The notes beneath the pieces are model-generated. The model had not been told where the DNA came from and did not search any database. It saw only the letters and a list, made by a program, of their open reading frames with translations. The position numbers and the translations under genes were made by a program. Shown piece after piece: positions 1 to 64,000 of a DNA stretch of 64,000 nt. The stretch lies in NCBI RefSeq assembly GCF_025148445.1, contig NZ_CP102270.1:2219001-2283000 (forward strand). The letters are read 5' to 3'. The DNA comes from Eshraghiella crossota. GTDB taxonomy: Bacteria; Bacillota; Clostridia; Lachnospirales; Lachnospiraceae. How positions within the stretch are numbered: position 1 is the first letter of the stretch; every line of letters starts with the position of its first letter.

Positions 1-3000
1 AGTACCTTGAAGGATTCAGGAATACCCGGTTCAGGAATATTATCACCTTTGATAATTGCTTCGTATGTCTTAACACGTCCTACAACGTCATCTGACTTAA
101 CTGTAAGGATTTCCTGAAGCGTATATGAAGCACCATATGCTTCAAGAGCCCAAACTTCCATTTCACCGAAACGCTGTCCACCAAATTGTGCTTTACCACC
201 AAGTGGCTGCTGTGTAACAAGTGAGTAAGGACCGGTCGAACGTGCATGAATCTTATCATCAACAAGATGATGAAGCTTAAGGTAATGCATGTGTCCGATT
301 GTAACAGGGCTGTCAAAATATTCTCCTGTTCTACCATCTCTCAATCTTACTTTACCATCTCTTGAAATAGGAACGCCTTTCCATTCTGCTCTATGGTCAA
401 GGTGTTCACCAAGATATTCCATAAGTTCTTCATTTATCTTGCCGTCCCATTTTTCTTTGAATTCATCCCATTCAAGATTTACATAATCGTTGGCAAGATC
501 AAGTGTATCCATAATATCTTTTTCGTTAGCACCGTCAAATACAGGTGTTGATATCTTAAATCCAAGTGCTCTCGCTGCAAGGCTTAAGTGAATCTCAAGA
601 ACCTGACCGATATTCATACGTGATGGTACACCAAGAGGATTAAGAACGATGTCAAGAGGTCGTCCATTTGGAAGATATGGCATATCTTCTACAGGTAAAA
701 TTCTTGAAACGACACCCTTGTTACCATGACGTCCGGCCATCTTATCACCTACAGAAATCTTTCTCTTCTGTGCGATGTAGATACGAACCGACTGATTAAC
801 GCCCGGATTGAGGTCATCCCCGTTCTCTCTTGTAAATACCTTAGCATCAACTATAACACCATACTCTCCGTGAGGAACTCTGAGTGAAGTATCTCTTACC
901 TCTCTTGCCTTCTCACCAAAAATGGCTCTTAAAAGTCTCTCTTCGGCTGTAAGCTCTGTCTCACCCTTAGGTGTAACTTTACCTACAAGAATATCTCCGG
1001 CACGGACTTCTGCACCAATTCTTATAATACCTCTTTCATCAAGGTCTTTAAGTGCATCTTCACCAACGCCCGGAACTTCTCTTGTTATCTCTTCAGGTCC
1101 AAGCTTGGTATCTCTTGCTTCTGCTTCGTATTCTTCTATATGAACTGATGTATAAACATCATCTCTTACAAGTCTTTCACTTAATAAAACAGCATCCTCG
1201 TAGTTGTAACCTTCCCATGTCATGAATCCGATGAGAGGGTTCTTACCTAATGCGATTTCACCATTAGAAGTTGATGGACCATCCGCAATTACATCGCCTG
1301 CTTCAACTCTGTCTCCCTTTGTAACGATTGGCTTCTGGTTATAACAGTTGCTCTGGTTACTTCTTGCGAATTTGGTAAGCTGGTATGAATGTCTGTTTCC
1401 GTCATCCTCAAGAATAACAATTTCTGTTGATGTGGCTCTGTCAACAAGACCGCCTTTTTCCGCTACTACACAGGCACCTGAGTCAACGGCTGTCTTATAT
1501 TCCATACCTGTTCCTACTACTGCTGAATCAGTTGTAAGAAGAGGTACCGCCTGACGCTGCATGTTAGATCCCATAAGTGCTCGGTTAGCATCGTCGTTCT
1601 GGAGGAAAGGAATCATTGAAGTAGCAACTGAGAATACCATCTTAGGAGATACATCCATAAGGTCTATCTTGCTCTTTTCAAATTCCGAGGTTTCCTCTCT
1701 GTAACGGCCTGATACGCTGTTCTTAACGAAATATCCGTTCTCGTCAAGTTCTGCATTAGCCTGTGCTACATAATAATTATCTTCTTCATCGGCAGTAAGG
1801 TATCTTACTTCCTCTGTTACTCTTGGGTTCTTAGGATCTGTCTTATCTACGACACGATATGGGGCTTCTACAAATCCGTACTCATTAATTCTTGCGTATG
1901 TAGCAAGTGAGTTGATAAGACCAATGTTAGGTCCTTCAGGTGTCTCAATAGGACACATTCTGCCATAATGTGTATAATGAACATCTCGAACCTCAAATCC
2001 GGCACGATCTCTTGAAAGTCCGCCAGGTCCGAGTGCTGAAAGACGTCTCTTATGTGTAATTTCACTAAGAGGGTTATTCTGATCCATAAACTGTGACAAC
2101 TGCGAACTTCCAAAAAATTCCTTAACTGCAGCTGTTACAGGCTTGATATTAATTAAAGTCTGTGGTGATGCTCCTTCAACGTCCTGAGTTGTCATTCTTT
2201 CCCTAACAACTCTTTCCATTCTTGAAAGACCGATTCTGTACTGGTTCTGTAACAATTCACCTACAGCCCTGATACGTCTGTTTCCAAGATGATCGATATC
2301 ATCCTTTGTTCCAACGCCATATTCAAGATGTATATTGTAATTAATAGAAGCAATAATATCATCAACGGTAATATGCTTTGGTACAAGATCACTTGCGTTC
2401 TTCTTAATAGCTTCCTTGATATCATCAATTGATGTATTTTCTTCAAGGATTGTCTTTAATACAGGATAGTATACTGCTTCATGGATACCAAGAGACTTAG
2501 CCTCTTCCTCTGTGATATCTACATGTTTTGTAATATCAACCATCATATTAGAAAGCACTTTTACTTTTCTGTCTTCAACGGCAAGCCATATATAAGGTAC
2601 TGCCGCATTCTGGATAGCAAGGGCAGAATCCTTTGTAAGTGTATCTCCGGCTGATGCAATAATTTCTCCTGTAGTAACATCCACAACATCCTCTGCGAGC
2701 TTGTGTCCCCAGATTCTGTTTCTGAAATTAAGTTTCTTGTTAAATTTATAGCGGCCTACCTTAGCAAGGTCGTATCTTCTTGGGTCAAAAAACATTGCAT
2801 TGATAAGGCTCTCTGCACTATCAACCGAAAGAGGTTCACCCGGACGGATTTTTTTATATAACTCTAAGAGACCCTCTTCATAACCGCCATTAGGGCTCTT
2901 CTCTGTTACTGAAGGATCTTTTGCTATACTTGCTTCAATTTTAGGTTCATCCCCGAAAAGTTCACGAATCTGTGCATTGGTTCCGAAACCAAGTGCTCTT

Positions 3001-3599
3001 ATAAGAACTGTAACAGGTACCTTTCTTGTTCTATCTACACGCACGGAAAATACATCATTGGAGTCTGTTTCATACTCTAACCATGCACCTCTGTTAGGTA
3101 TAACGGTACATGAATATAATGTTTTACCAATCTTATCATGACCTATTTCATAATAGATTCCCGGAGAACGGACTAACTGGCTTACAATTACTCGCTCTGC
3201 ACCATTAATAACGAAGGTTCCTGTTGCTGTCATTAATGGAAGATCTCCCATGAAAATGTCATGTTCTTTAATCTCGTCTGTTTCTTTGTTATAAAGTCTT
3301 ACTTTAACTTTGAGAGGAGCTGCGTATGTTGCATCTCTTTCTTTACATTCTTCAATAGAATACTTCTTATCGTCTTCACATAACATAAAGTCTACAAATT
3401 CAAGGCTAAGGTGACCACTGTAATCTGTAATAGGCGATATATCTTCAAAAACTTCTTTGAGTCCATCCTCTAAGAACCACTTATATGAATTCTTCTGAAC
3501 TTCAATAAGATTAGGCATATCAAGAACTTCTTTCTGTCTTGAGTAACTCATTCTGACGTTCTTGCCAAATTTCTTAGGACGTAATCTGTTTTTTTCCAT
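1..3599 (-). CDS. rpoB: RNA polymerase beta subunit, 3' end missing
   Basis: Beta subunit of DNA-dependent RNA polymerase. The reading frame opens at the ATG at 3597-3599 ([20 protein letters not shown]) and stays open for about 1199 codons until the window edge cuts it, so the C-terminal end is absent. The rifampicin-binding segment reads [20 protein letters not shown] followed by [17 protein letters not shown], with the usual sensitive-type residues (Asp, His and Ser at the classical positions). The [13 protein letters not shown] motif near the catalytic centre and the late [17 protein letters not shown] segment are intact. It lies downstream of rplJ-rplL, separated by a terminator and its own strong promoter. 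rpoC presumably follows beyond the edge. The identification is certain. Confidence 0.98.
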
Positions 3600-3677
3600 T
3601 GACGTTTACCCCTGCGCTTTCTATAATTTTCTTTTGCCTATGTGTTGAGCATAAGTCTACACAATAAAGCATTGTCC

Positions 3678-3706
3678 ATAATAGCATATATGTAAATCCC
3701 TGTCAA
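3678..3706 (-). promoter_or_regulatory. Sigma-A-type promoter of rpoB
   Basis: On the minus strand there is TTGACA (3701-3706), a 17-base spacer and TATTAT (3678-3683). It sits just after the rplL terminator and about 80 bases before the rpoB start. The transcribed leader contains a small hairpin with TGTGT/ACACA arms. Confidence 0.75.
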
Positions 3707-3741
3707 CAACTTTTTTAATAATATCTCCGGTCGTTGGCATT

Positions 3742-3774
3742 AAAAAAAGAGTGCCACTTTCGTGACACTCTTTT
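3742..3774 (-). terminator. Rho-independent terminator after rplL
   Basis: On the minus strand GAGTGTCAC-GAAA-GTGGCACTC (one G-U pair, GAAA loop, 3749-3770) is followed by a run of T. It lies between the rplL stop and the rpoB promoter and should end or attenuate rplJL transcription. Confidence 0.85.
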
Positions 3775-3794
3775 GTCTACAAGTATAAATTACA

Positions 3795-4154
3795 TTATTT
3801 GATTGTAGCTTTAGCGCCTGCTTCTTCAAGTTTCTTCTTGATGTCTTCAGCTTCTTCTTTGCTAACGCCTTCTTTAACAACCTTAGGAGCTGCTGTAACA
3901 AGATCCTTAGCTTCTTTAAGTCCAAGACCTGTGATTTCACGAACAACTTTGATTACTGGAACACCAGAACCTTCTGTAAGTTCAACGTCAAATTCTGTCT
4001 TTTCTTCTTCAGCTGCTGCGCCTGCGCCTGCTGCTGCAACTACAACGCCTGCTGCTGCAGATACGCCGAATTCTTCTTCACATGCTTTTACAAGATCGTT
4101 TAATTCTAATACTGTTAATCCTTTAATAACTTCAATGATTTCCTGAGTTGTCAT
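3795..4154 (-). CDS. rplL: Ribosomal protein L7/L12
   Basis: Large-subunit stalk protein that recruits translation GTPases. It has 119 residues, the normal family length. The N-terminal dimerisation helix ([13 protein letters not shown]) is followed by an Ala/Gly-rich hinge at about residues 35-50 and a C-terminal factor-binding domain with EKTEFDVEL and [11 protein letters not shown]. It is preceded by rplJ with a 42-base gap and a GGAGG site, and followed by a terminator. It is expected to be co-transcribed with rplJ under the L10 leader. Its lysine/alanine-rich composition makes antisense frames look open; those are not genes. Confidence 0.98.
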
Positions 4155-4196
4155 TTTAAATATCCTCCATTAATTTGTTTTTTAATTTCTTAGTAA

Positions 4197-4691
4197 TTAT
4201 GCTTCTGCTTCGTTCTTTTCAGCAATCTGCTTAATAACACGAGCGAAGTTTGTAACTGGTGACTGAATACTTCCAAGGAATTTTGAAAGGAGTTCTTCTC
4301 TTGATGGGATAGTAGCAATTACCTGGATACCTTTCTCATCATAATATGTTCCTTCAACAACACCTGATTTAAGCTGTAATGCATCAGCAGTCTTAGCAAA
4401 TCCGAAAAGGATTCTTGCAGGAGCTGTTGCATCTTCCTTAGAAATAGCGATTGCTGTAGGACCTTCAAGGTCTGGTACAAGTGCTTCAAATTCTGTACCG
4501 GCAACAGCACGCTTAATCATTGTATTCTTATAAACCTTATATATAACGCCTGCTTCTCTCATTTTCTTACGAAGAGCTGTATCCTGCTCAACTGTAAGTC
4601 CACGGTAGTCTGCAAGAACTGCTGACTTAGCACCGTTAAGGCATTCAATGATTTCATCAACTATAGGCTTCTTAATCTCAACCTTTGCCAT
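4197..4691 (-). CDS. rplJ: Ribosomal protein L10
   Basis: Stalk base protein that binds 23S rRNA and carries the L7/L12 dimers. It also binds its own leader to autoregulate. The chosen start is the ATG at 4689-4691 (MAKVEIKKPIVDEII), which has a TCCTCC-complement ribosome site (AGGAGGA) just upstream and gives 164 residues, usual for the family. A longer in-frame extension begins inside the leader's terminator hairpin and is not credible. The N-terminal RNA-binding part contains KSAVLADYRGLTVEQ. The C-terminal helix for L7/L12 ends at AEKNEAEA. rplL follows 42 bases downstream. Confidence 0.97.
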   Translation of the reverse strand: MAKVEIKKPIVDEIIECLNGAKSAVLADYRGLTVEQDTALRKKMREAGVIYKVYKNTMIKRAVAGTEFEALVPDLEGPTAIAISKEDATAPARILFGFAKTADALQLKSGVVEGTYYDEKGIQVIATIPSREELLSKFLGSIQSPVTNFARVIKQIAEKNEAEA

Positions 4692-4721
4692 GAGTAATTT
4701 TCCTCCTTGTAGAATTAATAT

Positions 4722-4753
4722 AAAAAATGCCTCCCGCAGACCAGGAGACATTA
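4722..4753 (-). terminator. Attenuator terminator of the L10 leader
   Basis: On the minus strand AATGTCTCC and GGAGGCATT form a stem (one G-U pair) followed directly by TTTTTT. It lies between the L10-binding domain and the rplJ start, the arrangement expected for termination control in rplJL leaders. Confidence 0.8.
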
Positions 4754-4754
4754 A

Positions 4755-4846
4755 AAAGTCATGTGCTTAAAATTCTCCTCGGCAGGCGTACTGACTTATG
4801 CCTTACGGCACCTGCTGTCTACGGTAGGGACTTATACAAGTCCAAC
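4755..4846 (-). promoter_or_regulatory. L10 leader (rplJ 5' regulatory RNA)
   Basis: The minus strand between the promoter and the attenuator contains conserved blocks typical of the L10 leader. These are GGACTTGTATAAGTCCC, CTACCGTAGACAGCAGGTGC, and CCGTAAGGCATAAGTCAGTA followed by CGCCTGCCG. Paired blocks (GCAGG/CCTGC, GGTGCC/GGCATAAG) form the L10-binding kink-turn fold. The 3' boundary merges with the attenuator. The family is well established; the exact fold was read by eye. Confidence 0.85.
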
Positions 4847-4853
4847 AGATGAT

Positions 4854-4882
4854 ATGTTACCATCTGAATATTATTTTGTCAA
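4854..4882 (-). promoter_or_regulatory. Sigma-A-type promoter of rplJ-rplL
   Basis: On the minus strand there is TTGACA (4877-4882), a 17-base spacer and TAACAT (4854-4859), with a TG just before the -10. It lies immediately after the rplA stop codon and sets the start of the L10 leader at about 4847. Confidence 0.8.
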
Positions 4883-4888
4883 GCAAAT

Positions 4889-5584
4889 TTATGCAAGATA
4901 CTTTGTTGTATCAACCTTAACGCCAGGACCCATTGTAGATGTAAGAGTAATGTTCTTAATATACTGTCCTTTTAATGCTGAAGGTTTAGCTTTAACGATT
5001 GCATCCATAATAGCCTTGAAGTTGTCTGCAAGCATCTCTTCTGTGAAAGATACTTTACCAACTGTAACATGCACGATGTTAGTCTTGTCAAGTCTGTATT
5101 CAATCTTACCGGCTTTGATATCTGCTATTGCTTTTGTTACATCCATAGTAACTGTACCGGCTTTAGGGTTTGGCATTAAGCCCTTTGGTCCGAGTACTCT
5201 ACCGAGACGACCAACAACACCCATCATATCAGGTGTAGCTACAACAACGTCGAAGTCAAACCATCCTTCGTTCTGAATCTTTGGAATGAGTTCTTCGCCG
5301 CCTACGAAATCTGCTCCTGCTGCTTCTGCTTCTGTTGCCTTAGCGCCCTTAGCGAAAACAAGAACTCTTACTGTCTTACCTGTTCCGTGAGGAAGAACTA
5401 CTGCACCACGAATCTGCTGCTCAGCATGACGTCCGTCACAACCTGTTCTGATATGTGCTTCTACTGTCTCATCAAATTTTGCTGTTGAAGCTTTCTTAAC
5501 TAATGCTACGGCTTCTTCAGCGCTGTATGTTGCTGTGCGGTCTACTAATTTAGCCGCTTCAACGTATTTTTTGCCTCTTTTCAT
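4889..5584 (-). CDS. rplA: Ribosomal protein L1
   Basis: 23S rRNA L1-stalk protein and, in many bacteria, translational repressor of its own operon. It has 231 residues, a normal length. The start at 5584 ([17 protein letters not shown]) has a CAGGAGG site. Family motifs include [38 protein letters not shown] (domain II to I return) and the C-terminal [10 protein letters not shown]. rplK lies 82 bases upstream. An L1-type RNA hairpin (5601-5628) abuts its ribosome site, consistent with self-regulation. Confidence 0.98.
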
Positions 5585-5600
5585 TTTAAAAAACCTCCTG

Positions 5601-5628
5601 GTGGTATTTGCGGGGTCTGCCCTCCCAC
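5601..5628 (-). promoter_or_regulatory. L1-binding RNA hairpin before rplA
   Basis: The minus strand reads GTGGGAGGGCAGACCCCGCA followed by AATACCAC. GTGG/CCAC close the helix and GGG/CCC pair inside, with a GCAAATA-type asymmetric loop. This mimics the L1-binding helix of 23S rRNA. It abuts the CAGGAGG ribosome site of rplA. A near copy lies before rplK. Confidence 0.7.
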
Positions 5629-5636
5629 AACTATTA

Positions 5637-5655
5637 TCTGATGTCTGACATCAGA
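5637..5655 (-). repeat. Small inverted repeat in the rplK-rplA gap
   Basis: TCTGATG-TCTGA-CATCAGA forms a 7-bp hairpin between the rplK stop and the L1-type site. It has no T-run, so it is probably an RNA stability or processing structure rather than a terminator. Confidence 0.5.
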
Positions 5656-5666
5656 CGCAGCTTAAA

Positions 5667-6092
5667 TTATTCTTCTACTGTGATACCCATACTTCTTGCA
5701 GTACCGGCGATCATGCTCATAGCTGCTTCAACTGAAGCTGCATTTAAGTCAGGCATCTTCAATTCAGCGATCTTCTGGAGATCTGCTTTAGAAATCTTAG
5801 CAACCTTTGTCTTGTTAGGTACGCCTGAACCTGATTTAATGTTACATGCCTTCTTAAGAAGAACTGCTGCAGGTGGAGTCTTTGTAATGAAACTGAAACT
5901 TCTGTCTGCATAAACTGTAATTACAACAGGGACGACTGTATCTCCCATATCTGCTGTCTTTGCGTTGAACTGCTTTGTAAATTCAACGATGTTTACACCG
6001 TGCTGACCAAGTGCTGGACCAACTGGTGGAGCTGGTGTAGCTTTGCCGGCAGCAATCTGTAATTTGATATAACCTGTTACTTTCTTTGCCAT
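5667..6092 (-). CDS. rplK: Ribosomal protein L11
   Basis: GTPase-centre protein that binds 23S rRNA. The start is taken at 6092 ([16 protein letters not shown]), because AGGAGG lies at 6101-6106 on the complement. A start nine bases earlier would sit inside that site. The product is 141 residues, the usual length. The proline-rich [16 protein letters not shown] segment in the N-terminal domain (the thiostrepton-site region) and the C-terminal [12 protein letters not shown] tail are intact. It is followed by rplA. The 127-base gap to nusG holds a structured leader with an L1-type hairpin. Confidence 0.98.
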
Positions 6093-6114
6093 CTTTGGCA
6101 CCTCCTAAAATAAT

Positions 6115-6142
6115 GTGGTGTTTGCGGGAATCACCCTCCCAC
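6115..6142 (-). promoter_or_regulatory. L1-binding RNA hairpin before rplK
   Basis: The minus strand reads GTGGGAGGGTGATTCCCGCA followed by AACACCAC. It has the same helix and internal loop as the copy before rplA. It lies 8 bases before the AGGAGG of rplK, so bound L1 should block rplK translation. Upstream in the same leader are TCCGG-GCAA-CCGGA (a GNRA-capped hairpin) and a TTCGT/ACGAA stem. Confidence 0.7.
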
Positions 6143-6218
6143 GTAAGTCGTATAACCGACCAACTCCGGTTGCCCGGAATCTATTCGTCATAATGGTTCT
6201 GCCATTTACGAATTTTCA

Positions 6219-6746
6219 TTAAATATGACGTATTTCTGTAAAGCCTAACTCAACAGGTGTCTCACGTCCAAACATATCTACTGTAATTGTAACAGTCTGT
6301 TTGTTGTCATTAATACTCTTGATCTCTCCGACAGTATTTTCCCATACCCCGGATATTGCCATAACAGTATCACCCAGTGAGTATTCAGCCGCAACCTTGC
6401 CAATGCTGATACCGAGGTTGTTCATCTCTTCATCTGTAAGCGGAACCGGCTTGGATCCCGGACCTACAAATCCCGTAACACCTCTTGTATTTCTTACAAC
6501 ATACCATGTGTCATCGTTCAGAATCATATGAATAAGTACATATCCAGGGAAGATTTTTTTCTGAACCTGTTTCTTAACACCATTCTTAATTTCTACTGCA
6601 TCCTGTAAAGGAACGGAAACTTCAAGAATCTGATCTTCAAGGTGTCTGTTTTCGATTGTTTTCTCGATGTTAGCTTTAACTTTATTCTCGTAGCCTGAAT
6701 ATGTATGAACTACATACCAGCTAGCTCCTGATATTTCTTCTGACAT
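6219..6746 (-). CDS. nusG: Transcription termination/antitermination factor NusG
   Basis: RNA polymerase-associated elongation factor. It has 175 residues. The NGN domain opens with SGASWYVVHTYSGYENKVK and contains KIFPGYVLIHM and TRGVTGFVGPGSKPVPL. The C-terminal KOW domain has GDTVMAISGVWENTVGEIKS and ends MFGRETPVELGFTEIRHI. It lies 14 bases downstream of secE, forming the conserved rpmG-secE-nusG block. The ATG at 6746 gives the family-typical N-terminus. Confidence 0.97.
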   Translation of the reverse strand: MSEEISGASWYVVHTYSGYENKVKANIEKTIENRHLEDQILEVSVPLQDAVEIKNGVKKQVQKKIFPGYVLIHMILNDDTWYVVRNTRGVTGFVGPGSKPVPLTDEEMNNLGISIGKVAAEYSLGDTVMAISGVWENTVGEIKSINDNKQTVTITVDMFGRETPVELGFTEIRHI

Positions 6747-6760
6747 CCAATCACCTTTTC

Positions 6761-7048
6761 CTATTTAACAAATATTTTATCGAAACCTGTTGATATAACA
6801 AAATCAAGTCCGAAAATTATAAGTCCGAGAACAACTGTGCAGACCAATACTGCAAGTGTCTGTCTTCCAAGTGACTGACGATTAGGCCAGATGATTTTCT
6901 TGAATTCTGCTTTCATTGAAGCAAAGAATCCAACCTTTTCAGACTTCTTTCTGCCTTTAGAAGTCTTCGCTGTTTTCATAGTTAATTCTTCAACAGTTAC
7001 ATCATCAATTGATGTGTTGTTAAGAATTTCCTTTTCAGAATCACCCAT
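6761..7048 (-). CDS. secE: Protein translocase subunit SecE
   Basis: Essential subunit of the SecYEG channel in the inner membrane. It has 95 residues. The N-terminal ~55 are charged and cytoplasmic, followed by the conserved amphipathic helix FFASMKAEFKKIIWPNRQSL and a single membrane span (VLVCTVVLGLIIFGLDFVI). The N-terminal extension (MGDSEKEILNNTSIDDV) is longer and more acidic than in Bacillus, as is common in Clostridia. It sits between rpmG and nusG. Confidence 0.95.
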   Translation of the reverse strand: MGDSEKEILNNTSIDDVTVEELTMKTAKTSKGRKKSEKVGFFASMKAEFKKIIWPNRQSLGRQTLAVLVCTVVLGLIIFGLDFVISTGFDKIFVK

Positions 7049-7072
7049 CGTAGTTACCTCTCAATACTAAAA

Positions 7073-7222
7073 CTATTTTGTTTCCTTATGCATTGTGTGT
7101 GACTTACAGAATCTGCAATATTTCTTTGTTTCCATTCTGTCAGGATGAGTCTTCTTATCCTTTGTCATATTATAGTTACGCTGTTTGCATTCTGTACAAG
7201 CTAATGTAATTTTAACACGCAT
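7073..7222 (-). CDS. rpmG: Ribosomal protein L33 (zinc-binding type)
   Basis: Small large-subunit protein of 49 residues. The start codon at 7220-7222 has an AGGTG-type site upstream. It begins [20 protein letters not shown] and carries two CxxC pairs (CTEC and CRFC), so this is the zinc-binding, C+ form rather than the cysteine-free paralogue induced by zinc starvation. It heads the rpmG-secE-nusG transcript behind a sigma-A-type promoter. Confidence 0.95.
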
Positions 7223-7301
7223 GACTTACACCTCCAAATTGTGCTGTTTATCTATTATTTTTGGGCATAAAAAAAAAGCCTTTACTTCCCATAGCTTACT
7301 C

Positions 7302-7331
7302 ACTATATCATAGCTGTATTAACATAGTCAA
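7302..7331 (-). promoter_or_regulatory. Sigma-A-type promoter of rpmG-secE-nusG
   Basis: On the minus strand there is TTGACT (7326-7331), an 18-base spacer and TATAGT (7302-7307), about 80 bases before rpmG. Confidence 0.65.
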
Positions 7332-7377
7332 GTCTTTTTTTCTAAAAAAAAATATGTAAAAAATATTATAAAATAAG

Positions 7378-7406
7378 ATGACATTTTTTGTCTTATGTTC
7401 TATAAT
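7378..7406 (+). promoter_or_regulatory. Sigma-A-type promoter of the FliD-like gene
   Basis: ATGACA (7378-7383), a 17-base spacer and TATAAT (7401-7406), about 62 bases before the ATG at 7469. No sigma-28 motif (TAAA and GCCGATAA) was seen here, unlike other motility genes in the window. Confidence 0.7.
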
Positions 7407-7447
7407 ATATACGTAAAAATGGATTTTTGCAAGAGTTATTTTATCAT

Positions 7448-7467
7448 ACAGACAAGGAGGTGACTGT
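7448..7467 (+). promoter_or_regulatory. Candidate CsrA-binding hairpin over the ribosome site
   Basis: ACAG-ACAAGGAGGTGA-CTGT: ACAG/CTGT can pair, leaving ACAAGGAGG exposed. That matches the ACARGGA core of CsrA sites and contains the Shine-Dalgarno of the gene at 7469. csrA and fliW lie in this window. Confidence 0.5.
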
Positions 7468-7468
7468 T

Positions 7469-8743
7469 ATGATTAGCAATGTATATAACTACTACCTGTC
7501 CCAGTACGGCAATCTTTCCTACGGCAGGCATAATGTTCATAAAAAAAATGAGCTTCGTAATACCTATAACAGCATTGTGAAGCTTAACAGATCCAATCCT
7601 TTTTATGACATTGATTTATCGGAAGAATCCCAGAGATATGCAATTGACATTAAAGAGAACGCAAGGGCATTGTTTGATGTTACGGAAGATTTGACGGATG
7701 CCGGCAACGGCAATATGACATTCAGAAGCATTGCGGAATCGGATATGCCGGATAATGTTGAAGTTGAATATATTGGCGAGAACGTCCACGCCGGAAGTCC
7801 TGCAAAGTTTACAATCGGCGTCAGGAAATTAGCCACACCCCAGACTAATACAGGAGCTTATCTGCGCCAGAATGCCAGAAATCTTTTTACCGGCACTTAT
7901 TCTTTTGACGTTAATATATCCTCCATTACATACGAACTTCAATTTGATGTCACAGATAAAGACACCAACCGCAGTGTGCAGGATAAGCTTGCACGTCTGA
8001 TTAACAAGTCCAATATAGGTCTTAATGCACAGGTTCTTGTTAATGACAGCGGCCGTTCGGCACTGTCTGTTACTTCCAATATGACCGGTGTAGGTGACAG
8101 ACCTGTTATTTTCAGGATTACGGATAACGATACCTCGGCTCTTTCAGGTGTGGTTGACGCTCTCGGGCTTGATAATACCACCCATTATCCGTCTAATGCG
8201 GTTTTTGAACTGAACGGCAATGAGAAGATTTCATCATCCAACGTTTTTACAGTGGATAAAAAATACGAGATTACCCTTAAAAAAGCCAATAACGAAGGGG
8301 AATATGCAACTATAGGACTTAAACAGAACCTTGATTCCATTATCGACAGCATCCACGAACTTGCGGACAGTTATAATCAGATATCACAACTGGCCAGAAG
8401 TGGCACAAGTTCAGGAAGCCGTCGTCTGGCAAATGATTTATCATACATTGCCACAACCCATAATGATGCTTTGAACTCCAACGGATTACATATTAATGAA
8501 AATGGATTTATAGAAATAGATGACGAATATTTACATTCCTCTTCTAATGATGAACTTTTAACGACACTTTCAAGTTTAGGCAGATTTAAATCTGACCTGC
8601 AGAAGAAAGCCAACGATATAATGATTAATCCAATGGAATATATAAGTAAATCAATTATCAGTTACAAAAACCCTGCGAGACCGACTGCAGATACATATAC
8701 AACCTCAATATATTCAGGAATGATATATAATGGTTACTGTTGA
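7469..8743 (+). CDS. Orphan FliD-like protein lacking the HAP helices
   Basis: A 424-residue protein. The start at 7469 is fixed by AAGGAGG seven bases upstream. Residues ~90-320 resemble the surface domains of flagellar cap protein FliD: AKFTIGVRKLATPQTNTGAY, an INKSNIGLNAQVLVNDSGR segment, and NAVFELNGNEKISSSNVFTV followed by a YEITLKK stretch and LDSIIDSIHELADSYNQI. It lacks the N- and C-terminal coiled-coil helices (SGLDTD at one end, YEEKYYKKFSAMETAL at the other) that the true fliD at 11380-13392 has. The N-terminal block (YNYYLSQYGNL, KKNELRNTYNSIVKLNRSNP) is of unknown function. It has no signal peptide. It is transcribed alone between the rpmG operon and a convergent sigma-like gene. 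It may be a secreted filament accessory or cap variant; the function is inferred only. Confidence 0.7.
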   Translation: MISNVYNYYLSQYGNLSYGRHNVHKKNELRNTYNSIVKLNRSNPFYDIDLSEESQRYAIDIKENARALFDVTEDLTDAGNGNMTFRSIAESDMPDNVEVEYIGENVHAGSPAKFTIGVRKLATPQTNTGAYLRQNARNLFTGTYSFDVNISSITYELQFDVTDKDTNRSVQDKLARLINKSNIGLNAQVLVNDSGRSALSVTSNMTGVGDRPVIFRITDNDTSALSGVVDALGLDNTTHYPSNAVFELNGNEKISSSNVFTVDKKYEITLKKANNEGEYATIGLKQNLDSIIDSIHELADSYNQISQLARSGTSSGSRRLANDLSYIATTHNDALNSNGLHINENGFIEIDDEYLHSSSNDELLTTLSSLGRFKSDLQKKANDIMINPMEYISKSIISYKNPARPTADTYTTSIYSGMIYNGYC

Positions 8744-8776
8744 ATACCGCTGTTAATCACAGCGGTATTTTTATTT
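8744..8776 (+). terminator. Terminator after the FliD-like gene
   Basis: ATACCGCTG-TTAATCA-CAGCGGTAT followed by TTTTATTT, directly after the TGA at 8741-8743. The stop codon of the convergent gene lies inside the T-run, so the hairpin probably serves both directions. Confidence 0.85.
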
Positions 8777-9274
8777 GCCGGTTTCTGACTTTATCTTATT
8801 TCTTGCCCGTGACAGCCTTTTTGACACGGCATTTTCTGTCGTATTCTCGTCTTTTGCTATCTGGCTGATACTTTTATTCTCTATATATCGTTTTTCTGCC
8901 GCTCTTTTCTCCGCGGGCGACAGGCAGTTAAAATTACTCCTTGCCGATTCTTCCTCCATGAAAAGTATTCTGTCATTGTTATTATAGTATTTTCCATAGA
9001 GGTCTTCGTCAAACTTTATGCTGTAGCTTTGTTCCCACTCCTTTTGATACTTTGTAAATACCTTATCCTTAATTTTTTCCACATAATCTTTTTGTTTTGT
9101 ACCGTCAAGCTTGAAAAACCATTCGGAATGTTCGGTGATTTTGTAGAAAATCTCACTGGATATATCCTCTGCTACAGTTTCTTTTCCAAACTTTGCTTTT
9201 GCTTCTTTTATCACATTTTCTTTGCAATAATCGTAAAGTTCGCACATGTCTGCAAAAAAATAACCATTACCCAA
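8771..9274 (-). CDS. Small sigma-70 family-like protein (region 4 HTH)
   Basis: A 167-residue protein. The start is a TTG at 9272-9274, chosen because GGAGGAGGTG lies at ideal distance; an ATG at 9267 is out of frame. The C-terminal third is a clear sigma region 4 helix-turn-helix: LSPAEKRAAEKRYIENKSIS, then QIAKDENTTENAVSKRLSRA. The N-terminal ~110 residues (CELYDYCKENVIKEAKAKFG, EDISSEIFYKI) only loosely resemble sigma region 2. It could be an ECF-like sigma factor or a region-4 DNA-binding regulator. It is convergent with the FliD-like gene and 59 bases downstream of the glycosyltransferase. Target genes are unknown. Confidence 0.75.
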   Translation of the reverse strand: MGNGYFFADMCELYDYCKENVIKEAKAKFGKETVAEDISSEIFYKITEHSEWFFKLDGTKQKDYVEKIKDKVFTKYQKEWEQSYSIKFDEDLYGKYYNNNDRILFMEEESARSNFNCLSPAEKRAAEKRYIENKSISQIAKDENTTENAVSKRLSRARNKIKSETGK

Positions 9275-9333
9275 AAGAACACCTCCTCCTTTACTTATTA
9301 AGTAGTAAACTATGTTCCATGGTAACGGTTATT

Positions 9334-10488
9334 TTATATTTCAGGGATATATTTTCTCATTTCGTCCAGTCTGTTACTGTACTGGTGAAGTTTTTTAACT
9401 TTTTCGTAACCATTCAGGGCAATGTTTTTTCTTTCGTCTTCATGGCTGAGATAATATTCTGTCTTCTTTTGCAAATCCTCATAGGAATCGAATGTAACAA
9501 GGTCTATTCCATCTTTAAAATACAGACCAAGCTCCGGCTGGTTATTGGTCATGCAAAAGCCTCCGCAGCTTAATATGTCAAACACCCTTAATGGGATACC
9601 TGTCCTGATGCTTTTTAAAGAAAGATTGAGATTAATTTTACTTCTGTTATATATAAGAGGTGCCTGGCTCCAATAGTCCACGGTACCGTGTTTTTTTGCA
9701 AACCCAAATTCCGGTTCCATATCATCTGTAAATATATCGGTTCTGTAATTCTCCGATAATTTTGATATAATACTCTGTCGTTCAAGTCTTGCTATTTTGA
9801 ATGAAAGAACCGTTGTTGAAAAAGTCAGTGCAAGCTTCTGGAAAGAATGTTCCGACTTATTAAGCACAAAATGCCTCTCTATCTCGGCAAGAATTTTACC
9901 ATCAAGAATGTCTTCTATCATATATTCGTTAATATTAACCTGCATTTTTAATGCCGCATCAAAATAACCTTTAAGGTAATCCGTCATATGGTCATATACT
10001 TCGTCGTACATGTTTTTCTTATACATGCTTCCCACAAAGGATATGTCATAATCGTATCCATCAGGAACCGCACCTCCTGTTATCTTGTCATTACGGACTG
10101 TATCCGCACACAGCGGCAGGTAATATACAGGTGCTCCCATATCTTTAAATTCAAGCTGGTTCCACAAATCAAATGTAAATATAATGTTGGATTTATTAAA
10201 AACCGCATCATTATACATAGCTGAAATAGGGCTGTCGCAGCACCATGCCACATATCGTATTCTTCTTTTTTCACATTCATTGGATATAAGAGGAAAAAAA
10301 TTGACAGTCATCACAAGGTCATACTCTGCACGGTCAAACTGCTCACGCAAACAAAGGGCGAAAGGCTCATCACTTTCGTAATTAGCCATCTCGCCCGTTA
10401 TTTCGTCTACAATATGTCCTCTTTGTTCAAGATTTTGTATAAGATCAAACTGATTATATGCTTTCCAGCGGTAAAATAATATTCTCAT
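9334..10488 (-). CDS. CgeB-like glycosyltransferase, probable flagellar modification
   Basis: A 384-residue GT-B-type protein. The N-terminal half has a DUF3880-like Rossmann region (MRILFYRWKAYNQFDLIQNL, YVAWCCDSPIS). The C-terminal half has the CgeB/glycosyltransferase group 1 signature: YNRSKINLNLSLKSIRTGIP, then LRVFDILSCGGFCMTNNQPE and YLSHEDERKNIALNGYEKVK. Its start overlaps the preceding FliT-like gene by 4 bases, so it is translationally coupled to the late flagellar operon. That context suggests it glycosylates flagellin or another filament protein. CgeB itself is a Bacillus spore-coat glycosylation protein. The substrate and acceptor cannot be read from the sequence. Confidence 0.82.
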   Translation of the reverse strand: MRILFYRWKAYNQFDLIQNLEQRGHIVDEITGEMANYESDEPFALCLREQFDRAEYDLVMTVNFFPLISNECEKRRIRYVAWCCDSPISAMYNDAVFNKSNIIFTFDLWNQLEFKDMGAPVYYLPLCADTVRNDKITGGAVPDGYDYDISFVGSMYKKNMYDEVYDHMTDYLKGYFDAALKMQVNINEYMIEDILDGKILAEIERHFVLNKSEHSFQKLALTFSTTVLSFKIARLERQSIISKLSENYRTDIFTDDMEPEFGFAKKHGTVDYWSQAPLIYNRSKINLNLSLKSIRTGIPLRVFDILSCGGFCMTNNQPELGLYFKDGIDLVTFDSYEDLQKKTEYYLSHEDERKNIALNGYEKVKKLHQYSNRLDEMRKYIPEI

Positions 10489-10964
10489 TTTTTCTTATCC
10501 ATAAAATATGACTGTGATGAAATATTATTCATGCTCTTGTAGTAGTTACTTGCAACTTCCCTGTTTTTCTTTGCCTGATATACGTCTTTTCTGATTGAAT
10601 TAAATCTGTTCCGTACAATTACATTGTTACGCTGTTCCGCAACCTGAAGTGCAAGGCTTAAATCCGTAATGGTTTTAATTTTAACCTGCAATGCGGCAAT
10701 TTCCTGTTTATATCGGTCTTTATTGCCTTCTATCTGGTTTTTGATATTGTCATACAATATCTGAAAGCCTGTGTCCAGCTTTTCAAGTTCATCAATAAGG
10801 GCAGCTTTACTGTCAACATTATCATTGAATGCTTCTTCGTCAAACTCTCCCTTATCTATGATTTCTTTCTGTGCTGCCGTAAGAGCTTCCAGCTGCTTTA
10901 ATATATCAATTTTTTTATCAAGGCTCTCTGATAAAACCTGCAAATAATTAACTGCTTCGCTCAT
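10485..10964 (-). CDS. FliT/FlgN-like flagellar chaperone
   Basis: A 159-residue, almost entirely helical coiled-coil protein (LSESLDKKIDILKQLEALTA; DELEKLDTGFQILYDNIKNQ; VYQAKKNREVASNYYKSMNN). Its place directly after fliS and fliD, where Gram-positive bacteria encode FliT, suggests an export chaperone for FliD or another late substrate. Length and lack of other motifs fit. Sequence divergence keeps the family name tentative; FlgN-like is the alternative. It is 17 bases downstream of fliS and overlaps the CgeB-like gene by 4 bases. Confidence 0.7.
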   Translation of the reverse strand: MSEAVNYLQVLSESLDKKIDILKQLEALTAAQKEIIDKGEFDEEAFNDNVDSKAALIDELEKLDTGFQILYDNIKNQIEGNKDRYKQEIAALQVKIKTITDLSLALQVAEQRNNVIVRNRFNSIRKDVYQAKKNREVASNYYKSMNNISSQSYFMDKKK

Positions 10965-10981
10965 ATAAATTCCCTTCTATT

Positions 10982-11359
10982 TTAACTTGGTCTGCCTGTC
11001 TGCATTACCTCTTTCCATGTGTCTCTCATACTTCTTAAATGAGTAAGGCACTCTTCAAGAATTTCTTTATCCTTATGAACGTTAGCTTCCACAAGCCTTC
11101 TTAAAATATATTCATAAACAACGTCAAAGTCCTTTGCCACAGGGTACTTGAAATCCAGGGAATTCCTGAACTCTTCTATTATTCTTGTTGCCTTAACGAT
11201 ATTGTTATGTGCTTTCTCAATATTTTTCTGGTCTATACCCATAATGGCAACATTAATAAATTTAATGGCACCTTCATAAAGCATAAGGGTCAGTTCCGCC
11301 GGAGAGGCTGTCATAACTTTATTTTTCTGATACATGTCATATCCTGATGCATTTGTCAT
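10982..11359 (-). CDS. fliS: Flagellin export chaperone FliS
   Basis: Cytoplasmic chaperone that binds the flagellin C-terminus and delivers it to the export gate. In Bacillus-type systems it also influences FliW/CsrA control. It has 125 residues. The start is the ATG at 11357-11359 (MTNASGYDMYQKN) with AGAGG at proper spacing; an in-frame TTG six bases earlier touches the ribosome site. Family motifs include MTASPAELTLMLYEGAIKFI, FRNSLDFKYPVAKDFDVVYE and YILRRLVEANV. It lies 20 bases after fliD in the same operon. Confidence 0.96.
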   Translation of the reverse strand: MTNASGYDMYQKNKVMTASPAELTLMLYEGAIKFINVAIMGIDQKNIEKAHNNIVKATRIIEEFRNSLDFKYPVAKDFDVVYEYILRRLVEANVHKDKEILEECLTHLRSMRDTWKEVMQTGRPS

Positions 11360-11379
11360 ATACAATTCCTCTTTTGCCT

Positions 11380-13392
11380 TTAATTACTTCCAAAAAGATT
11401 TGCAAGTGAATTTTGCTGTGACTGCAGTTTTGAAAGTGCCGTCTCCATTGCTGAAAACTTCTTATAATATTTTTCTTCATAATCAGCAATTTTTTCTTCC
11501 CAGGTACTTACTTTATCCTTATAGTCACTGTATTGGCTTGCCATTTCCTTATCATTATAAATTGTAAGGGCACTGCTCAGATCCGTGCTTGCCATTTTAT
11601 CATTTATAGCATTGTAAAGATTCTTTGATAACTCTGTGAAAAATTTAACTACCTTATCAGGATCAGATGAAATGGCCGCCATAAGTTTATCACTGTTTGA
11701 TGAGGAAACCGCATCATCCTTATTACCATCGATATGGAAATTATTCCTTGTCTCATCTTTTGCGGTAAAATAACTCTGGGTTCCGATACCGAATGAAGAT
11801 AAAGTATAATCAGTTCCGTCAATAGTAACCTTGGTTCCGATAAGTGCATTCTTCATTGCAGATGTAAACCCGCTCAATGTGGAATCTTTTCTGAGAAGGG
11901 CAGTCTTAATCTTGTTTTCCCATTCTTCAATCTGTTTATCCGTCATTGCTTCTTTTTCATCAGATGTAAGTGGTTCATAACCTGATGCGGAATCTGCATA
12001 ATAGAGAGTATCAAGATATGTAATCATCTCATTAAATTCTGAAAACATTTTCTTAATCTTGTCATACATTCCCTGTGTATCAACTGATGTAGTAATTACA
12101 ACCGGATCATCTGTCTCAACTGTATTGCCTGCTGCATCCTGTGTAACAGATGTTGTTGTCTTCGTAGCGTTAATATTTATACCGTTAATTGAAAACGAGT
12201 TGGAATTATTCGTATATGTGGCACCGTTAAGCACGATAACCGAATCCCGTGCAGTTACCCTTGCTGCGTCATTTGAATTTGCAAGTGCTCCCGAATCATA
12301 AAGACCAACTATTTTCTTAGCCATTGCTATTTCGGCAGCTGCATTGTCCTGCAGTTCCTTGAGAGTCTCTCCGTTAATTCGGTCAACCTCTGCATTAAGA
12401 GCATCATCAGAATCAAGAAGTGCCTGCTTCTCGGAAATAGTCTTGTCATATTCTTCAAGCTTCTTATCCCCGTCAGCTATCTTTGTCTCAAGTTCGGTAA
12501 CGGCATTTGTATAATCTGTTTCATTTTCATAATCATCTTTTGAAAGATTTTTCAGCTGTTCTTTTAATTTATTATTGGATTCTTCAAGAGTCTTTCTGTT
12601 ATCTGTGGCTGTCTTTAAATCCTTTTCAACTGTTGTTCTGTAGGAATCCGCAGTAATCTTTTTGGCTTCGTATTTCTCGTTAACTTCTATAGAACTGTCA
12701 TAATCAGCGGCAGATATTTTTCTGTACCGCTTCATATCTGATGTTTCGTTTCCGTTAAGATCTTTTACAGACATAAGTCCTAATTTGGCAAGTGCCTCAA
12801 GTCCTGCATCATCACCTGCAGTAACAGAGAACTCTCCGTCAAGTCCTGACTTTGTGGAGCTTAAATAAATACGTCCGGTATTATTATCGTAATTGGCATT
12901 GACACCTGCTGATTTGAACTTATCCATAAGGCTTCCGATTGTCATATCCGACGTAAACTTTACTGTGTTGCCGTTGACAACTATGGTACCATCAGATATT
13001 CCAAGGTCAGAAAGTTTGGTGCCTGTTTCAGGATTCTTACCGTTTAACTGAAGTCTGCCTCCTGTAAGGTAGCCTGATGCTGCAAGCTGTTTTACGCTGA
13101 GAGTCTGTGAACCTACAACTGCAGAGCTTGATGCTGTTATTGCTGCCACTTCTGATCTTGATATGGATGTAGTCTTAACTCCGTATTCTCCTGATAATCT
13201 CATAGAAGATAATGTGCCTGAGTAAAATCCGTATACTTTTTTATTAACGTCACTCCATTTACTCATTATCCATTCCTGTTTCTGGAGCTGTTTATCATAT
13301 TTCTGTTTCTTGATTGAATAAGCTGACACAAGTTCTTTTACCATTGAATCGGTATCAAGTCCTGATGCAATACCTGATAATCTTATTGCCAT
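11380..13392 (-). CDS. fliD: Flagellar filament cap protein FliD (HAP2)
   Basis: Secreted cap that folds flagellin at the filament tip. It has 670 residues. The ATG at 13392 (MAIRLSGIASGLDTDSMVKE) is chosen over an upstream in-frame start because TAGGAGG lies just before it. N-terminal coiled coil residues 20-60; TLSVKQLAASGYLTGG within the D2/D3 entry. An unusually large, charged insertion at about residues 240-350 (KKITADSYRTTVEKDLKTAT, LEESNNKLKEQLKNLSKDD) looks like an added coiled coil. The C-terminal helix DYEEKYYKKFSAMETALSKL is classical. Large insertions in the exposed domains are common in the family. Confidence 0.95.
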   Translation of the reverse strand: MAIRLSGIASGLDTDSMVKELVSAYSIKKQKYDKQLQKQEWIMSKWSDVNKKVYGFYSGTLSSMRLSGEYGVKTTSISRSEVAAITASSSAVVGSQTLSVKQLAASGYLTGGRLQLNGKNPETGTKLSDLGISDGTIVVNGNTVKFTSDMTIGSLMDKFKSAGVNANYDNNTGRIYLSSTKSGLDGEFSVTAGDDAGLEALAKLGLMSVKDLNGNETSDMKRYRKISAADYDSSIEVNEKYEAKKITADSYRTTVEKDLKTATDNRKTLEESNNKLKEQLKNLSKDDYENETDYTNAVTELETKIADGDKKLEEYDKTISEKQALLDSDDALNAEVDRINGETLKELQDNAAAEIAMAKKIVGLYDSGALANSNDAARVTARDSVIVLNGATYTNNSNSFSINGININATKTTTSVTQDAAGNTVETDDPVVITTSVDTQGMYDKIKKMFSEFNEMITYLDTLYYADSASGYEPLTSDEKEAMTDKQIEEWENKIKTALLRKDSTLSGFTSAMKNALIGTKVTIDGTDYTLSSFGIGTQSYFTAKDETRNNFHIDGNKDDAVSSSNSDKLMAAISSDPDKVVKFFTELSKNLYNAINDKMASTDLSSALTIYNDKEMASQYSDYKDKVSTWEEKIADYEEKYYKKFSAMETALSKLQSQQNSLANLFGSN

Positions 13393-13403
13393 AAAACTTC
13401 CTC

Positions 13404-13769
13404 CTAACCTCTCTCGTCTAAAAACATACCTGCAAGTTCCCATACCTTGGCAATCATGTCAAGTGTCTCTTCGGCAGGATATTCTTTAATAACTTTGTCC
13501 GATGTTTTATCAACTATTTTTATAGTAACTCTGTTGGTATCGTTATCATATCCGTACTCTGCAATAGTATTGGAATTGATTTTCTTGTTAATGTCCGATA
13601 CCGCCTGCTTAACCGTACCTTCTGCAGGTACTCCTGATTTAACTGTTTCGGTATTGAATCCGTCAGTTTCAAAATCTGTTACTGCCTGGCTTCTGTCTGC
13701 CTGCACAGTTCTGACTGCGTCTGTGGTATAATCTATACCTGTCGTCTTAGTAATTCCGTTTAATTTCAT
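13404..13769 (-). CDS. flaG: FlaG family flagellar protein
   Basis: A 121-residue protein of the FlaG family, always near fliD and associated with filament length control. The start is the ATG at 13767-13769 (MKLNGITKTTGIDYTTDAV), because the in-frame GTG six bases upstream overlaps GGAGG. The conserved C-terminal half (YGYDNDTNRVTIKIVDKTSD, then VIKEYPAEETLDMIAKVWEL and AGMFLDERG) carries the family signature. It is 11 bases before fliD. Its leader has an excellent CsrA-type hairpin over the Shine-Dalgarno. Confidence 0.93.
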   Translation of the reverse strand: MKLNGITKTTGIDYTTDAVRTVQADRSQAVTDFETDGFNTETVKSGVPAEGTVKQAVSDINKKINSNTIAEYGYDNDTNRVTIKIVDKTSDKVIKEYPAEETLDMIAKVWELAGMFLDERG

Positions 13770-13772
13770 AAT

Positions 13773-13786
13773 CACACCTCCATGTG
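13773..13786 (-). promoter_or_regulatory. CsrA-binding hairpin at the flaG ribosome site
   Basis: The minus strand reads CACA-TGGAGG-TGTG: a perfect 4-bp stem with a hexaloop displaying GGA. ACATGGAGG matches the CsrA consensus and contains the flaG Shine-Dalgarno. csrA is the next gene upstream in the operon. Confidence 0.7.
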
Positions 13787-13840
13787 CAAACCGTGAATGC
13801 TTCTTTTATTTATTTCGGTTATTTCTATAAATAATTTAGA

Positions 13841-14059
13841 CTATTTCAAAAAATTTTTAAGTGCTTCAATTCCGTCAGAATTGCTTGCAGCCTTGTTGGC
13901 TTCCTGTATCTGAATATATACTTCCTTACGGTAAACAGGAACTGACTTAGGTGCGGTTATTCCTATCTTTACCTGGTCGCCCTTTATATCCAGTACAGTT
14001 ATTTCCACGTCATTATTAATTACTATGGATTCTCCGCTTTTTCTGGTTAATGCTAACAT
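13841..14059 (-). CDS. csrA: Carbon storage/flagellar translation regulator CsrA
   Basis: Dimeric RNA-binding repressor that covers GGA-containing ribosome sites. It has 72 residues with the full family core: MLALTRKSGESIVINNDVEI, IKGDQVKIGITAPKSVPVYR and KEVYIQIQEAN, including the RNA-binding strand beta-1 (LTRK) and the VPVYRKE segment. FliW is encoded 14 bases upstream, as in the FliW-CsrA-flagellin homeostatic switch. The flagellin gene is outside the window, but flaG and the FliD-like gene carry candidate sites. Confidence 0.97.
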   Translation of the reverse strand: MLALTRKSGESIVINNDVEITVLDIKGDQVKIGITAPKSVPVYRKEVYIQIQEANKAASNSDGIEALKNFLK

Positions 14060-14073
14060 GTCCCTGCCTCCTT

Positions 14074-14523
14074 TTATTTTTTATTAAAACAATCATATAC
14101 ACTGTAGCGTACAGGATATTCCTCATTATTTACAATAATCTGACATCCAAGCCTTGTTGATATATTTATAACAATCGGAGCTTTGAGATTAATGGTCATT
14201 TTGGTAAGGTCTGACGGTACCGTAAGCACAGAAAGCACATACAACTCTTCATCTGATTCAAATATTCCTATCTGTGCAAGCCATTCATCCTCAACCACCG
14301 GTCTATAATCCTTTATGATGAACATTGGATCCATTACAGGAAAAGCAAGTTCCGGTTCATCCACACATTGGAGCCACATAATTCCATTTTTAGATTCTTT
14401 ATCAGAATCATAAGCTATTACATATCGTGTATATTTTTCAAATCCCAGTAATCCGTTTGGTATTGTGATTATTTTATTATCGTCGATTTCAATTTTTCCA
14501 AATATTCTTGAGTTAATTTCCAT
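14074..14523 (-). CDS. fliW: Flagellar assembly factor FliW
   Basis: Binds CsrA and relieves repression until displaced by cytoplasmic flagellin. It has 149 residues. The start at 14523 (MEINSRIFGKIEIDDNKIIT) is preferred over an ATG six bases earlier that crowds the AAGGAG site. Signature segments are IPNGLLGFEKYTRYVIAYDS, MWLQCVDEPELAFPVMDP, VLTVPSDLTKMTINLKAPIV and INISTRLGCQIIVNNEEYPV. It lies 11 bases after flgL and directly before csrA. Confidence 0.97.
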   Translation of the reverse strand: MEINSRIFGKIEIDDNKIITIPNGLLGFEKYTRYVIAYDSDKESKNGIMWLQCVDEPELAFPVMDPMFIIKDYRPVVEDEWLAQIGIFESDEELYVLSVLTVPSDLTKMTINLKAPIVINISTRLGCQIIVNNEEYPVRYSVYDCFNKK

Positions 14524-14534
14524 AATCATTCTCC

Positions 14535-16028
14535 TTAAATATAATCTAACAGTGATTTCTGAACACAGGACGATGCTGCTGAAAGTGCTGCCTGATAAAG
14601 TGTCCGTGCCGACGAAAATTTGATTACGACATCTTCAAGGTCCACATCTTCATTTCTGGATTTTAAATCATCAAATGTTGTATACTGCTCTGAAAGACGG
14701 TCTTTTGTAAGTGTCAGACGGTTCTGTCTCGCTCCCAGGTCTGCAAGTTCAAGGGACACTGTCTGCTGATATTCCTTAACGTTGGTGATTTCTTTTGAAA
14801 ATGTTTTTTTCATGTTATCAAGAGCATAGTCATGCTCTTTTTCTGATGCCGCTATCATAGTATCTATGTTCTTCTTTTCATCATCGCTGTATGCTCCGCT
14901 TTCCTTCATGGTTTTCAGCTTTGCAATTTTGTTTTCAATATCAAGAACGCTCTGAAGTGCATTACACATATCATCGATATCACGTCCTATATCATAACTC
15001 AGGGCATTGCGTCCAAGTGTGTTTACCTGTAAAGACTGGCTGAAATTTACCGTATACGATATACTTTCATCACTTTCAAGAGTATATTTCACCGGATTAC
15101 CGGGATTGGTAATATCGGTACAGTTAAAATACATTTCAGGTCTTACATCACCTGCATTGAAACTATCCTTCTGATATGTAAAAGACATTCCGTCACAGTT
15201 GGAGAACTTCGTATATAAGTCATCCGTCATAACTACTTCACCCGTATCGTATATGTAATAAAGGCTGTCTGTAGCCTTATCAAAAGTTCCGTCCGATACC
15301 ATTTTTTCAAATTCACTTCTTGATACTGCATTTGGTGTATAGTCTGTGGTTCCGTTGGCATCCGTCACAGAAAATTTCAAGTCATTTCCACTGTCAAGTG
15401 CTTTTGCACAGCCCTGATAAGCAAGGCGGACACGATATACTTTTCTTGTCTCCGGATATTTTTCAGCATTAATACCTGTAACTTTGGTTGCATCCACACT
15501 GTTTTTCATGATGTTATCAGTTGTTACCGCTTCAGCCTTAAAAGTCTCTGTAATTTCGTATTTTTTATCTGATTCCGTTGATGTAAGGAATGTAAAAGAT
15601 GTATCGGTCTTATAACCCGTAAAGCAATATCTTCCCGCATAATCTGCATTAGCCTCGGAATAAATTGCCGTTCTGTACTGTTTTAAAACATCTATAATGG
15701 CACTTCTGTCGTTGGTTGTAAACTGGTCCGATGAACCCTGGTTACAATACTGGAAAATATCAGATAAAATTCCGTCCATATTATTAAGTGAACTATGTGT
15801 TACATCAAGCCATGATTCCGCATCCGGAATGTTATGTTTCAGGTACTGGTTAATCTCGGAAAGGCTTGATCTTAATGATAATGCTCTTATTGCAACTATA
15901 GGGTCATCAGACGGCCTTGTAATTTTCTTTTCCGTTGCAAGTTCATTTTCTGAAGTATTCAGGTTATTTTTTGATTTTGAAACATTTCTCAATGTCTGGT
16001 TCATCATCATTGTATTGGTTATACGCAT
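14535..16028 (-). CDS. flgL: Flagellar hook-associated protein FlgL (HAP3)
   Basis: Junction protein between hook and filament, secreted through the flagellar export apparatus. It has 497 residues. The N-terminal D0/D1 helices begin MRITNTMMMNQTLRNVSKSK and contain ATEKKITRPSDDPIVAIRAL. The C-terminal helix carries RNEDVDLEDVVIKFSSARTL, then YQAALSAASSCVQKSLLDYI. The protein is longer than the ~300-residue Bacillus or Escherichia FlgL because of a central insertion at about residues 140-330, probably exposed on the outside of the junction. It starts 14 bases after the first flgK. Confidence 0.95.
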   Translation of the reverse strand: MRITNTMMMNQTLRNVSKSKNNLNTSENELATEKKITRPSDDPIVAIRALSLRSSLSEINQYLKHNIPDAESWLDVTHSSLNNMDGILSDIFQYCNQGSSDQFTTNDRSAIIDVLKQYRTAIYSEANADYAGRYCFTGYKTDTSFTFLTSTESDKKYEITETFKAEAVTTDNIMKNSVDATKVTGINAEKYPETRKVYRVRLAYQGCAKALDSGNDLKFSVTDANGTTDYTPNAVSRSEFEKMVSDGTFDKATDSLYYIYDTGEVVMTDDLYTKFSNCDGMSFTYQKDSFNAGDVRPEMYFNCTDITNPGNPVKYTLESDESISYTVNFSQSLQVNTLGRNALSYDIGRDIDDMCNALQSVLDIENKIAKLKTMKESGAYSDDEKKNIDTMIAASEKEHDYALDNMKKTFSKEITNVKEYQQTVSLELADLGARQNRLTLTKDRLSEQYTTFDDLKSRNEDVDLEDVVIKFSSARTLYQAALSAASSCVQKSLLDYI

Positions 16029-16042
16029 AAGGCACCTCTCTT

Positions 16043-17674
16043 CTATACGCCTGTCTGTTCAATCAGCTTATCATATATTTCCTGCATTACAGAAATAACC
16101 TTTGATGAAAGATTATATGCGTTTTTGAATTTCACAAGGTCAATACCTTCTTCATCTTCATCCACACCGCTGACTGACATTCTCTGGTTGTCTATTGTTT
16201 CTTTTATATTTGAATATGTTGCCTGAAATGTCTTAACTCTTCCTGCATCTATAGAACATACAGATACAATTGAATTAAGGAAGCTTTCAAAAGTTCCGTT
16301 ATTTATTACTATTTTATTCTTAATTGCTAAAAGTTCTTCAACCATATCCACATTGGCTGAACCTTTGGTAGAGTCATAAGAATATGGAAGTTTACTGACA
16401 TCATTAAGAATCTCCTGATTAATTGTAACATTTCCTGCGGTAATGTAAGAATCCCCGTACCTGGACACGAACAAATCTTCTACCGGTTTATCTGTTACTC
16501 TCTTATTTCCGCCCGAAATTGTCTCATTGAATACATCCGAAATCTTCTGGATGAATTTATTAATCTCTTCCTGATAATAAGGAATACCTTTATAAGAAGA
16601 ATTAAATCTTGTCTCGCCGACTGTAACCATCTTTTTAGAATAGCCTGCTGCAACATAACCATTGTATTCTGCTTCTGTAATGTCCTGCACATTTATTATT
16701 TTGCCGTCCGCATCTTTTAGGTAATTGCCGTCTTTGTCTGCCATGCCAAGGACTTCGTATGCTTCATTACAGCCATCTCTTACATCTATTGCTGCTTTCA
16801 ATGAGCCTGTAAGTGAACTGCTGTACATATTAAATCCAAGTCCGTTGTTCCAGGTAATATCATAAAGGCCGTCTAAGTCACTGGCATTCCTTCTTTTTCC
16901 TGTCTCTCTGGTTTCAAGCAGAAGTTTGTTGCAGTTATACATATCAACGAGTTCCTGCCCGTTGACATATACTTTAAATTCCGTTGCACCGTTTCCTATT
17001 TCTTTTTCGGATACGGTTGTATTAATATATCCTGAAAGTTCATCAACAAGCAGCGCCCTCTGGTCTCTAAGATCATTGGCATGACCGCCATTTATTTCAA
17101 TAACATTAATCTGCTTATTAAGGGACACTATCTGTTCCGAAATAGTATTTATGGAATTAACTGTTGTCTTAACTTCATCATTAGCCTGTCTTTGTACAAT
17201 GGAAAAATTAGTGGACAGAGTGTTAAAATAATCGCAAATACTCTGTGCATAATTCAAAAACTGGTTTCTCCCTACCGCACTTGTAGGGTCTCTCTGGAGG
17301 TCATTGATTGCCGAAAAAAGATTCTGGTATTCTTTTGTAAATCCATTGAGATTAAATTCATCAAGATAATCTTCAACAAGCGTTGTGTAATTTTGTAAAG
17401 AATTATACTGGCCGCAATTAGTATTTGCATGGCGATATTTTGTATCATAATATGAGCTTCTCAACTGGTCGATTGAGATTACGGCAGTTCCTGTTCCTAC
17501 CGTTCCATAGCTCTGATACACCCTGATAGACTCCGCTGCCTGCTGGTTGGAAACCTGTTTGGTATATCCTTTGGTATTAATATTTGATATATTATGTGCA
17601 GTTGTATTGATTGCCGCATTGCTTGCAAAAAGTCCCGATGAACCTATTGTAAGTCCAAAAAAAGTATTAGCCAT
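16043..17674 (-). CDS. flgK: Flagellar hook-associated protein FlgK, copy A
   Basis: HAP1 hook-filament junction protein. It has 543 residues. The N-terminus MANTFFGLTIGSSGLFASNA leads into the rod/hook signature INTTAHNISNINTKGYTKQV. LNKQINVIEINGGHANDLRD and QRALLVDELSGYINTTVSEK are typical FlgK. The C-terminus has GVDEDEEGIDLVKFKNAYNL and SSKVISVMQEIYDKLIEQTG. A second, divergent FlgK lies only 4 bases upstream in the operon, so the hook may carry two HAP1 species. An AGGTGA site precedes the ATG. Confidence 0.94.
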   Translation of the reverse strand: MANTFFGLTIGSSGLFASNAAINTTAHNISNINTKGYTKQVSNQQAAESIRVYQSYGTVGTGTAVISIDQLRSSYYDTKYRHANTNCGQYNSLQNYTTLVEDYLDEFNLNGFTKEYQNLFSAINDLQRDPTSAVGRNQFLNYAQSICDYFNTLSTNFSIVQRQANDEVKTTVNSINTISEQIVSLNKQINVIEINGGHANDLRDQRALLVDELSGYINTTVSEKEIGNGATEFKVYVNGQELVDMYNCNKLLLETRETGKRRNASDLDGLYDITWNNGLGFNMYSSSLTGSLKAAIDVRDGCNEAYEVLGMADKDGNYLKDADGKIINVQDITEAEYNGYVAAGYSKKMVTVGETRFNSSYKGIPYYQEEINKFIQKISDVFNETISGGNKRVTDKPVEDLFVSRYGDSYITAGNVTINQEILNDVSKLPYSYDSTKGSANVDMVEELLAIKNKIVINNGTFESFLNSIVSVCSIDAGRVKTFQATYSNIKETIDNQRMSVSGVDEDEEGIDLVKFKNAYNLSSKVISVMQEIYDKLIEQTGV

Positions 17675-17678
17675 TTAA

Positions 17679-19418
17679 TCACCTGACTCCTAAATTGTTA
17701 ATTAAAGTTTGTATCATATCATCTATTACATTAATAAATCTTGAAGATGCATTGTATGCCTGCTGGAACTTTATCATATTGGAAAGCTCCTCATCAGATG
17801 CAACACCCATAACCTGCTGTCTCTGGTTATCTAACTGGCTTGCAAGAGTTGTTTCATTAGTACTCATGCTGTTGTAAATCTTGCCGGTGTTAGCAACGTC
17901 ATTTATCATACTTTCATAAAATTCCTCAAAGGTCATTCCGTCAAAACTGTCATTGTACCGCATTATCTTCTTTGAAAAAACATCAACCAGTTCTTTCGCC
18001 GTATTATAAGCATCTCCGCCGTTCCCGCTTAACGGTATCTTTGAATAATCCTGGACTATATCCTTATTGACGGATATGTTCATAATTGTATAAGCAGAAT
18101 TGTTGCCGAACGTATTGATATTATTTCTTACATAGTAATCTGTACCATTAATATTAGTCACTGTATACCGGTCACAGAAATCCCTTGTAAAAAGTTCTAT
18201 TCCGTATTCACCATCCGTTGTTGTAGGTGCCTTATCTGTATCAAGAACCGTATATTCTTTTCCGCCAATGGTAATGACCTTTTCCGGGCAGAAAACATTA
18301 TTAATTTCCTGTACCATTGAACTTATCAGTTTGTCAAAATTAGCAATTGTATTCACAAGTGCTGAAGTATCAACGGACTGTGTATACAAATCATATTCAT
18401 TCTTACGTCTAAGATACTCAGGATTACCGGTTCCATCAGGATACTGTGCCGTAATGTAATCGTCCGGAACAGGTTCTTTCATATCTGCATGTTCATATGT
18501 AGGTGTTGATGCACCTCTTGCAATGAATAATCCTTTCAGTCCACCAATATCGGTATTTTTGGATGTCGCAATAACTTCACTATAGGAATATAAGGATTCC
18601 TCATTAAATGCCGGCCATACTATGTCCACAAGGTCTGTTCCCTGAAATGCCTTGCATTGAAGACTGTTATATGACATTTCATCTGCAAATTTATTGCCCT
18701 CTATATATACTTCAACCGAGCCATTATCGCCTTCGTTATATGTTATTTTGCAGTAAGAACTTAGTTCATCAAGCAGCATATCTCTCTGGTCTCTTAAATT
18801 AGAAGCCGTCTCATAACCGCCGGTCTCAATCTTTGATATATTTCTGTTTAAAGTTACTAACTGACTGCCTATCTCATTAATTCTGCTGACTGTTGTCTTA
18901 ATTTCTGCATTAAGGTTGCTCTGGTAATTTACCAGACCCTTGTAAATAGTCTGTGCACTGTCAATAAACTGTACCGCACTCTGTACAAGTGCCGATCTGG
19001 CGGTATTGTCGCCCGGTGTCTTAGCCACTTCATTAATTGATTGAAGAAAATCACTTATATTCTTCTGAAATCCGATTCCCGTAATATAATCGGTCTCGCC
19101 CATCTGTGTCTCTATCTCAAGAACCGAATCGTATAATTTATCATAAAAGCCCTGTCTGCCATATTCCTTACGATATGCGGCGTCAAGAAACATATCCCTG
19201 ACATGATTAATCTTGGCAATAGAAACACCAAGACCTTTCTGCCCTGTAGTTGTTGCAGCAGTAGTTCCTACGAAATTATATGATTTGTCTCCGTTTACTA
19301 CCTGTTGTCTGACATATCCGCTTGTATTAACATTTGCAAGGTTGTTGGCTGTTGTATTAAGCGAGTTGCTGCTTGTCTGCAGCCCGGATAAACCAACATA
19401 TAAGCCTGCCATACCCAT
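17679..19418 (-). CDS. flgK: Flagellar hook-associated protein FlgK, copy B
   Basis: Second HAP1 paralogue, 579 residues. The start is the ATG at 19418 (MGMAGLYVGLSGLQTSSNSL), eight bases after GGAGG; an in-frame TTG upstream lies within the ribosome site. It has the SLNTTANNLANVNTSGYVRQ signature, LNRNISKIETGGYETASNLR, RDQRDMLLDELSSYCKITYN and the C-terminal LSNMIKFQQAYNASSRFINV. Copies A and B share the family end domains but differ widely in the middle, so duplication is old or the two have specialised. It follows flgN by 21 bases. Confidence 0.94.
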   Translation of the reverse strand: MGMAGLYVGLSGLQTSSNSLNTTANNLANVNTSGYVRQQVVNGDKSYNFVGTTAATTTGQKGLGVSIAKINHVRDMFLDAAYRKEYGRQGFYDKLYDSVLEIETQMGETDYITGIGFQKNISDFLQSINEVAKTPGDNTARSALVQSAVQFIDSAQTIYKGLVNYQSNLNAEIKTTVSRINEIGSQLVTLNRNISKIETGGYETASNLRDQRDMLLDELSSYCKITYNEGDNGSVEVYIEGNKFADEMSYNSLQCKAFQGTDLVDIVWPAFNEESLYSYSEVIATSKNTDIGGLKGLFIARGASTPTYEHADMKEPVPDDYITAQYPDGTGNPEYLRRKNEYDLYTQSVDTSALVNTIANFDKLISSMVQEINNVFCPEKVITIGGKEYTVLDTDKAPTTTDGEYGIELFTRDFCDRYTVTNINGTDYYVRNNINTFGNNSAYTIMNISVNKDIVQDYSKIPLSGNGGDAYNTAKELVDVFSKKIMRYNDSFDGMTFEEFYESMINDVANTGKIYNSMSTNETTLASQLDNQRQQVMGVASDEELSNMIKFQQAYNASSRFINVIDDMIQTLINNLGVR

Positions 19419-19439
19419 ATCATATTCCTCCGTCAACTG

Positions 19440-19952
19440 TTACTGTTTTGCATCAAAGGAGCCCATTGCTCCGTAATTATTGTCCGCATACTCACTGCCT
19501 GAATAATTGGCAGTTGAAGGTGCCTGTTTCATTCCTCTTAAAATGTTCATCTCGAACTCTACCATATCAAGAGATTCCTGTAACAGAACCTTATTCTGTT
19601 CATTTATCTGTACCATCTGAGACATTGTGCTCTTAAGCCTGCCGTGTACTTCCGAAAGAAGTCTTGCTTCCCTCTCCTGTCCTTTAAGATATTCAATCAG
19701 TAAAGGAAGTGTAAGTCTGCGGTAGTCCTTATTAAGAACGGTTGCAATGTCCTTAGTACATTCTTCACGTTTTTTTTCAAGAACAGTTATCCGCTCAATG
19801 ACTTCCTGTTCACGCTCTACAATATTATTAAGAGCGTCAACATCACCTTTTACGATTATACCGGTCTTCTCCATAGATAAATCAAGAAGTGCTGCATATT
19901 CATCATTCTCTGTATTCAATGTTGTAATCAGGTTGTCAATTAAGCTTGCCAC
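19440..19952 (-). CDS. flgN: FlgN-type export chaperone for FlgK/FlgL
   Basis: Cytoplasmic chaperone, 170 residues. It starts with GTG (MASLIDNLITTLNTENDEYA) behind AGGAG. It has the helical FlgN pattern: ALLDLSMEKTGIIVKGDVDA, then LNNIVEREQEVIERITVLEK, then a long amphipathic helix to LQESLDMVEFEMNILRG. The C-terminal tail (SGSEYADNNYGAMGSFDAKQ) is low in complexity. The flgM-flgN-flgK order supports the call, since FlgN holds HAP1 and HAP3 for export. Confidence 0.9.
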   Translation of the reverse strand: MASLIDNLITTLNTENDEYAALLDLSMEKTGIIVKGDVDALNNIVEREQEVIERITVLEKKREECTKDIATVLNKDYRRLTLPLLIEYLKGQEREARLLSEVHGRLKSTMSQMVQINEQNKVLLQESLDMVEFEMNILRGMKQAPSTANYSGSEYADNNYGAMGSFDAKQ

Positions 19953-19971
19953 TTGTTCTTTCTCCTGTTAA

Positions 19972-20250
19972 TTAAAATAATGTTGTTCCGTATTTTTCTG
20001 CGAGTTTTGCAGCGAAATCCTCACTGCTTACTTCATAGCTGCCACTGTCAATCTTTGCCTTTATGTCTGCCACTTTATCAGCTCTTACATCCGGTGCATC
20101 TGCTACTGCCTGCTTCGCAGTCCGGTAATCCTTTCCAAACTGTGAAATCTCTACCTTGTCGCTTCCATATACAGAATTTTTCTTTCCAACAGTACGTCTT
20201 TCTGTTGTCTGGTATATCTGACTAATCTGGTTGTAAGCGTCAATTCTCAT
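19972..20250 (-). CDS. flgM: Anti-sigma-28 factor FlgM
   Basis: Exported inhibitor of flagellar sigma factor sigma-28 (FliA/SigD) that couples late gene expression to hook completion. It has 92 residues. The sequence is disordered and N-terminally polar (MRIDAYNQISQIYQTTERRT). The C-terminal sigma-binding region has DVRADKVADIKAKIDSGSYE and VSSEDFAAKLAEK. It heads the flgM-flgN-flgK-flgK-flgL-fliW-csrA cluster. A sigma-28-like promoter lies upstream, giving the usual feedback loop. Confidence 0.94.
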   Translation of the reverse strand: MRIDAYNQISQIYQTTERRTVGKKNSVYGSDKVEISQFGKDYRTAKQAVADAPDVRADKVADIKAKIDSGSYEVSSEDFAAKLAEKYGTTLF

Positions 20251-20317
20251 AATCCTCTCTCCTTCCGTGAACAGATTATTAACCCTCAGATATGGGTTCT
20301 ATACTATTTATCGGATA

Positions 20318-20345
20318 TTATCGAAAAATCCTAACCCTTTTTTTA
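20318..20345 (-). promoter_or_regulatory. Candidate sigma-28 promoter of flgM
   Basis: On the minus strand there is TAAA (20342-20345), a 16-base spacer and TTCGATAA (20318-20325), a 6/8 match to GCCGATAT/A. A second TCCGATAA at 20308-20315 has a poorer -35. It overlaps the tail of the preceding terminator. Confidence 0.4.
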
Positions 20346-20379
20346 AAAAAATAGACAGATGCCCACATACGGCATCTGT
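20342..20379 (-). terminator. Terminator after the GGDEF gene
   Basis: On the minus strand ACAGATGCC-GTATGTG-GGCATCTGT (20355-20379) is followed by CTATTTTTTT. It separates the comF-yvyF-GGDEF transcript from flgM. Confidence 0.88.
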
Positions 20380-20386
20380 CCATATA

Positions 20387-22054
20387 TCATGCTTTATTAC
20401 TTTGATAATAAAGTTTTTTAGCTTCGTACATAAGTCTATCAGCTTCATTCAGCATATCAACCACATCGTCAACCGATTTTCTCCACAAATATCCCATTGA
20501 AATGCTTACTCCTTTTTTCTGCATTTCTTCATGAAGTTTATTCACTTCACGCTCAAATACAGCTTCATTTACATCAGGCATAATGATGACAAATTCGTCA
20601 CCGCCTATGCGGTAAGCATTTTCCGGAAATTTCTTAATAAAGGTCCCTGCTGCAAGACAAATATATGTATCTCCTGCCTTGTGGCCTTTCTTATCATTAA
20701 TCATCTTAAGCCCATTCAGATCAAAAAAAGCCACTCCCGCATCATTGATTTTTCTTTCCTTATATTCATCAAGCACATCCATATATTTGTTACGGTTATA
20801 CATTCCGGTGAGTACATCCCGGTAACTCAGGTATTCAAGATTCTCCTGCTGTTTTTTCATATATACCGTTTCCGTAATAAAATACTGGATTGATGATAAT
20901 AAAGTAGCATCATCACAATGTTTTCTCGGATTATCAACCCCAAGGAATCCAATAACCACATCATCCTTGATAAGTGGCACAGCAAGAAGCCTGTCTATAT
21001 CCTGTGCGTCAAGAACATCATATGATTCTGTTCCTTTTTCCTGATTAAGGCTAGAAACGTAATATGGTTTGTTCTGTTTAAAATTAACCATCCATTCCGA
21101 AATCACGCTGATTGGTATATTCTGCAGGTTGTCAATCTGGGAAGTTATTCCCTCTACAAAATATTCATCCGTATTATTAATCACATTTTTATCGTAATCA
21201 ATATCAAATGTATAACTTCTGTCTCCGTTAAAATAACCATTCACAATCTCAAGCAGATTATATATGGATTCATGGATATCGCCTATTTCCACAAGTTCCG
21301 ATATACACCTATTGAGAGTTGTGGATATCTCAAGCTGTTCCTCTGTCTTTATATTTTCTTCTAAAAGTCTCCGCATTTTGATGTTCTGCTCTTCAATCGA
21401 TGCAAACAGCATGAAGAACATAGCCGCCCCGATTGAAAAATCCACATAGTGCACTCTATGGAAAAATAACTGTACAAGTGCTGCGACAAGAGGCATCAGT
21501 ATATATGAACACATGGCAAGGGACAACCTTGGCCCGATCATTTTCCTGTACTGTATGATTACGAAAAAATCAATAAGCATACCAACTGCGGGTATTAAGG
21601 TCGAAAGCCAGTACATACTGCCTCTATTATAAAAATTACGGCTGTCTACATAATAATATAAATCCGTAAACTGTGACACAATCACTAATATAAATTCCGC
21701 TATACAAAGGGCATATACAATCTTTCTGCGTATATCATAATTAACAGTTTTTCTGTCCTTCAGGTATTCAAAAAGGTACTCATGGAAGAACAGTAATACA
21801 GCAATAACACACATGTATACTATCAAATTGCTTATTTTAACAATAACATAACCGGCGGTTCCTGCCATTCCACTGCATACTAATGCAACTGAATCTGCCG
21901 CAAGAAATATAGCCGTCGATGACTGCATGCATATCATCCATTTTCTTTTGTTCTTCTCATAATTCCTATTAAAAAACATGCAGACAGACGCCGTAGCTTC
22001 CAGCACGCTGCCCCATAAAAGTATAGCAATCTGCAAACTTCTGCTATCAATCAT
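20387..22054 (-). CDS. Membrane diguanylate cyclase (multi-TM, GAF, GGDEF)
   Basis: A 555-residue c-di-GMP synthase. About seven hydrophobic segments span residues 1-220, followed by a coiled linker (EEQNIKMRRLLEENIKTEEQ). A GAF-like domain covers ~235-390 (LAVPLIKDDVVIGFLGVDNP). The C-terminal GGDEF domain has SYRDVLTGMYNRNKYMDVLD and an intact active site AYRIGGDEFVII. There is no RxxD inhibitory site five residues before GGDEF, so product inhibition by that route is unlikely. Its insertion between yvyF and flgM, absent in Bacillus, places a motility/sessility second-messenger enzyme inside the flagellar cluster. It ends in a terminator. Confidence 0.9.
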   Translation of the reverse strand: MIDSRSLQIAILLWGSVLEATASVCMFFNRNYEKNKRKWMICMQSSTAIFLAADSVALVCSGMAGTAGYVIVKISNLIVYMCVIAVLLFFHEYLFEYLKDRKTVNYDIRRKIVYALCIAEFILVIVSQFTDLYYYVDSRNFYNRGSMYWLSTLIPAVGMLIDFFVIIQYRKMIGPRLSLAMCSYILMPLVAALVQLFFHRVHYVDFSIGAAMFFMLFASIEEQNIKMRRLLEENIKTEEQLEISTTLNRCISELVEIGDIHESIYNLLEIVNGYFNGDRSYTFDIDYDKNVINNTDEYFVEGITSQIDNLQNIPISVISEWMVNFKQNKPYYVSSLNQEKGTESYDVLDAQDIDRLLAVPLIKDDVVIGFLGVDNPRKHCDDATLLSSIQYFITETVYMKKQQENLEYLSYRDVLTGMYNRNKYMDVLDEYKERKINDAGVAFFDLNGLKMINDKKGHKAGDTYICLAAGTFIKKFPENAYRIGGDEFVIIMPDVNEAVFEREVNKLHEEMQKKGVSISMGYLWRKSVDDVVDMLNEADRLMYEAKKLYYQSNKA

Positions 22055-22079
22055 TATATTTCACACCTTCTGTCTGTAT

Positions 22080-22487
22080 TTACTGGTCAAGATACCTCAT
22101 TCTATTGCCATCCCTCAGGTTCTTTCTGACCGGTTCTGTTCTGTCCGTCTTATAAGCATCACTCAGAGTCTTCTGTAATTTATCCTTGCACGCCTGACAG
22201 TATCTTCCTGATTTAATCATTGCCCCACAGCCTTCACATTCGATTCCTATAGGAGAATCATCTGCAAATGTAAGTCTTTCCTCTCTAATCCATCTCTCAA
22301 TCTGGTTGATCGAAACATCATTATCCTGTGAAATCTCTGTCATTGTGGCTTTAGGATTATCCTGTATATATTTCTTAACCACCTGGAATTTCTTATCTAG
22401 TGCTTCCATACAGGCAGGACACAAAAAATATCCTCCTCCTATGTAATTAAATAATCTTCCACATCCTCTGCAATTCTTTACATCCAT
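22080..22487 (-). CDS. yvyF: YvyF/TIGR03826-like flagellar operon protein
   Basis: A 135-residue protein with an N-terminal zinc-ribbon-like pair (CRGCGRLF and CPAC), a helix-turn-helix-like middle (DNPKATMTEISQDNDVSINQ, IERWIREERL) and a second pair (CEGCGAM and CQAC). This is the architecture of Bacillus YvyF, which sits between comFC and flgM. Here too it follows comF and precedes the GGDEF gene and flgM. A role in flagellar gene control is suspected for the family but not established. Confidence 0.85.
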   Translation of the reverse strand: MDVKNCRGCGRLFNYIGGGYFLCPACMEALDKKFQVVKKYIQDNPKATMTEISQDNDVSINQIERWIREERLTFADDSPIGIECEGCGAMIKSGRYCQACKDKLQKTLSDAYKTDRTEPVRKNLRDGNRMRYLDQ

Positions 22488-22506
22488 TGTAATTCCTCCA
22501 ATCGTA

Positions 22507-23232
22507 TCAAAAGCCCCTGCCGATACACGCCGTTATAAAATATACTTCCTCAGCTCCATTTCTTAGCAGGGTCCATGCACATTCATCAATTGTTGAACCT
22601 GTGGTATAGATATCATCCACAAGTATTATTCTCTTATATTTTAGTTTAATTTCATCAGTTTGAAAAGCACTTTTTAAATTTGTTATCCTTTCTTTTTCAT
22701 TAAGTTCTTTTAAAGGTACCGTATTCCTTGTACGGATAAGAATTTTGTTATCCATTGGTATCAAAAGCTGTTCACTAAGTCTTTTTGCTAAAATCTCAGC
22801 CTGATTATAGCCCCGCTTTATTAATTTACTGCGGTGCAGCGGCACAGGCACGAGTACCTCACAATTCCATGAGAAGATTACATCTTTAAATTCCTTCGCT
22901 ATTACGGAGGCATAATACTTCGCATATTCCCTTCTGTTGTTGTATTTAAAAGCATACATGGACTTTTTCATTCCTTGTGAATAAGAAAAAGCCGCCACTC
23001 CTCGTTTAAAATTATGCTGTTTAACCACACAGTCATGACAATATTCCTGTTCATCATCCTCAAGCTGTTTTCCGCACCTATAGCATACCGGCTGCTTTAT
23101 ATATGTGATTTTGCTGCGGCACCCTGGACATATATCCGGTGTTACAATGCTGTTTCCGTCAAAAAGTATATTGCCGCACACAGGGCACCTGTCCGGAAAA
23201 AGAATGCTGTTTATCTTTTTTAATATTTCTAT
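22507..23232 (-). CDS. comFC: ComF family protein, apparent AUA start
   Basis: Phosphoribosyltransferase-fold protein linked to DNA uptake in Bacillus. It has 241 residues if read from ATA at 23230-23232, which overlaps the recD2 stop (ATAG) and lies seven bases after AAGGAGG. That start restores the family N-terminus with LFPDRCPVCG. The only later conventional start (GTG at 23181) would delete the first cysteine of the zinc ribbon. It has further CxxC pairs (CPGC, CYRCG and CHDC). The PRT core has LVPVPLHRSKLIKRGYNQAE and the PRPP loop ILVDDIYTTGSTIDECA. It is translationally coupled to recD2. Confidence 0.88.
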   Translation of the reverse strand: MEILKKINSILFPDRCPVCGNILFDGNSIVTPDICPGCRSKITYIKQPVCYRCGKQLEDDEQEYCHDCVVKQHNFKRGVAAFSYSQGMKKSMYAFKYNNRREYAKYYASVIAKEFKDVIFSWNCEVLVPVPLHRSKLIKRGYNQAEILAKRLSEQLLIPMDNKILIRTRNTVPLKELNEKERITNLKSAFQTDEIKLKYKRIILVDDIYTTGSTIDECAWTLLRNGAEEVYFITACIGRGF

Positions 23233-25499
23233 GTGAACGCCTCCTTAATTCTTACATCCAGAGTTGTAAATCTTTTCTGTTCATTAACATTTTCAATCAT
23301 ATTATAAAATGCATTTTCATCTCCTACAATACATATACACTTCTTGGCCCTTGTCACTGCTGTGTACAAAATATTACGGTTCATTAAAAGCCTTGGTCCG
23401 TCAAGCACCGGCATAACCACAGCGGGATATTCGCTTCCCTGTGATTTATGTACCGTTACAGCATAGGCATGCTCTATCTCGTCCGTCTCTTTAAAGGAAT
23501 ACTCTACATATTTGTTATCATCAAAACGCACTGTCATCCTATTAAGGTAAAGATTAATATTATCAATGATACCCATATCCCCGTTAAAAACGCCCAGTCC
23601 CGTTTCCACAGGTATTCCGTGATATCCACGGATCTCCCAGCCTATTTTGTAGTTATTTTTTATCTGCATCACCTTATCGCCTTCACGGTAAATCACACCG
23701 GAGATTTCTTTTTCGACTTTACCGTCTGACGCAGGATTAAGGTATTGCTGCAATACCGTATTAAGATTAACAGCACCCAGCCTTCCTTTTCTTGTAGGGG
23801 TCAGGACCTGAACTTCTTCTGTTTTGCAATCCGTGTATGCAGGAAGTTTGTCTTTTACAAGGGTAATCATGGCATTGATAACAGATTGTGCATCTTTTCT
23901 TGTGATAAAAGGAAAATCTTTGCTTCTTGTGCTTACTGCCACAGGTATTCCCTGATTAATTTTATGGGCATTAATGACAATATCGCCCGCCTCTTCCTGT
24001 CTGAAAATCTTAACAAGCCTTACCACGTTAAATACATCAGCCTTAATTATATCTTTTAACACCGCTCCCGGTCCTACGGACGGAAGCTGGTCGGCATCCC
24101 CCACAAGAATAAGTCTTGTTGGTTTGACCACAGCTTTTAAAAGGCTGTTCATCAGAAAAATGTCTACCATCGACATTTCATCTATTATTACCACATCCGC
24201 TTCTAACGGATTATCTTCATTGCGTTCAAAATTAACGCCTGTGCTTTCATCTGACGGCATTCCGGAAAGTTCTAACAACCTGTGAATAGTCTTTGCTTCA
24301 TGTCCTGTTGCCTCCGTCATTCTCTTAGCTGCCCTGCCGGTAGGTGCTGCAAGAAGAATTTCGCTGCCTTTTTCTTCAAAATACTTGATAATGGTATTAA
24401 TCGTTGTGGTCTTACCCGTTCCCGGTCCACCGGTAATAATCAATAGTCCCGATTCCGCTGCTTCTTTTACGGCTTCTCTCTGGTAATCATCAAGCTCGAT
24501 TTTTTCACGGTATTCGATAGAGGACAGTATTTTTTCTATTGTCTTCTCATCAACAGGATATTTACGGTTAAGGTCCGTAAGTGCTGCGGCTACCGACACT
24601 TCCGTATTATACATTGAGGAAGGATATACAACGCTTTCATCATTTACTTTTTTAACAACTATCTTTTTGGCAATTATAAGATCCATTATGAGGTCTTCGT
24701 CCTCTTCTATCTCTGCCTGCAGGATGTTCTTTGTTCTCTCCATCAAAAGATTAAGTGGAAGATAGGCATGTCCCGCTGCTACAGCCTGTGACAGAGTATA
24801 CAGGATCCCGCTTTTGATTCTGTAAGGTGAGTCAGGTTCCATTCCTAAGTCTTTAGCAATATCATCCGCTATTTTAAAGCCTACCCCATCAATATCATCC
24901 GCTATTTTATAAGGGTTTTCCTTGAGAATCTTATACATATCATTACCGTAGGTTTTGTATATTTTTACGGCGAGATTCATTCCTATGCCCACACCTGAGA
25001 GATATATCATAGCCTTACGCATATCCCTTTTCTCAACTACCTGGTCGGCAATTTCCATTGCAATTCTATCACTTATTCCCTTTACTTCTGAAAGCCTTTC
25101 CGGTTCCTCTTCCATAATCCTGAAAGTATCCATCTTGAATTTTTTAACAATCCTTGCTGCAAGTCCGGCGCCTATTCCTTTAATTGCACCGGAAGCCAGA
25201 TATCTCTCTATGGACACCTCATCTTCTGCTTCCGTTTCTTCAAATGAGACCGCCTTAAACTGGACTCCGTAACTTGGATGAAGAGAAAAATCTCCCTTGA
25301 AAACTACATATGAGCCGGTGTGGACAAGATTAAGTATTCCCACACAGACCATGGAATTATATATCTCATCGGCATATTCTTCACAATTATCCTTAAGTCT
25401 TTTCACTTCATCATTGGAAAGTTCCACTTCCAGTATCGTATGACCGTTCTCCTCATTGGTATATATTATTTTTTCAACATAACCCTTAAGTTCTTCCAT
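23229..25499 (-). CDS. recD2: RecD2-type ATP-dependent DNA helicase
   Basis: SF1B 5'-3' DNA helicase of the RecD-like/TraA family, 756 residues. The N-terminal OB-like and tandem helix-hairpin-helix region (residues ~90-220: GAIKGIGAGLAARIVKKF, VKGISDRIAMEIADQ) identifies RecD2 rather than RecBCD RecD. Helicase motif I is LLIITGGPGTGKTTTINTII, motif II is VVIIDEMSMVD, then LILVGDADQLPSVGPGAVLK, and motif VI is HAYAVTVHKSQGSEYPAVVM. It acts in repair and fork restart. It follows the rod-binding gene and its terminator and is coupled to comF. Confidence 0.96.
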   Translation of the reverse strand: MEELKGYVEKIIYTNEENGHTILEVELSNDEVKRLKDNCEEYADEIYNSMVCVGILNLVHTGSYVVFKGDFSLHPSYGVQFKAVSFEETEAEDEVSIERYLASGAIKGIGAGLAARIVKKFKMDTFRIMEEEPERLSEVKGISDRIAMEIADQVVEKRDMRKAMIYLSGVGIGMNLAVKIYKTYGNDMYKILKENPYKIADDIDGVGFKIADDIAKDLGMEPDSPYRIKSGILYTLSQAVAAGHAYLPLNLLMERTKNILQAEIEEDEDLIMDLIIAKKIVVKKVNDESVVYPSSMYNTEVSVAAALTDLNRKYPVDEKTIEKILSSIEYREKIELDDYQREAVKEAAESGLLIITGGPGTGKTTTINTIIKYFEEKGSEILLAAPTGRAAKRMTEATGHEAKTIHRLLELSGMPSDESTGVNFERNEDNPLEADVVIIDEMSMVDIFLMNSLLKAVVKPTRLILVGDADQLPSVGPGAVLKDIIKADVFNVVRLVKIFRQEEAGDIVINAHKINQGIPVAVSTRSKDFPFITRKDAQSVINAMITLVKDKLPAYTDCKTEEVQVLTPTRKGRLGAVNLNTVLQQYLNPASDGKVEKEISGVIYREGDKVMQIKNNYKIGWEIRGYHGIPVETGLGVFNGDMGIIDNINLYLNRMTVRFDDNKYVEYSFKETDEIEHAYAVTVHKSQGSEYPAVVMPVLDGPRLLMNRNILYTAVTRAKKCICIVGDENAFYNMIENVNEQKRFTTLDVRIKEAFT

Positions 25500-25520
25500 C
25501 TGTCTATCTTATTCCTTAGC

Positions 25521-25552
25521 CAAAAAGACCACAGGAAATCCCATGGTCTTTG
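25521..25552 (-). terminator. Terminator after the mbl-flhO-flhP operon
   Basis: On the minus strand AAAGACCA and TGGTCTTT form a stem, followed by a short T-rich stretch. It lies 6 bases after the stop of the rod-binding gene and before recD2. Confidence 0.7.
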
Positions 25553-25557
25553 TTATA

Positions 25558-25914
25558 TTAATCATTATTATAATTTCTTTTCATCTGTTCGTAAAGCATC
25601 TTTGCTATTCCGATGCCATCACCGCGTTCTGTGGCAGAGTCCGCATACTCCTGATACAAAGTATCTTTAAACATCTCAACATAATCATTGGAAAGTATTG
25701 AATCTTCGGACTTTGGAATCATCTTTTCCATTCCTTTAAATGCCTGTTCTATGAAATAGCTTTCAAAAGTCTTACAAGCCTCCATCAGCTCCTCATCACT
25801 GGCATTGGAATAATCAGTATTATTAAGATTATTCTTTAGTTCTGAAATGGATTTGTTATATGTATCATAGGATGTAGCCTGTGTGTACCCTGTCAAGCCT
25901 GTAATATCACTCAT
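25558..25914 (-). CDS. FlgJ-like rod-binding protein
   Basis: A 118-residue protein equivalent to the N-terminal rod-capping domain of FlgJ, without a peptidoglycan hydrolase domain. The core is EACKTFESYFIEQAFKGMEK, then MIPKSEDSI and YVEMFKDTLYQEYADSATER, then GDGIGIAKMLYEQM. Gram-positive flagella often use this short form. It is 6 bases after flhP/flgG and last in the mbl operon, where it would help rod assembly through the cell wall. Confidence 0.88.
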   Translation of the reverse strand: MSDITGLTGYTQATSYDTYNKSISELKNNLNNTDYSNASDEELMEACKTFESYFIEQAFKGMEKMIPKSEDSILSNDYVEMFKDTLYQEYADSATERGDGIGIAKMLYEQMKRNYNND

Positions 25915-25920
25915 ATCTCA

Positions 25921-26775
25921 TTACCTCTTAAGCTGGTTAGCCTGTCCTAACATGTCATCTGCTGCCTGTATTGCTTTTGAATTCATTTCGTAAGCCCTCT
26001 GTGCCACAATTAGATTAACCATCTCATCTGCAACCTGTACATTGGATGCCTCAAGTCTTCCCTGACATACCTTGGTTCTCTTAAGCTCTGTGTAAGTTCC
26101 TTCCTCCATTGCAATACCTGAAGCCTCGGTCTCTTTATAAAGAGAACTTCCTATGCTGTCAAGTCCTGATGGGTTGGTAAACTGGAACACACCCATTCTG
26201 GTCTCAAGGTCATCAAGACGTTCGGTCTTGTGCATATTGCCATTTTCATCAGGCTTTTCTTCAATAACCCTGTAATAAAACGAACCATCTGATGTAATAA
26301 CAAGGTTGGAAACATCATATTCGCCAGAGAACTGTATCGGATTACCATCTGAATCCACAACAGGATATCCATCTGACGAACATATCATAAAACCGCCGTC
26401 ATTGGTCTTTCCGACTGTAAAATCGCCGTTTCTTGTATATACTATCTCGCCATCCGGATTCATAAGTCCGAAAAGTCCGTCGCCCTCAAGTCCAAAGGCA
26501 AATGTACTTGTGGAATCAATAAGTGAACCCTGGCTGAAATGTGTTGTTATTGCCGCTGTTCTTGCTCCTGTTCCCACCTGCGCAGGAATAGGTTTATCAT
26601 CACCGTTAGCGCTTGTGGAACGGCTCTGTAATGTCTGATACAATAACGATTTAAATTCTGCTGTAGATGCCTTGTATCCTGTGGAATTAACGTTAGCAAG
26701 ATTATTGGAAATTACATCTACATTAGTCTGCTGTGCAATCATTCCTGATGCTGCAGTATAAAGTGCTCTCATCAT
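25921..26775 (-). CDS. flgG: Flagellar rod protein FlgG (FlhP-like)
   Basis: Distal rod/basal-body protein, 284 residues. The N-terminal signature MMRALYTAASGMIAQQTNVD, then VISNNLANVNSTGYKA, and the C-terminal EASNVQVADEMVNLIVAQRA, then YEMNSKAIQAADDMLGQA, define the FlgG group. In Bacillus this position is FlhP, the second rod protein downstream of mbl and flhO. It is exported through the flagellar apparatus, so it has no Sec signal. Confidence 0.93.
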   Translation of the reverse strand: MMRALYTAASGMIAQQTNVDVISNNLANVNSTGYKASTAEFKSLLYQTLQSRSTSANGDDKPIPAQVGTGARTAAITTHFSQGSLIDSTSTFAFGLEGDGLFGLMNPDGEIVYTRNGDFTVGKTNDGGFMICSSDGYPVVDSDGNPIQFSGEYDVSNLVITSDGSFYYRVIEEKPDENGNMHKTERLDDLETRMGVFQFTNPSGLDSIGSSLYKETEASGIAMEEGTYTELKRTKVCQGRLEASNVQVADEMVNLIVAQRAYEMNSKAIQAADDMLGQANQLKR

Positions 26776-26792
26776 AAGCTATCTTTACCTCC

Positions 26793-27563
26793 TTATAACT
26801 GTCCCAGATTAACAGCTCTTTCAAGGGTTGAATCGATGGACTGTATAACTTTCTGGCTGCTCTCGTAGTCCCTTGCAATGGTAATCATATTAACCATTTC
26901 GGAAACCACATTAACATTAGAGCTTTCAAGGTATCCCTGATACACTTTGCCCTGTGCAGCTTTAGTTGTTGCGCCATCGATGGCTGTATACATATTCTCG
27001 CCAAATTTTTTCAGATAATCATAGTCTTCAAAATCGGTAATCTGAAGTCTGGCTACTTCTTCGCCATCTGCTTCAATTATTCCCGATTCGTTAATCGAAA
27101 CTTCCGTTCCGACAGGAATTGTAATAAGACCACCATCATCCCCTAAAACGAAATCGCCATCCTTGGTCATAAGAATCCCTTCAGAGTTAACGGTAAAACT
27201 ACCGTCCCTTGTATATCTTACAGATTCAGTTCCGTTCTTATCAGCGTATGAAATCGCAAAGAATCCATTCCCGCTTAATGCCAGATCGTAGGTATTGCCT
27301 GTCTCTCTTAAATTGCCTGTTGAATAATCGGTATATGTCTCACCAATCTTTACTCCAAGGCTCATATATCCGATAGGTCTGTCAATGTAGCTGTCTGTCT
27401 CATCATTAATCTTGATAGCTAACATATCCTTAAATGCCTGCGATGTTGCGCCTTCCTTTTTATAAGCTGTTGTTGCAGAGTTAGCTAAATTATTGCTGAC
27501 CACATCAAGTCTTTTCATCTCATTAACCATGCCCGTGGCACCTGTATATAACGCTCTTACCAT
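26793..27563 (-). CDS. flhO: Flagellar rod protein FlgF/FlhO-like
   Basis: Rod protein, 256 residues. The start is the ATG at 27563 (MVRALYTGATGMVNEMKRLD), eleven bases after AAGGAG; an in-frame TTG three codons earlier touches the ribosome site. LDVVSNNLANSATTAYKKEG, ALSGNGFFAISYADKNGTES and the C-terminal YLESSNVNVVSEMVNMITIA are typical of FlgF/FlgG. It lies between mbl and flgG, matching the Bacillus mbl-flhO-flhP order. Confidence 0.92.
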   Translation of the reverse strand: MVRALYTGATGMVNEMKRLDVVSNNLANSATTAYKKEGATSQAFKDMLAIKINDETDSYIDRPIGYMSLGVKIGETYTDYSTGNLRETGNTYDLALSGNGFFAISYADKNGTESVRYTRDGSFTVNSEGILMTKDGDFVLGDDGGLITIPVGTEVSINESGIIEADGEEVARLQITDFEDYDYLKKFGENMYTAIDGATTKAAQGKVYQGYLESSNVNVVSEMVNMITIARDYESSQKVIQSIDSTLERAVNLGQL

Positions 27564-27591
27564 ATTCTGCAAAACTCCTTATAATTTATGT

Positions 27592-28578
27592 TTATCTTTC
27601 ACCGGCAAGGAATTCAATAAATTTTCCGGTACCTATAGCAACTGCGGTCATAGGATCTTCCGCTGTCATTGTATTGATACCTGTCTTCTCTTCAATGAGT
27701 TCCTCAAGTCCCTGTAAAAGGCTTCCGCCACCTGTGAGGACTATTCCTCTGTCAGCTATATCTGCTGCCAGTTCAGGCGGTGTTTTTTCAAGAACACTAT
27801 GGATAGCTTCAACTATCTGTGCTGTAGCTTCCTTAAGTGCTTCTTCCGTTTCTGTAGATGTAACCGTAACTGTCTTAGGAAGACCTGTCACAAGATTACG
27901 TCCTCTGATATCCATAGACACTGCTTCAGCACTAGGATAAGCACTTCCTATCTTAATCTTAATATCCTCAGCAGTTCTTTCACCGATAAGAAGATTATGC
28001 TTCTTACGCATATATCTTATAATTGCTTCATCAAAATCATCTCCGGCGATTTTAATTGAGGTACTTACTACGGTTCCTCCAAGTGAAATAACCGCAATAT
28101 CCGTTGTACCGCCGCCAATATCAACTATCATGTTACCACATGGTCTTGATATATCTATGCCTGCACCGATTGCTGCTGCTATCGGTTCTTCAATAATTGC
28201 AACCTCTCTTGCTCCTGCCTGATAAGTCGCATCTTCTACTGCTTTCTTCTCAACCTCGGTAACTCCGCTGGGAACACACACACTTATACGGGGTTTTTTA
28301 AGAATTTTCTTACCGAGTGCTTTCTGTATAAAATACTTAAGCATCTTCTCTGTTACCGTATAATCCGAAATAACACCCTGTCTCAAAGGTCTTACGGCAA
28401 CAATATTGCCCGGAGTTCTTCCAAGCATAAGCCTTGCTTCTTCTCCGATTGCCTTAATTTTATTCGTATCTCTATCAAAAGCAACCACTGACGGCTCCTT
28501 CAAAACAACACCTTTGCCCTTAATATAAACAAGGATGCTGGCTGTACCTAAATCGATTCCAATATCTGTACTGATCAT
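27592..28578 (-). CDS. mbl: MreB-family actin-like protein (Mbl)
   Basis: Cytoskeletal ATPase that guides lateral cell-wall synthesis. It has 328 residues. The start at 28578 (MISTDIGIDLGTASILVYIK) follows AAAGGGGATC. An upstream in-frame extension is not conserved. Phosphate 1 motif DIGIDLGTAS, phosphate 2 MIVDIGGGTTDIAVISLGG, connect motifs EEPIAAAIGAG and the adenosine motif GIVLTGGGSLLQGLEELI are intact. Linkage to flhO and flhP identifies it as the Mbl-position paralogue. It has both a sigma-A-type and a sigma-28-type promoter. Confidence 0.93.
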   Translation of the reverse strand: MISTDIGIDLGTASILVYIKGKGVVLKEPSVVAFDRDTNKIKAIGEEARLMLGRTPGNIVAVRPLRQGVISDYTVTEKMLKYFIQKALGKKILKKPRISVCVPSGVTEVEKKAVEDATYQAGAREVAIIEEPIAAAIGAGIDISRPCGNMIVDIGGGTTDIAVISLGGTVVSTSIKIAGDDFDEAIIRYMRKKHNLLIGERTAEDIKIKIGSAYPSAEAVSMDIRGRNLVTGLPKTVTVTSTETEEALKEATAQIVEAIHSVLEKTPPELAADIADRGIVLTGGGSLLQGLEELIEEKTGINTMTAEDPMTAVAIGTGKFIEFLAGER

Positions 28579-28629
28579 TGTAGATCCCCTTTCGCTTTTT
28601 TCTATAGAATAGAATGTAATAAAAAACAT

Positions 28630-28658
28630 ATTCTATAGTATTATAAACAATTAATCAA
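28630..28658 (-). promoter_or_regulatory. Sigma-A-type promoter of mbl
   Basis: On the minus strand there is TTGATT (28653-28658), a 17-base spacer and TAGAAT (28630-28635), about 50 bases before the mbl start. Confidence 0.55.
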
Positions 28659-28707
28659 AATAATAAAAGAGGATTTTTAAAATTTATTTATAATTATTTC
28701 TTATAAT

Positions 28708-28735
28708 ATATCGGCAGGTTTTTAAAAATAATTTA
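28708..28735 (-). promoter_or_regulatory. Sigma-28 promoter of mbl-flhO-flgG
   Basis: On the minus strand there is TAAA (28732-28735), a 16-base spacer and GCCGATAT (28708-28715), a full match to the SigD/FliA consensus. It begins inside the trkH stop region and reads into mbl. Confidence 0.75.
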
Positions 28736-28737
28736 TG

Positions 28738-30204
28738 CTATACCCTGCTTTTTCTTTTGCTACTGAATATTTCTCTTATGATTGCAGGATGGAATAATAT
28801 CAGCAGTGGAAAAAGTTCCAGTCTTCCCGCCAGCATATCAAACATCATAACGTATTTGCTTAGTGCGGAAAAGCCTCCGAAATTGCAGATGGGTCCGACT
28901 TTTGAAAGTCCCGGTCCTACATTATTGATTGTAGCCGCAACCGCTGTAAAATTGGTAGTAAAATCCTTATTTTCCAGTGAAACAAGTAAAACTGAAACCG
29001 TAAAAATAATTATAAATGTCAGAAAATATACATTAACAGAACGCACAACCTCGTGTTCTACGGGCTTCCCATCCATTTTAATCTTCTTGATTATTTTAGG
29101 ATGGATATATGAATCAGTTTCCTTTCCCAATGACTTAATAAGAATAACTAATCTTGATACTTTAATACCTCCACCCGTACTTCCCGCACAGGCACCGATA
29201 AACATTAATATGACAAGTATGGTTTTGGATGCCTCAGGCCACAGATTAAAATCAGTGGTAGAAAAACCTGTAGTTGTAATAATTGAAGCAACCTGGAATG
29301 CTGAATCCGTAATGGCATTTACGGCACTTGTTGACATCTTAAGTATGTTAAAAAAGATACATACAACGGAAACAATAATTATTATAAGATAGGCCTTTAC
29401 CTCCTCCATAGCAAACGCACTTTTGAATTTCTTATAAAGTATAAGATAATATGCGTTAAAATTAACCCCGAAGAGTATCATAAAGATTGTAACAACCCAT
29501 TTTATATAAAGTGAATATCCCGCTATACTGTCATTTTTGATACCGAATCCACCGGTACCTGCAGTACCGAAACTCGTAGTTATGGCATCAAATACAGGCA
29601 TTCTTCCGCAGATAAGCAATATAATCTGTATAATAGTAAGTCCGAAATATATAAGGTATAAAAGTCTGGCTGTTGTTTTCAGCTTAGGAACAAGCTTTCC
29701 AAAACTCGGTCCCGGGCTTTCTGCCCTCATCAGATTTACATTAGAGCCGCCGCTAAGCGGTACAACTGCCAGCAGGAATACAAGAACACCCATACCACCT
29801 ATCCAGTGGGTAAAGCTTCGCCAGAACATCGACGTATGGGATAACGATTCCACATCGTCAAGTATGGTTGCTCCGGTTGTGGTGAATCCGGATATTGTCT
29901 CAAAAAGAGCATTGGTAAATGACGGTATTTCCTTTGTAAGCACAAATGGTATACATCCGAAAATACTGAGCATAATCCAGCTAAGTGCTGTGGAAACGCA
30001 TCCTTCTTTTAAATAAAACACCGTATCCTTCGGTTTTTTGAATGTAAGCAAAAAACCAAATGCAAGGCATCCCAGTGCCACTACCAGATAAGAAAGGCCT
30101 TCTTCCTCTTTGTAAATAACGGAAACAAGGCATGGCAGAGCCATAAGTGCCCCTTCTAATTTTAAAACGGATCCTAAAATATATCGTATTATCGAACTAT
30201 TCAT
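28738..30204 (-). CDS. trkH: Trk potassium uptake membrane subunit TrkH
   Basis: Potassium-translocating membrane protein of the SKT superfamily, 488 residues and about 11-12 membrane segments. The four selectivity loops are visible: ISGFTTTGATIL, SFGTAGTGGFGIKND, ITTTGFSTTDFN and NNVGPGLSKVG. The gate region has GACAGSTGGGIKVSR. trkA lies 4 bases upstream, so channel and regulatory subunit are co-translated. It lacks an obvious terminator; the next promoter (for mbl) overlaps its end. Confidence 0.95.
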   Translation of the reverse strand: MNSSIIRYILGSVLKLEGALMALPCLVSVIYKEEEGLSYLVVALGCLAFGFLLTFKKPKDTVFYLKEGCVSTALSWIMLSIFGCIPFVLTKEIPSFTNALFETISGFTTTGATILDDVESLSHTSMFWRSFTHWIGGMGVLVFLLAVVPLSGGSNVNLMRAESPGPSFGKLVPKLKTTARLLYLIYFGLTIIQIILLICGRMPVFDAITTSFGTAGTGGFGIKNDSIAGYSLYIKWVVTIFMILFGVNFNAYYLILYKKFKSAFAMEEVKAYLIIIIVSVVCIFFNILKMSTSAVNAITDSAFQVASIITTTGFSTTDFNLWPEASKTILVILMFIGACAGSTGGGIKVSRLVILIKSLGKETDSYIHPKIIKKIKMDGKPVEHEVVRSVNVYFLTFIIIFTVSVLLVSLENKDFTTNFTAVAATINNVGPGLSKVGPICNFGGFSALSKYVMMFDMLAGRLELFPLLILFHPAIIREIFSSKRKSRV

Positions 30205-30208
30205 TTCA

Positions 30209-31597
30209 TTACTTCCTCAATATATCCTGAATATCATTAAATCCCGAATGTGTGGTCATTACCATTACGGTATCACCGACTTCAATTGTGTCATTACCTG
30301 TAGGAATAATTATCCTGCCGTTTCTGTTAATGAAACATAACAAAAGGTTCTTATGCAGGCATAAATCCTTAATCGGAATGCCCGTAACTTCAGAGGATTC
30401 CTTAATGCTAAATTCTATTGCCTCTGCCCTTGAACCAAACAAATGATATAAAGTCTCGATGTTGCTTCCCACCGAATCCTTTTTTGCTCTTGCATAAGCA
30501 ATAATAGCTTCAGAGGTGATATATCTTGGATATACCACACTTCCCAAATCAAGGGAATTAATTACATCCTTAAAAGAAGAACGGTTGATTTCCGTTACAA
30601 CCTTGGCATTACTGTGCTTTCTTGCATGAAGCGTAAGGAGGATATTTTCTTCATCTATTCCCGTAAGAGGTACAAAAGAAGCTGCCATACCAAGTCCCTC
30701 TTCATTAAGAGTGTCCTCGTCCGTTCCGTCCCCGTTAATTATAACGGCCTTAGGAAGAAGTACACTAAGCTGTTCACATCTGGCTTTGTTCTTCTCAATT
30801 ATCTTAACTGAGATTCCTCTCTTTATAAGCTGGTCGGCAAGATAATAACTTACTTTACCACCACCGACTATCATTGTATTCTTAACCTTTCCTGTAAGTA
30901 TTCCTATGTTCTTAAGAAATGGTACTGCCCTTGAACGTTGTGCCACAAAAGAAATCTTATCTCCAGCCTTTAAAACAAAATTACCTGATGGGATAATTAT
31001 CTCTCCATCTCTTTCAACTGCACATATAAGCACTTCCTTGGCAAGTGTGTTAATATTCATGATTGCCATTCCGTCAAGAGGATTGCCGGATTCAATTTTG
31101 AGCTTTATCATCTCTGCCTGTCCGTGTGCAAAAGAGTTAATTTCAAGTGCGGATGGCAGAAAAAGTATTCTTGATATTTCCTTGGCTGCTTCATATTCAG
31201 GATTAATAATAAGGGTAAGTCCAAGCTTATCCCTGAGATATGCGGTGTCCTTGCTGTAATCAGGGTCATGTACCCTTGCTATCGCAGCAGGATTACCTAC
31301 TCTCTTAGCTACCGTGCAGCATAAAAGATTAAGTTCATCCGAATCGGTAACCGCAATAAAAAGATCGGCCTTATTGATTCCGGCTTCAAGCTGTGTGCTG
31401 AAGCTGGCTCCGTTTCCGATAACGCCCATCACATCATATGTATTAGCAAGTGTCTGTACTTTTTCACTGTTTTTATCAATTATCGTAACATCATTGCCCT
31501 CGTGACGTAACTGTTCAACAAGTGTAGAACCTACTTTACCGCACCCGACAATAATAACATTCAGGGATTTTTTGGTTGAATTGCCTGTACCAGCCAT
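30209..31597 (-). CDS. trkA: Trk potassium uptake regulatory subunit TrkA
   Basis: Cytoplasmic NAD(H)/ATP-binding gating subunit of TrkH, 462 residues in two RCK_N/RCK_C halves. The first Rossmann motif is VIIVGCGKVGSTLVEQL, the second MIVGGGKVSYYLADQLI. The RCK_C domains have GIPIKDLCLHKNLLLCFINR and similar. The start is the ATG at 31597 (MAGTGNSTKKSLN); an in-frame GTG overlaps GAGG. It lies between an HTH regulator and trkH. Confidence 0.94.
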   Translation of the reverse strand: MAGTGNSTKKSLNVIIVGCGKVGSTLVEQLRHEGNDVTIIDKNSEKVQTLANTYDVMGVIGNGASFSTQLEAGINKADLFIAVTDSDELNLLCCTVAKRVGNPAAIARVHDPDYSKDTAYLRDKLGLTLIINPEYEAAKEISRILFLPSALEINSFAHGQAEMIKLKIESGNPLDGMAIMNINTLAKEVLICAVERDGEIIIPSGNFVLKAGDKISFVAQRSRAVPFLKNIGILTGKVKNTMIVGGGKVSYYLADQLIKRGISVKIIEKNKARCEQLSVLLPKAVIINGDGTDEDTLNEEGLGMAASFVPLTGIDEENILLTLHARKHSNAKVVTEINRSSFKDVINSLDLGSVVYPRYITSEAIIAYARAKKDSVGSNIETLYHLFGSRAEAIEFSIKESSEVTGIPIKDLCLHKNLLLCFINRNGRIIIPTGNDTIEVGDTVMVMTTHSGFNDIQDILRK

Positions 31598-31622
31598 ATA
31601 TAACACCTCAAAAATAAATATA

Positions 31623-32087
31623 TTAGTCTATTGTATTTCTTATCCATAATTTTAATGACTCAATAGCAAGCGCCATATCGTCGAGATTATTCCGTATATT
31701 CAAAAAATCAATCTTTTCATCTTCGGATATATGTCCGTCCACAGTTATCTCAATGAGCCTGTCTTTCTGCTTCGTAAGAATATTAAGTGTTGCAAGCATC
31801 TCAAGAGTAATCTGTGAAAGTTCCTTTGTCTTGATTTCAGGCATATATTTCTGTCCGATATCGCAGCAATGGGTACAATAATAATTGCAAAGCGTTATAT
31901 CATTATAACTCTCTGACATTGCAATAACTTCCTCAGGGCGTGGAAAAGTCTTTTCATTTTCTATTTTCTCAATTCTGTCTGCTGATATAAATTCCAATGT
32001 TGCAGCAGCTCCCTCCCTCGTAAATCCGGCATTTTCCCTGCTTAATTGAAACCTTGTCTTATTCTCTTTTATTGATTTTCTTCCCAT
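31623..32087 (-). CDS. XRE-like helix-turn-helix regulator
   Basis: A 154-residue protein. The start at 32087 (MGRKSIKENKTRFQLSREN) has AGAGGG upstream and fits the -10 element at 32118-32123. A longer reading frame would start upstream of the transcription start. The N-terminal HTH is LSRENAGFTREGAAATLEFI, then SADRIEKIENEKTFPRPEEV. The middle has a cysteine cluster (CNYYCTHCCDIGQKY) that could bind metal. The C-terminus is helical. It heads the trkA-trkH operon, so a role in potassium uptake control is possible but unproven. Confidence 0.8.
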   Translation of the reverse strand: MGRKSIKENKTRFQLSRENAGFTREGAAATLEFISADRIEKIENEKTFPRPEEVIAMSESYNDITLCNYYCTHCCDIGQKYMPEIKTKELSQITLEMLATLNILTKQKDRLIEITVDGHISEDEKIDFLNIRNNLDDMALAIESLKLWIRNTID

Positions 32088-32117
32088 TTCATTCCCTCTG
32101 GCGTGATAATATCCTTC

Positions 32118-32123
32118 ATTATA
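32118..32123 (-). promoter_or_regulatory. -10 element of the HTH-trkA-trkH operon
   Basis: TATAAT on the minus strand, about 30 bases before the HTH start codon. The -35 is weak (TTTTCA region). It supports the shorter start chosen for the regulator. Confidence 0.45.
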
Positions 32124-32214
32124 ACTCATATTTATTTTTATGAAAAGTACAAACAATGGTTCTTTTTTATAATAATATCAAATAGAATGTACAAAATAAA
32201 ATAACGGAGAATTG

Positions 32215-32472
32215 ATGAAAGGATATATTGAAGAAAGAGCTGTTAAAGTAGCCCAGTATATTGTTGACAACAACGCAACCGTAAGGCAGACTGCTAAAAT
32301 GTTTGGTATCAGCAAAAGTACAATACATAAGGATGTTTCATGCCGCATAAATTATATCAATCCCTCCCTTGCCTCTGAAGCCAGAAAGGTACTGGATATT
32401 AATAAATCCGAACGTCATATCAGGGGCGGCATGGCCACTAAGGAAAAATATCTTTGTAAAAACAAATCATAA
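32215..32472 (+). CDS. spoIIID: Sporulation transcription regulator SpoIIID
   Basis: Mother-cell DNA-binding regulator of sporulation, 85 residues. The ATG at 32215 follows GGAG by five bases (an in-frame TTG sits directly before it). The HTH reads NNATVRQTAKMFGISKSTIH, then KDVSCRINYINPSLASEARK, then VLDINKSERHIRGG, the SpoIIID family pattern with normal length. In Bacillus spoIIID sits directly upstream of mbl; here it is 3.6 kb away and divergent from the trk operon. Its presence indicates a spore-forming lineage. Confidence 0.96.
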   Translation: MKGYIEERAVKVAQYIVDNNATVRQTAKMFGISKSTIHKDVSCRINYINPSLASEARKVLDINKSERHIRGGMATKEKYLCKNKS

Positions 32473-32479
32473 ATAACAA

Positions 32480-32511
32480 GGGCTGTCTTGAATCAACATG
32501 AAAGACAGCCC
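32480..32511. terminator. Convergent hairpin between spoIIID and the polysaccharide operon
   Basis: GGGCTGTCTT and AAGACAGCCC form a 10-bp perfect stem with a loop around GAATCAACATGA, between two convergent stop codons. The T-runs are poor on both sides, so termination strength is uncertain. Confidence 0.6.
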
Positions 32512-32517
32512 GTTAAA

Positions 32518-33744
32518 TTATAATTCAATTCCGTTTTTCTTAAGAAGTTCTCTTGCACTTTCAACCGAATCCACTCCGGTTTTATTCTTAATAGGTGCAA
32601 ATTCTTTTTCCCTCACTACTTCATACGCCAGACACGAATCAAGCAGCTTAATCATATCGAGAATAAGTGTTTCATACTTGTAACCGTTTGGTTCCTCGGG
32701 ATTAACCTCGTTACCGTCCGCATCTATACACGCAATCTTCTTTTCAACCACATGTGGCGGAAGCTTCATGGCTGCAATTCTGTCAAGTTCCTCCGTCTTA
32801 AAAAGGTAATTAAGAATCACTCCGAAATTATATGCCGGCTCGCCCTTTTCGTTTACCGCATTTTTCATTTCGTCTGTTAATTCATAATATTCAACTATTG
32901 ACGGATGATTATCCTCAAGACAGAGCACACCTACTTTTTCGTCTTTATTGACTTTTCTTATTACTTTTGAACCACATACACAATTATTGGATATTGTTGC
33001 ACCCACAAAACATGGGTCTGCAATACGTTGTAAAACATTATCCACCGCAAAAACATTAAGCCATTCTATTCCGGCTCCGGCAATAATTTTATCATATCCT
33101 GCTTTCTTAAGGGACAAATACCAGCCGCCGTTTCCATTAGGAGATGTTGCTATTCTCGACTTTGATTCCATAAGGAATCTGCCCTCGTAATCGCTTGCAG
33201 GTGCCATGTCCTGTACAAAGAAATGGATATAATCGCAAGGATATCCAAAGTAATTTTTTTCTTTAAAAAATTCAATTGTATCTGTGTTGTTTTTTTCACT
33301 TGTCATCACAAACAGATGTACATACGAACCTGTTTCATTAACCACATCCATGAGATTCTCTATCAGTCGTTCAAAAATATATACGTGTCTGGTAATTCCT
33401 ATGTCAAAAACACCTTTTGGCTTATCGGAACCGAGTCGTGTACCCATTCCTCCCGCTAAAAGGACAGCACCCACTTTTCCTTTTGCAATAGCGTCCTTAC
33501 CTACAGCCATATAATGTTCTTTTGAGGAATTTATCTCATCCACGGTTGTAACACTTATTGGTGTAATAATGCCCCTTTTTTCGGCTTTTCTATTGTCGTG
33601 TCCGGCTTTTGCAAATTCAAAATCCGTCATGCTTATCTGCCTTAACAGTTCCTTCCTGTCGCTGTCATCAAGTTCATCATAATAATCAAGTACATGTTCC
33701 TGACCGTATTTTTTTAAAGTATCAAATGCTTCATTATAATTCAT
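32518..33744 (-). CDS. UDP-sugar pyrophosphorylase, eukaryotic UAP1-like
   Basis: Nucleotidyltransferase of the UDPGP type 1 family, 408 residues. It converts a sugar-1-phosphate (probably HexNAc-1-P or glucose-1-P) and UTP to UDP-sugar. The signature VGAVLLAGGMGTRLGSDKPK is followed by the family's VHLFVMTSEKN and GAGIEWLNVFAVDNVL. Late EEPNGYKYETLILDM matches the eukaryote-like UDP-GlcNAc pyrophosphorylase group rather than bacterial GalU or GlmU. It is the last gene of the polysaccharide operon and would supply UDP-sugar. Exact specificity is not readable. Confidence 0.85.
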   Translation of the reverse strand: MNYNEAFDTLKKYGQEHVLDYYDELDDSDRKELLRQISMTDFEFAKAGHDNRKAEKRGIITPISVTTVDEINSSKEHYMAVGKDAIAKGKVGAVLLAGGMGTRLGSDKPKGVFDIGITRHVYIFERLIENLMDVVNETGSYVHLFVMTSEKNNTDTIEFFKEKNYFGYPCDYIHFFVQDMAPASDYEGRFLMESKSRIATSPNGNGGWYLSLKKAGYDKIIAGAGIEWLNVFAVDNVLQRIADPCFVGATISNNCVCGSKVIRKVNKDEKVGVLCLEDNHPSIVEYYELTDEMKNAVNEKGEPAYNFGVILNYLFKTEELDRIAAMKLPPHVVEKKIACIDADGNEVNPEEPNGYKYETLILDMIKLLDSCLAYEVVREKEFAPIKNKTGVDSVESARELLKKNGIEL

Positions 33745-33762
33745 AAAGACCTCACAATAATT

Positions 33763-35184
33763 TTATTTTGCTCCTCCATGGTGAAATACCACAGCGATTG
33801 TCTTAAACAGGATTTTAAAATCCAGTCCTATGCTCCAGTTATCTATGTACTCAAGATCCAGCTTAACTACTTCTTCAAAATCTTCTATGTCGCTTCTTCC
33901 ACTGACCTGCCACATTCCAGTCATTCCCGGTTTCATACTGAGTCTCCTTTTATGATAACCCTCGTACTGCCTGAATTCATCCACGGTAGGAGGTCTTGTT
34001 CCCACAAGGCTCATATCGCCTTTTAATACGTTAAAAAACTGGGGAAGCTCATCTATGCTTGTCTTACGGATAAATTTACCTACTTTGGTAATTCTTGGGT
34101 CGTCAGTCATCTTAAACATAAGACCCTTCATCTCATTCTGCTCCATAAGTGCTTTTTTCCGTTCTTCTGCATCCTTATACATTGAGCGGAATTTATATAC
34201 ATAGAAAAAACGTCCGTTTTTTCCTACTCTTCTCTGTTTGAAAATAAGTGGTCCTCTTGACTCGATTAAGATAGCAGGTGCCACAAAAATACTTACAATC
34301 AGTGTTATTGCTATACCCACAAGAGAACCTATAATGTCTATCAGTCGTTTGACCGCCAGACTCCAGGGATTATAAAAATTATTGGCGAATGTAAGAACCG
34401 GAATATCTCCCAGCATTGAAAGACTCTTATTAAAGTCATTGAAGCTGTCCAAGGCATGGAAACTTAAATGCACCGTTGTTCCCATATTTTCAAGTTCCAT
34501 AACAAGTTTACTTAATTCTTTATTGGATATCTCATCTGTCTCTATAAAAACTTCATCTATAATCTGCCCTTTTATATATGTCAGAACATCATCACACCCT
34601 GCAACTACAGGAATATTATGATACACCCTGCCGGTAAAATTCTTATCCATCACCGCCATACCGCTTATCCTGTTTGTCCACTCAACATTCCTTTTCATAT
34701 TATCAATCACATTCTCTATATTGCCCGAGGTTGTAATGATAAAAAGCTGGCTTGTTTTCTTGTGGTTCTTATATATTTTTACAAGGTATATTCTTACAAG
34801 TATTCTGAAGAAAAACATCAGAAATATGTTAAATACAACTGTACAGATGTAAACACCTCTTGACGCGGTATCAAAACTGTCACCGATAAACAGCATTATT
34901 GCGTATGCCGCAGCAAATAATATATTAAGCTTAATACACTGTACAAATTCCTCGAATATCTTTCTTTCGATGAATTTTCTGTTGGTATTAAAAACCATAT
35001 AAACTACTGCGAAAGCAATAAGAACCATGCCGAAACGTTCCTTTGTCTCAGCAAATTCCATTACATCTAATTTTCTTATAAAACCTGTCCAGAAAAATGC
35101 TGCCATAAAATAACTGCATATTACTGCGAGCATATCTGTAAACAACAAAATAACGTTCTGGATATATTGCTTCTTCTGGTACAT
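33763..35184 (-). CDS. Polyprenyl-phosphate sugar-1-P transferase, copy B
   Basis: Initiating enzyme of polysaccharide synthesis of the WbaP/WcaJ/CpsE family, 473 residues. Four N-terminal membrane segments precede a CoA-binding-like domain (~130-250). One further membrane segment and the catalytic bacterial sugar transferase domain follow: ILIESRGPLIFKQRRVGKNG, YKFRSMYKDAEERKKAL, DELPQFFNVLKGDMSLVGTR and MKPGMTGMWQVSGRSDIEDF. It is closely related to copy A (38986-40407), especially in the last ~200 residues. It sits between the LCP protein and the pyrophosphorylase. Confidence 0.92.
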   Translation of the reverse strand: MYQKKQYIQNVILLFTDMLAVICSYFMAAFFWTGFIRKLDVMEFAETKERFGMVLIAFAVVYMVFNTNRKFIERKIFEEFVQCIKLNILFAAAYAIMLFIGDSFDTASRGVYICTVVFNIFLMFFFRILVRIYLVKIYKNHKKTSQLFIITTSGNIENVIDNMKRNVEWTNRISGMAVMDKNFTGRVYHNIPVVAGCDDVLTYIKGQIIDEVFIETDEISNKELSKLVMELENMGTTVHLSFHALDSFNDFNKSLSMLGDIPVLTFANNFYNPWSLAVKRLIDIIGSLVGIAITLIVSIFVAPAILIESRGPLIFKQRRVGKNGRFFYVYKFRSMYKDAEERKKALMEQNEMKGLMFKMTDDPRITKVGKFIRKTSIDELPQFFNVLKGDMSLVGTRPPTVDEFRQYEGYHKRRLSMKPGMTGMWQVSGRSDIEDFEEVVKLDLEYIDNWSIGLDFKILFKTIAVVFHHGGAK

Positions 35185-35192
35185 ATTTTGTC

Positions 35193-36689
35193 CTATTCTA
35201 TTACTACTCTTTCGTTATCATGAATCTTTTTAAGGTATGTTTTTGCCTGTTCGACAACAGCATCATCAGGAATCATTACATAGTTAGGGCTCTTAAGCGA
35301 ATAACATGGAAGGTTTCCGTTGGAACCGGTTACCGCAAACTGCATAATATCCCATGAGATATTTTTCTTGAGCTGGATATCCACAAGTCTGGCAATCTCA
35401 TCCATTGACATATCGGTTACCATACTTGATGAAATTGAATCAAGTACCTCTGTGTAGTTCTTCAGCAATTCAGAAGAAGCAAGTTTCTTAACAACAGCAT
35501 TAACTACCGCCATCTGGTTCTTACCTCTCTGGTTATCACCTGTTGGGAAAGAATATCTTTCTCTTGAAAATACAAGTGCTGCTTCTCCGTCCATGTGGTT
35601 ATAGCCCTGTACAAAATGGTAACCCTTGACATTCTGGGATGTAAATTCAAATTCAGAATATACGTCTACTCCATGAAGTGAATCTATTATGCTCTTAAAG
35701 CCTGTAAAATTAAGCTTGATATAGTAATCGATATTTATTCCGTAAAGCATCTCAAGTGTCTCAACAGAACAGTCAATACCATAACATCCTGCATGGGTAA
35801 GTTTATCCGGTTCTCCGTTTGATACACTTGTAGGCACATAATAATCTCTAGGTGTGTTAAGGAGAAGTATCTGTCCTGTACGGGTGTTAAGAGTCATAAT
35901 GATATTTACATCACTGTTACGGTTCTCAGTTGGAGGTCCGTCAACGTCAATTCCGCTCAGGTATAGTGTAACCACGTCATCCGAATTCAGATAATCATCA
36001 TCTTTTTTGTCATTATTTTTAATATCTTTTTTCATTTCATACGATGCAATCACCTTTGTAAATGTCTTAAAATTCTTGAATTCATCAAGTGAATCAAGTA
36101 TTCCAAGGTGGCTTGTGCCAAGGATAATTACATTAACTTCTTTATCATATAAAGCTTTCACAAGTGACTGTACATCGTCATATTCCTTTGTCTTAACGGT
36201 GGTATCGATTTCTGTCTGTATCTTATTAACTACTTCATCGGTATTTTCCCTGTCTAATGACTTCATTATACCGAATTCTTCTGATTTAACATCTTCAAGT
36301 TTCTCGTATTTGCTGTCTGCCCTGACATATACATTAATACTTGTGGTAGTATAATTAATATCGGTAGCTTTTTTAAATGCTCCGTAAGTTGCATTAAGAT
36401 ACACAGAACCCACAATAAGCACGACGGATAAAAGAAGTGATATAATCTTTGTTATAATTCCCGGCAGTACCCACCTCTGGGTTATCGTTACGACCGTGAG
36501 TATAAGCACCAGAAGTACATCTATCATTATCACATAGTCTTTGGGAACAATCCTGACTTTTGACAATATTACCATAAAAACAACTGTCGCTACAAGCTGT
36601 ACTGCTAACAATGCAATACCCGAAATCAATAAAGCTTTTTTTATTTTATAATTTCGTAATTTTTTTTCTTTTTTCGCCTCTGTACTCAT
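35193..36689 (-). CDS. LytR-CpsA-Psr cell-wall ligase
   Basis: LCP phosphotransferase that attaches anionic or capsular polymers from a lipid carrier to peptidoglycan. It has 498 residues. The cytoplasmic N-terminus is basic (KKEKKLRNYKIKKALL). Three membrane segments lie at about 18-105, then an accessory extracellular region (110-235). The LCP domain has DVNIIMTLNTRTGQILLLNT, then PRDYYVP with the conserved arginine, KLTHAGCYGIDCSVETLEML and LVFSRERYSFPTGDNQRGKN. It is eight bases before the sugar transferase. It probably anchors the polymer made by this operon. Confidence 0.92.
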   Translation of the reverse strand: MSTEAKKEKKLRNYKIKKALLISGIALLAVQLVATVVFMVILSKVRIVPKDYVIMIDVLLVLILTVVTITQRWVLPGIITKIISLLLSVVLIVGSVYLNATYGAFKKATDINYTTTSINVYVRADSKYEKLEDVKSEEFGIMKSLDRENTDEVVNKIQTEIDTTVKTKEYDDVQSLVKALYDKEVNVIILGTSHLGILDSLDEFKNFKTFTKVIASYEMKKDIKNNDKKDDDYLNSDDVVTLYLSGIDVDGPPTENRNSDVNIIMTLNTRTGQILLLNTPRDYYVPTSVSNGEPDKLTHAGCYGIDCSVETLEMLYGINIDYYIKLNFTGFKSIIDSLHGVDVYSEFEFTSQNVKGYHFVQGYNHMDGEAALVFSRERYSFPTGDNQRGKNQMAVVNAVVKKLASSELLKNYTEVLDSISSSMVTDMSMDEIARLVDIQLKKNISWDIMQFAVTGSNGNLPCYSLKSPNYVMIPDDAVVEQAKTYLKKIHDNERVVIE

Positions 36690-36707
36690 AAACTTTCCTC
36701 CGGGAAA

Positions 36708-37283
36708 TTAATACCTTTCATCATATTCTTTAAAACTCATAAGATTACTGTCTTTGTCACTTATAATCAGGTCATCTTCTGATGTTACCCCTTCTATAAG
36801 CTCTATAGGCCATTCTATGGCAAGGTCCTTATCGTTCCACATTATTCCGCTGTCACCTTCGCCATAAAACACTTCATCACACTTATAGCTGACTACTGCA
36901 TCTTCTATTACGAAATATCCCAGTCCGAATTCTCCCGGAACATAAAGCATGGTCATATTATCTCCGGTAAGATGAAACGGAAGCCATTTCTTATATGTTG
37001 GAGATTCCTTTCTCAAATCACATATAACTGCGTATACATGACCCGATATACACCTTATAAGCTTTGCCTGAGGCTTGATAAGCTGGAAATGTAATGCCCT
37101 TATCACGCCTTTTCTGGTAATTGTATAAAACGTTTCTTTTAAATTATGTTTTATACCATTACTGTTGAATATGTCAACATTATAATCTTTTAAAAGTCCG
37201 CCTCTTTCATCTGTTGCCAAAAAGGGTGTTATTTTATATGAACCTTTTAAAGGTAATTCTTCAAATTCAAATTTCTGTATCAT
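36708..37283 (-). CDS. RmlC-like dTDP/CDP-sugar epimerase
   Basis: A 191-residue cupin enzyme of the dTDP-4-dehydrorhamnose 3,5-epimerase family. It has LATDERGGLLKDYNVDIFNS, the catalytic-histidine region GVIRALHFQLIKPQAKLIRC and MLYVPGEFGLGYFVIEDAVV, SYKCDEVFYGEGDSGIMWND and DLAIEWPI. Because the operon makes a CDP-sugar through RfbF, the substrate may be a CDP-4-keto sugar rather than dTDP. It overlaps the SDR gene by 4 bases. Confidence 0.85.
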   Translation of the reverse strand: MIQKFEFEELPLKGSYKITPFLATDERGGLLKDYNVDIFNSNGIKHNLKETFYTITRKGVIRALHFQLIKPQAKLIRCISGHVYAVICDLRKESPTYKKWLPFHLTGDNMTMLYVPGEFGLGYFVIEDAVVSYKCDEVFYGEGDSGIMWNDKDLAIEWPIELIEGVTSEDDLIISDKDSNLMSFKEYDERY

Positions 37284-38191
37284 TGCTGCTCCTTAAGCCA
37301 CTCCATTGTAATTGCTGTCCCTGTTGCAAAATCCGTTTCCGGAATGAATCCACAATCCTCTTTAAGTCTTTTTATGCTAAAAACTTCCAATGGCATATCA
37401 GTCCCCGTAAATGGGATATCTCCGAAGCAAAGAGTTGCGTCCTTTGCCAGATTTTCTTTCATCTCAATAATAAATTCTTTCAAAGGTCTTGCATTACCGC
37501 TTCCTATCATATATTCGGAAAACGGTCTGCCTTTCGTAGTAATAAGATAAAATGCTCTGGCTACATCTTTTACATATACAAAATCATAGTTCTGCGTTGC
37601 CGCGGTAAACTGTAAATCTTCTTTTCGTATTATTTTTTTCAGAGTTGAATTAACAAATCTGTCTGTAAATTCTCCGGGACCGTATGCATTTGTTATCATC
37701 GGCCATATAAAATCTATGCCGAGTTCTGCCGCAACGGGCTTGCATAGACAATGTGCCGTGTGCTTGCCTATTCCATAAATATATGCCATTCCCGGTCTTG
37801 CTCCGTCAGTGTGGATTGCCGCTTCCACTTCGTATTCCATTATGCTTCCCGCACCGACGAATCTATCGCAGCCAATTTCTTTAGCTGCTTTAAGACACTC
37901 TACCGTGTCAATGGCATTTTTCATCTGTACATTATAATCTTTACGCTTATCTGCTGCCCCATTCCATGCAAAATGAATAAAAGCATCGTATTTTTTTCCG
38001 GCTGCTGCCTTGATTATATTACTTCTGTCCGTAATATCGCACTGTCTGTATACCATTTTGTCGTGATGTTTCAATCTGACAGGAGCTGCTTTTCTACCCA
38101 ATGCCAGGACTTCTATTCCCTGACTAAGAAAATATTCGGTTGTGTAACTGCCTACAAAACCGTCTGCACCGGTAATAATTACACTTTTCAA
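37280..38191 (-). CDS. NAD-dependent epimerase/dehydratase (SDR)
   Basis: Extended short-chain dehydrogenase, 303 residues. The start is the TTG at 38191 (MKSVIITGADGFVGSYTTEY) behind GGGAG at good spacing; a GTG and an ATG slightly upstream are in frame but overlap rfbF. The Rossmann motif GADGFVGS and catalytic Y-x3-K (AYIYGIGKHTAH) are intact. QNYDFVYVKDVARAFYLITT is typical of nucleotide-sugar reductases and epimerases. Between rfbF and rmlC it probably reduces or epimerises a CDP-4-keto hexose. It is too divergent to call a dedicated CDP-glucose 4,6-dehydratase. Confidence 0.85.
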   Translation of the reverse strand: MKSVIITGADGFVGSYTTEYFLSQGIEVLALGRKAAPVRLKHHDKMVYRQCDITDRSNIIKAAAGKKYDAFIHFAWNGAADKRKDYNVQMKNAIDTVECLKAAKEIGCDRFVGAGSIMEYEVEAAIHTDGARPGMAYIYGIGKHTAHCLCKPVAAELGIDFIWPMITNAYGPGEFTDRFVNSTLKKIIRKEDLQFTAATQNYDFVYVKDVARAFYLITTKGRPFSEYMIGSGNARPLKEFIIEMKENLAKDATLCFGDIPFTGTDMPLEVFSIKRLKEDCGFIPETDFATGTAITMEWLKEQQ

Positions 38192-38193
38192 CT

Positions 38194-38973
38194 CTAGTTC
38201 TCCCATGTCTTCCACGGAGCGTTGCCTTCACTCCATAATTTTTCAAGCTGTTGTTTTTCCCTGACGGTATCCATACACTTCCAGAAACCTTCGTGTCTGT
38301 ATGCCATAATTTCATTCATTGCTGCTGCTTTCTGCATAGGTGTTTTTTCAAGCACCGTATCGTCACCGTCTATAAGGTCGATAAATTCAGGTTCACATAT
38401 CATATAACCGATATTGATGGGGCTGGCGTCGCCTTGGATTTTTTCCCTGAACTGTCTTACATTTCCATCATTATCAATGTCAAGGACCCCGAAACGCTGT
38501 CCTGCATTATATGCTGAAACGGTTACCATTTTACCATGACTTTTATGAAATTCAAGCTCTTTTACAAAATTTACATCTGAAACGCCGTCCCCGTATGTAA
38601 CAAAAAATCTCTCATTGTCTATATAAGGCTTGATGCGTTTTACACGTCCGCCTGTCATGGTATTCAGTCCTGTATCTATTATAGTAACCTTCCATGGCTC
38701 CTGCCTTCTGTCATGTACAATCATTTTCCCGCCATCATTGAAATCAAAAGTTATATCCGATGTATGGATAAAATAATTAGCAAACCATTCTTTAATTATA
38801 TGCTGTTTATATCCGGCACATATAATAAACTCATTAAATCCGTAGTGCGAGTATGTTTTCATAATATGCCAGAGAATCGGCATCCCGCCTATCTCAACCA
38901 TTGGCTTTGGTTTATACTGCGATTCCTCGGAAATTCTTGTTCCGAAACCGCCTGCTAAAATAACGACCTTCAT
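38194..38973 (-). CDS. rfbF: Glucose-1-phosphate cytidylyltransferase
   Basis: Makes CDP-glucose from CTP and glucose-1-phosphate, the first step to CDP-3,6-dideoxyhexoses and related sugars. It has 259 residues, the family length. It begins MKVVILAGGFGTRISEESQY, then KPKPMVEIGGMPILWHIMKT, and has FFVTYGDGVSDV, NAGQRFGVLDIDNDG and FREKIQGD. The C-terminus is EGFWKCMDTVREKQQLEKLW. The dehydratase RfbG that normally follows is absent from the window. It lies 12 bases after sugar transferase A. Confidence 0.94.
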   Translation of the reverse strand: MKVVILAGGFGTRISEESQYKPKPMVEIGGMPILWHIMKTYSHYGFNEFIICAGYKQHIIKEWFANYFIHTSDITFDFNDGGKMIVHDRRQEPWKVTIIDTGLNTMTGGRVKRIKPYIDNERFFVTYGDGVSDVNFVKELEFHKSHGKMVTVSAYNAGQRFGVLDIDNDGNVRQFREKIQGDASPINIGYMICEPEFIDLIDGDDTVLEKTPMQKAAAMNEIMAYRHEGFWKCMDTVREKQQLEKLWSEGNAPWKTWEN

Positions 38974-38985
38974 AACAGCCTCCCT

Positions 38986-40407
38986 TTATCTGGCTCCTTT
39001 ATGTTTGAAAATTACACCGATTGTTTTAAGAATAATTTTGATATCAAGGCCTATGCTCCAGTTATCAATATATTCTAAATCAAGTCTCACGACTTCTTCA
39101 AAATCTTCTATATCGCTGCGCCCGCTGACCTGCCACATTCCCGTAAGACCCGGCTTCATGCTGAGTCTTCTCTTGTGGTAACTCTCGTACATCTTAAATT
39201 CATCTACGGTTGGCGGTCTTGTTCCTACAAGGCTCATGTCGCCCTTTAATATGTTAAAGAACTGAGGCAGTTCGTCAAGACTCGTTTTTCTGATAAATTT
39301 ACCGACTTTAGTAATTCTTGGATCATCTGTCATTTTAAACATAAGACCCTTCATCTCATTTTTCTCCATCAGAGCTTTCTTACGTTCCTCTGCGTCTTTG
39401 TACATTGACCGGAATTTATATACATAAAAAAACCTTCCGTTCTTTCCTACTCTTTTCTGTTTGAAAATAAGCGGCCCCCTTGACTCAATGAGAATCGCAG
39501 GTGCAAGGAACACGGTCACAACCGCGGTAATCGCAAGTCCCACGATTGAACCTATTATATCCATAAGCCTCTTAATCATAAGCTTATTAACATCATAGAA
39601 ATTGTTGGCAAATGTAACCACCGGTATATCGCCTAACATTGAAAGGGACTTATTAAAATCCTCAAATTCTTCAAGTTTATCAATATTAAGGTGGACTACA
39701 ACTCCCATATTTTCAAAATCCATTACATATTTACGGGTAGACTTCCCTGTATGATATGGTACGTCAATAAAAACTTCATCTATAAATTCTGTCCTGACAT
39801 AGTCCATCATTGTATAAGCATCGGAGCTTACAGGAATACCGCATATTTCCTGTCCCACCATATCCGCATCTATTACAGCTATTGAATGTATTCTGTTAAG
39901 CCAGTCCGGATTATCTATTAACCTCCTGACTGTCTTTTCCGCCCGGTCAGAGATGGTAATTATAAATAACTGTGTATTTTTCTTTTTCTTGGCATATACA
40001 TTAATGAGGTAGGATTTATATATAATATGAAAGATATACATAAATACAGCATTAAATGCTACCGCAATAAGGTATGCTCCTCTTGAAGTTTCCTTGCTGT
40101 TGCCGATAAACATGGCAACAGATGCAACTGCAAGAAAAATAAGGTTAATTTTGATTGTATACAGAAATTCTTCTACCTTGCTTCTCTTAAGGAAGTCTCT
40201 GTTCATATTAAAAATAAAAATAACAACCAGAAAGGAAAAGAAAACAAGTCCTATTTCATTAACTATTCTTGATTTAATAATTTCTGAATTTTTCCTGATA
40301 ACACTAAGCCACAGATAGGTCGCAAGAAAATAGCTTATGGCAAGGCTGATAAAATCAAGAACAATCAATATAAAATTATGTATTGATTTGCTGTTATCTT
40401 TATACAT
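38986..40407 (-). CDS. Polyprenyl-phosphate sugar-1-P transferase, copy A
   Basis: First gene of the polysaccharide operon and paralogue of 33763-35184, 473 residues. The layout is the same: four N-terminal membrane segments, a CoA-binding-like domain, a further membrane segment and the catalytic domain. The catalytic domain has LIFKQKRVGKNGRFFYVYKF, RSMYKDAEERKKALMEKNEM, DELPQFFNILKGDMSLVGTR and KPGLTGMWQVSGRSDIEDFE. The C-terminal ~200 residues are almost the same as in copy B, while the N-terminal halves differ. Two initiating enzymes of equal length in one operon are unusual and may start two repeat units or form a heteromer. Confidence 0.92.
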   Translation of the reverse strand: MYKDNSKSIHNFILIVLDFISLAISYFLATYLWLSVIRKNSEIIKSRIVNEIGLVFFSFLVVIFIFNMNRDFLKRSKVEEFLYTIKINLIFLAVASVAMFIGNSKETSRGAYLIAVAFNAVFMYIFHIIYKSYLINVYAKKKKNTQLFIITISDRAEKTVRRLIDNPDWLNRIHSIAVIDADMVGQEICGIPVSSDAYTMMDYVRTEFIDEVFIDVPYHTGKSTRKYVMDFENMGVVVHLNIDKLEEFEDFNKSLSMLGDIPVVTFANNFYDVNKLMIKRLMDIIGSIVGLAITAVVTVFLAPAILIESRGPLIFKQKRVGKNGRFFYVYKFRSMYKDAEERKKALMEKNEMKGLMFKMTDDPRITKVGKFIRKTSLDELPQFFNILKGDMSLVGTRPPTVDEFKMYESYHKRRLSMKPGLTGMWQVSGRSDIEDFEEVVRLDLEYIDNWSIGLDIKIILKTIGVIFKHKGAR

Positions 40408-40440
40408 TGTATAACTCCATTCCGCAATATATTACTTCTT

Positions 40441-40470
40441 ATTGTAGCATACATGCACATACCTTTGCAA
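40441..40470 (-). promoter_or_regulatory. Sigma-A-type promoter of the polysaccharide operon
   Basis: On the minus strand there is TTGCAA (40465-40470), an 18-base spacer and TACAAT (40441-40446), about 34 bases before the first transferase. No gene-internal terminator is seen until 32.5 kb. Confidence 0.6.
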
Positions 40471-40475
40471 TATAG

Positions 40476-42026
40476 CTACGCTAATAAAGAGTATTCCTCA
40501 AGGTTCCATACTTTATCCACAAGGTCTTCATAAAAATCAGGCTCATGGCATACTATAAGGACAGCACCTTTATATTCCTTTAATGCTCTTTTAAGTTCAT
40601 CTTTTGCATCAATGTCAAGGTGGTTGGTCGGCTCATCAAGAAGCAGGATATTAGTCTCAACATTAATAAGTTTACAAAGCCTGACTTTGGCTTGTTCTCC
40701 GCCACTTAAAACTCTGACTTTGCTCTCAATATGCTCTGTGGTAAGTCCGCATTTTGCCAGTGCCGACCTTACTTCATATTGTGTGTATGAAGGGAAAGTC
40801 TCCCATATTTCCTCAATACAGGTATTGTTGCCCGGCTTTATTTCCTGTTCAAAATATCCCTTGTAGAGGTAATCCCCCAGGACAGCTTTACCGGATACTG
40901 CCGGGATAAGTCCCAAAACACTTTTAAGGAACGTGGTCTTGCCAATTCCGTTAGTTCCGATTACCGCTATTTTTTCTCCTCTTTCCATTCTGAGATTAAT
41001 AGGTTTTGACAATGGTTTCTTATTATATCCTATTACCAGGTCATCCGTCTCAAAAATAACCTTTCCGGCAGCTCTTGCCTCTTTAAAGCAAAACTCCGGC
41101 TTTGGTTTTTCCTTTGCCAGTTCAATAACTTCCATTTTATCAAGTTTTTTCTGTCTTGACATGGCCATATTTCGTGTGGCAACTCTTGCTTTATTACGTG
41201 CCACAAAATCCTTAAGTTCATTCATTTCCTGCTGCTGTCTGCGGTAAGCTGCTTCTAACTGCGACTTTTTAACCTCATATACTTCTTTAAATTTTTCGTA
41301 ATTACCCACATATCTGTTAATTTTCTGATTTTCCATATGGTATATGAGATTAACAACGCTGTTAAGAAATTCCATATCATGTGATATAAGTATAAAAGCA
41401 TTATCATAATCCTGCAGATATCTTCTGAGCCACTCTATGTGATTGGCGTCAAGGTAGTTGGTCGGCTCGTCAAGCAAGAGTATGTCAGGCTTTTCAAGAA
41501 GCAGCTTGGCAAGCAGCACTTTGGTTCTCTGGCCTCCCGACAATTCTGTTACATCCTTATCAAGTCCCAGTTCAAGAAGTCCGAAAGCCCTTGCTATTTC
41601 TTCAATCTTAGCATCTATTATATAGAAATCATGATTGGTAAGGATGTCCTGTATTGTGCCTGACTCCTCCATCATTTCTTCCATTTCTTCAGGTGTTGCC
41701 TCTGCCATTTTTTCAAAAATACCCGTCATTTTCTCCTCAAGTTCAAAAAGGTAAGAAAACGCCTGCCTTAATACATCACCGATTGTCATCCCGGGAGTAA
41801 GCACCGAATGTTGGTCAAGATATCCTGCTTTAACATTCTTTGCCCATTCTACCTTTCCCTCGTCCGGCATAAGTTTTCCCGTTACTATATTCATAAAGGT
41901 GGATTTGCCCTCACCGTTTGCCCCGATTAATCCAATATGTTCCCCCTTTAAAAGTCTGAAGGAAACATTGTTAAAAATGGCCCTGTCACCAAAACCATGG
42001 CTTAAATTTTCTACATTGAGTATCAT
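40476..42026 (-). CDS. ABC-F family ATPase
   Basis: Soluble tandem-ATPase of the ABC-F group, 516 residues, without membrane domains. The first ATPase has LIGANGEGKSTFMNIVTGKL, LSGGQRTKVLLAKLLLEKPD and ILLLDEPTNYLD. The linker (the ABC-F tether, ~240-300) is rich in K/R/Q (AAYRRQQQEMNELKDFVARN). The second ATPase has AVIGTNGIGKTTFLKSVLGL and VLSGGEQAKVRLCKLINVET, then NILLLDEPTNHLD. This protein class acts on ribosomes. Housekeeping EttA/YkpA-like function is more likely than antibiotic protection, since no resistance context is seen. Confidence 0.92.
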   Translation of the reverse strand: MILNVENLSHGFGDRAIFNNVSFRLLKGEHIGLIGANGEGKSTFMNIVTGKLMPDEGKVEWAKNVKAGYLDQHSVLTPGMTIGDVLRQAFSYLFELEEKMTGIFEKMAEATPEEMEEMMEESGTIQDILTNHDFYIIDAKIEEIARAFGLLELGLDKDVTELSGGQRTKVLLAKLLLEKPDILLLDEPTNYLDANHIEWLRRYLQDYDNAFILISHDMEFLNSVVNLIYHMENQKINRYVGNYEKFKEVYEVKKSQLEAAYRRQQQEMNELKDFVARNKARVATRNMAMSRQKKLDKMEVIELAKEKPKPEFCFKEARAAGKVIFETDDLVIGYNKKPLSKPINLRMERGEKIAVIGTNGIGKTTFLKSVLGLIPAVSGKAVLGDYLYKGYFEQEIKPGNNTCIEEIWETFPSYTQYEVRSALAKCGLTTEHIESKVRVLSGGEQAKVRLCKLINVETNILLLDEPTNHLDIDAKDELKRALKEYKGAVLIVCHEPDFYEDLVDKVWNLEEYSLLA

Positions 42027-42049
42027 ATCATCTTCCTTTTTAAAAATGT

Positions 42050-43168
42050 TTATATAATAAATCTGCTTACAAGAATCATAATTCCTAAAAATCCTAAATT
42101 AAACAGTGTAAATACGCCTAAATATCTGCTTTTTTTACTATTTTTGTTTTCCCCGTAATATCTGAAAGAAATAAGGCTTGCCATGGATGCAATTATGGTT
42201 CCCAATCCTCCGATATTAACCGCCGACAAAAGAAGTGCTCCATTATCCGTAAAATTCGATAATAAAACTGCCGCAGGTACATTGCTTATAGCCTGACTGA
42301 GCAATATTCCGGACATAAACTCTCTTCCGGCAACAAAATTGCTAAGTCCATTTTCAATAAAGCTCATGGATTTAATATTTCCCGTCAGTATGAAAAAAGC
42401 CACAAATGTAAGTAATAATATATAATCGGCTTTGGCAAATAATTTATAATCTATAACCGCCGTAAGCAGAATACATACCAATAGCATAACCCTGTAATCA
42501 ATAACCCTCATTACACATAATATGCAAATTACAAAAATAACCGCTATAGGAGCAAGCTTCCATTTATGAAATTCTGCCCTCTGTGTCTTATTGTCTTTGT
42601 CATTTATGTCAACTTCCTTAGATGGTATGAAACAGATGCATATACTTATAAGTATAATAGCCGTAACGGCATACCATACAGTAGCCCCCGCAAATTCCCC
42701 AATTGTCATATTGTATTTTGAAAACAGGAAAATATTCTGTGGATTACCTATAGGAGTTGCCATACTTCCAAGATTGGCACCGATTGTCTGTAATACAACA
42801 ATATATATAATATATTCAGCAGCTCCGGCTGCAGTAAGAAGTTCTATTGCAAAGGGCACAAAAGTAATGAGTGCCACATCATTGGTTATTATCATTCCTG
42901 AAAAAAAGCATATAAAAACGAGAATAAAATATAACATTCTCGTTTTCCTAATCTTTTCAGTCATCTTTTCAATTATTAGTGTAAATATTCCAAAACTTCT
43001 TAATGCTTCCACCATAAGCATAAGTGAAAAAAGTAATGCCAGAACCCTGAAATCAATATAATTAATATATTTCTTTGACGGATGTACCACAAAAGCCGAC
43101 GCAATTGCAAGTACACCCGCCACGCATAGAATAATTTCTTTCTTAATAAATGATAATAATCTATTCAT
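42050..43168 (-). CDS. ArsB/CitT-type ion transporter
   Basis: Polytopic permease of the ion-transporter superfamily (ArsB/NhaD/citrate), 372 residues and about 10 membrane segments. Conserved ITNDVALITFVPFAIELLTA, LQTIGANLGSMATPIGNPQN and GILLSQAISNVPAAVLLSNF (the paired substrate loops) identify the family. It is somewhat shorter than typical ArsB. There are no arsenic genes nearby, so the substrate (anion, carboxylate or Na+/H+) is open. Its start overlaps the stop of the upstream GGDEF-EAL gene by one base. Confidence 0.85.
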   Translation of the reverse strand: MNRLLSFIKKEIILCVAGVLAIASAFVVHPSKKYINYIDFRVLALLFSLMLMVEALRSFGIFTLIIEKMTEKIRKTRMLYFILVFICFFSGMIITNDVALITFVPFAIELLTAAGAAEYIIYIVVLQTIGANLGSMATPIGNPQNIFLFSKYNMTIGEFAGATVWYAVTAIILISICICFIPSKEVDINDKDNKTQRAEFHKWKLAPIAVIFVICILCVMRVIDYRVMLLVCILLTAVIDYKLFAKADYILLLTFVAFFILTGNIKSMSFIENGLSNFVAGREFMSGILLSQAISNVPAAVLLSNFTDNGALLLSAVNIGGLGTIIASMASLISFRYYGENKNSKKSRYLGVFTLFNLGFLGIMILVSRFII

Positions 43169-45219
43169 TATAATATAACTCTGCTTCCGGTTGTTACGAT
43201 AATTTTTCCATGCTCATCCCTGTTATTAACGATGATAATTTCACACAGATGCCTGCCGTAATTATTACTGTGCAGATGAATACTAATTACCTTAATACTT
43301 TCATTGGATAAACAGAACTTCTCCATCTCCTCGTATGAAAATACTTTCATAATTTCATCATGTTCATCCTTATCAAGAATGGACGAAAATCTGTTTAACA
43401 AACGGTCAAGAGGCGCATTATCATACTTAACCTTAACCCTATTCTCATCACAGTGAACGGTTGTTAATGTATTGTCCGTATAGTTAAGGCGCAGTATTTC
43501 ACTGCAAAGTTTTGAAAGAGAATCCATATAGTCAAGCAGTCTTTGTTTTACACGCTTACGTTTCTCTTTCGTAATATCCATAGTGTTAAACAGGAACTGC
43601 GGTTTACCGTTTTCCTTGCCTATATAAAATATTTTTATATACAAAGAGCCTTTACTTCCATCTTTTCTGGTATATCCTGCTTCAATATAATTAGTCTCAT
43701 TTCTGGTCATTGCACTGATGCACCGCTTATATACCCTGGAGATATCTTCTTCATCTATAATTTTTCCCTTTCTTACCGTAAAAAGTTCGTAAGGGTCTTT
43801 AATGCCGTATTGATAATAAAATTCCTGATTAACCCGCTTAAGAACAAGTTGTCCGTCATTAATCTCATACTGAAGAATCGCACCAATAATCATGTCGATA
43901 ATTCCGCGGCTTTCAGGATTTCTGATTGTAAAAATACTTTCGACATTAAATTTGTCTGTATCATCATGAATAAGAACACGATCTTCAAAATCTTTTTTAA
44001 AGAACTCTTCTTCACATACAGGCTTGGAAAAATAGAATCCCTGAATGTATTTGCAACCCATATGCTTAAGGAAATTAAGCTGTTTTACGTTCTCAACGCC
44101 TTCTGCTATTACATCCATACCAAGCAGCTTCGCCATATTGATAATAGTAGACACCACATTAGCTGCTTTCTCTGAACCATCTATTTCATCAATAAGAGTC
44201 TTATCAATCTTAAGTATTCCAAAAGGCAGTTCTTTGAGGGTATTAAGAGATGAATATCCTGTTCCGAAATCATCAATATGTATACTAAATCCATATTCAC
44301 AAAGCCTGTCAATTGTATCCTTTATCTTGACCGGATTATCAATATATGCACTTTCGGTAATCTCAATTCTTAATTTATCCGGTGCAACATCGTACTTTGT
44401 AACCAGACCTACAAGTACATCATACAAATTGTCAAACAGAAAGTCTGCTCTTGATATATTAATTGACAATGGAATTACGGTCTTGCCCTCTTCCTTCATC
44501 CTCTTAAGTATTCTGCAGGCTTCCTCCCACACAAACTTATCCAGTCTTGTAATCAGATAATTCTGTTCAAAATATCTTATGAATCTGCCCGGCGAAAGAA
44601 ATCCCAGTGTAGGATGCTCCCATCTTACCAGAACCTCTCCACCTGCCATCACGTTAGAATCAGCATAATATATAGGCTGGATATATACCTTGAACTGTCT
44701 TTCCTTCAGTGCATTGTCAAAATCAGCGGCAAGACGCTGACCCATTATTATATCCTCACGTTCAGAGTTATTATAAATAGCCACAGCTTCCGTATACTTG
44801 CCCTTAATACTGTTAAGTGCAAGAATAGCCCTGTCGCACATCTTAATAACAGGAACATCCCTTGATCTTATCTGGTAGCAGCCTCCCTGTATAAGAATAC
44901 GGTGTTCCACGCCTTCCCTGCGGAATACATATACATTATTCTTAAAACTATAAAGCTTATCATTTGCAAAAACACAACATACAAACTTATCATTACCAAT
45001 TCTTCCGCAGGTTCCTCTTGTAACCTTGGCCTTAATTTCAGCCGCAATTTCTTTTAGAAGCCAGTCTCCTGCTTCCATTCCATACAAATCATTGATAACT
45101 TTAAACTGCACAATATCCCATACAAAAATGTCAAAATTGTCATTAGGATTGTCAGCTAGTAACTTGTCAGTCTCATCAATAAAACCTCTGAAACTGCTTA
45201 TACCTGTTAGTTTATCCAA
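43168..45219 (-). CDS. Degenerate GGDEF plus EAL protein
   Basis: A 683-residue cytoplasmic c-di-GMP protein. The start is a TTG at 45219 (MDKLTGISSFRGFIDETDKL), with a stop codon just upstream. The GGDEF domain (~1-150) has GNDKF in place of GGDEF, so synthesis is unlikely. The EAL domain (~165-415) reads GGEVLVRWEHPTLGFLSPGR, with EVL for EAL. It keeps LRIEITESAYIDN, FSIHIDDFGTGYSSLNTLKE, KIDKTLID and VIAEGVEN, so phosphodiesterase activity is plausible. A PAS-like region follows (~430-560), and a C-terminal tail of unknown fold. No membrane segment is present. Confidence 0.9.
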   Translation of the reverse strand: MDKLTGISSFRGFIDETDKLLADNPNDNFDIFVWDIVQFKVINDLYGMEAGDWLLKEIAAEIKAKVTRGTCGRIGNDKFVCCVFANDKLYSFKNNVYVFRREGVEHRILIQGGCYQIRSRDVPVIKMCDRAILALNSIKGKYTEAVAIYNNSEREDIIMGQRLAADFDNALKERQFKVYIQPIYYADSNVMAGGEVLVRWEHPTLGFLSPGRFIRYFEQNYLITRLDKFVWEEACRILKRMKEEGKTVIPLSINISRADFLFDNLYDVLVGLVTKYDVAPDKLRIEITESAYIDNPVKIKDTIDRLCEYGFSIHIDDFGTGYSSLNTLKELPFGILKIDKTLIDEIDGSEKAANVVSTIINMAKLLGMDVIAEGVENVKQLNFLKHMGCKYIQGFYFSKPVCEEEFFKKDFEDRVLIHDDTDKFNVESIFTIRNPESRGIIDMIIGAILQYEINDGQLVLKRVNQEFYYQYGIKDPYELFTVRKGKIIDEEDISRVYKRCISAMTRNETNYIEAGYTRKDGSKGSLYIKIFYIGKENGKPQFLFNTMDITKEKRKRVKQRLLDYMDSLSKLCSEILRLNYTDNTLTTVHCDENRVKVKYDNAPLDRLLNRFSSILDKDEHDEIMKVFSYEEMEKFCLSNESIKVISIHLHSNNYGRHLCEIIIVNNRDEHGKIIVTTGSRVIL

Positions 45220-45277
45220 AATAAAATCACCCGTTCTTCCTTTTTCCTCTCATTAACTCTCGTACTAACATATTCGT

Positions 45278-45286
45278 ATTATATCA
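45278..45286 (-). promoter_or_regulatory. Extended -10 promoter of the GGDEF-EAL gene
   Basis: TGATATAAT on the minus strand (TG then TATAAT). No good -35 is visible. It lies about 60 bases before the TTG start. Confidence 0.5.
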
Positions 45287-45325
45287 TACATTTCCTGTTT
45301 TGGCACTATAATCTTTAATATTACT

Positions 45326-45356
45326 AAAAAAAATCACGGCCCATCGAGCCGTGATT
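45326..45356 (-). terminator. Terminator after the ABC importer operon
   Basis: On the minus strand AATCACGGC-TCGATGG-GCCGTGATT is followed by TTTTTTT, just after the ATPase stop at 45364. Confidence 0.9.
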
Positions 45357-45363
45357 AATTTAA

Positions 45364-46158
45364 TTATCCTAAAATCATTCTGTCATTAACTGCATCTTCC
45401 CCACCGACGCTATTGAACTTTTCAAGCAGTTCCTCAACCGTGAGATTTTTCTTTTCTTCGCCTGATATATCAAGAATAATCTTTCCGTCTTTCATCATAA
45501 TAAGACGGTTTCCGTGTGCGATTGCATCTTTCATATTATGGGTAATCATAAGTGTTGTAAGATGATCTCTGTCAACAATAGTCTCTGTAGCATCAAGCAC
45601 CTTTGCCGCAGTCTTGGGATCAAGTGCAGCTGTATGCTCATCAAGCAGCAGAAGTTTTGGCTTCTTAAGTGATGCCATAAGAAGTGTTACTGCCTGTCTC
45701 TGACCTCCTGAAAGGAGTCCTACTTTGGATGTAAGTCTGTCCTCAAGCCCAAGATCAAGAATCTTAACTATTTCTTTAAATCCGGCACGTTCTTTGGCTG
45801 TTATCTCTCTTGCCAATCCTCTGAACTTGCCTCTTCTTGCTGCAAGTGCCAGATTCTCGTCAATTCCCATTGTAGGCACTGTTCCCATCATAGGATCCTG
45901 AAATACTCTTCCGAGGAATTTTGCTCTCTTATAATCCTGCATCTTGGTAACGTCAATACCATCAATAAGGATACTGCCATCATCCACTTTCCATGTTCCG
46001 GCAACTGCGTTAAGAAGTGTGGATTTACCGGCTCCGTTACCTCCGATTACAGTAACAAAATCGCCATCATTAAGTTTGAGGGAAACACCGTTTAATGCAA
46101 CTTTTTCATTAACAGTGCCTGGATTAAAGGTCTTATATATATTATTAATTTCCAGCAT
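45364..46158 (-). CDS. ABC importer ATPase, TrpXYZ-like
   Basis: ATP-binding subunit, 264 residues. Walker A is VIGGNGAGKSTLLNAVAG, the signature LLSGGQRQAVTLLMA, Walker B KPKLLLLDEHTAALDPKTA; the residue after Walker B is DEHTA. It overlaps the permease gene by 14 bases and is the last gene of a binding protein-permease-ATPase operon of the uncharacterised/TrpX family importers. Confidence 0.92.
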   Translation of the reverse strand: MLEINNIYKTFNPGTVNEKVALNGVSLKLNDGDFVTVIGGNGAGKSTLLNAVAGTWKVDDGSILIDGIDVTKMQDYKRAKFLGRVFQDPMMGTVPTMGIDENLALAARRGKFRGLAREITAKERAGFKEIVKILDLGLEDRLTSKVGLLSGGQRQAVTLLMASLKKPKLLLLDEHTAALDPKTAAKVLDATETIVDRDHLTTLMITHNMKDAIAHGNRLIMMKDGKIILDISGEEKKNLTVEELLEKFNSVGGEDAVNDRMILG

Positions 46159-47092
46159 TTTCAGATTCCGCCTTTCTTGATGATGTCTTTATATTTTTTC
46201 CGAATATCTTGCCTTTCCAATATGGAAATGCAAGGAACAATGCGATTACCATTGCCTGAATAAATTTAAGCAGGTTAGGATCTATTGGGAACCAGAGTAT
46301 TATTGTTACGATTATGTAATAAATCACGCCACCGAGTACAACTCCCAAGAGCTTTAATGCAAAATTCTTAAATATCTTTCCGAAAATTGCTTCTCCGATT
46401 ACCACTGCTGCAAGACCGATAACGATTGCTCCTCGTCCTGTTGCCACATTGGCAGCTCCGGAATACTGTCCCATAAGTGCTCCGGAAAAAGCAACAATAC
46501 CATTAGAGAGCACAAGCCCGATTACTTTATTGACATCCGTATTAATACCCTGGGCACGGCTCATATTAGGATTGCTTCCTGTTGCTCTTAAAGATGCTCC
46601 TCTCTCTGTTCCGAAGAACCAGTAAAGAACAATTATAAGAACAAGTGATGCCACACCAAATACAAAAACAGGCCACTTATAAAAAGGATATCCACCCTTC
46701 ATATACATACTTGACTCAATAAGATCATAAGTTCTGTTACTTATTGTCATATTAGAACCGCCAAGTATCTTTAAATTAATTGAATAAAGACCAAACTGTG
46801 TAATGATACCTGCAAGTATGGCAGGAATTCCCATAAGCGTATGGAAAAGTCCTGTCACAAGACCTGCAGCCATACCGGCAAGTGTGGCATACAGCATACA
46901 TAACCATATGTTCTGTCCTTTTGTCAGCATTACAGCAAATACAGCAGCTCCGAGACTGACAGTACCATCAACTGACAAATCTGCAATATCCAGTATTTTG
47001 TATGTAATAAATACACCTATTGCCATAATTCCCCACATCATACCTTGGGAAATAGCGCCTGGCATTGCGCTAAATAATGTTGTTATATCCAC
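46145..47092 (-). CDS. ABC importer permease, TrpXYZ-like
   Basis: Membrane permease, 315 residues and about 8-9 segments. The start is a GTG at 47092 (MDITTLFSAMPGAISQGMMW) behind GGAGG. DIADLSVDGTVSLGAAVFAV and ILAGIITQFGLYSINLKILG place it in the branched-chain/TrpY-type permease group. RGASLRATGSNPNMSRAQGI and LVLSNGIVAFSGALMGQYSG are further conserved stretches. It lies between the binding lipoprotein and the ATPase. Confidence 0.9.
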   Translation of the reverse strand: MDITTLFSAMPGAISQGMMWGIMAIGVFITYKILDIADLSVDGTVSLGAAVFAVMLTKGQNIWLCMLYATLAGMAAGLVTGLFHTLMGIPAILAGIITQFGLYSINLKILGGSNMTISNRTYDLIESSMYMKGGYPFYKWPVFVFGVASLVLIIVLYWFFGTERGASLRATGSNPNMSRAQGINTDVNKVIGLVLSNGIVAFSGALMGQYSGAANVATGRGAIVIGLAAVVIGEAIFGKIFKNFALKLLGVVLGGVIYYIIVTIILWFPIDPNLLKFIQAMVIALFLAFPYWKGKIFGKNIKTSSRKAESENAGN

Positions 47093-47114
47093 ACCTAAAA
47101 CCTCCGGTAATTAT

Positions 47115-48101
47115 TTATTCTGTAGTAACAGCTTCGTAACCTTCTGGAATTGTTACGCCAAGTTCTTTACAGATTGCTTCATTATATTTCTTTGTAAATT
47201 TTGGAGCATACTGGATATCCATCTTAGAAACATCTGCTCCGTTTGCAAGAATCTCGTATGCCATCTTGCCTGTAGCATATCCAAGATCATAATAACTGAT
47301 TGAAAGTGATGCAACACCACATCCCTTACAGATTCCTTCTTCACCTGCGATTACGGGAACCTTTGCAGGCATACAGATATTGTATACAGCACTTGTATTC
47401 TCTGCTACCGTATTATCTGTAGGAACATATAAAACATCTGCGTAATCTGCGGCAGTCTGTGTTACATTTGAAATATCATTGGAATCAGCAAATGGGAACT
47501 GCTTGCTTTCGATACCAAGCTTATCGAGTTCTTCGCTGACTACTTTAACCTGATATAATGAGTTAGCTTCTGCCGAACAGTAAAGAAGAGCAACCTTTTT
47601 TGCATCAGGGAAAAGTTCTTTAATCATTGCTGCCTGTTCAGCTAAAGGAGCAAGGTCAGATGTTCCTGAAACGTTAATACCTGTCTTGCCTGAGAAATCT
47701 TTGATATCAAGAGCAACACCGTATTCTGTAACTGATGTTCCGAGAATAGGAATTGAACTTGTAGCAGCAACTGCGGCCTGTAATGCAGGAGTTGCATTTG
47801 CTAAAATAAGGTCTACATCTGATGATACAAAACCATTAACGATTGTTGCACATGTTTCCGTATCATTCTGTGCATTCTTCTCTTCAAACTTAACCTTGTC
47901 ACCAAGTTTTTCCTGAAGTGCTTCTTTGAATCCCTTTGTAGCTGCATCAAGAGCAGGATGTTCAACTAACTGGCAGATACCTACTGTATATGTACCGTCT
48001 CCTTTGTCTGTCTTGGTGCCACCGCTTTTTCCGCATGCTGTTACACTTACAGCCATAAGTGCGGCAAGAGCAACTGCGGCAAACTTTGTCATTTTTTTCA
48101 T
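47115..48101 (-). CDS. ABC substrate-binding lipoprotein, TrpX-like
   Basis: Solute-binding lipoprotein, 328 residues. The signal peptide ends in a lipobox (ALMAVSVTAC-GKSGG), so the mature protein is lipid-anchored. A two-lobed periplasmic-binding fold follows with YTVGICQLVEHPALDAATKG, NAQNDTETCATIVNGFVSSD, VDLILANATPALQAAVAATS and IPILGTSVTEYGVALDIKDF. This is the ABC_sub_bind family that includes tryptophan/tyrosine importers (TrpX). Substrate is inferred only by family. A sigma-A promoter and a folded leader precede it. Confidence 0.9.
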   Translation of the reverse strand: MKKMTKFAAVALAALMAVSVTACGKSGGTKTDKGDGTYTVGICQLVEHPALDAATKGFKEALQEKLGDKVKFEEKNAQNDTETCATIVNGFVSSDVDLILANATPALQAAVAATSSIPILGTSVTEYGVALDIKDFSGKTGINVSGTSDLAPLAEQAAMIKELFPDAKKVALLYCSAEANSLYQVKVVSEELDKLGIESKQFPFADSNDISNVTQTAADYADVLYVPTDNTVAENTSAVYNICMPAKVPVIAGEEGICKGCGVASLSISYYDLGYATGKMAYEILANGADVSKMDIQYAPKFTKKYNEAICKELGVTIPEGYEAVTTE

Positions 48102-48131
48102 TTTCTGTCTCCTTTCCGATAAACCGTGAAA

Positions 48132-48179
48132 AACAGTCTACCCTCAGTCCGTATAAGGTCATATTCCTTAACGACTGTT
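48132..48179 (-). promoter_or_regulatory. Structured leader of the ABC importer, unassigned
   Basis: On the minus strand AACAGTC (48173-48179) pairs with GACTGTT (48132-48138) as P1. Inside, TAAGG-AATATGA-CCTTA forms P2 and TAC-GGACTGAGG-GTA a short P3 with almost no linkers. P1 is followed by TTTTTC. It does not show T-box, SAM, purine, TPP or glycine riboswitch signatures to me. It could be a small aptamer or attenuator. Confidence 0.45.
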
Positions 48180-48203
48180 CTATATTTACATGTAATCCTA
48201 AAT

Positions 48204-48232
48204 ATTATAAATCAACTCCTTGCCTTCGTCAA
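48204..48232 (-). promoter_or_regulatory. Sigma-A-type promoter of the ABC importer
   Basis: On the minus strand there is TTGACG (48227-48232), a 17-base spacer and TATAAT (48204-48209). The predicted leader is about 95 bases and contains the folded element at 48132-48179. Confidence 0.75.
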
Positions 48233-48251
48233 ATTATATTATTTTTAAGTT

Positions 48252-49523
48252 TCATTCACTTTCATCCCAATAAGGATAATCTGTAATAACATACTCTCCT
48301 GCCGAATTTTTCTCCGTCGGCAGCTCGACATAAATCTTGTTGCCGCCAGGAGGCATTATTACTGCAATCACAATTACAAATTTCCCATTGCCGTCATCAC
48401 GGACACTCTTCACCCAGCTGTTATATGACGCATCACCCTTACATTTTTTACATGCCACATAAATATCATCCTTATATTCAATCAACTCTTTGGCAGCAAC
48501 AGCACGGTTCAATGTTTTCTCAGTAAACTCCTCTGAAAAAACAGCCAGAAATTTTTTACGGACATCTTCCATGGTATTTATATAAAAATACGGAGGAAAC
48601 ATCGGCACATAATTCTGTCGATTTAATCTCACAGGTTTCGCACCGCCCGGATAATCACCCGCAAAATTCAGACTCAGCCATAAGCTTCGTGCTTTATCTG
48701 CCAGTTTCATCGCCTTTGCAAGATATAATGTTTTTCCGTCCTCCGGGTAGAACTCATATCCGTTTATACCACAAATACTCTCAATTATGGCAAGCTTATC
48801 TTTTTCATAATTTTCCCATATTGCAAGGGCCTCCCCGGAAACTTTACCCGCATATAATGCTATTGAATAGTTATCACGCGCCGTAATAAAACGGACTTTT
48901 CCATTCGATATAAGCCGCCCTGCTTCTATTCTTCCCTTGTAGGAATCCGAAGAATAACCATATTCATTATTATCAATAATAAAAAATGTAAGCTCTCCAC
49001 CGTCAGTTTTATCAATGTCAAATGACACAAGACCTTCTGAAAAGTTTGCCTTTACTACACCGACCCACTTTTCCGGCAGTGTAATTTCATAAGTACCATC
49101 TGTAAATTTTGTTGAACTGATTTTTTCGGTTGTAATTAAATCACGAAGTCCTTGTACCAATTTTGAATAATTTGGAGGAAATTCATTGTTTCCTTCAGCA
49201 TTTAACTTAGTCCCGTCTTCCAATACAACATCAAAATTCATCCCTGCACCGTCGAGAGCGTACAAATTGCGGCCATGGAAATCCGCCCAGCGGCCTACAC
49301 CGCAGTTGTCAAATAAATCGCACAGCCGGTGAAAAAGTTTTATATCCCCGTCTATTGCCCGGACAATGCTGCGGCATTCAACATTTTCCAATTTTTTATC
49401 ATCCCATTCCTCTGTTCTGATATAATGTTCTAAATGAACACCGTTATCTGTTTTATGACCTTCATAGACATATCTTCGTGCCGACATATCGTTTTGTTCC
49501 AGCTTAAAGCTTTTAAAATTCAT
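48252..49523 (-). CDS. Uncharacterised 423-residue protein
   Basis: I do not recognise a named family. The start at 49523 (MNFKSFKLEQNDMSARRYVY) follows GGAGG by seven bases; a longer start nine codons upstream overlaps it. There is no signal peptide or membrane segment, so it is probably cytoplasmic. Three parts are apparent. The N-terminal module (~1-130) has a beta-rich pattern with HYIRTEEWDDKK and CGVGRWADFHGRN, then VVLEDGTKLNAEGNNEFPPN; similar modules occur in Clostridial lipoproteins and unknown proteins. The middle has TYEITLPEKWVGVV (~150-260). The C-terminal ~150 residues contain YVACKKCKGDASYNSWVKSV and PPGGNKIYVELPTEKN. Confidence 0.75.
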   Translation of the reverse strand: MNFKSFKLEQNDMSARRYVYEGHKTDNGVHLEHYIRTEEWDDKKLENVECRSIVRAIDGDIKLFHRLCDLFDNCGVGRWADFHGRNLYALDGAGMNFDVVLEDGTKLNAEGNNEFPPNYSKLVQGLRDLITTEKISSTKFTDGTYEITLPEKWVGVVKANFSEGLVSFDIDKTDGGELTFFIIDNNEYGYSSDSYKGRIEAGRLISNGKVRFITARDNYSIALYAGKVSGEALAIWENYEKDKLAIIESICGINGYEFYPEDGKTLYLAKAMKLADKARSLWLSLNFAGDYPGGAKPVRLNRQNYVPMFPPYFYINTMEDVRKKFLAVFSEEFTEKTLNRAVAAKELIEYKDDIYVACKKCKGDASYNSWVKSVRDDGNGKFVIVIAVIMPPGGNKIYVELPTEKNSAGEYVITDYPYWDESE

Positions 49524-49581
49524 TGCAATACCTCCATAATAACTATCCATTAATCACCGGAATCCATTCTATATTTTTTAG

Positions 49582-49609
49582 AAAAAGGCCTGCCGTAGCA
49601 AGCCTTTTT
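49582..49609 (-). terminator. Terminator after the small unknown gene
   Basis: On the minus strand AAAAGGCTTGC-TACG-GCAGGCCTTTTT: a strong stem with one mismatch or G-U and a T-run. It lies between the genes at 49634 and 49523. Confidence 0.85.
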
Positions 49610-49633
49610 ACACCACCAATCATTGTAGTCTCA

Positions 49634-50041
49634 TCATATTCTTTCCAAAACAATCATCCCTAACCCGTAAAGCAGACAATTATCATCTGTAACAGGTATT
49701 TCGGCAAATGAATCAACCTTTTCTCCGAGAACTTCACCCTCAATTCCGGTGTCATAGTAGAACTTTCCGTTCTCTTCTTTCCATACTGTGCTTTCGATAA
49801 CGCTATATCCATCATCACGCACCGTCACTCCATGTCTGGCAGCCTCCTCACGCATATTATCCGGCACTAACATAAGAGTGTTGACCACACCGTCTTCAGC
49901 GAACTCAGTCTGGTACTGCATCATCTCAATGCTTCCCTCAAAACGCTCATCATCCGGCGGATTATCAGGTGTAATAACCATTTCTCCTTCTGGTGTAGGC
50001 ACACGAATTTCTTTAACTTTCCAAATTCCGCGAATATCCAT
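49634..50041 (-). CDS. Uncharacterised 135-residue protein
   Basis: The start is the ATG at 50041 (MDIRGIWKVKEIRVPTPEGE) with AAAGGA upstream. The pattern GIWKVKEI, then YQTEFAEDGVVNTLMLVPDN and a series of short strands (NGKFYYDTGIEGEVLGEKV) suggests a small beta-barrel of the lipocalin-like kind. No signal peptide. Not recognised beyond that. It is 78 bases after the DUF6935-like gene and followed by a terminator. Confidence 0.7.
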   Translation of the reverse strand: MDIRGIWKVKEIRVPTPEGEMVITPDNPPDDERFEGSIEMMQYQTEFAEDGVVNTLMLVPDNMREEAARHGVTVRDDGYSVIESTVWKEENGKFYYDTGIEGEVLGEKVDSFAEIPVTDDNCLLYGLGMIVLERI

Positions 50042-50119
50042 ATTTTTATTCCTTTCCTGTGTCATCATAATCTTTATTTAAAATAGCCGTCAATACATAT
50101 TCAGCCGGGCATTTTCTGT

Positions 50120-50689
50120 TTAAGCCCATGGGTTGGCAGATTTCGGTGTCCGCACACCGGTAAGCAGGTACTGTTCCCACAAAAACCACTTGCCATCGGA
50201 TCCACGCTGACGCATTTTGATTGGACGCGGATCATCTGCACCGCCGCAAGGAATAAACAGTTTCATATAACCCGGTTCCTCACCTGATACATGATTACTT
50301 TCAACTACAATCATGTATGGCTCGGCAGGCGTATAATCGTTATCCGGTGTAGCTCCTTTGAAATATGTAAATGGCAGATACGTCTTGCCATCGCGAAAAC
50401 GATCATTAATAAATGATATCTCCTGTCCATTTAACGGACGTGGTCCACGAAGCCAGTTTAACATTTCGGTCCCAATGTTCTTATCTGCTGCATATGCACA
50501 AAGAGCAAGAACCGTAAGTGCCGCAGTTTTAAATGGTGTATCAAGACTTGCCTCCGGCAATGCCTGCATTTCTGCAAGGCTTTCAGGCAACGAAGTGAAG
50601 GTAAACGTTTCCTGTTTGTTGCCGATAGAATGTGCAGCGGAATTTACCGCCTGTTTTGCTGTGCTTTTAAGTTTGTCAAAAATACTCAT
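50120..50689 (-). CDS. DUF6935-like protein
   Basis: A 189-residue protein starting MSIFDKLKSTAKQAVNSAAH. It has an amphipathic N-terminal helix, TFTFTSLPESLAEMQALPEA, then LDTPFKTAALTVLALCAYAA, then GPRPLNGQEISFINDRFRDG and FKGATPDNDYTPAEPYMIVV. The last part (RQRGSDGKWFLWEQYLLTGV) is strongly conserved in similar Clostridial proteins as I recall them, assigned to a domain of unknown function. The function is unknown. It lies between the cysteine-rich surface gene and a small unknown gene. Confidence 0.7.
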   Translation of the reverse strand: MSIFDKLKSTAKQAVNSAAHSIGNKQETFTFTSLPESLAEMQALPEASLDTPFKTAALTVLALCAYAADKNIGTEMLNWLRGPRPLNGQEISFINDRFRDGKTYLPFTYFKGATPDNDYTPAEPYMIVVESNHVSGEEPGYMKLFIPCGGADDPRPIKMRQRGSDGKWFLWEQYLLTGVRTPKSANPWA

Positions 50690-50720
50690 AAATCATCTCT
50701 CCTTTGATAATTTTTATGTG

Positions 50721-50769
50721 TTGAAATAACGTTCTTCGGTAAGTACCCGTTGTGTTTAGGTTATTTCAA
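50721..50769 (-). repeat. 10-bp inverted repeat downstream of the cysteine-rich gene
   Basis: TTGAAATAAC (50721-50730) and GTTATTTCAA (50760-50769) are perfect arms around a 29-base loop. It lies between the stop of the large surface gene and the start of the DUF6935-like gene. It lacks a clear T-run; it may be a weak terminator or an operator. Confidence 0.4.
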
Positions 50770-50785
50770 TTTAGGTAACATCTGT

Positions 50786-53700
50786 TTATTCTGCCTCGGG
50801 TTTCTTATTCTTTTTGCCTTTTACACCCAACATGGTCAGAACGCCGCCGCTGACAAACAGAGCACCCATCCAACCGATGAGGTTGTTTCTGTCACCGGCC
50901 TGAGGATATTTGTCAGCATCATCCTTTGAAGGCTTACCGGTGTTGCCGGTATTGTCGGTATTGCCGCTATTGTCGGTACTGCCGCTATTGTCGGTACTGC
51001 CGCTTCCGGTGTTGCCGGTATTGTCGGTGTCAGTAAGCTTATCTATGATGGTGTTTTCGCTGCGTTTATTGCCGCAAACGGTACATTCTTCGTGCCTAAT
51101 TCCGGTTTCTGTCTTGGTAGCTTCTCTGTCGATTTTCCAAACGAATGAGTGAGCTGCAAAGCCAGCCTTGTCTCCGCACTGGCACTCATACCAATGATTG
51201 GTGTCATCACTTTTCCAATCTGTGCCGTAGCCATGGGTATGAGCCGGAGGCACATCCTTATAGGTAGCCTCAATCTTAACATCATTACCCGGCATGGTGA
51301 AAGTGGTGGTAGCACTGGTAACGTCTGTCAGGGTAACATTACCTTCCAACACAATCCACTTGTCAAAGACCTTGCCGTTCTCCGGTTCATCCGCCGCAAC
51401 GGTCACAACAGTATCCTGTGCAATCTTCTCGGTAATATGGATGCCTGCAACGGAAGCCACGCCCTTGATGATCGTGACAGCGTACCTGGTCGCAGTAGGA
51501 TTCCCTACGAACCTTGTCATGCCGCAACCGGCACGCTGGCAGGTGTAGAGAATTCCTTCACTCTTACCCTGTGTTGCAGGGGTGCCGCTATCCCAGTCGT
51601 GGCTGAGTTTGTTGATGACATGACCGTAGCGGAAAATCTGTCCGCAGTCACCTGTGCATTTAAAGTCACCGCTATAACCTACTGTGGTACATCCGGGGTC
51701 TTTCTTATTTATCAAACTGTAGTTACCGGCAATTTCATGGAGGGATGGTGTAGGGACGCCCTTCTGTGCGATTCTGTTGCACACTGTGCAGTATTGATTA
51801 CCGGAATAGCCCTTTTCAATACAGGTTGCCATTCTTACATCCCGCAACTCAAATGGTCCACTATGTCTGAAATCTCCGGTCTCGCCTTTTACGGTGCCGC
51901 CACAAGCTGTGCAGCGATAATCGCCCTCATAGGCGCGGTGCCTGCAGTCGCCCGATCTGGCGTTATATCGTCTGCCACCATGGCTTGCGTCAGTGGTTGC
52001 AGAATTATTTGTGCCATAGTAATACAGTGGCTGCAGCGTGCCGGTATGGCCGGCGTTTGCAGGGGGGTATATATCCGAACCGGCACTGATGATATGGCCG
52101 CAGTCCGCACAGGCGGTGTCGCCGGTGTAGCCCTTGCGGTCGCAGACCTGCGCCTTCGCATTGAGCACCGTGGTGCCACCGCTGTGGTCACAGCCTGCAT
52201 AGACCGGCTCGAAGAAGAATTGGCCGCCGCCGGGTGCGCCCATGGCGCTGAACTCCGGAATCGTGCAGCCCCACTCAAGGGCAGAGCCGTTGGTTACCAG
52301 CTTGAACAGAGTCTTCGCCTCGTTGGTATTCCAATTTTTATGAACCGGTGCCATGCTGTCGGACACGTTGTATTCGCGGAGATACTCCACCTTCCAGCCG
52401 ATGGCTTTCTGGCCGGTTCTCTCCTCGGGATAAAGGCGGATCTTGTCGCCGGGCTTGACGATCATACGGGTTGCCCGGCCGTTTTTCACCGTCACAATGG
52501 CGGTGTCCTTTGTCCAATCGCCGTCAATTTTTTCCGTCTCTTTGTATTCGCAGACGCTGCATTCAGCCTCCATGCCGCCTTTGCTGCCTGTGGTGTCAGG
52601 ACACAAAACCACATTCCAGCGGCCCCAGCTATGGGGAACCATGATGAACTCCTCGCAGCCGGGAACCTTGCACTTTTCGGGGTGGGCATAGCCGGACTCA
52701 AGGATGAGCTGCTCCACCGTCTTGGTCGAGCCGCCGATGTTGAAGGTATATTCATAGATACTGGTAAAGCCGGTGTAATCCCAGTTCCAGCCGTACTCAT
52801 GGACATGGCTCTTCACAGGAACGATATAGTCGCAGACGGAACATCTGAGCACATCGACTCTGCCGCCGCCTACTGCGTCATAGCTTCTGTCAAGCACAAA
52901 GGTATGCGGGAAGATGCGCTCCTTGGAGCCGGTGGTCATATAATGCGCTTCGTAAGAGCCTGCTTCAAACAGGCACGGAAGCTTGTGTCCATCGCATTTC
53001 GGGTCATTGCCTACGGCAGCTTCTGTTCTGCTCCCGTCCGGGTTTACATGCCAAACATAGTATCGCGGCGTTCTCTCGCTGTCGTCCGTGGGCACACGCA
53101 CACCCGCCTGCTTATAGCTGTAGGCATGGGTGGCAGTCAGCTTTGCCTCCGCCGTTTTCAGGGTGTCCGAAGCGTCGCCCTTTCTGCCGATGACGCAGTA
53201 GTAGGAGTAGTCCTCCTGGCAGGCCTGGGTGGAAACCGGCATCTTCAGTGTGGAGGTCGTCACACCCTTGTAATACCAATCATCCGGCAGCTTGTAGGGC
53301 GCAGCCGTGGGATTCTCATTATCCTTCCGATACCACTGATAGGTCAGCTCGTCGCCCTTCAGGCTTCTCGCCGCGACGGAAAAGGTGACCTGGTTATTTT
53401 CATAGAACAGCAGGCCGTTTTCCGGCTCTTCGTTATAATCGTCGTAGATAGAGGTCTTACACTTTACGTTCTTTGGCTGACGGGTTATGACGATGGAGCT
53501 GCCGCTGATGTAGCCGCAGACCTTGCACACGCCCTTGGCGTCATATTCATGGTTGGCAGCAGCAAGCTTTTCACCGTTGCAATATCGGCAAGGATGCCAA
53601 TGCTGCGTTCCATCGGCCGCCCAGGTGGCGGAAGCTAAGTGCGTATGTCCGGCGCCGGAATGCTCTGCATGCAGATGATTTCCAAAATCAGAGTCGCTGA

Positions 53701-54670
53701 AGCACCAGTCGTCATGATCGCAGCCCATCGCTTTCACGGCATCGAGGCAGCAGTCCTTGCAGCGCTGATCGCAGCCGTCCTCGCAGGGATCGCTGTCATG
53801 GAAGCACAGGCCGCAGTCCTCGCAGAAGTGATCCGCGTAGTCCGTATCCATTGCGCACATCCCCTCGGAGCAGTCGGAGTTGCCCTCGCAGCACTCCTTG
53901 CACAGCTCGCAGGTTTGGCAGAACTCGTCCTCGTCCTCCTTATCCGTGACCCAGCCGTCGCAGCCCGGGCAGATGTGATCATCCCACTCGGCGCTTTCCA
54001 CGCAGGTCTCACCATCCGGACAGCCGCCGTCCTCGGAGTTGATCTCGCAGCACTCCTTGCACAGACCGCAGTCCTCGCAACTCTCCTTGGCCAGCAGGCA
54101 TTCCTCGCACTGCTCACAGGCCGTGTGGCAATCAACGCAGTGGATGACGCCGGTATCATCGTCGTCCACGCACTCGTCCACCGCGCCGAAGCAGCTGTCG
54201 CACAGCGAGCAGTGCATCGGGTCGCTGTCATCGTTTGCGCAGTCATCGCAGAAGCCGCAGGTGTCGCAGATGGTTATGGAGCAGCAAGGGCCCTTATAGC
54301 AGTTGCCGCACAGCTGATCATCCTCGCCGATGTAGCACTTGGCGCAGGTGGAGCAGTGCTTTTCCTCCATGCACTCCGCGCACTTGTAGCACTCCTCGCA
54401 CCAGTAGGGCGTATCTCCAAAGCACACACCGCAGTCGTTACAATGAGTTTCAACCCAGCACTCGTAGTTGCAATCAATGGTGCAGAACAGGCAGTCACAC
54501 ATATAATCACTGCCAAAATGGTAGTGGTCGCAGTTAGGACAATCGAAACCGTCGTCGTAGTCGTCCCAAAAGGCATGGACGGGAACCGACATACCCGGAA
54601 CCATTGTCAATAGCATTATAAGCACCAGCAAAATGCTGATAATTCGACTTCGCATTTTTGTTTTTTTCAT
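50786..54670 (-). CDS. Giant cysteine-rich surface protein, PQAGD sorting signal
   Basis: A 1294-residue secreted protein. Signal peptide 1-32 (SILLVLIMLLTMVPGMSVPV). Residues ~43-390 hold about sixty cysteines in CxxC and CxxCxxC series with many Asp/Glu (for example CEDCGLCKECC). An Ig-like segment follows (~395-510, LTYQWYRKDNEN). CGY/CSVC modules follow, then four C-x3-GYxGD-x2-C-x2-C repeats (~860-1040; e.g. KGYSGNQYCTVC). Next come an InlB-type beta-grasp repeat (~1105-1180, TTFTMPGNDVKIEATY), a CxCG...CTVCG module, a Thr/Asn/Gly spacer, YPQAGDR, a membrane segment and KGKKNKK. It is probably wall-anchored by a variant sortase. The 5' half of the gene is far richer in GC than the 3' quarter and the flanks. 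The function is unknown. Confidence 0.85.
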   Translation of the reverse strand: MKKTKMRSRIISILLVLIMLLTMVPGMSVPVHAFWDDYDDGFDCPNCDHYHFGSDYMCDCLFCTIDCNYECWVETHCNDCGVCFGDTPYWCEECYKCAECMEEKHCSTCAKCYIGEDDQLCGNCYKGPCCSITICDTCGFCDDCANDDSDPMHCSLCDSCFGAVDECVDDDDTGVIHCVDCHTACEQCEECLLAKESCEDCGLCKECCEINSEDGGCPDGETCVESAEWDDHICPGCDGWVTDKEDEDEFCQTCELCKECCEGNSDCSEGMCAMDTDYADHFCEDCGLCFHDSDPCEDGCDQRCKDCCLDAVKAMGCDHDDWCFSDSDFGNHLHAEHSGAGHTHLASATWAADGTQHWHPCRYCNGEKLAAANHEYDAKGVCKVCGYISGSSIVITRQPKNVKCKTSIYDDYNEEPENGLLFYENNQVTFSVAARSLKGDELTYQWYRKDNENPTAAPYKLPDDWYYKGVTTSTLKMPVSTQACQEDYSYYCVIGRKGDASDTLKTAEAKLTATHAYSYKQAGVRVPTDDSERTPRYYVWHVNPDGSRTEAAVGNDPKCDGHKLPCLFEAGSYEAHYMTTGSKERIFPHTFVLDRSYDAVGGGRVDVLRCSVCDYIVPVKSHVHEYGWNWDYTGFTSIYEYTFNIGGSTKTVEQLILESGYAHPEKCKVPGCEEFIMVPHSWGRWNVVLCPDTTGSKGGMEAECSVCEYKETEKIDGDWTKDTAIVTVKNGRATRMIVKPGDKIRLYPEERTGQKAIGWKVEYLREYNVSDSMAPVHKNWNTNEAKTLFKLVTNGSALEWGCTIPEFSAMGAPGGGQFFFEPVYAGCDHSGGTTVLNAKAQVCDRKGYTGDTACADCGHIISAGSDIYPPANAGHTGTLQPLYYYGTNNSATTDASHGGRRYNARSGDCRHRAYEGDYRCTACGGTVKGETGDFRHSGPFELRDVRMATCIEKGYSGNQYCTVCNRIAQKGVPTPSLHEIAGNYSLINKKDPGCTTVGYSGDFKCTGDCGQIFRYGHVINKLSHDWDSGTPATQGKSEGILYTCQRAGCGMTRFVGNPTATRYAVTIIKGVASVAGIHITEKIAQDTVVTVAADEPENGKVFDKWIVLEGNVTLTDVTSATTTFTMPGNDVKIEATYKDVPPAHTHGYGTDWKSDDTNHWYECQCGDKAGFAAHSFVWKIDREATKTETGIRHEECTVCGNKRSENTIIDKLTDTDNTGNTGSGSTDNSGSTDNSGNTDNTGNTGKPSKDDADKYPQAGDRNNLIGWMGALFVSGGVLTMLGVKGKKNKKPEAE
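50937..51027 (-). repeat. Low-complexity spacer repeats in the surface gene
   Basis: Short imperfect repeats built from CGGTATTGCCG/CTATTGTCGGTACTGCCG-like units (plus strand) encode the NTGNTGSGSTDNSG-type wall-spanning spacer before the sorting signal. Such stretches slip and vary in length between strains. Confidence 0.7.
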
Positions 54671-54763
54671 ACTATCATTTCCTCTCTAAAAATTATTTTA
54701 AGATTAATTTAAGCAAAGAAGTTCTCAGACACTAATCCAAAGGGAAAAGCTTTGATAAGGCCC

Positions 54764-55699
54764 TTACTCTTTGCCTGCCGTATCTTTTCGGATTAAAACT
54801 ATTACCAAAATACCTACAACAATCACCAATGCAACGGTAACAGCAACGATAACAGCTATCATCCATCGTGGAAAAGAAACCTTATTGCTCTCCACAGAAG
54901 AAGTTTGTTCTGTATTTTCTTCGTGATTTTCTTTTAGTTCGGTACTCGCGTCTTCATCTTTGGCAGCACTGCTTTTTTCAACATTGTTGCTTTCAAGACT
55001 TCCGCTGGTTTTTTCATTATTGTTGCTTTCAAGACTTCCGCTGGTTTTTTCATTATTGTTGCTTTCAGGACTTCCGCTATATATTACCGGCTCTGTCATA
55101 GTTACCTTACAGACAAGGCAGCTATAGGTCTTTTCGCCATCGGCTTTGGGAGCAGGTTCCCTGGTTATTGTTCCCGCGTCCCAAATATGCCCGGCAGCAG
55201 GAACTTCAGCTCGTTCAGTAACACCACAATCACATTCCCGAGTCTTAATGCCTGCCTCTGTACAGGTTGGCTTTGTGGTTACCATCCACTCACTGAAACT
55301 GTGGGTGTGCACTGAACTGTTTTCGTAAAACTCCACACGGATCAGGCGGCTGTATGTCGGCTCACTCTCTACACCTCCGACCACATTCCAGGCAGCATAA
55401 CAGTACCATTTCACTCCTAATTCCTCCGGCACCTGATAGCTGTCTCCTTCTGCGTAGTCAATGGCACGGATCATTGCCATGTTTTCTATATCCGTAGCAT
55501 ACCACTGATATTTCAGCGTACCGCCATCGGGCACACTGGCATTTGTGAATAAGATAATACCGTCACTGCCAATAGGCATATAGCAATCTGGCATTTCCCC
55601 TTCAATCACGGGTTTCGCCGGTCCATCTGCACTAACTGTTGTGGCAGCAAATCCCACAAATGATAATAAAAACACAAAACATAAAAGTAGCTTTTTCAT
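54764..55699 (-). CDS. Secreted Ig-like protein with C-terminal membrane anchor
   Basis: A 311-residue protein. Signal peptide 1-24 (LLLCFVFLLSFVGFAATTVS). An Ig-like region follows (~28-125, GTLKYQWYATDIENM). Then a cysteine/histidine module (~130-205): HTHSFSEWMVTTKPTCTEAG and CDCGVTERAEVPAAGHIWD, of the kind repeated in Clostridial surface proteins. A spacer of three SLESNNNEKTS-type repeats and one hydrophobic helix (WMIAVIVAVTVALVIVVGIL) with a short basic tail complete it. There is no sortase motif, so it should remain membrane-anchored. It shares the module type with the gene at 50786 and lies just before it. Confidence 0.82.
   Translation of the reverse strand: MKKLLLCFVFLLSFVGFAATTVSADGPAKPVIEGEMPDCYMPIGSDGIILFTNASVPDGGTLKYQWYATDIENMAMIRAIDYAEGDSYQVPEELGVKWYCYAAWNVVGGVESEPTYSRLIRVEFYENSSVHTHSFSEWMVTTKPTCTEAGIKTRECDCGVTERAEVPAAGHIWDAGTITREPAPKADGEKTYSCLVCKVTMTEPVIYSGSPESNNNEKTSGSLESNNNEKTSGSLESNNVEKSSAAKDEDASTELKENHEENTEQTSSVESNKVSFPRWMIAVIVAVTVALVIVVGILVIVLIRKDTAGKE
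54983..55076 (-). repeat. 36-bp tandem repeat, 2.6 copies
   Basis: Units start at 54983, 55019 and 55055 (ATTGTTGCTTTCAAGACTTC then CGCTGGTTTTTTCATT on the plus strand). They encode 12-residue SLESNNNEKTSG-like repeats of the spacer. Near identity suggests recent expansion. Confidence 0.85.
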
Positions 55700-55766
55700 T
55701 TAACCTTCCTTTTCGAGTTTTCCAAATGTAATTTCTTTCCACGTATGCACAGGGAAAAAATGCCAA

Positions 55767-56585
55767 TTAGAAGCTGCCTCCACCTCCGCCATGGGTTGTT
55801 CCGGAAGAAGAGCTATGCGTGCTGCTTCCTCCGTCTGAACCGTTGTCTTTTGGTTTCGCAGTACTTGTGACTGTGGTATACAGGAACATATCGCGCCTCT
55901 CGGTGATGTTCATACTGCCGGCTTTCATGTAACTGTTCGCTGCCGGTTGAAAACGAACTGTTTTGAGTTTGCGCTTCATAGCACCTACTGTAATGAAAGA
56001 CAGTAAAAATCCAATTATAACCGCAAACAGTATCCAGCCCGGTTTCATAGGTTCTTTAGGCATATTACCGGTATCGTATGGGTTTCCGGTTCTTGCTTTT
56101 GTAATAAAGTCGTCGCAAAGCTCAGCAAAAGTATTAAAAGCGGCCTCATAATCGCCATCCGACAGATGTTCTTTTATCTTATCACCGATATATTGAATTC
56201 CCGCATCGGTGAATGCTGTGATGCCGTAGCCGGTAGTTGATATGTACCAGTCACGATTCTCCATGTTGATGAGCAGAAGCAAACCATCCCTGTTGTTGCC
56301 GTAACCGTAACCGTTATAATCGTAGGTATCATCGGCATAGTCGACGAGCGTAGCTCCGTTCAGCGTTTTCACGGTCACGATGACGATATCCATCTTTTGA
56401 CGCACGCGGATCTCTTCAAGTTTTTCCCGTAGTGCCGTCTCCTCACTGTCGGACAATAAATCAGCATCATCTACTACCCGGTCCTTGTCACCTGCAAACC
56501 CTGAAGTATCATTGGCAAAGGCAGGAACTGTAAAACATATACAGAGCACAAGAACAATCAAAAACTTCCATATTTTCTTTATCAT
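55767..56585 (-). CDS. ydjH: TPM-domain membrane protein (YdjH-like)
   Basis: A 272-residue protein. Signal peptide or first helix 1-24 (LIVLVLCICFTVPAFA), then a TPM domain (~33-165): DADLLSDSEETALREKLEEI, DGLLLLINMENRDWYISTTG and YGITAFTDAGIQYIGDKIKE. A second membrane segment (ILFAVIIGFLLSFITVGAM) and a cytoplasmic tail ending THGGGGGSF follow. This matches YdjH of the Bacillus ydjFGHI cluster, where YdjG/YdjH recruit PspA to the membrane. It follows the YdjG-like gene by 12 bases. Confidence 0.85.
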   Translation of the reverse strand: MIKKIWKFLIVLVLCICFTVPAFANDTSGFAGDKDRVVDDADLLSDSEETALREKLEEIRVRQKMDIVIVTVKTLNGATLVDYADDTYDYNGYGYGNNRDGLLLLINMENRDWYISTTGYGITAFTDAGIQYIGDKIKEHLSDGDYEAAFNTFAELCDDFITKARTGNPYDTGNMPKEPMKPGWILFAVIIGFLLSFITVGAMKRKLKTVRFQPAANSYMKAGSMNITERRDMFLYTTVTSTAKPKDNGSDGGSSTHSSSSGTTHGGGGGSF

Positions 56586-56597
56586 TCTGTTTCCTCC

Positions 56598-57692
56598 TTA
56601 AAATAGTCCAATCAGATGAAGGAGCCAAACTACACCATATACAGCGGCACTGTATATGACCGCCATAAGAAATGTCCAACGCCTCGCCGCAGCTTTATCC
56701 ACCGGCAGATCACCGACGAATTTTCCGGTCTGTCCGTTCATGGCAAATGTGTATTTGTTTCCGTTCCATGTTGTGTTAAGCAACCATACAGGATACAGTG
56801 CATAGCGTGCCTTGCCGCCACGGAACTGCACACTGCTGTATTCTGTCCTGACTGTGGCATATCCCTGAACCGTTCCGGCAAAGGAATCCTCGGTGGAGCG
56901 CTTAACACGCTTATTAGCACGGTCAATACTTGCTTCGGCAGTCACATCGTATTTATCTGCCAGATACCCTGCAAGATACGCTGTCTGAAAATCCACCGCT
57001 TCGGAAAAATCGTATGGTTCAATAGATTCCATAAGGTCATCCGCCATTTTTGACGAGCCATCCACCGGAACATGCTCAAAGCCGATGCTGCCACCACGAT
57101 GTACCATATAATAGCTGGTTTCGGTGTAATTGTAGTCTTTGTCACTCCAGGTGCGCACCCTGGAGGCACGATAGCGAATCTGTGCATCCACATCAGTATC
57201 AAAAAGCCAGAAAGGGACATAAATTCCCTTGATCTCACCAATGTGGTTTTGATCCTTAAAAACCTTAGGCAGCAGTCTCTTACCGGTCAGGTGCTTCATC
57301 AGCCCCGCCTTTGCCGCCTTTTTATCAAGCTTGAATGGGATCACAAGATCCGGCTTTAAAGCACCCGAGAACTGGTTCATCATCACCACGGGATTGTTGC
57401 AGAAAGGACAGGCAGTAGCTGCTGTGTTGGCATCGCCGACAATTTCACCTCCGCAGGACTTGCACACATAGGAGCGCAAACCGTCGGTTTCTCCCTCCTG
57501 CCAGTCTCCTCCGGCATTGTTTTCCCATTCCATATTGTCTTTTTTTTCGTTCTGCAACTCGGCGTCGTAACCCTTCAGTACCTCCATTTCAAACTCAGTG
57601 TCGCAGAAAGGACACTTCATCTTCTGGAGTGTGCTGTCAAAGGCTATCGCCCCGCTGCAGCAGGGACATTTATATTCCTGCAAGTTTTGCAT
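56598..57692 (-). CDS. ydjG: Zinc-ribbon membrane protein (YdjG-like)
   Basis: A 364-residue protein. It has two N-terminal zinc ribbons (CPCC...CPFC at ~9-30 and CKSC...CPFC at ~77-97), a large soluble domain (LKPDLVIPFKLDKKAAKAGL, GIYVPFWLFDTDVDAQIRYR, YALYPVWLLNTTWNGNKYTF) and C-terminal membrane helices (WTFLMAVIYSAAVYGVVWLL). It resembles Bacillus YdjG and related TFIIB-type zinc-binding proteins. It lies between the SPFH gene and the TPM gene, so the three likely form one envelope-stress complex. Confidence 0.83.
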   Translation of the reverse strand: MQNLQEYKCPCCSGAIAFDSTLQKMKCPFCDTEFEMEVLKGYDAELQNEKKDNMEWENNAGGDWQEGETDGLRSYVCKSCGGEIVGDANTAATACPFCNNPVVMMNQFSGALKPDLVIPFKLDKKAAKAGLMKHLTGKRLLPKVFKDQNHIGEIKGIYVPFWLFDTDVDAQIRYRASRVRTWSDKDYNYTETSYYMVHRGGSIGFEHVPVDGSSKMADDLMESIEPYDFSEAVDFQTAYLAGYLADKYDVTAEASIDRANKRVKRSTEDSFAGTVQGYATVRTEYSSVQFRGGKARYALYPVWLLNTTWNGNKYTFAMNGQTGKFVGDLPVDKAAARRWTFLMAVIYSAAVYGVVWLLHLIGLF

Positions 57693-57784
57693 GAAAAGAT
57701 CTCCTTTCTTAGTAAAAATTCAACAATTAAATGTTGCATGAGTCACATCTGCTTTGGTGAACAGATATTCCTTCACCGGGCATC

Positions 57785-59119
57785 TTATTTTCTATCATTA
57801 TCATCAAATATATCGCCGCATTCAGGGCAGAACTTAGGTGGATTGGTCGGATCCTCCGGCTCCCAGCCGCATTTATCACAGCGGTAGAGCGGTGCACCTT
57901 CAGGTTTTTTTGCACCGCAGTTCTGGCAAAACTTACCCTTATTTACCGCGCCGCACGAACAAGTCCATCCGCTTTCGTCTGCCGGCTTCTGAGAACCGCA
58001 CTCCGGACAGAATTTTCCGGTAGCCATGGTACCGCAGGTACATTTCCAAGTGCCTGGTGCAGGTGCTTGCTGCTGTTGTGCTTGCTGCTGTTGTGCCTGC
58101 TGTTGTGCCTGCTGTTGGCCCATAGCAAACAGGTTTTGAGCGTTCATGCCTCCTGCATTCATCGCCATGCCCATTCCCATAAAACCTGTCATGGCACCGG
58201 CAGAGTTGCCTGCCGCAGTCTTCATGGCATCTGCCTGGGCGCCTACAAGGGTTGCCCCAGCCATAGCAGGGTCACGCATAATAGCCACGCGCTGAGCCTG
58301 CTTGATCATATCTGCATCCTCATCCGGAAGAGTAACCGAACCAAGTGCAATGCTTACGATTTTCAAGCCACGCAGCTCACCCCACTTAGCGGAAAGTGCC
58401 ACATTCATGGCGTCCTCCAGTTCGGTGTTATGGCTGACAATCTGATTTGGGCGCAGCTCCAGGTCGGACAGCTTACCGAAAGCCGGCTGCAAAGCGCTGA
58501 TAAATTCTGTTTTCAGCTGGCTTTCCAGCTCATCACGGGTATACTCCTGCTCCACATTACCGCACACATTAGTGTAAAACAGCAATGGATCGACAATTTT
58601 ATAGGAATACACACCGGAGCATCGCACCGAAACATCCACATCCAAACCGATTTTAGAATCAACCACACGGAAAGGGATAGGGTTTGGCGTGCCGAACTTG
58701 TTGTCAATCAGCTCCTTTGTATTAAAATAGTACACACGCTGATCCTTGCCTGTGTCACCACCATAAGTGAAACGCTTTCCGATAGTCTTGAAGCTTGCCA
58801 AAATACTCTCACCTAGATTGCCGGAAAAGATAGAGGGTTCAGTGGAAGTATCATATGTAAATTCGCCGGGTTCAGCACAGACCTCCACGACCTTACCCTG
58901 TTCAACAATAATCATGCACTGCCCATCAGCTACGGCAATACCAGAACCATTGGAAATAATATTGTCATTTCCTTTCGTATTGGAAGATCGTCCGCTGATC
59001 CGCTTTTGCCCCTTGGTAACAAGTACCTCCTTAGGCATGGACTCGCAGTAAAAGAATTCCTTCCATTGATCAGCAAGAGTACCTCCCAACGCACCGATAC
59101 CAGCTTTAATAAGTCCCAT
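57785..59119 (-). CDS. ydjI: SPFH-domain, zinc-ribbon protein (YdjI-like)
   Basis: A 444-residue protein. An SPFH-type domain (virion core-like group) covers ~20-300: ADQWKEFFYCESMPKEVLVT, EVCAEPGEFTYDTSTEPSIF and GELRGLKIVSIALGSVTLPD. A Met/Gly-rich stretch and a glutamine/alanine-rich linker (~335-365) follow. Three C-terminal zinc ribbons complete it: CTCGTMATGKFCPECG, CSCGAVNKGKFCQNCG and CDKCGWEP...CPECGD. It has no membrane helix of its own. It is the first gene of the ydjI-ydjG-ydjH cassette. Bacillus pairs these with PspA (YdjF), which is not in this neighbourhood. Confidence 0.88.
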   Translation of the reverse strand: MGLIKAGIGALGGTLADQWKEFFYCESMPKEVLVTKGQKRISGRSSNTKGNDNIISNGSGIAVADGQCMIIVEQGKVVEVCAEPGEFTYDTSTEPSIFSGNLGESILASFKTIGKRFTYGGDTGKDQRVYYFNTKELIDNKFGTPNPIPFRVVDSKIGLDVDVSVRCSGVYSYKIVDPLLFYTNVCGNVEQEYTRDELESQLKTEFISALQPAFGKLSDLELRPNQIVSHNTELEDAMNVALSAKWGELRGLKIVSIALGSVTLPDEDADMIKQAQRVAIMRDPAMAGATLVGAQADAMKTAAGNSAGAMTGFMGMGMAMNAGGMNAQNLFAMGQQQAQQQAQQQQAQQQQAPAPGTWKCTCGTMATGKFCPECGSQKPADESGWTCSCGAVNKGKFCQNCGAKKPEGAPLYRCDKCGWEPEDPTNPPKFCPECGDIFDDNDRK

Positions 59120-59180
59120 AATAATAGCTCCTTTCTAATTGTAAAAATCATTTGTATATTCTCCGGTCAAAGCCGGCAGA

Positions 59181-59459
59181 TCACTGTTTATTTTTCGCAT
59201 TCCCTACGGAATACGGATTTTTGTTTTCTTTCGGCAAGTCGCGCTCCGAGCCACATTTACCTGCCCAGCCGATAAAGGCCATCCATATAATCAAATATAA
59301 TATCCATGCGATAAATACGCCGACTGACCACCATATCGATATTTTCAGCCAAAAATGTAAAACCAATAAAATTACTGTGGGGAGCAGTCCTTCAATATTC
59401 ATTAGGATATTTATTAAGAGGCAAAGAAAAAAATTGCCACTACGTTTTGAATTGCGCAT
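59181..59459 (-). CDS. Small two-TM membrane protein
   Basis: A 92-residue protein with two hydrophobic segments (~10-38, LLPTVILLVLHFWL; ~43-66, VFIAWILYLIIWMAFIGWAG) and a polar tail. It has an AGGAG site before the ATG at 59459. I do not recognise a family. It sits between the lipoprotein and the SPFH gene, so an envelope role is plausible. Confidence 0.6.
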   Translation of the reverse strand: MRNSKRSGNFFLCLLINILMNIEGLLPTVILLVLHFWLKISIWWSVGVFIAWILYLIIWMAFIGWAGKCGSERDLPKENKNPYSVGNAKNKQ

Positions 59460-59476
59460 TTCTTTCTCCTTTTATC

Positions 59477-60364
59477 TTACTTTCTCCCGAGAATCTCCCA
59501 TGTATCGTTCGTTACATCATATACATAGACGAGATTGTCGCATACGCCGTAATAACGCTCTCTTACAAATTGATCCTCTCTATCGGTTCCGAGAGCGAAC
59601 AACAGACAGGTTCGGCCTTCGATTATCTGCGTATCTCCGGTATATATAATCTTCATTCCACCTTCGACAGCATCCTTTACCTCATCAGTTTCAAGAAGAA
59701 TCTCTGTTGCAATTTGAACAGAACGCTCGTCAGGTATTTCTTCATATATTGAAAAATCGTATACCCCTGCAGTATCCTGCAGATGTCCGTTTTCCATTGT
59801 CAGCGACGGGCGGAAGTCGATGGTTCCGCCACCGTCAGTAACGGTAATTAAGACATTGGAGTATATCTCGCTAAGGTTACACCGCAGCAATAGTGGCACA
59901 CCGTTTTTTCCTTCATACAAAGGCTGAGTCCGATCTTCGGTATATTGACCATCTTCGGTTACACCTGAGGCATACACGGTTATTTTACCTTTGTCACAGG
60001 GCGGCACTATTGCGTAAAGTTCCTGCCCCTCGGTCATGTAAAGCGGTGCATACGCTAAGCCGGGATAGTTCTTTCCCGTTTGGCTGCTTTCATAATAGGT
60101 GCGCAGATCAATCTCTGAGCTCTCGCTGTCCACATAGCCGATAAAAGCAACGCCTGCTCCCGCGCTATGATAATTTATATTCTGTTGCAGTGCTGTTAAT
60201 GCATCGTCTTCTGTGTTTGAATCATCCGTGGCTTTGTCGGAGCCTCCATCGGGGATCCGACTTTCATCCTGGTATGATGGGGTTTTTTCGGGCAATACCG
60301 AACATCCACATAAAAAGCATGCAAGTAATGCTGCTGTACAAAACATCATAATTCTTCTTTTCAT
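59477..60364 (-). CDS. Lipoprotein of unknown function
   Basis: A 295-residue secreted lipoprotein. The start is the ATG at 60364 (MKRRIMMFCTAALL), five bases after GGAGG; an in-frame GTG overlaps that site. The lipobox is LLACFLCGC-SVLPEK. The acidic N-terminal linker is followed by a beta-rich body (YTEDRTQPLYEGKNGVPLLL, ITVTDGGGTIDFRPSLTMEN). The C-terminal part (CLLFALGTDREDQFVRERYY, YVYDVTNDTWEIL) resembles the small domains found in Clostridial stress lipoproteins. No enzyme motif was seen. It lies 17 bases before the small membrane protein. Confidence 0.75.
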   Translation of the reverse strand: MKRRIMMFCTAALLACFLCGCSVLPEKTPSYQDESRIPDGGSDKATDDSNTEDDALTALQQNINYHSAGAGVAFIGYVDSESSEIDLRTYYESSQTGKNYPGLAYAPLYMTEGQELYAIVPPCDKGKITVYASGVTEDGQYTEDRTQPLYEGKNGVPLLLRCNLSEIYSNVLITVTDGGGTIDFRPSLTMENGHLQDTAGVYDFSIYEEIPDERSVQIATEILLETDEVKDAVEGGMKIIYTGDTQIIEGRTCLLFALGTDREDQFVRERYYGVCDNLVYVYDVTNDTWEILGRK

Positions 60365-60414
60365 GTCGACCTCCACTTCTCATTATGAAATATTTTTGTG
60401 ACAATTTTGATAGG

Positions 60415-60498
60415 TCACCAAAGGAGATTTTTTCCTTTCGCATGTGCATTAAGCTTACCAACATCATTGGTATTCACTTTGCCATCACCATTAGTTAC
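60415..60498 (-). pseudogene. Out-of-frame dockerin-like repeat remnant
   Basis: Directly after the TAA of the dockerin-like gene, the -1 frame encodes TNGDGKVNTNDVGKLNAHAK followed by GKNLLW and a stop. This is a third EF-hand/dockerin half-repeat of different sequence type, ending in LLW like a natural C-terminus. It has no start codon or ribosome site of its own. It is either a remnant left by recombination at the gene's 3' end or the alternative end of a frameshifted product. Confidence 0.6.
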
Positions 60499-63400
60499 CA
60501 AAGCGGCTGTGTTTTGTTCACATGCTTGAGCAACCGGGAACAGTCCTTGATGTTGACAGCAGAATCCCCGTTTGTGTTCGCACATTTCAGCGCATAGGTA
60601 TTGGTCAGCAACTGGGTCTTGTTCACATGCTTGAGCAACCGGGAGCAATCCTTGATATTGACGACGCCGTCCCCGTTTACATCTCCATGTAGCCAAATCT
60701 CCGCGTTTTGGGTCTTCGTGCCGGTGGTCACACTCACCGTATACTCCCGGGTGACATGGTTTTTCTTCGACACCTTCATAGTGTAGGTGCCGGGAGTGAT
60801 GCCGGAAATGGTATAGGAGACGGAATTTCCCTTTACGGTGGTGTTATATGACGCCGAAGAAGAGCCACTCTTAAACAACTGCACCGTCACTGGGTCCGTG
60901 GTGGAATTATAACTCTTCACCGTGCCGCTGACAGAGCCGCTGGCGTTAGGGTCAAACACCTCATAGGAGCAATACACGTGCCAGATATGCCCGTCTGTAA
61001 AGTCCATATTATCCATCCATGAGTTTACATACTTTCCGTTCACCTTGAAATCTCTATTATTTTTCGGGTATACATGACCCAATTCTTCGCCGCCCTCAAA
61101 TCCAATCCGAAGATCAAGGGTATAATCTTTTCCGACCTCAAATTTGTCATATGTCCCCATTGGTTTGTAATCGGGTCCCAGCCATTGCATCGACAGCACC
61201 TTCATATTAGACGGCAGGCTTGTCGGTTTAGCATAGCCGGCAAAAACAGCGGGGCGGTCCCCCGCCTTAGGCTCCTGTATAAGGATATTGGTCCCGTATT
61301 CCTTTCCCTCGCTGTTCGGCTCCAACAGTCGGGAGGTCCGGTATTTCTGGGTTATCGGGGAATAGTCGTACCAATCGCCCTTATAGACCGTGCTGTATGT
61401 TTCCGCAGAGTCGAATATCCCGTTGGCTCTGTAGCCTGCGGGCAGGATCACCTTTACCGAAGCGTTTTCGGGGAGATAATAGCCAAAACCGGGCTCAACA
61501 TCGAAGTAGACATAACACATATCGTCATCGCCCAATTGACCGGCCTCTACACCGTAAGAGCCGTAGGCGGGATCGTATACCACCGTATTCTTGTAAGTAT
61601 ACTTTTTCGGCTCATTCGATACGAGCTCCGTAAAAAAGGTGTCGGTGCCGAGACGGAAGTTTTTGAGCGTGCCGCGCACATCGGTCAGCCTTCGCTTTGC
61701 CACAAGGCTGATAGATAGCTGTCGGTTAGAGCTGCCCTTGATGAGTTCTTTGTTTGTAACCTTTGTATTCTGCACATTCAGCTTAATTCCTTGGGATGAC
61801 AGCACAGACGACCCGCTGAATTCGTATCCGTGCCGTGCTCTTAAATAAAAGTCCATAACATACGCATCATCTATGGAACTATACTCCCACTCGGAGGGGA
61901 TACCATCCCACGGAATGTGATAGCATTCTGCCAATGTCTCCGAATGCATGGAAATCTTGTGGTTGGCGCTGGTTTCTTCGGTAAATTCGCCCCCCGCCTG
62001 CAGAAGCTTTACGTTATATATGTAGCGTTTACCGCCGACCTTATTGTCCATCTTCACATCAAAGTAGAGACGCTCATAATAAAGGGTTCCCGCATCTGTG
62101 AGTTCATAATCCTTCAGCAGATTCGTATATCTGAAAGTATCGTCGTCCGGATCGGTCGCCGACTTGCAGACCCAGTAGAACTCTATACTGTGTGTTCCGA
62201 TGCGGTCCACATAAAAGTCATACAAATAGGCGTCTTCATAGCCCACTTGCACACCCGGATTGCACAGGCGGCCGAAGAAATGGAATTCGATCCTTCCCGC
62301 GTCCTTCAGCTTTTGCATCCACTCGGGCATATACAGAATCTCCGCAGACATCTCATAGCCCAGACCCGCCTCCAGATCCCTTACGATATCGCCGTTCTTC
62401 ACCTCTTTGAGGTTGAGATTGAAACGTATCCGCGGTTTATCGTTGCCATGATTCAGAATCAGATCATAGCGGCCTGTGTTTTTGGTGTTTCCGGATATAT
62501 TCCATTCGCTGCCGATCTTGCCGATGCTCTTGTAATACTTAAACATCTTCACCGGGTCGGATTCGTTGTTGCTGCCGAAAAATCTCAATCCGTCGACTCC
62601 CAGATTTGCGGAGACGTTCAGCTCCTCCGCGTTGAGGATCTTGAAGTTATTCATATGGCAGCCCCACGGTGCGGCGTTAAACTTGGGGTTTGTGATATTA
62701 AGGTTAACACTCTTGGTGGTGTCGATGGTGAATGTGATTGTCTGGATCAGGGTATTCACATCTCTGTAGCTGTTGCCACAGGTAACACTCAGCGCAGTAT
62801 CCTCCAGAACCGATGTATTTTTCGCCACGATGGCATAGTCGGGGCTGGTTTTCTTAGGGGCATCCTTCGTGAAGATACCAAGCTTTCCGTTTCCAAGCAG
62901 CTCAAAGTTGCCACAGCCGTTCAGGCTTCCCTCCGACTGTGCCAGATCGATGACCGCGCCGGTCACACCATTTTGAGGACAGTAGGCAGTCTTATTCTTA
63001 TACCGGGTGCTATGGCGGAAGGTGACATAGGCGCCATTGGTCAGAATCATCTTCAGATCAACGCCGGGGGCATACAGGGCGGATAGATCCAGATCGTCGA
63101 ACAGAACCAGTGTCAGAGACCGACCCTCAAGCCCCGAAAGATCCAGAAAATCATTCTCGATACGCGTCCAATACTTAAGAATACCGTTATCGTATAACAC
63201 GACCCGCTGAAGATTTGTATCGCTCCTATAACTTTCGCGTAATCCCGAGTTAAGCCTGCAATCTTCCGGGTCTATAGCAATCGAACGACGGTCTACCTTG
63301 CCGTTTTTATAGAAAAAATAGCCGTAACCGTGGAGTATCTCCGTTCCCTCGACCAAATTGGTCAGTGCCGGATACCCTGTAGCAGAGGCTTGTGCTATCC

Positions 63401-63530
63401 CCTGGGTGGTACCGGTCTCCTCACCGCCGCTTTCAGCTCTGGCTGTCAACACGGAAAGCGGCAGTAAACCCACGATCATTATCAATGCGAGTAAAAAGCT
63501 GAGCCATTGATTTCGTTTACTTGTTTTCAT
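60495..63530 (-). CDS. Large secreted protein with dockerin-like C-terminus
   Basis: A 1011-residue secreted protein. Signal peptide 1-32 (LSFLLALIMIVGLLPLSVLT). The first ~380 residues look like a beta-solenoid or leucine-light repeat region (NLQRVVLYDNGILKYWTRIE, DLSGLEGRSLTLVLFDDLDL). A long middle of beta-rich modules follows. A carboxypeptidase-regulatory-like fold (~870-945, VQLFKSGSSSASYNTTVKGN, ISGITPGTYTMKVSKKNHVT) is next. The C-terminal ~65 residues are dockerin-like: GDVNGDGVVNIKDCSRLLKH, then NTNGDSAVNIKDCSRLLKHV. There is no sorting signal; attachment would be by a cohesin-type partner. GC is higher than in the core genome. The ligand is unknown. Confidence 0.85.
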   Translation of the reverse strand: MKTSKRNQWLSFLLALIMIVGLLPLSVLTARAESGGEETGTTQGIAQASATGYPALTNLVEGTEILHGYGYFFYKNGKVDRRSIAIDPEDCRLNSGLRESYRSDTNLQRVVLYDNGILKYWTRIENDFLDLSGLEGRSLTLVLFDDLDLSALYAPGVDLKMILTNGAYVTFRHSTRYKNKTAYCPQNGVTGAVIDLAQSEGSLNGCGNFELLGNGKLGIFTKDAPKKTSPDYAIVAKNTSVLEDTALSVTCGNSYRDVNTLIQTITFTIDTTKSVNLNITNPKFNAAPWGCHMNNFKILNAEELNVSANLGVDGLRFFGSNNESDPVKMFKYYKSIGKIGSEWNISGNTKNTGRYDLILNHGNDKPRIRFNLNLKEVKNGDIVRDLEAGLGYEMSAEILYMPEWMQKLKDAGRIEFHFFGRLCNPGVQVGYEDAYLYDFYVDRIGTHSIEFYWVCKSATDPDDDTFRYTNLLKDYELTDAGTLYYERLYFDVKMDNKVGGKRYIYNVKLLQAGGEFTEETSANHKISMHSETLAECYHIPWDGIPSEWEYSSIDDAYVMDFYLRARHGYEFSGSSVLSSQGIKLNVQNTKVTNKELIKGSSNRQLSISLVAKRRLTDVRGTLKNFRLGTDTFFTELVSNEPKKYTYKNTVVYDPAYGSYGVEAGQLGDDDMCYVYFDVEPGFGYYLPENASVKVILPAGYRANGIFDSAETYSTVYKGDWYDYSPITQKYRTSRLLEPNSEGKEYGTNILIQEPKAGDRPAVFAGYAKPTSLPSNMKVLSMQWLGPDYKPMGTYDKFEVGKDYTLDLRIGFEGGEELGHVYPKNNRDFKVNGKYVNSWMDNMDFTDGHIWHVYCSYEVFDPNASGSVSGTVKSYNSTTDPVTVQLFKSGSSSASYNTTVKGNSVSYTISGITPGTYTMKVSKKNHVTREYTVSVTTGTKTQNAEIWLHGDVNGDGVVNIKDCSRLLKHVNKTQLLTNTYALKCANTNGDSAVNIKDCSRLLKHVNKTQPLW
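60501..60690 (-). repeat. Direct DNA repeat encoding the two dockerin halves
   Basis: The two segments coding NIKDCSRLLKHVNKTQ are nearly identical at the DNA level (plus-strand CACATGCTTGAGCAACCGGG occurs twice, about 105 bases apart). This implies recent duplication or gene conversion, and a hot spot for deletion. Confidence 0.75.
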
Positions 63531-63602
63531 TTAATTTCCTCCTTTACAAAAATATAGATGTTTTTAGCCGAGTATCTTCGCAGGTTACTGCATAACATTA
63601 CC

Positions 63603-63640
63603 TTTCCAAAGAAAACCAATTGTTTGATTTTCTTTGGAAA
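63603..63640 (-). repeat. 13-bp perfect inverted repeat
   Basis: TTTCCAAAGAAAA (63603-63615) and TTTTCTTTGGAAA (63628-63640) flank a 12-base loop. It lies about 75 bases upstream of the dockerin-like gene and next to a terminator. It could be an operator for that gene or a second termination hairpin. Confidence 0.55.
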
Positions 63641-63678
63641 AGCAAAAGGGCGATGGCGGATGATTTCCGTCCCGCCCT
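63640..63678 (-). terminator. Terminator after the partial wall-protein gene
   Basis: On the minus strand GGGCG(GGA)CGG-AAATCAT-CCG(CCAT)CGCCC is followed by TTTTGCTTTT. It ends the transcript of the gene at the right edge. Confidence 0.75.
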
Positions 63679-63720
63679 CTGCTTAAATCCTTTGACTCGG
63701 TTTCCCGATATTATTGGTTA

Positions 63721-64000
63721 TTAGTTATTTGCTCTCTTTTTGCGAGAATACAGTGTTGTTCCCGTAAGTGAAGCAGCGGATACAAGCAACAGTGTAATCC
63801 AAAGAGCCTTCATACTGTTGTCACCGGCCTTAGGTGCCTCGGAATCCTGTGGCGCCGGAGGAGTTACAGGCTTCTTTGCGCTATAGCTGTTGGTGAATCC
63901 GATTTCTTCGAGCGGATTGTTGTACTCCATCTCGTTGTTCTGGTCGAACTTGAGGAAAGACCAGTCTCGGATGCTTTCGTAGCTGTCGGCAAACACCGGA
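63721..64000 (-). CDS. C-terminus of a wall-anchored surface protein, partial
   Basis: The last ~93 residues of a protein whose start lies beyond the right edge; the frame is open to base 64000. It ends with a proline-rich stretch (KKPVTPPAPQDSEAPKAGDN), a hydrophobic segment (ALWITLLLVSAASLTGTTLY) and SRKKRANN. PKAGD replaces the usual LPXTG, resembling the PKTGD/PQTGD signals of Clostridial sortases. It shares the class of anchor with the giant protein at 50786. Catalytic domains, if any, are outside the window. Confidence 0.8.
   Translation of the reverse strand, partial: PVFADSYESIRDWSFLKFDQNNEMEYNNPLEEIGFTNSYSAKKPVTPPAPQDSEAPKAGDNSMKALWITLLLVSAASLTGTTLYSRKKRANN

Follow-up and report, generated by a model that had tools for sequence, protein, structure and literature searches.

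The minus-strand gene at positions 50786 to 54670 of the window (the 64,000-nucleotide stretch of Eshraghiella crossota DNA analysed here) encodes a giant surface protein which, though rare, is a member of a whole undescribed family. As judged from sequence comparisons, this family is shared patchily among unrelated gut bacteria and had not been labelled previously, and the window gene was recently acquired by horizontal transfer. The N-terminal part of the protein is an array rich in Cys and His. We consider it an even call that this array forms a zinc-clamped, protease-resistant head on the surface stalk of an exported protein; in such a protein the thiols would be kept reduced and the role would be one of adhesion or shielding. 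The ORF is 1294 codons long and holds no internal stop. Its parts are as follows.

50786..54670, minus strand: gene of the giant Cys-array surface protein (ORF and translation; homologs in the same frame)
54572..54670, minus strand: signal peptide region, residues 1-33 (hydrophobic N-terminus with a KKTKMR start, present in all full-length homologs)
53666..54571, minus strand: Cys/His array, residues 34-335, seven H(x)CxxC-led units (60 Cys, 13 His)
54371..54571, minus strand: exchanged allelic block of the array, residues 34-100 (codon identity, dS)
53501..53647, minus strand: His/Cys module after the array, residues 342-390, HTH..HWHPCRYC..HEY..CKVCG (motif match to ZBD-like modules)
53111..53488, minus strand: putative Ig-like stretch, residues ~395-520 (pattern ..LTYQWY..YYCVI..; no Pfam match)
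51635..52153, minus strand: four C-x3-[GA]YxG[DN]-x2-CxxC modules, residues 843-1010 (regex scan; also in relatives)
51251..51430, minus strand: InlB B-repeat-like domain, residues 1081-1140 (PF18998, E 4.9e-10)
51044..51250, minus strand: ZBD2-like module, residues 1141-1209 (phmmer to the Thomasclavelia (Clostridium) ramosa IgA protease, 9qa6)
50789..50908, minus strand: sortase-type anchor, residues 1255-1294 (YPQAG, hydrophobic helix, basic tail)

Within residues 34-335 (302 aa), 60 Cys and 13 His are combined with 80 Asp and Glu and only 11 Lys and Arg, resulting in a net charge of -69. The Cys residues make up 28 CxxC and 13 CxxCxxC motifs, and H(x)CxxC begins most of the seven units. 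The first-pass annotation, made from the sequence alone, had described such an array with abundant Asp/Glu and several His, and these counts agree with it; the approximately sixty Cys and the acidic character of the domain were also correct, although its length is about 300 rather than 350 residues. The rarity claimed for this Cys density holds as well: no other ORF in the window has more than 14 Cys per 300 residues, and the 96 Cys of the whole protein correspond to 7.4 % against a median of 1.0 % for 52 gene-like ORFs of the window. Hydrophobic residues account for 23.5 % of the array and for 34 % of the remaining protein.

Such a composition could in principle stem from a frameshifted gene or from reading the wrong strand, as the plus strand opposite the Cys-array gene holds long ORFs (829 and 324 aa). 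This possibility, which had been raised as a low-quality translation, carries next to no weight. The same frame is used in seven homologous genes and was found open in the close homologs and in eight distant ones; dN is well below dS in the array, and the opposite ORFs vary in extent between homologs. Comparison of the homologs thus refuted a translation artefact, and the plus-strand ORFs are mechanical shadows of the gene.

Export of the protein, as read from its sequence, and its anchoring to the cell wall are probable. The hydrophobic N-terminus, the tail and the single sortase gene of the host genome are in line with the signal peptide and sorting motif annotated earlier, although the motif, YPQAG (residues 1255-1259), is noncanonical. 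Behind it come a hydrophobic stretch and KGKKNKK, and a linker rich in Gly, Asn, Thr, and Ser separates it from the ZBD2-like module. The match of this tail to NF053819 is weak and below the cut-off. The annotated fourfold repeat C-x3-GYxGD-x2-CxxC does exist in four copies, at residues 843, 909, 950, and 994, but only one of these fits the exact motif; the relaxed form C-x3-[GA]YxG[DN]-x2-CxxC covers all four.

About 15 relatives were found among nearly 2,000 clostridial genomes. A scan of the genome collection gave five near relatives (L006-L010) with 82-89 % protein identity and one fragment at a contig edge, and profile searches, covering 1,964 genomes in all, added eight more distant members. 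A shortened form is located on a plasmid or second replicon of Vescimonas fastidiosa. Only one of 397 genomes drawn from the family to which the host of the window belongs carries the gene, namely the window genome itself, and it is absent from the 97 closest relatives of that genome. The length of the array varies: L027, of which the 5' end is cut, has about twice the number of units. L072, a protein of 2,904 aa, also carries a Cthe_2159-type carbohydrate-binding domain. No relative of the array was detected in viral contigs using either a single sequence or a profile, and the match in phage records was confined to the C-terminal module.

Residues 34-1080 match nothing in Pfam (up to E 1) or in NCBIfam. 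A PDB profile search with nine family members gave chance-level matches only (best E 0.012-0.46), and no solved structure matching the array was found in it; the literature searched held nothing relevant on a bacterial family of this kind. The profile search, which the first-pass annotation had named as a check, thus yielded undescribed relatives but no named family for the array. The array belongs to no Pfam, NCBIfam, or PDB family, contrary to the idea that it is a known family with an assigned non-metal function. Structure prediction, another check named there, was carried out using AlphaFold2 but did not result in an interpretable fold or site geometry for the array (mean pLDDT 31.6 with six close homologs included); the ZBD2-like module reached a pLDDT of 49.9.

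The pattern of conservation is more informative. In an alignment with L025, L026, L070, and L071 (approximately 44 % identity), 58 of the 60 Cys and 12 of 16 His are invariant, as opposed to 37 of 236 other residues (16 %); the 16 His include three located just past residue 335. Fisher p values for the invariance of Cys and of His relative to the other residues are 2e-33 and 9e-7, respectively. Upon adding the more distant L073, 54 of the 60 Cys, 9 of the 16 His, and 11 of the 236 other residues were kept. Because Cys and His are conserved together with few other residues, in an array poor in hydrophobic residues, the pattern is that expected of metal ligands. As far as sequence can tell, metal ligands account for this selective conservation better than disulfide knots, iron-sulfur sites, or a frameshifted reading frame would. 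Strict retention of His is not expected of domains knotted by disulfides.

An iron-sulfur or otherwise redox-active array, passing electrons or quenching oxidants, might be considered in view of the 13 CxxCxxC motifs and the anaerobic host. However, no ferredoxin match was found in Pfam, the PDB profile search returned a single weak 4Fe-4S match (E 0.46), and the one CxxCH present is lost in relatives. Assembly of iron-sulfur clusters outside the cytoplasm is, moreover, not expected for a protein with a Sec-type export signal. We regard such an array as very improbable, and the cluster binding and redox-active shield proposed at first found no specific support.

A more serious alternative is that the CxxC motifs are paired as disulfides in a rigid coat domain resembling EGF/furin-like domains or the variant-specific surface proteins (VSPs) of Giardia. 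The predicted extracellular location and the even number of Cys (60) would fit, and some Clostridia possess a functional DsbA or VKOR (PMC12453122). Against it, Cys tends to be kept out of the exported proteins of obligate anaerobes (PMC12453122), and a search of the host genome for VKOR, the one disulfide-forming system covered, found no such gene. Disulfide pairing would also leave the strongly conserved His at the starts of the units unexplained. A further argument comes from the C-terminal module of the protein. Residues 1113-1209 align with residues 1043-1138 of the T. ramosa IgA protease chain in 9qa6 (phmmer, 85.7 bits), with the H, HW..C.C, H, and C..C positions of the ZBD2 region in register. 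Zinc sites of the His2Cys2 or Cys3His type have been predicted for ZBD1 and ZBD2 of that enzyme, which possibly represent a new fold, and no disulfides were seen in it despite its 24 Cys (PMC12237041). A disulfide-knotted coat is, all in all, unlikely. The match to a predicted zinc domain and the conservation of Cys and His make a multi-metal or disulfide-free zinc array, one of the options in the first-pass annotation, the best-supported reading.

The IgA protease and the window protein are alike in the possession of Cys/His-rich modules and, going by the predicted export and putative sortase-type anchor of the latter, in their display at the surface. They differ in that the enzyme has a catalytic M64 domain and lacks an array of 60 Cys, whereas no peptidase family (M64, HExxHxxxGxxD) was found in the window protein in a Pfam scan. 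The Giardia VSPs share with it a CXXC-packed extracellular region and a gut organism. They become sensitive to trypsin after treatment with chelators or reductants, which is reversed by added metal, and the authors allow disulfides (including cross-links) as well as metals (PMC6341118). The VSPs are eukaryotic proteins with different anchors, His-led units are not described there, and PF03302 was not among the Pfam matches of the window protein up to E 1. The CXXC-rich coats of Giardia may thus serve as a working analogy, comparable in principle, and membership of the VSPs is not claimed. The repeating CxxC/His spacing and ligand-only conservation of the array also resemble those of LIM, RING, and zinc-knuckle domains and of metallothioneins. 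All of these are intracellular and show no sequence match to the array, which is strongly acidic and predicted to be exported.

Sequences at the locus indicate how the gene arrived. The relevant features are the following.

50691..55766, strand not applicable: segment inserted relative to the congeneric genome G001, which has an empty site (gene spacing)
54764..55699, minus strand: gene of an Ig-like membrane protein of 311 aa with a ZBD-type CDCG module, not a conserved partner
54711..54791, minus strand: what is left of the 3' end of a 128-aa gene, found ahead of the Cys gene in L007, L008, and L010 (local alignment)

The gap between the DUF6935 and TPM genes is 42 bp in G001 and 5.08 kb in the window, where it holds the Cys-array and Ig-like genes; nothing convincing was seen in the way of a target-site duplication at this insertion. 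At fourfold sites the gene has a GC of 0.678 and the array alone one of 0.815, compared to 0.10-0.51 for neighbouring genes and 0.82 for L006 and L009. Between homologs from different hosts, dS amounts to about 0.15-0.4 for the greater part of the protein; to homologs in other families it is about 0.2. In residues 34-100 it rises to 1.2-1.4 between two allele classes, against approximately 0.2 in the next block, which shows the gene to be mosaic; codon identity in this stretch is 94-99 % among the window gene, L006, and L012, and 70-87 % between the window gene and L008 or L010. Divergence from the homologs is greater in the C-terminal third of the window protein, where fourfold GC is also lower (0.598), and the window genome encodes another protein with a C-terminal module that is 59 % identical. 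The anchor end was probably adapted locally.

In L007, L008, and L010 the Cys gene is preceded by a four-gene operon for a 7TM-domain protein, a HATPase kinase, a LuxR-type response regulator, and a 128-aa protein. This block begins at the 3' ends of three different tRNA genes (Pro-CGG, Pro-GGG, and Arg-CCT) with a shared 71-bp end, which indicates an island targeting tRNA 3' ends; no attR copies of these ends were found within the three loci and no integrase within the block. L008 is flanked by 1-kb IS3-type direct repeats that are 99.9 % identical. A serine-recombinase/relaxase element of ~14 kb interrupts the gene in Ruminococcus bicirculans, and the remainder of the gene is located beyond it.

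Directly upstream of the window Cys gene lies an 81-90 nt decayed end of the 128-aa gene (local alignment score 62-73, as compared to a shuffle maximum of 24-26). Because this remnant of the regulator operon underlies the last codons of the Ig-like gene, which are read from it in another frame, the Ig-like gene appears to have replaced the regulators. The joint structure that had been suggested for the two proteins did not survive these observations: no homolog of the Ig-like gene is present at any of 12 other Cys-array loci, and the Cys gene has a foreign synonymous GC, unlike the Ig-like gene, whose value is native-like. The window locus is without the sensor and regulator genes seen in other lineages, where a divergent gene encodes a HisKA_7TM-LuxR regulator (L025, L026, and L071) or a membrane LuxR regulator is located nearby (L006 and L009). 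With regulators beside the Cys genes there, most lineages probably place expression under the control of a sensor.

The anchor, too, changes between members, while the array, as its sequence contexts suggest, is always exported. Sortase-type tails are found at the ends of the window protein, L008, and L012, and SLH domains at those of L006 and L009, whereas L025, L026, L070, and L071 terminate in a transmembrane helix plus basic tail; the tail of L027 is dockerin-like (E 0.002, below the Pfam cut-off). That several routes of unrelated kinds place the array outside the cell speaks for a function at that location.

One such function could be that of a bacterial surface metallothionein, storing or scavenging zinc or copper. 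The ligand count would suffice for perhaps 15 or more tetrahedral sites, the array is strongly acidic with only its ligands conserved, and sensor/regulator genes adjoin several members. We nevertheless find a metal store doubtful, somewhat more so than disulfide pairing, as no metal transporter or recognisable metal regulator lies beside any member examined, the stalk is long and carries adhesin-type modules, and some relatives are dockerin-like or have carbohydrate-binding modules. An equally tentative variant is a mobile, sensor-regulated, disulfide-independent surface metal-binding polymer, an anchor-swapped cassette with which zinc would be stored or captured in competition with the host or neighbours.

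For a zinc-clamped head, the N-terminal tip would consist of seven predicted His/Cys units for metal binding, arranged in tandem and each opening with H(x)CxxC. In the anoxic gut its thiols would remain reduced and hold zinc, or a different soft divalent metal, at numerous sites of the Cys4/Cys3His type, so that the domain could fold with no disulfides and hardly any hydrophobic core. The long stalk, made up of modules of the Ig-like, GYxGD-CxxC, InlB-like, and zinc-binding types, would hold the array at a distance from the wall, where, judging from this architecture, it may act as a digestion-resistant adhesive or shielding head. The array itself would be conserved as cargo, passing among unrelated gut Clostridia and receiving the type of anchor used by each host.

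In conclusion, this family of surface proteins of 1,200-2,900 residues, in which about 60 Cys or more are conserved as ligands, departs from the usual avoidance of Cys in the exported proteins of obligate anaerobes. It is new to Pfam and NCBIfam and has moved across bacterial families of the gut, and its four kinds of surface anchor single out the array as the selected part. The family offers a test of metal versus disulfide as the folding glue outside anaerobic gut cells.

At three loci with near relatives of the window Cys-array gene (L007, L008 and L010), a common 71-bp end, TAATGTGGAG[AG]CAAAAAAGATGTCTCC..., was found beside the Cys-array cassettes; at each locus it directly adjoins the 3' end of a different tRNA gene. 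Because the same end abuts three tRNA genes, the sequences indicate that the sensor operon and the Cys-array gene form a tRNA-targeting island at these loci, in which no integrase was recognised. The L008 cassette is also bounded on both sides by IS3-family direct repeats (99.9 % identical), a composite-transposon-like arrangement. In Ruminococcus bicirculans, the Cys-array gene copy is split by an element of ~14 kb carrying serine recombinase and relaxase genes.

L007:3030-3710, 71-bp end/tRNA 3' end region
L008:2018-2330, same
L010:3658-3802, same
L008:2606-3638 and L008:13700-14732, IS3-family direct repeats
L010:9583 and L075:13308, split R. bicirculans gene

Among the more distant relatives, the L072 protein (2904 aa, L072:735-9449) carries both a Cys array and a Cthe_2159-type carbohydrate-binding domain. 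The divergent neighbour of the L073 gene encodes an exported protein of 988 aa (L073:7425-10391), the C-terminal end of which resembles that of the adjoining Cys-array protein. Elsewhere in the window, a type I dockerin (PF00404, E 2.8e-7) forms the C-terminus of an exported 1011-aa protein (60495-63530), and a ribosomal protein L10 leader (RF00557, 4712-4842) occupies its expected place upstream of rplJ.

DUF6935 genes adjoin Cys-array genes in three unrelated lineages (window, L070 and L009).

window 50120-50689, DUF6935 gene
L070:7091-7786, DUF6935 gene
L009:16259-16744, DUF6935 gene
window 55767-59119, conserved block of TPM-domain, zinc-ribbon and SPFH/zinc-ribbon genes

The window DUF6935 gene is native, since a congener lacking the Cys-array gene also has it. 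The TPM-domain/zinc-ribbon/SPFH block, likewise found in the congener, looks like a membrane-stress set.
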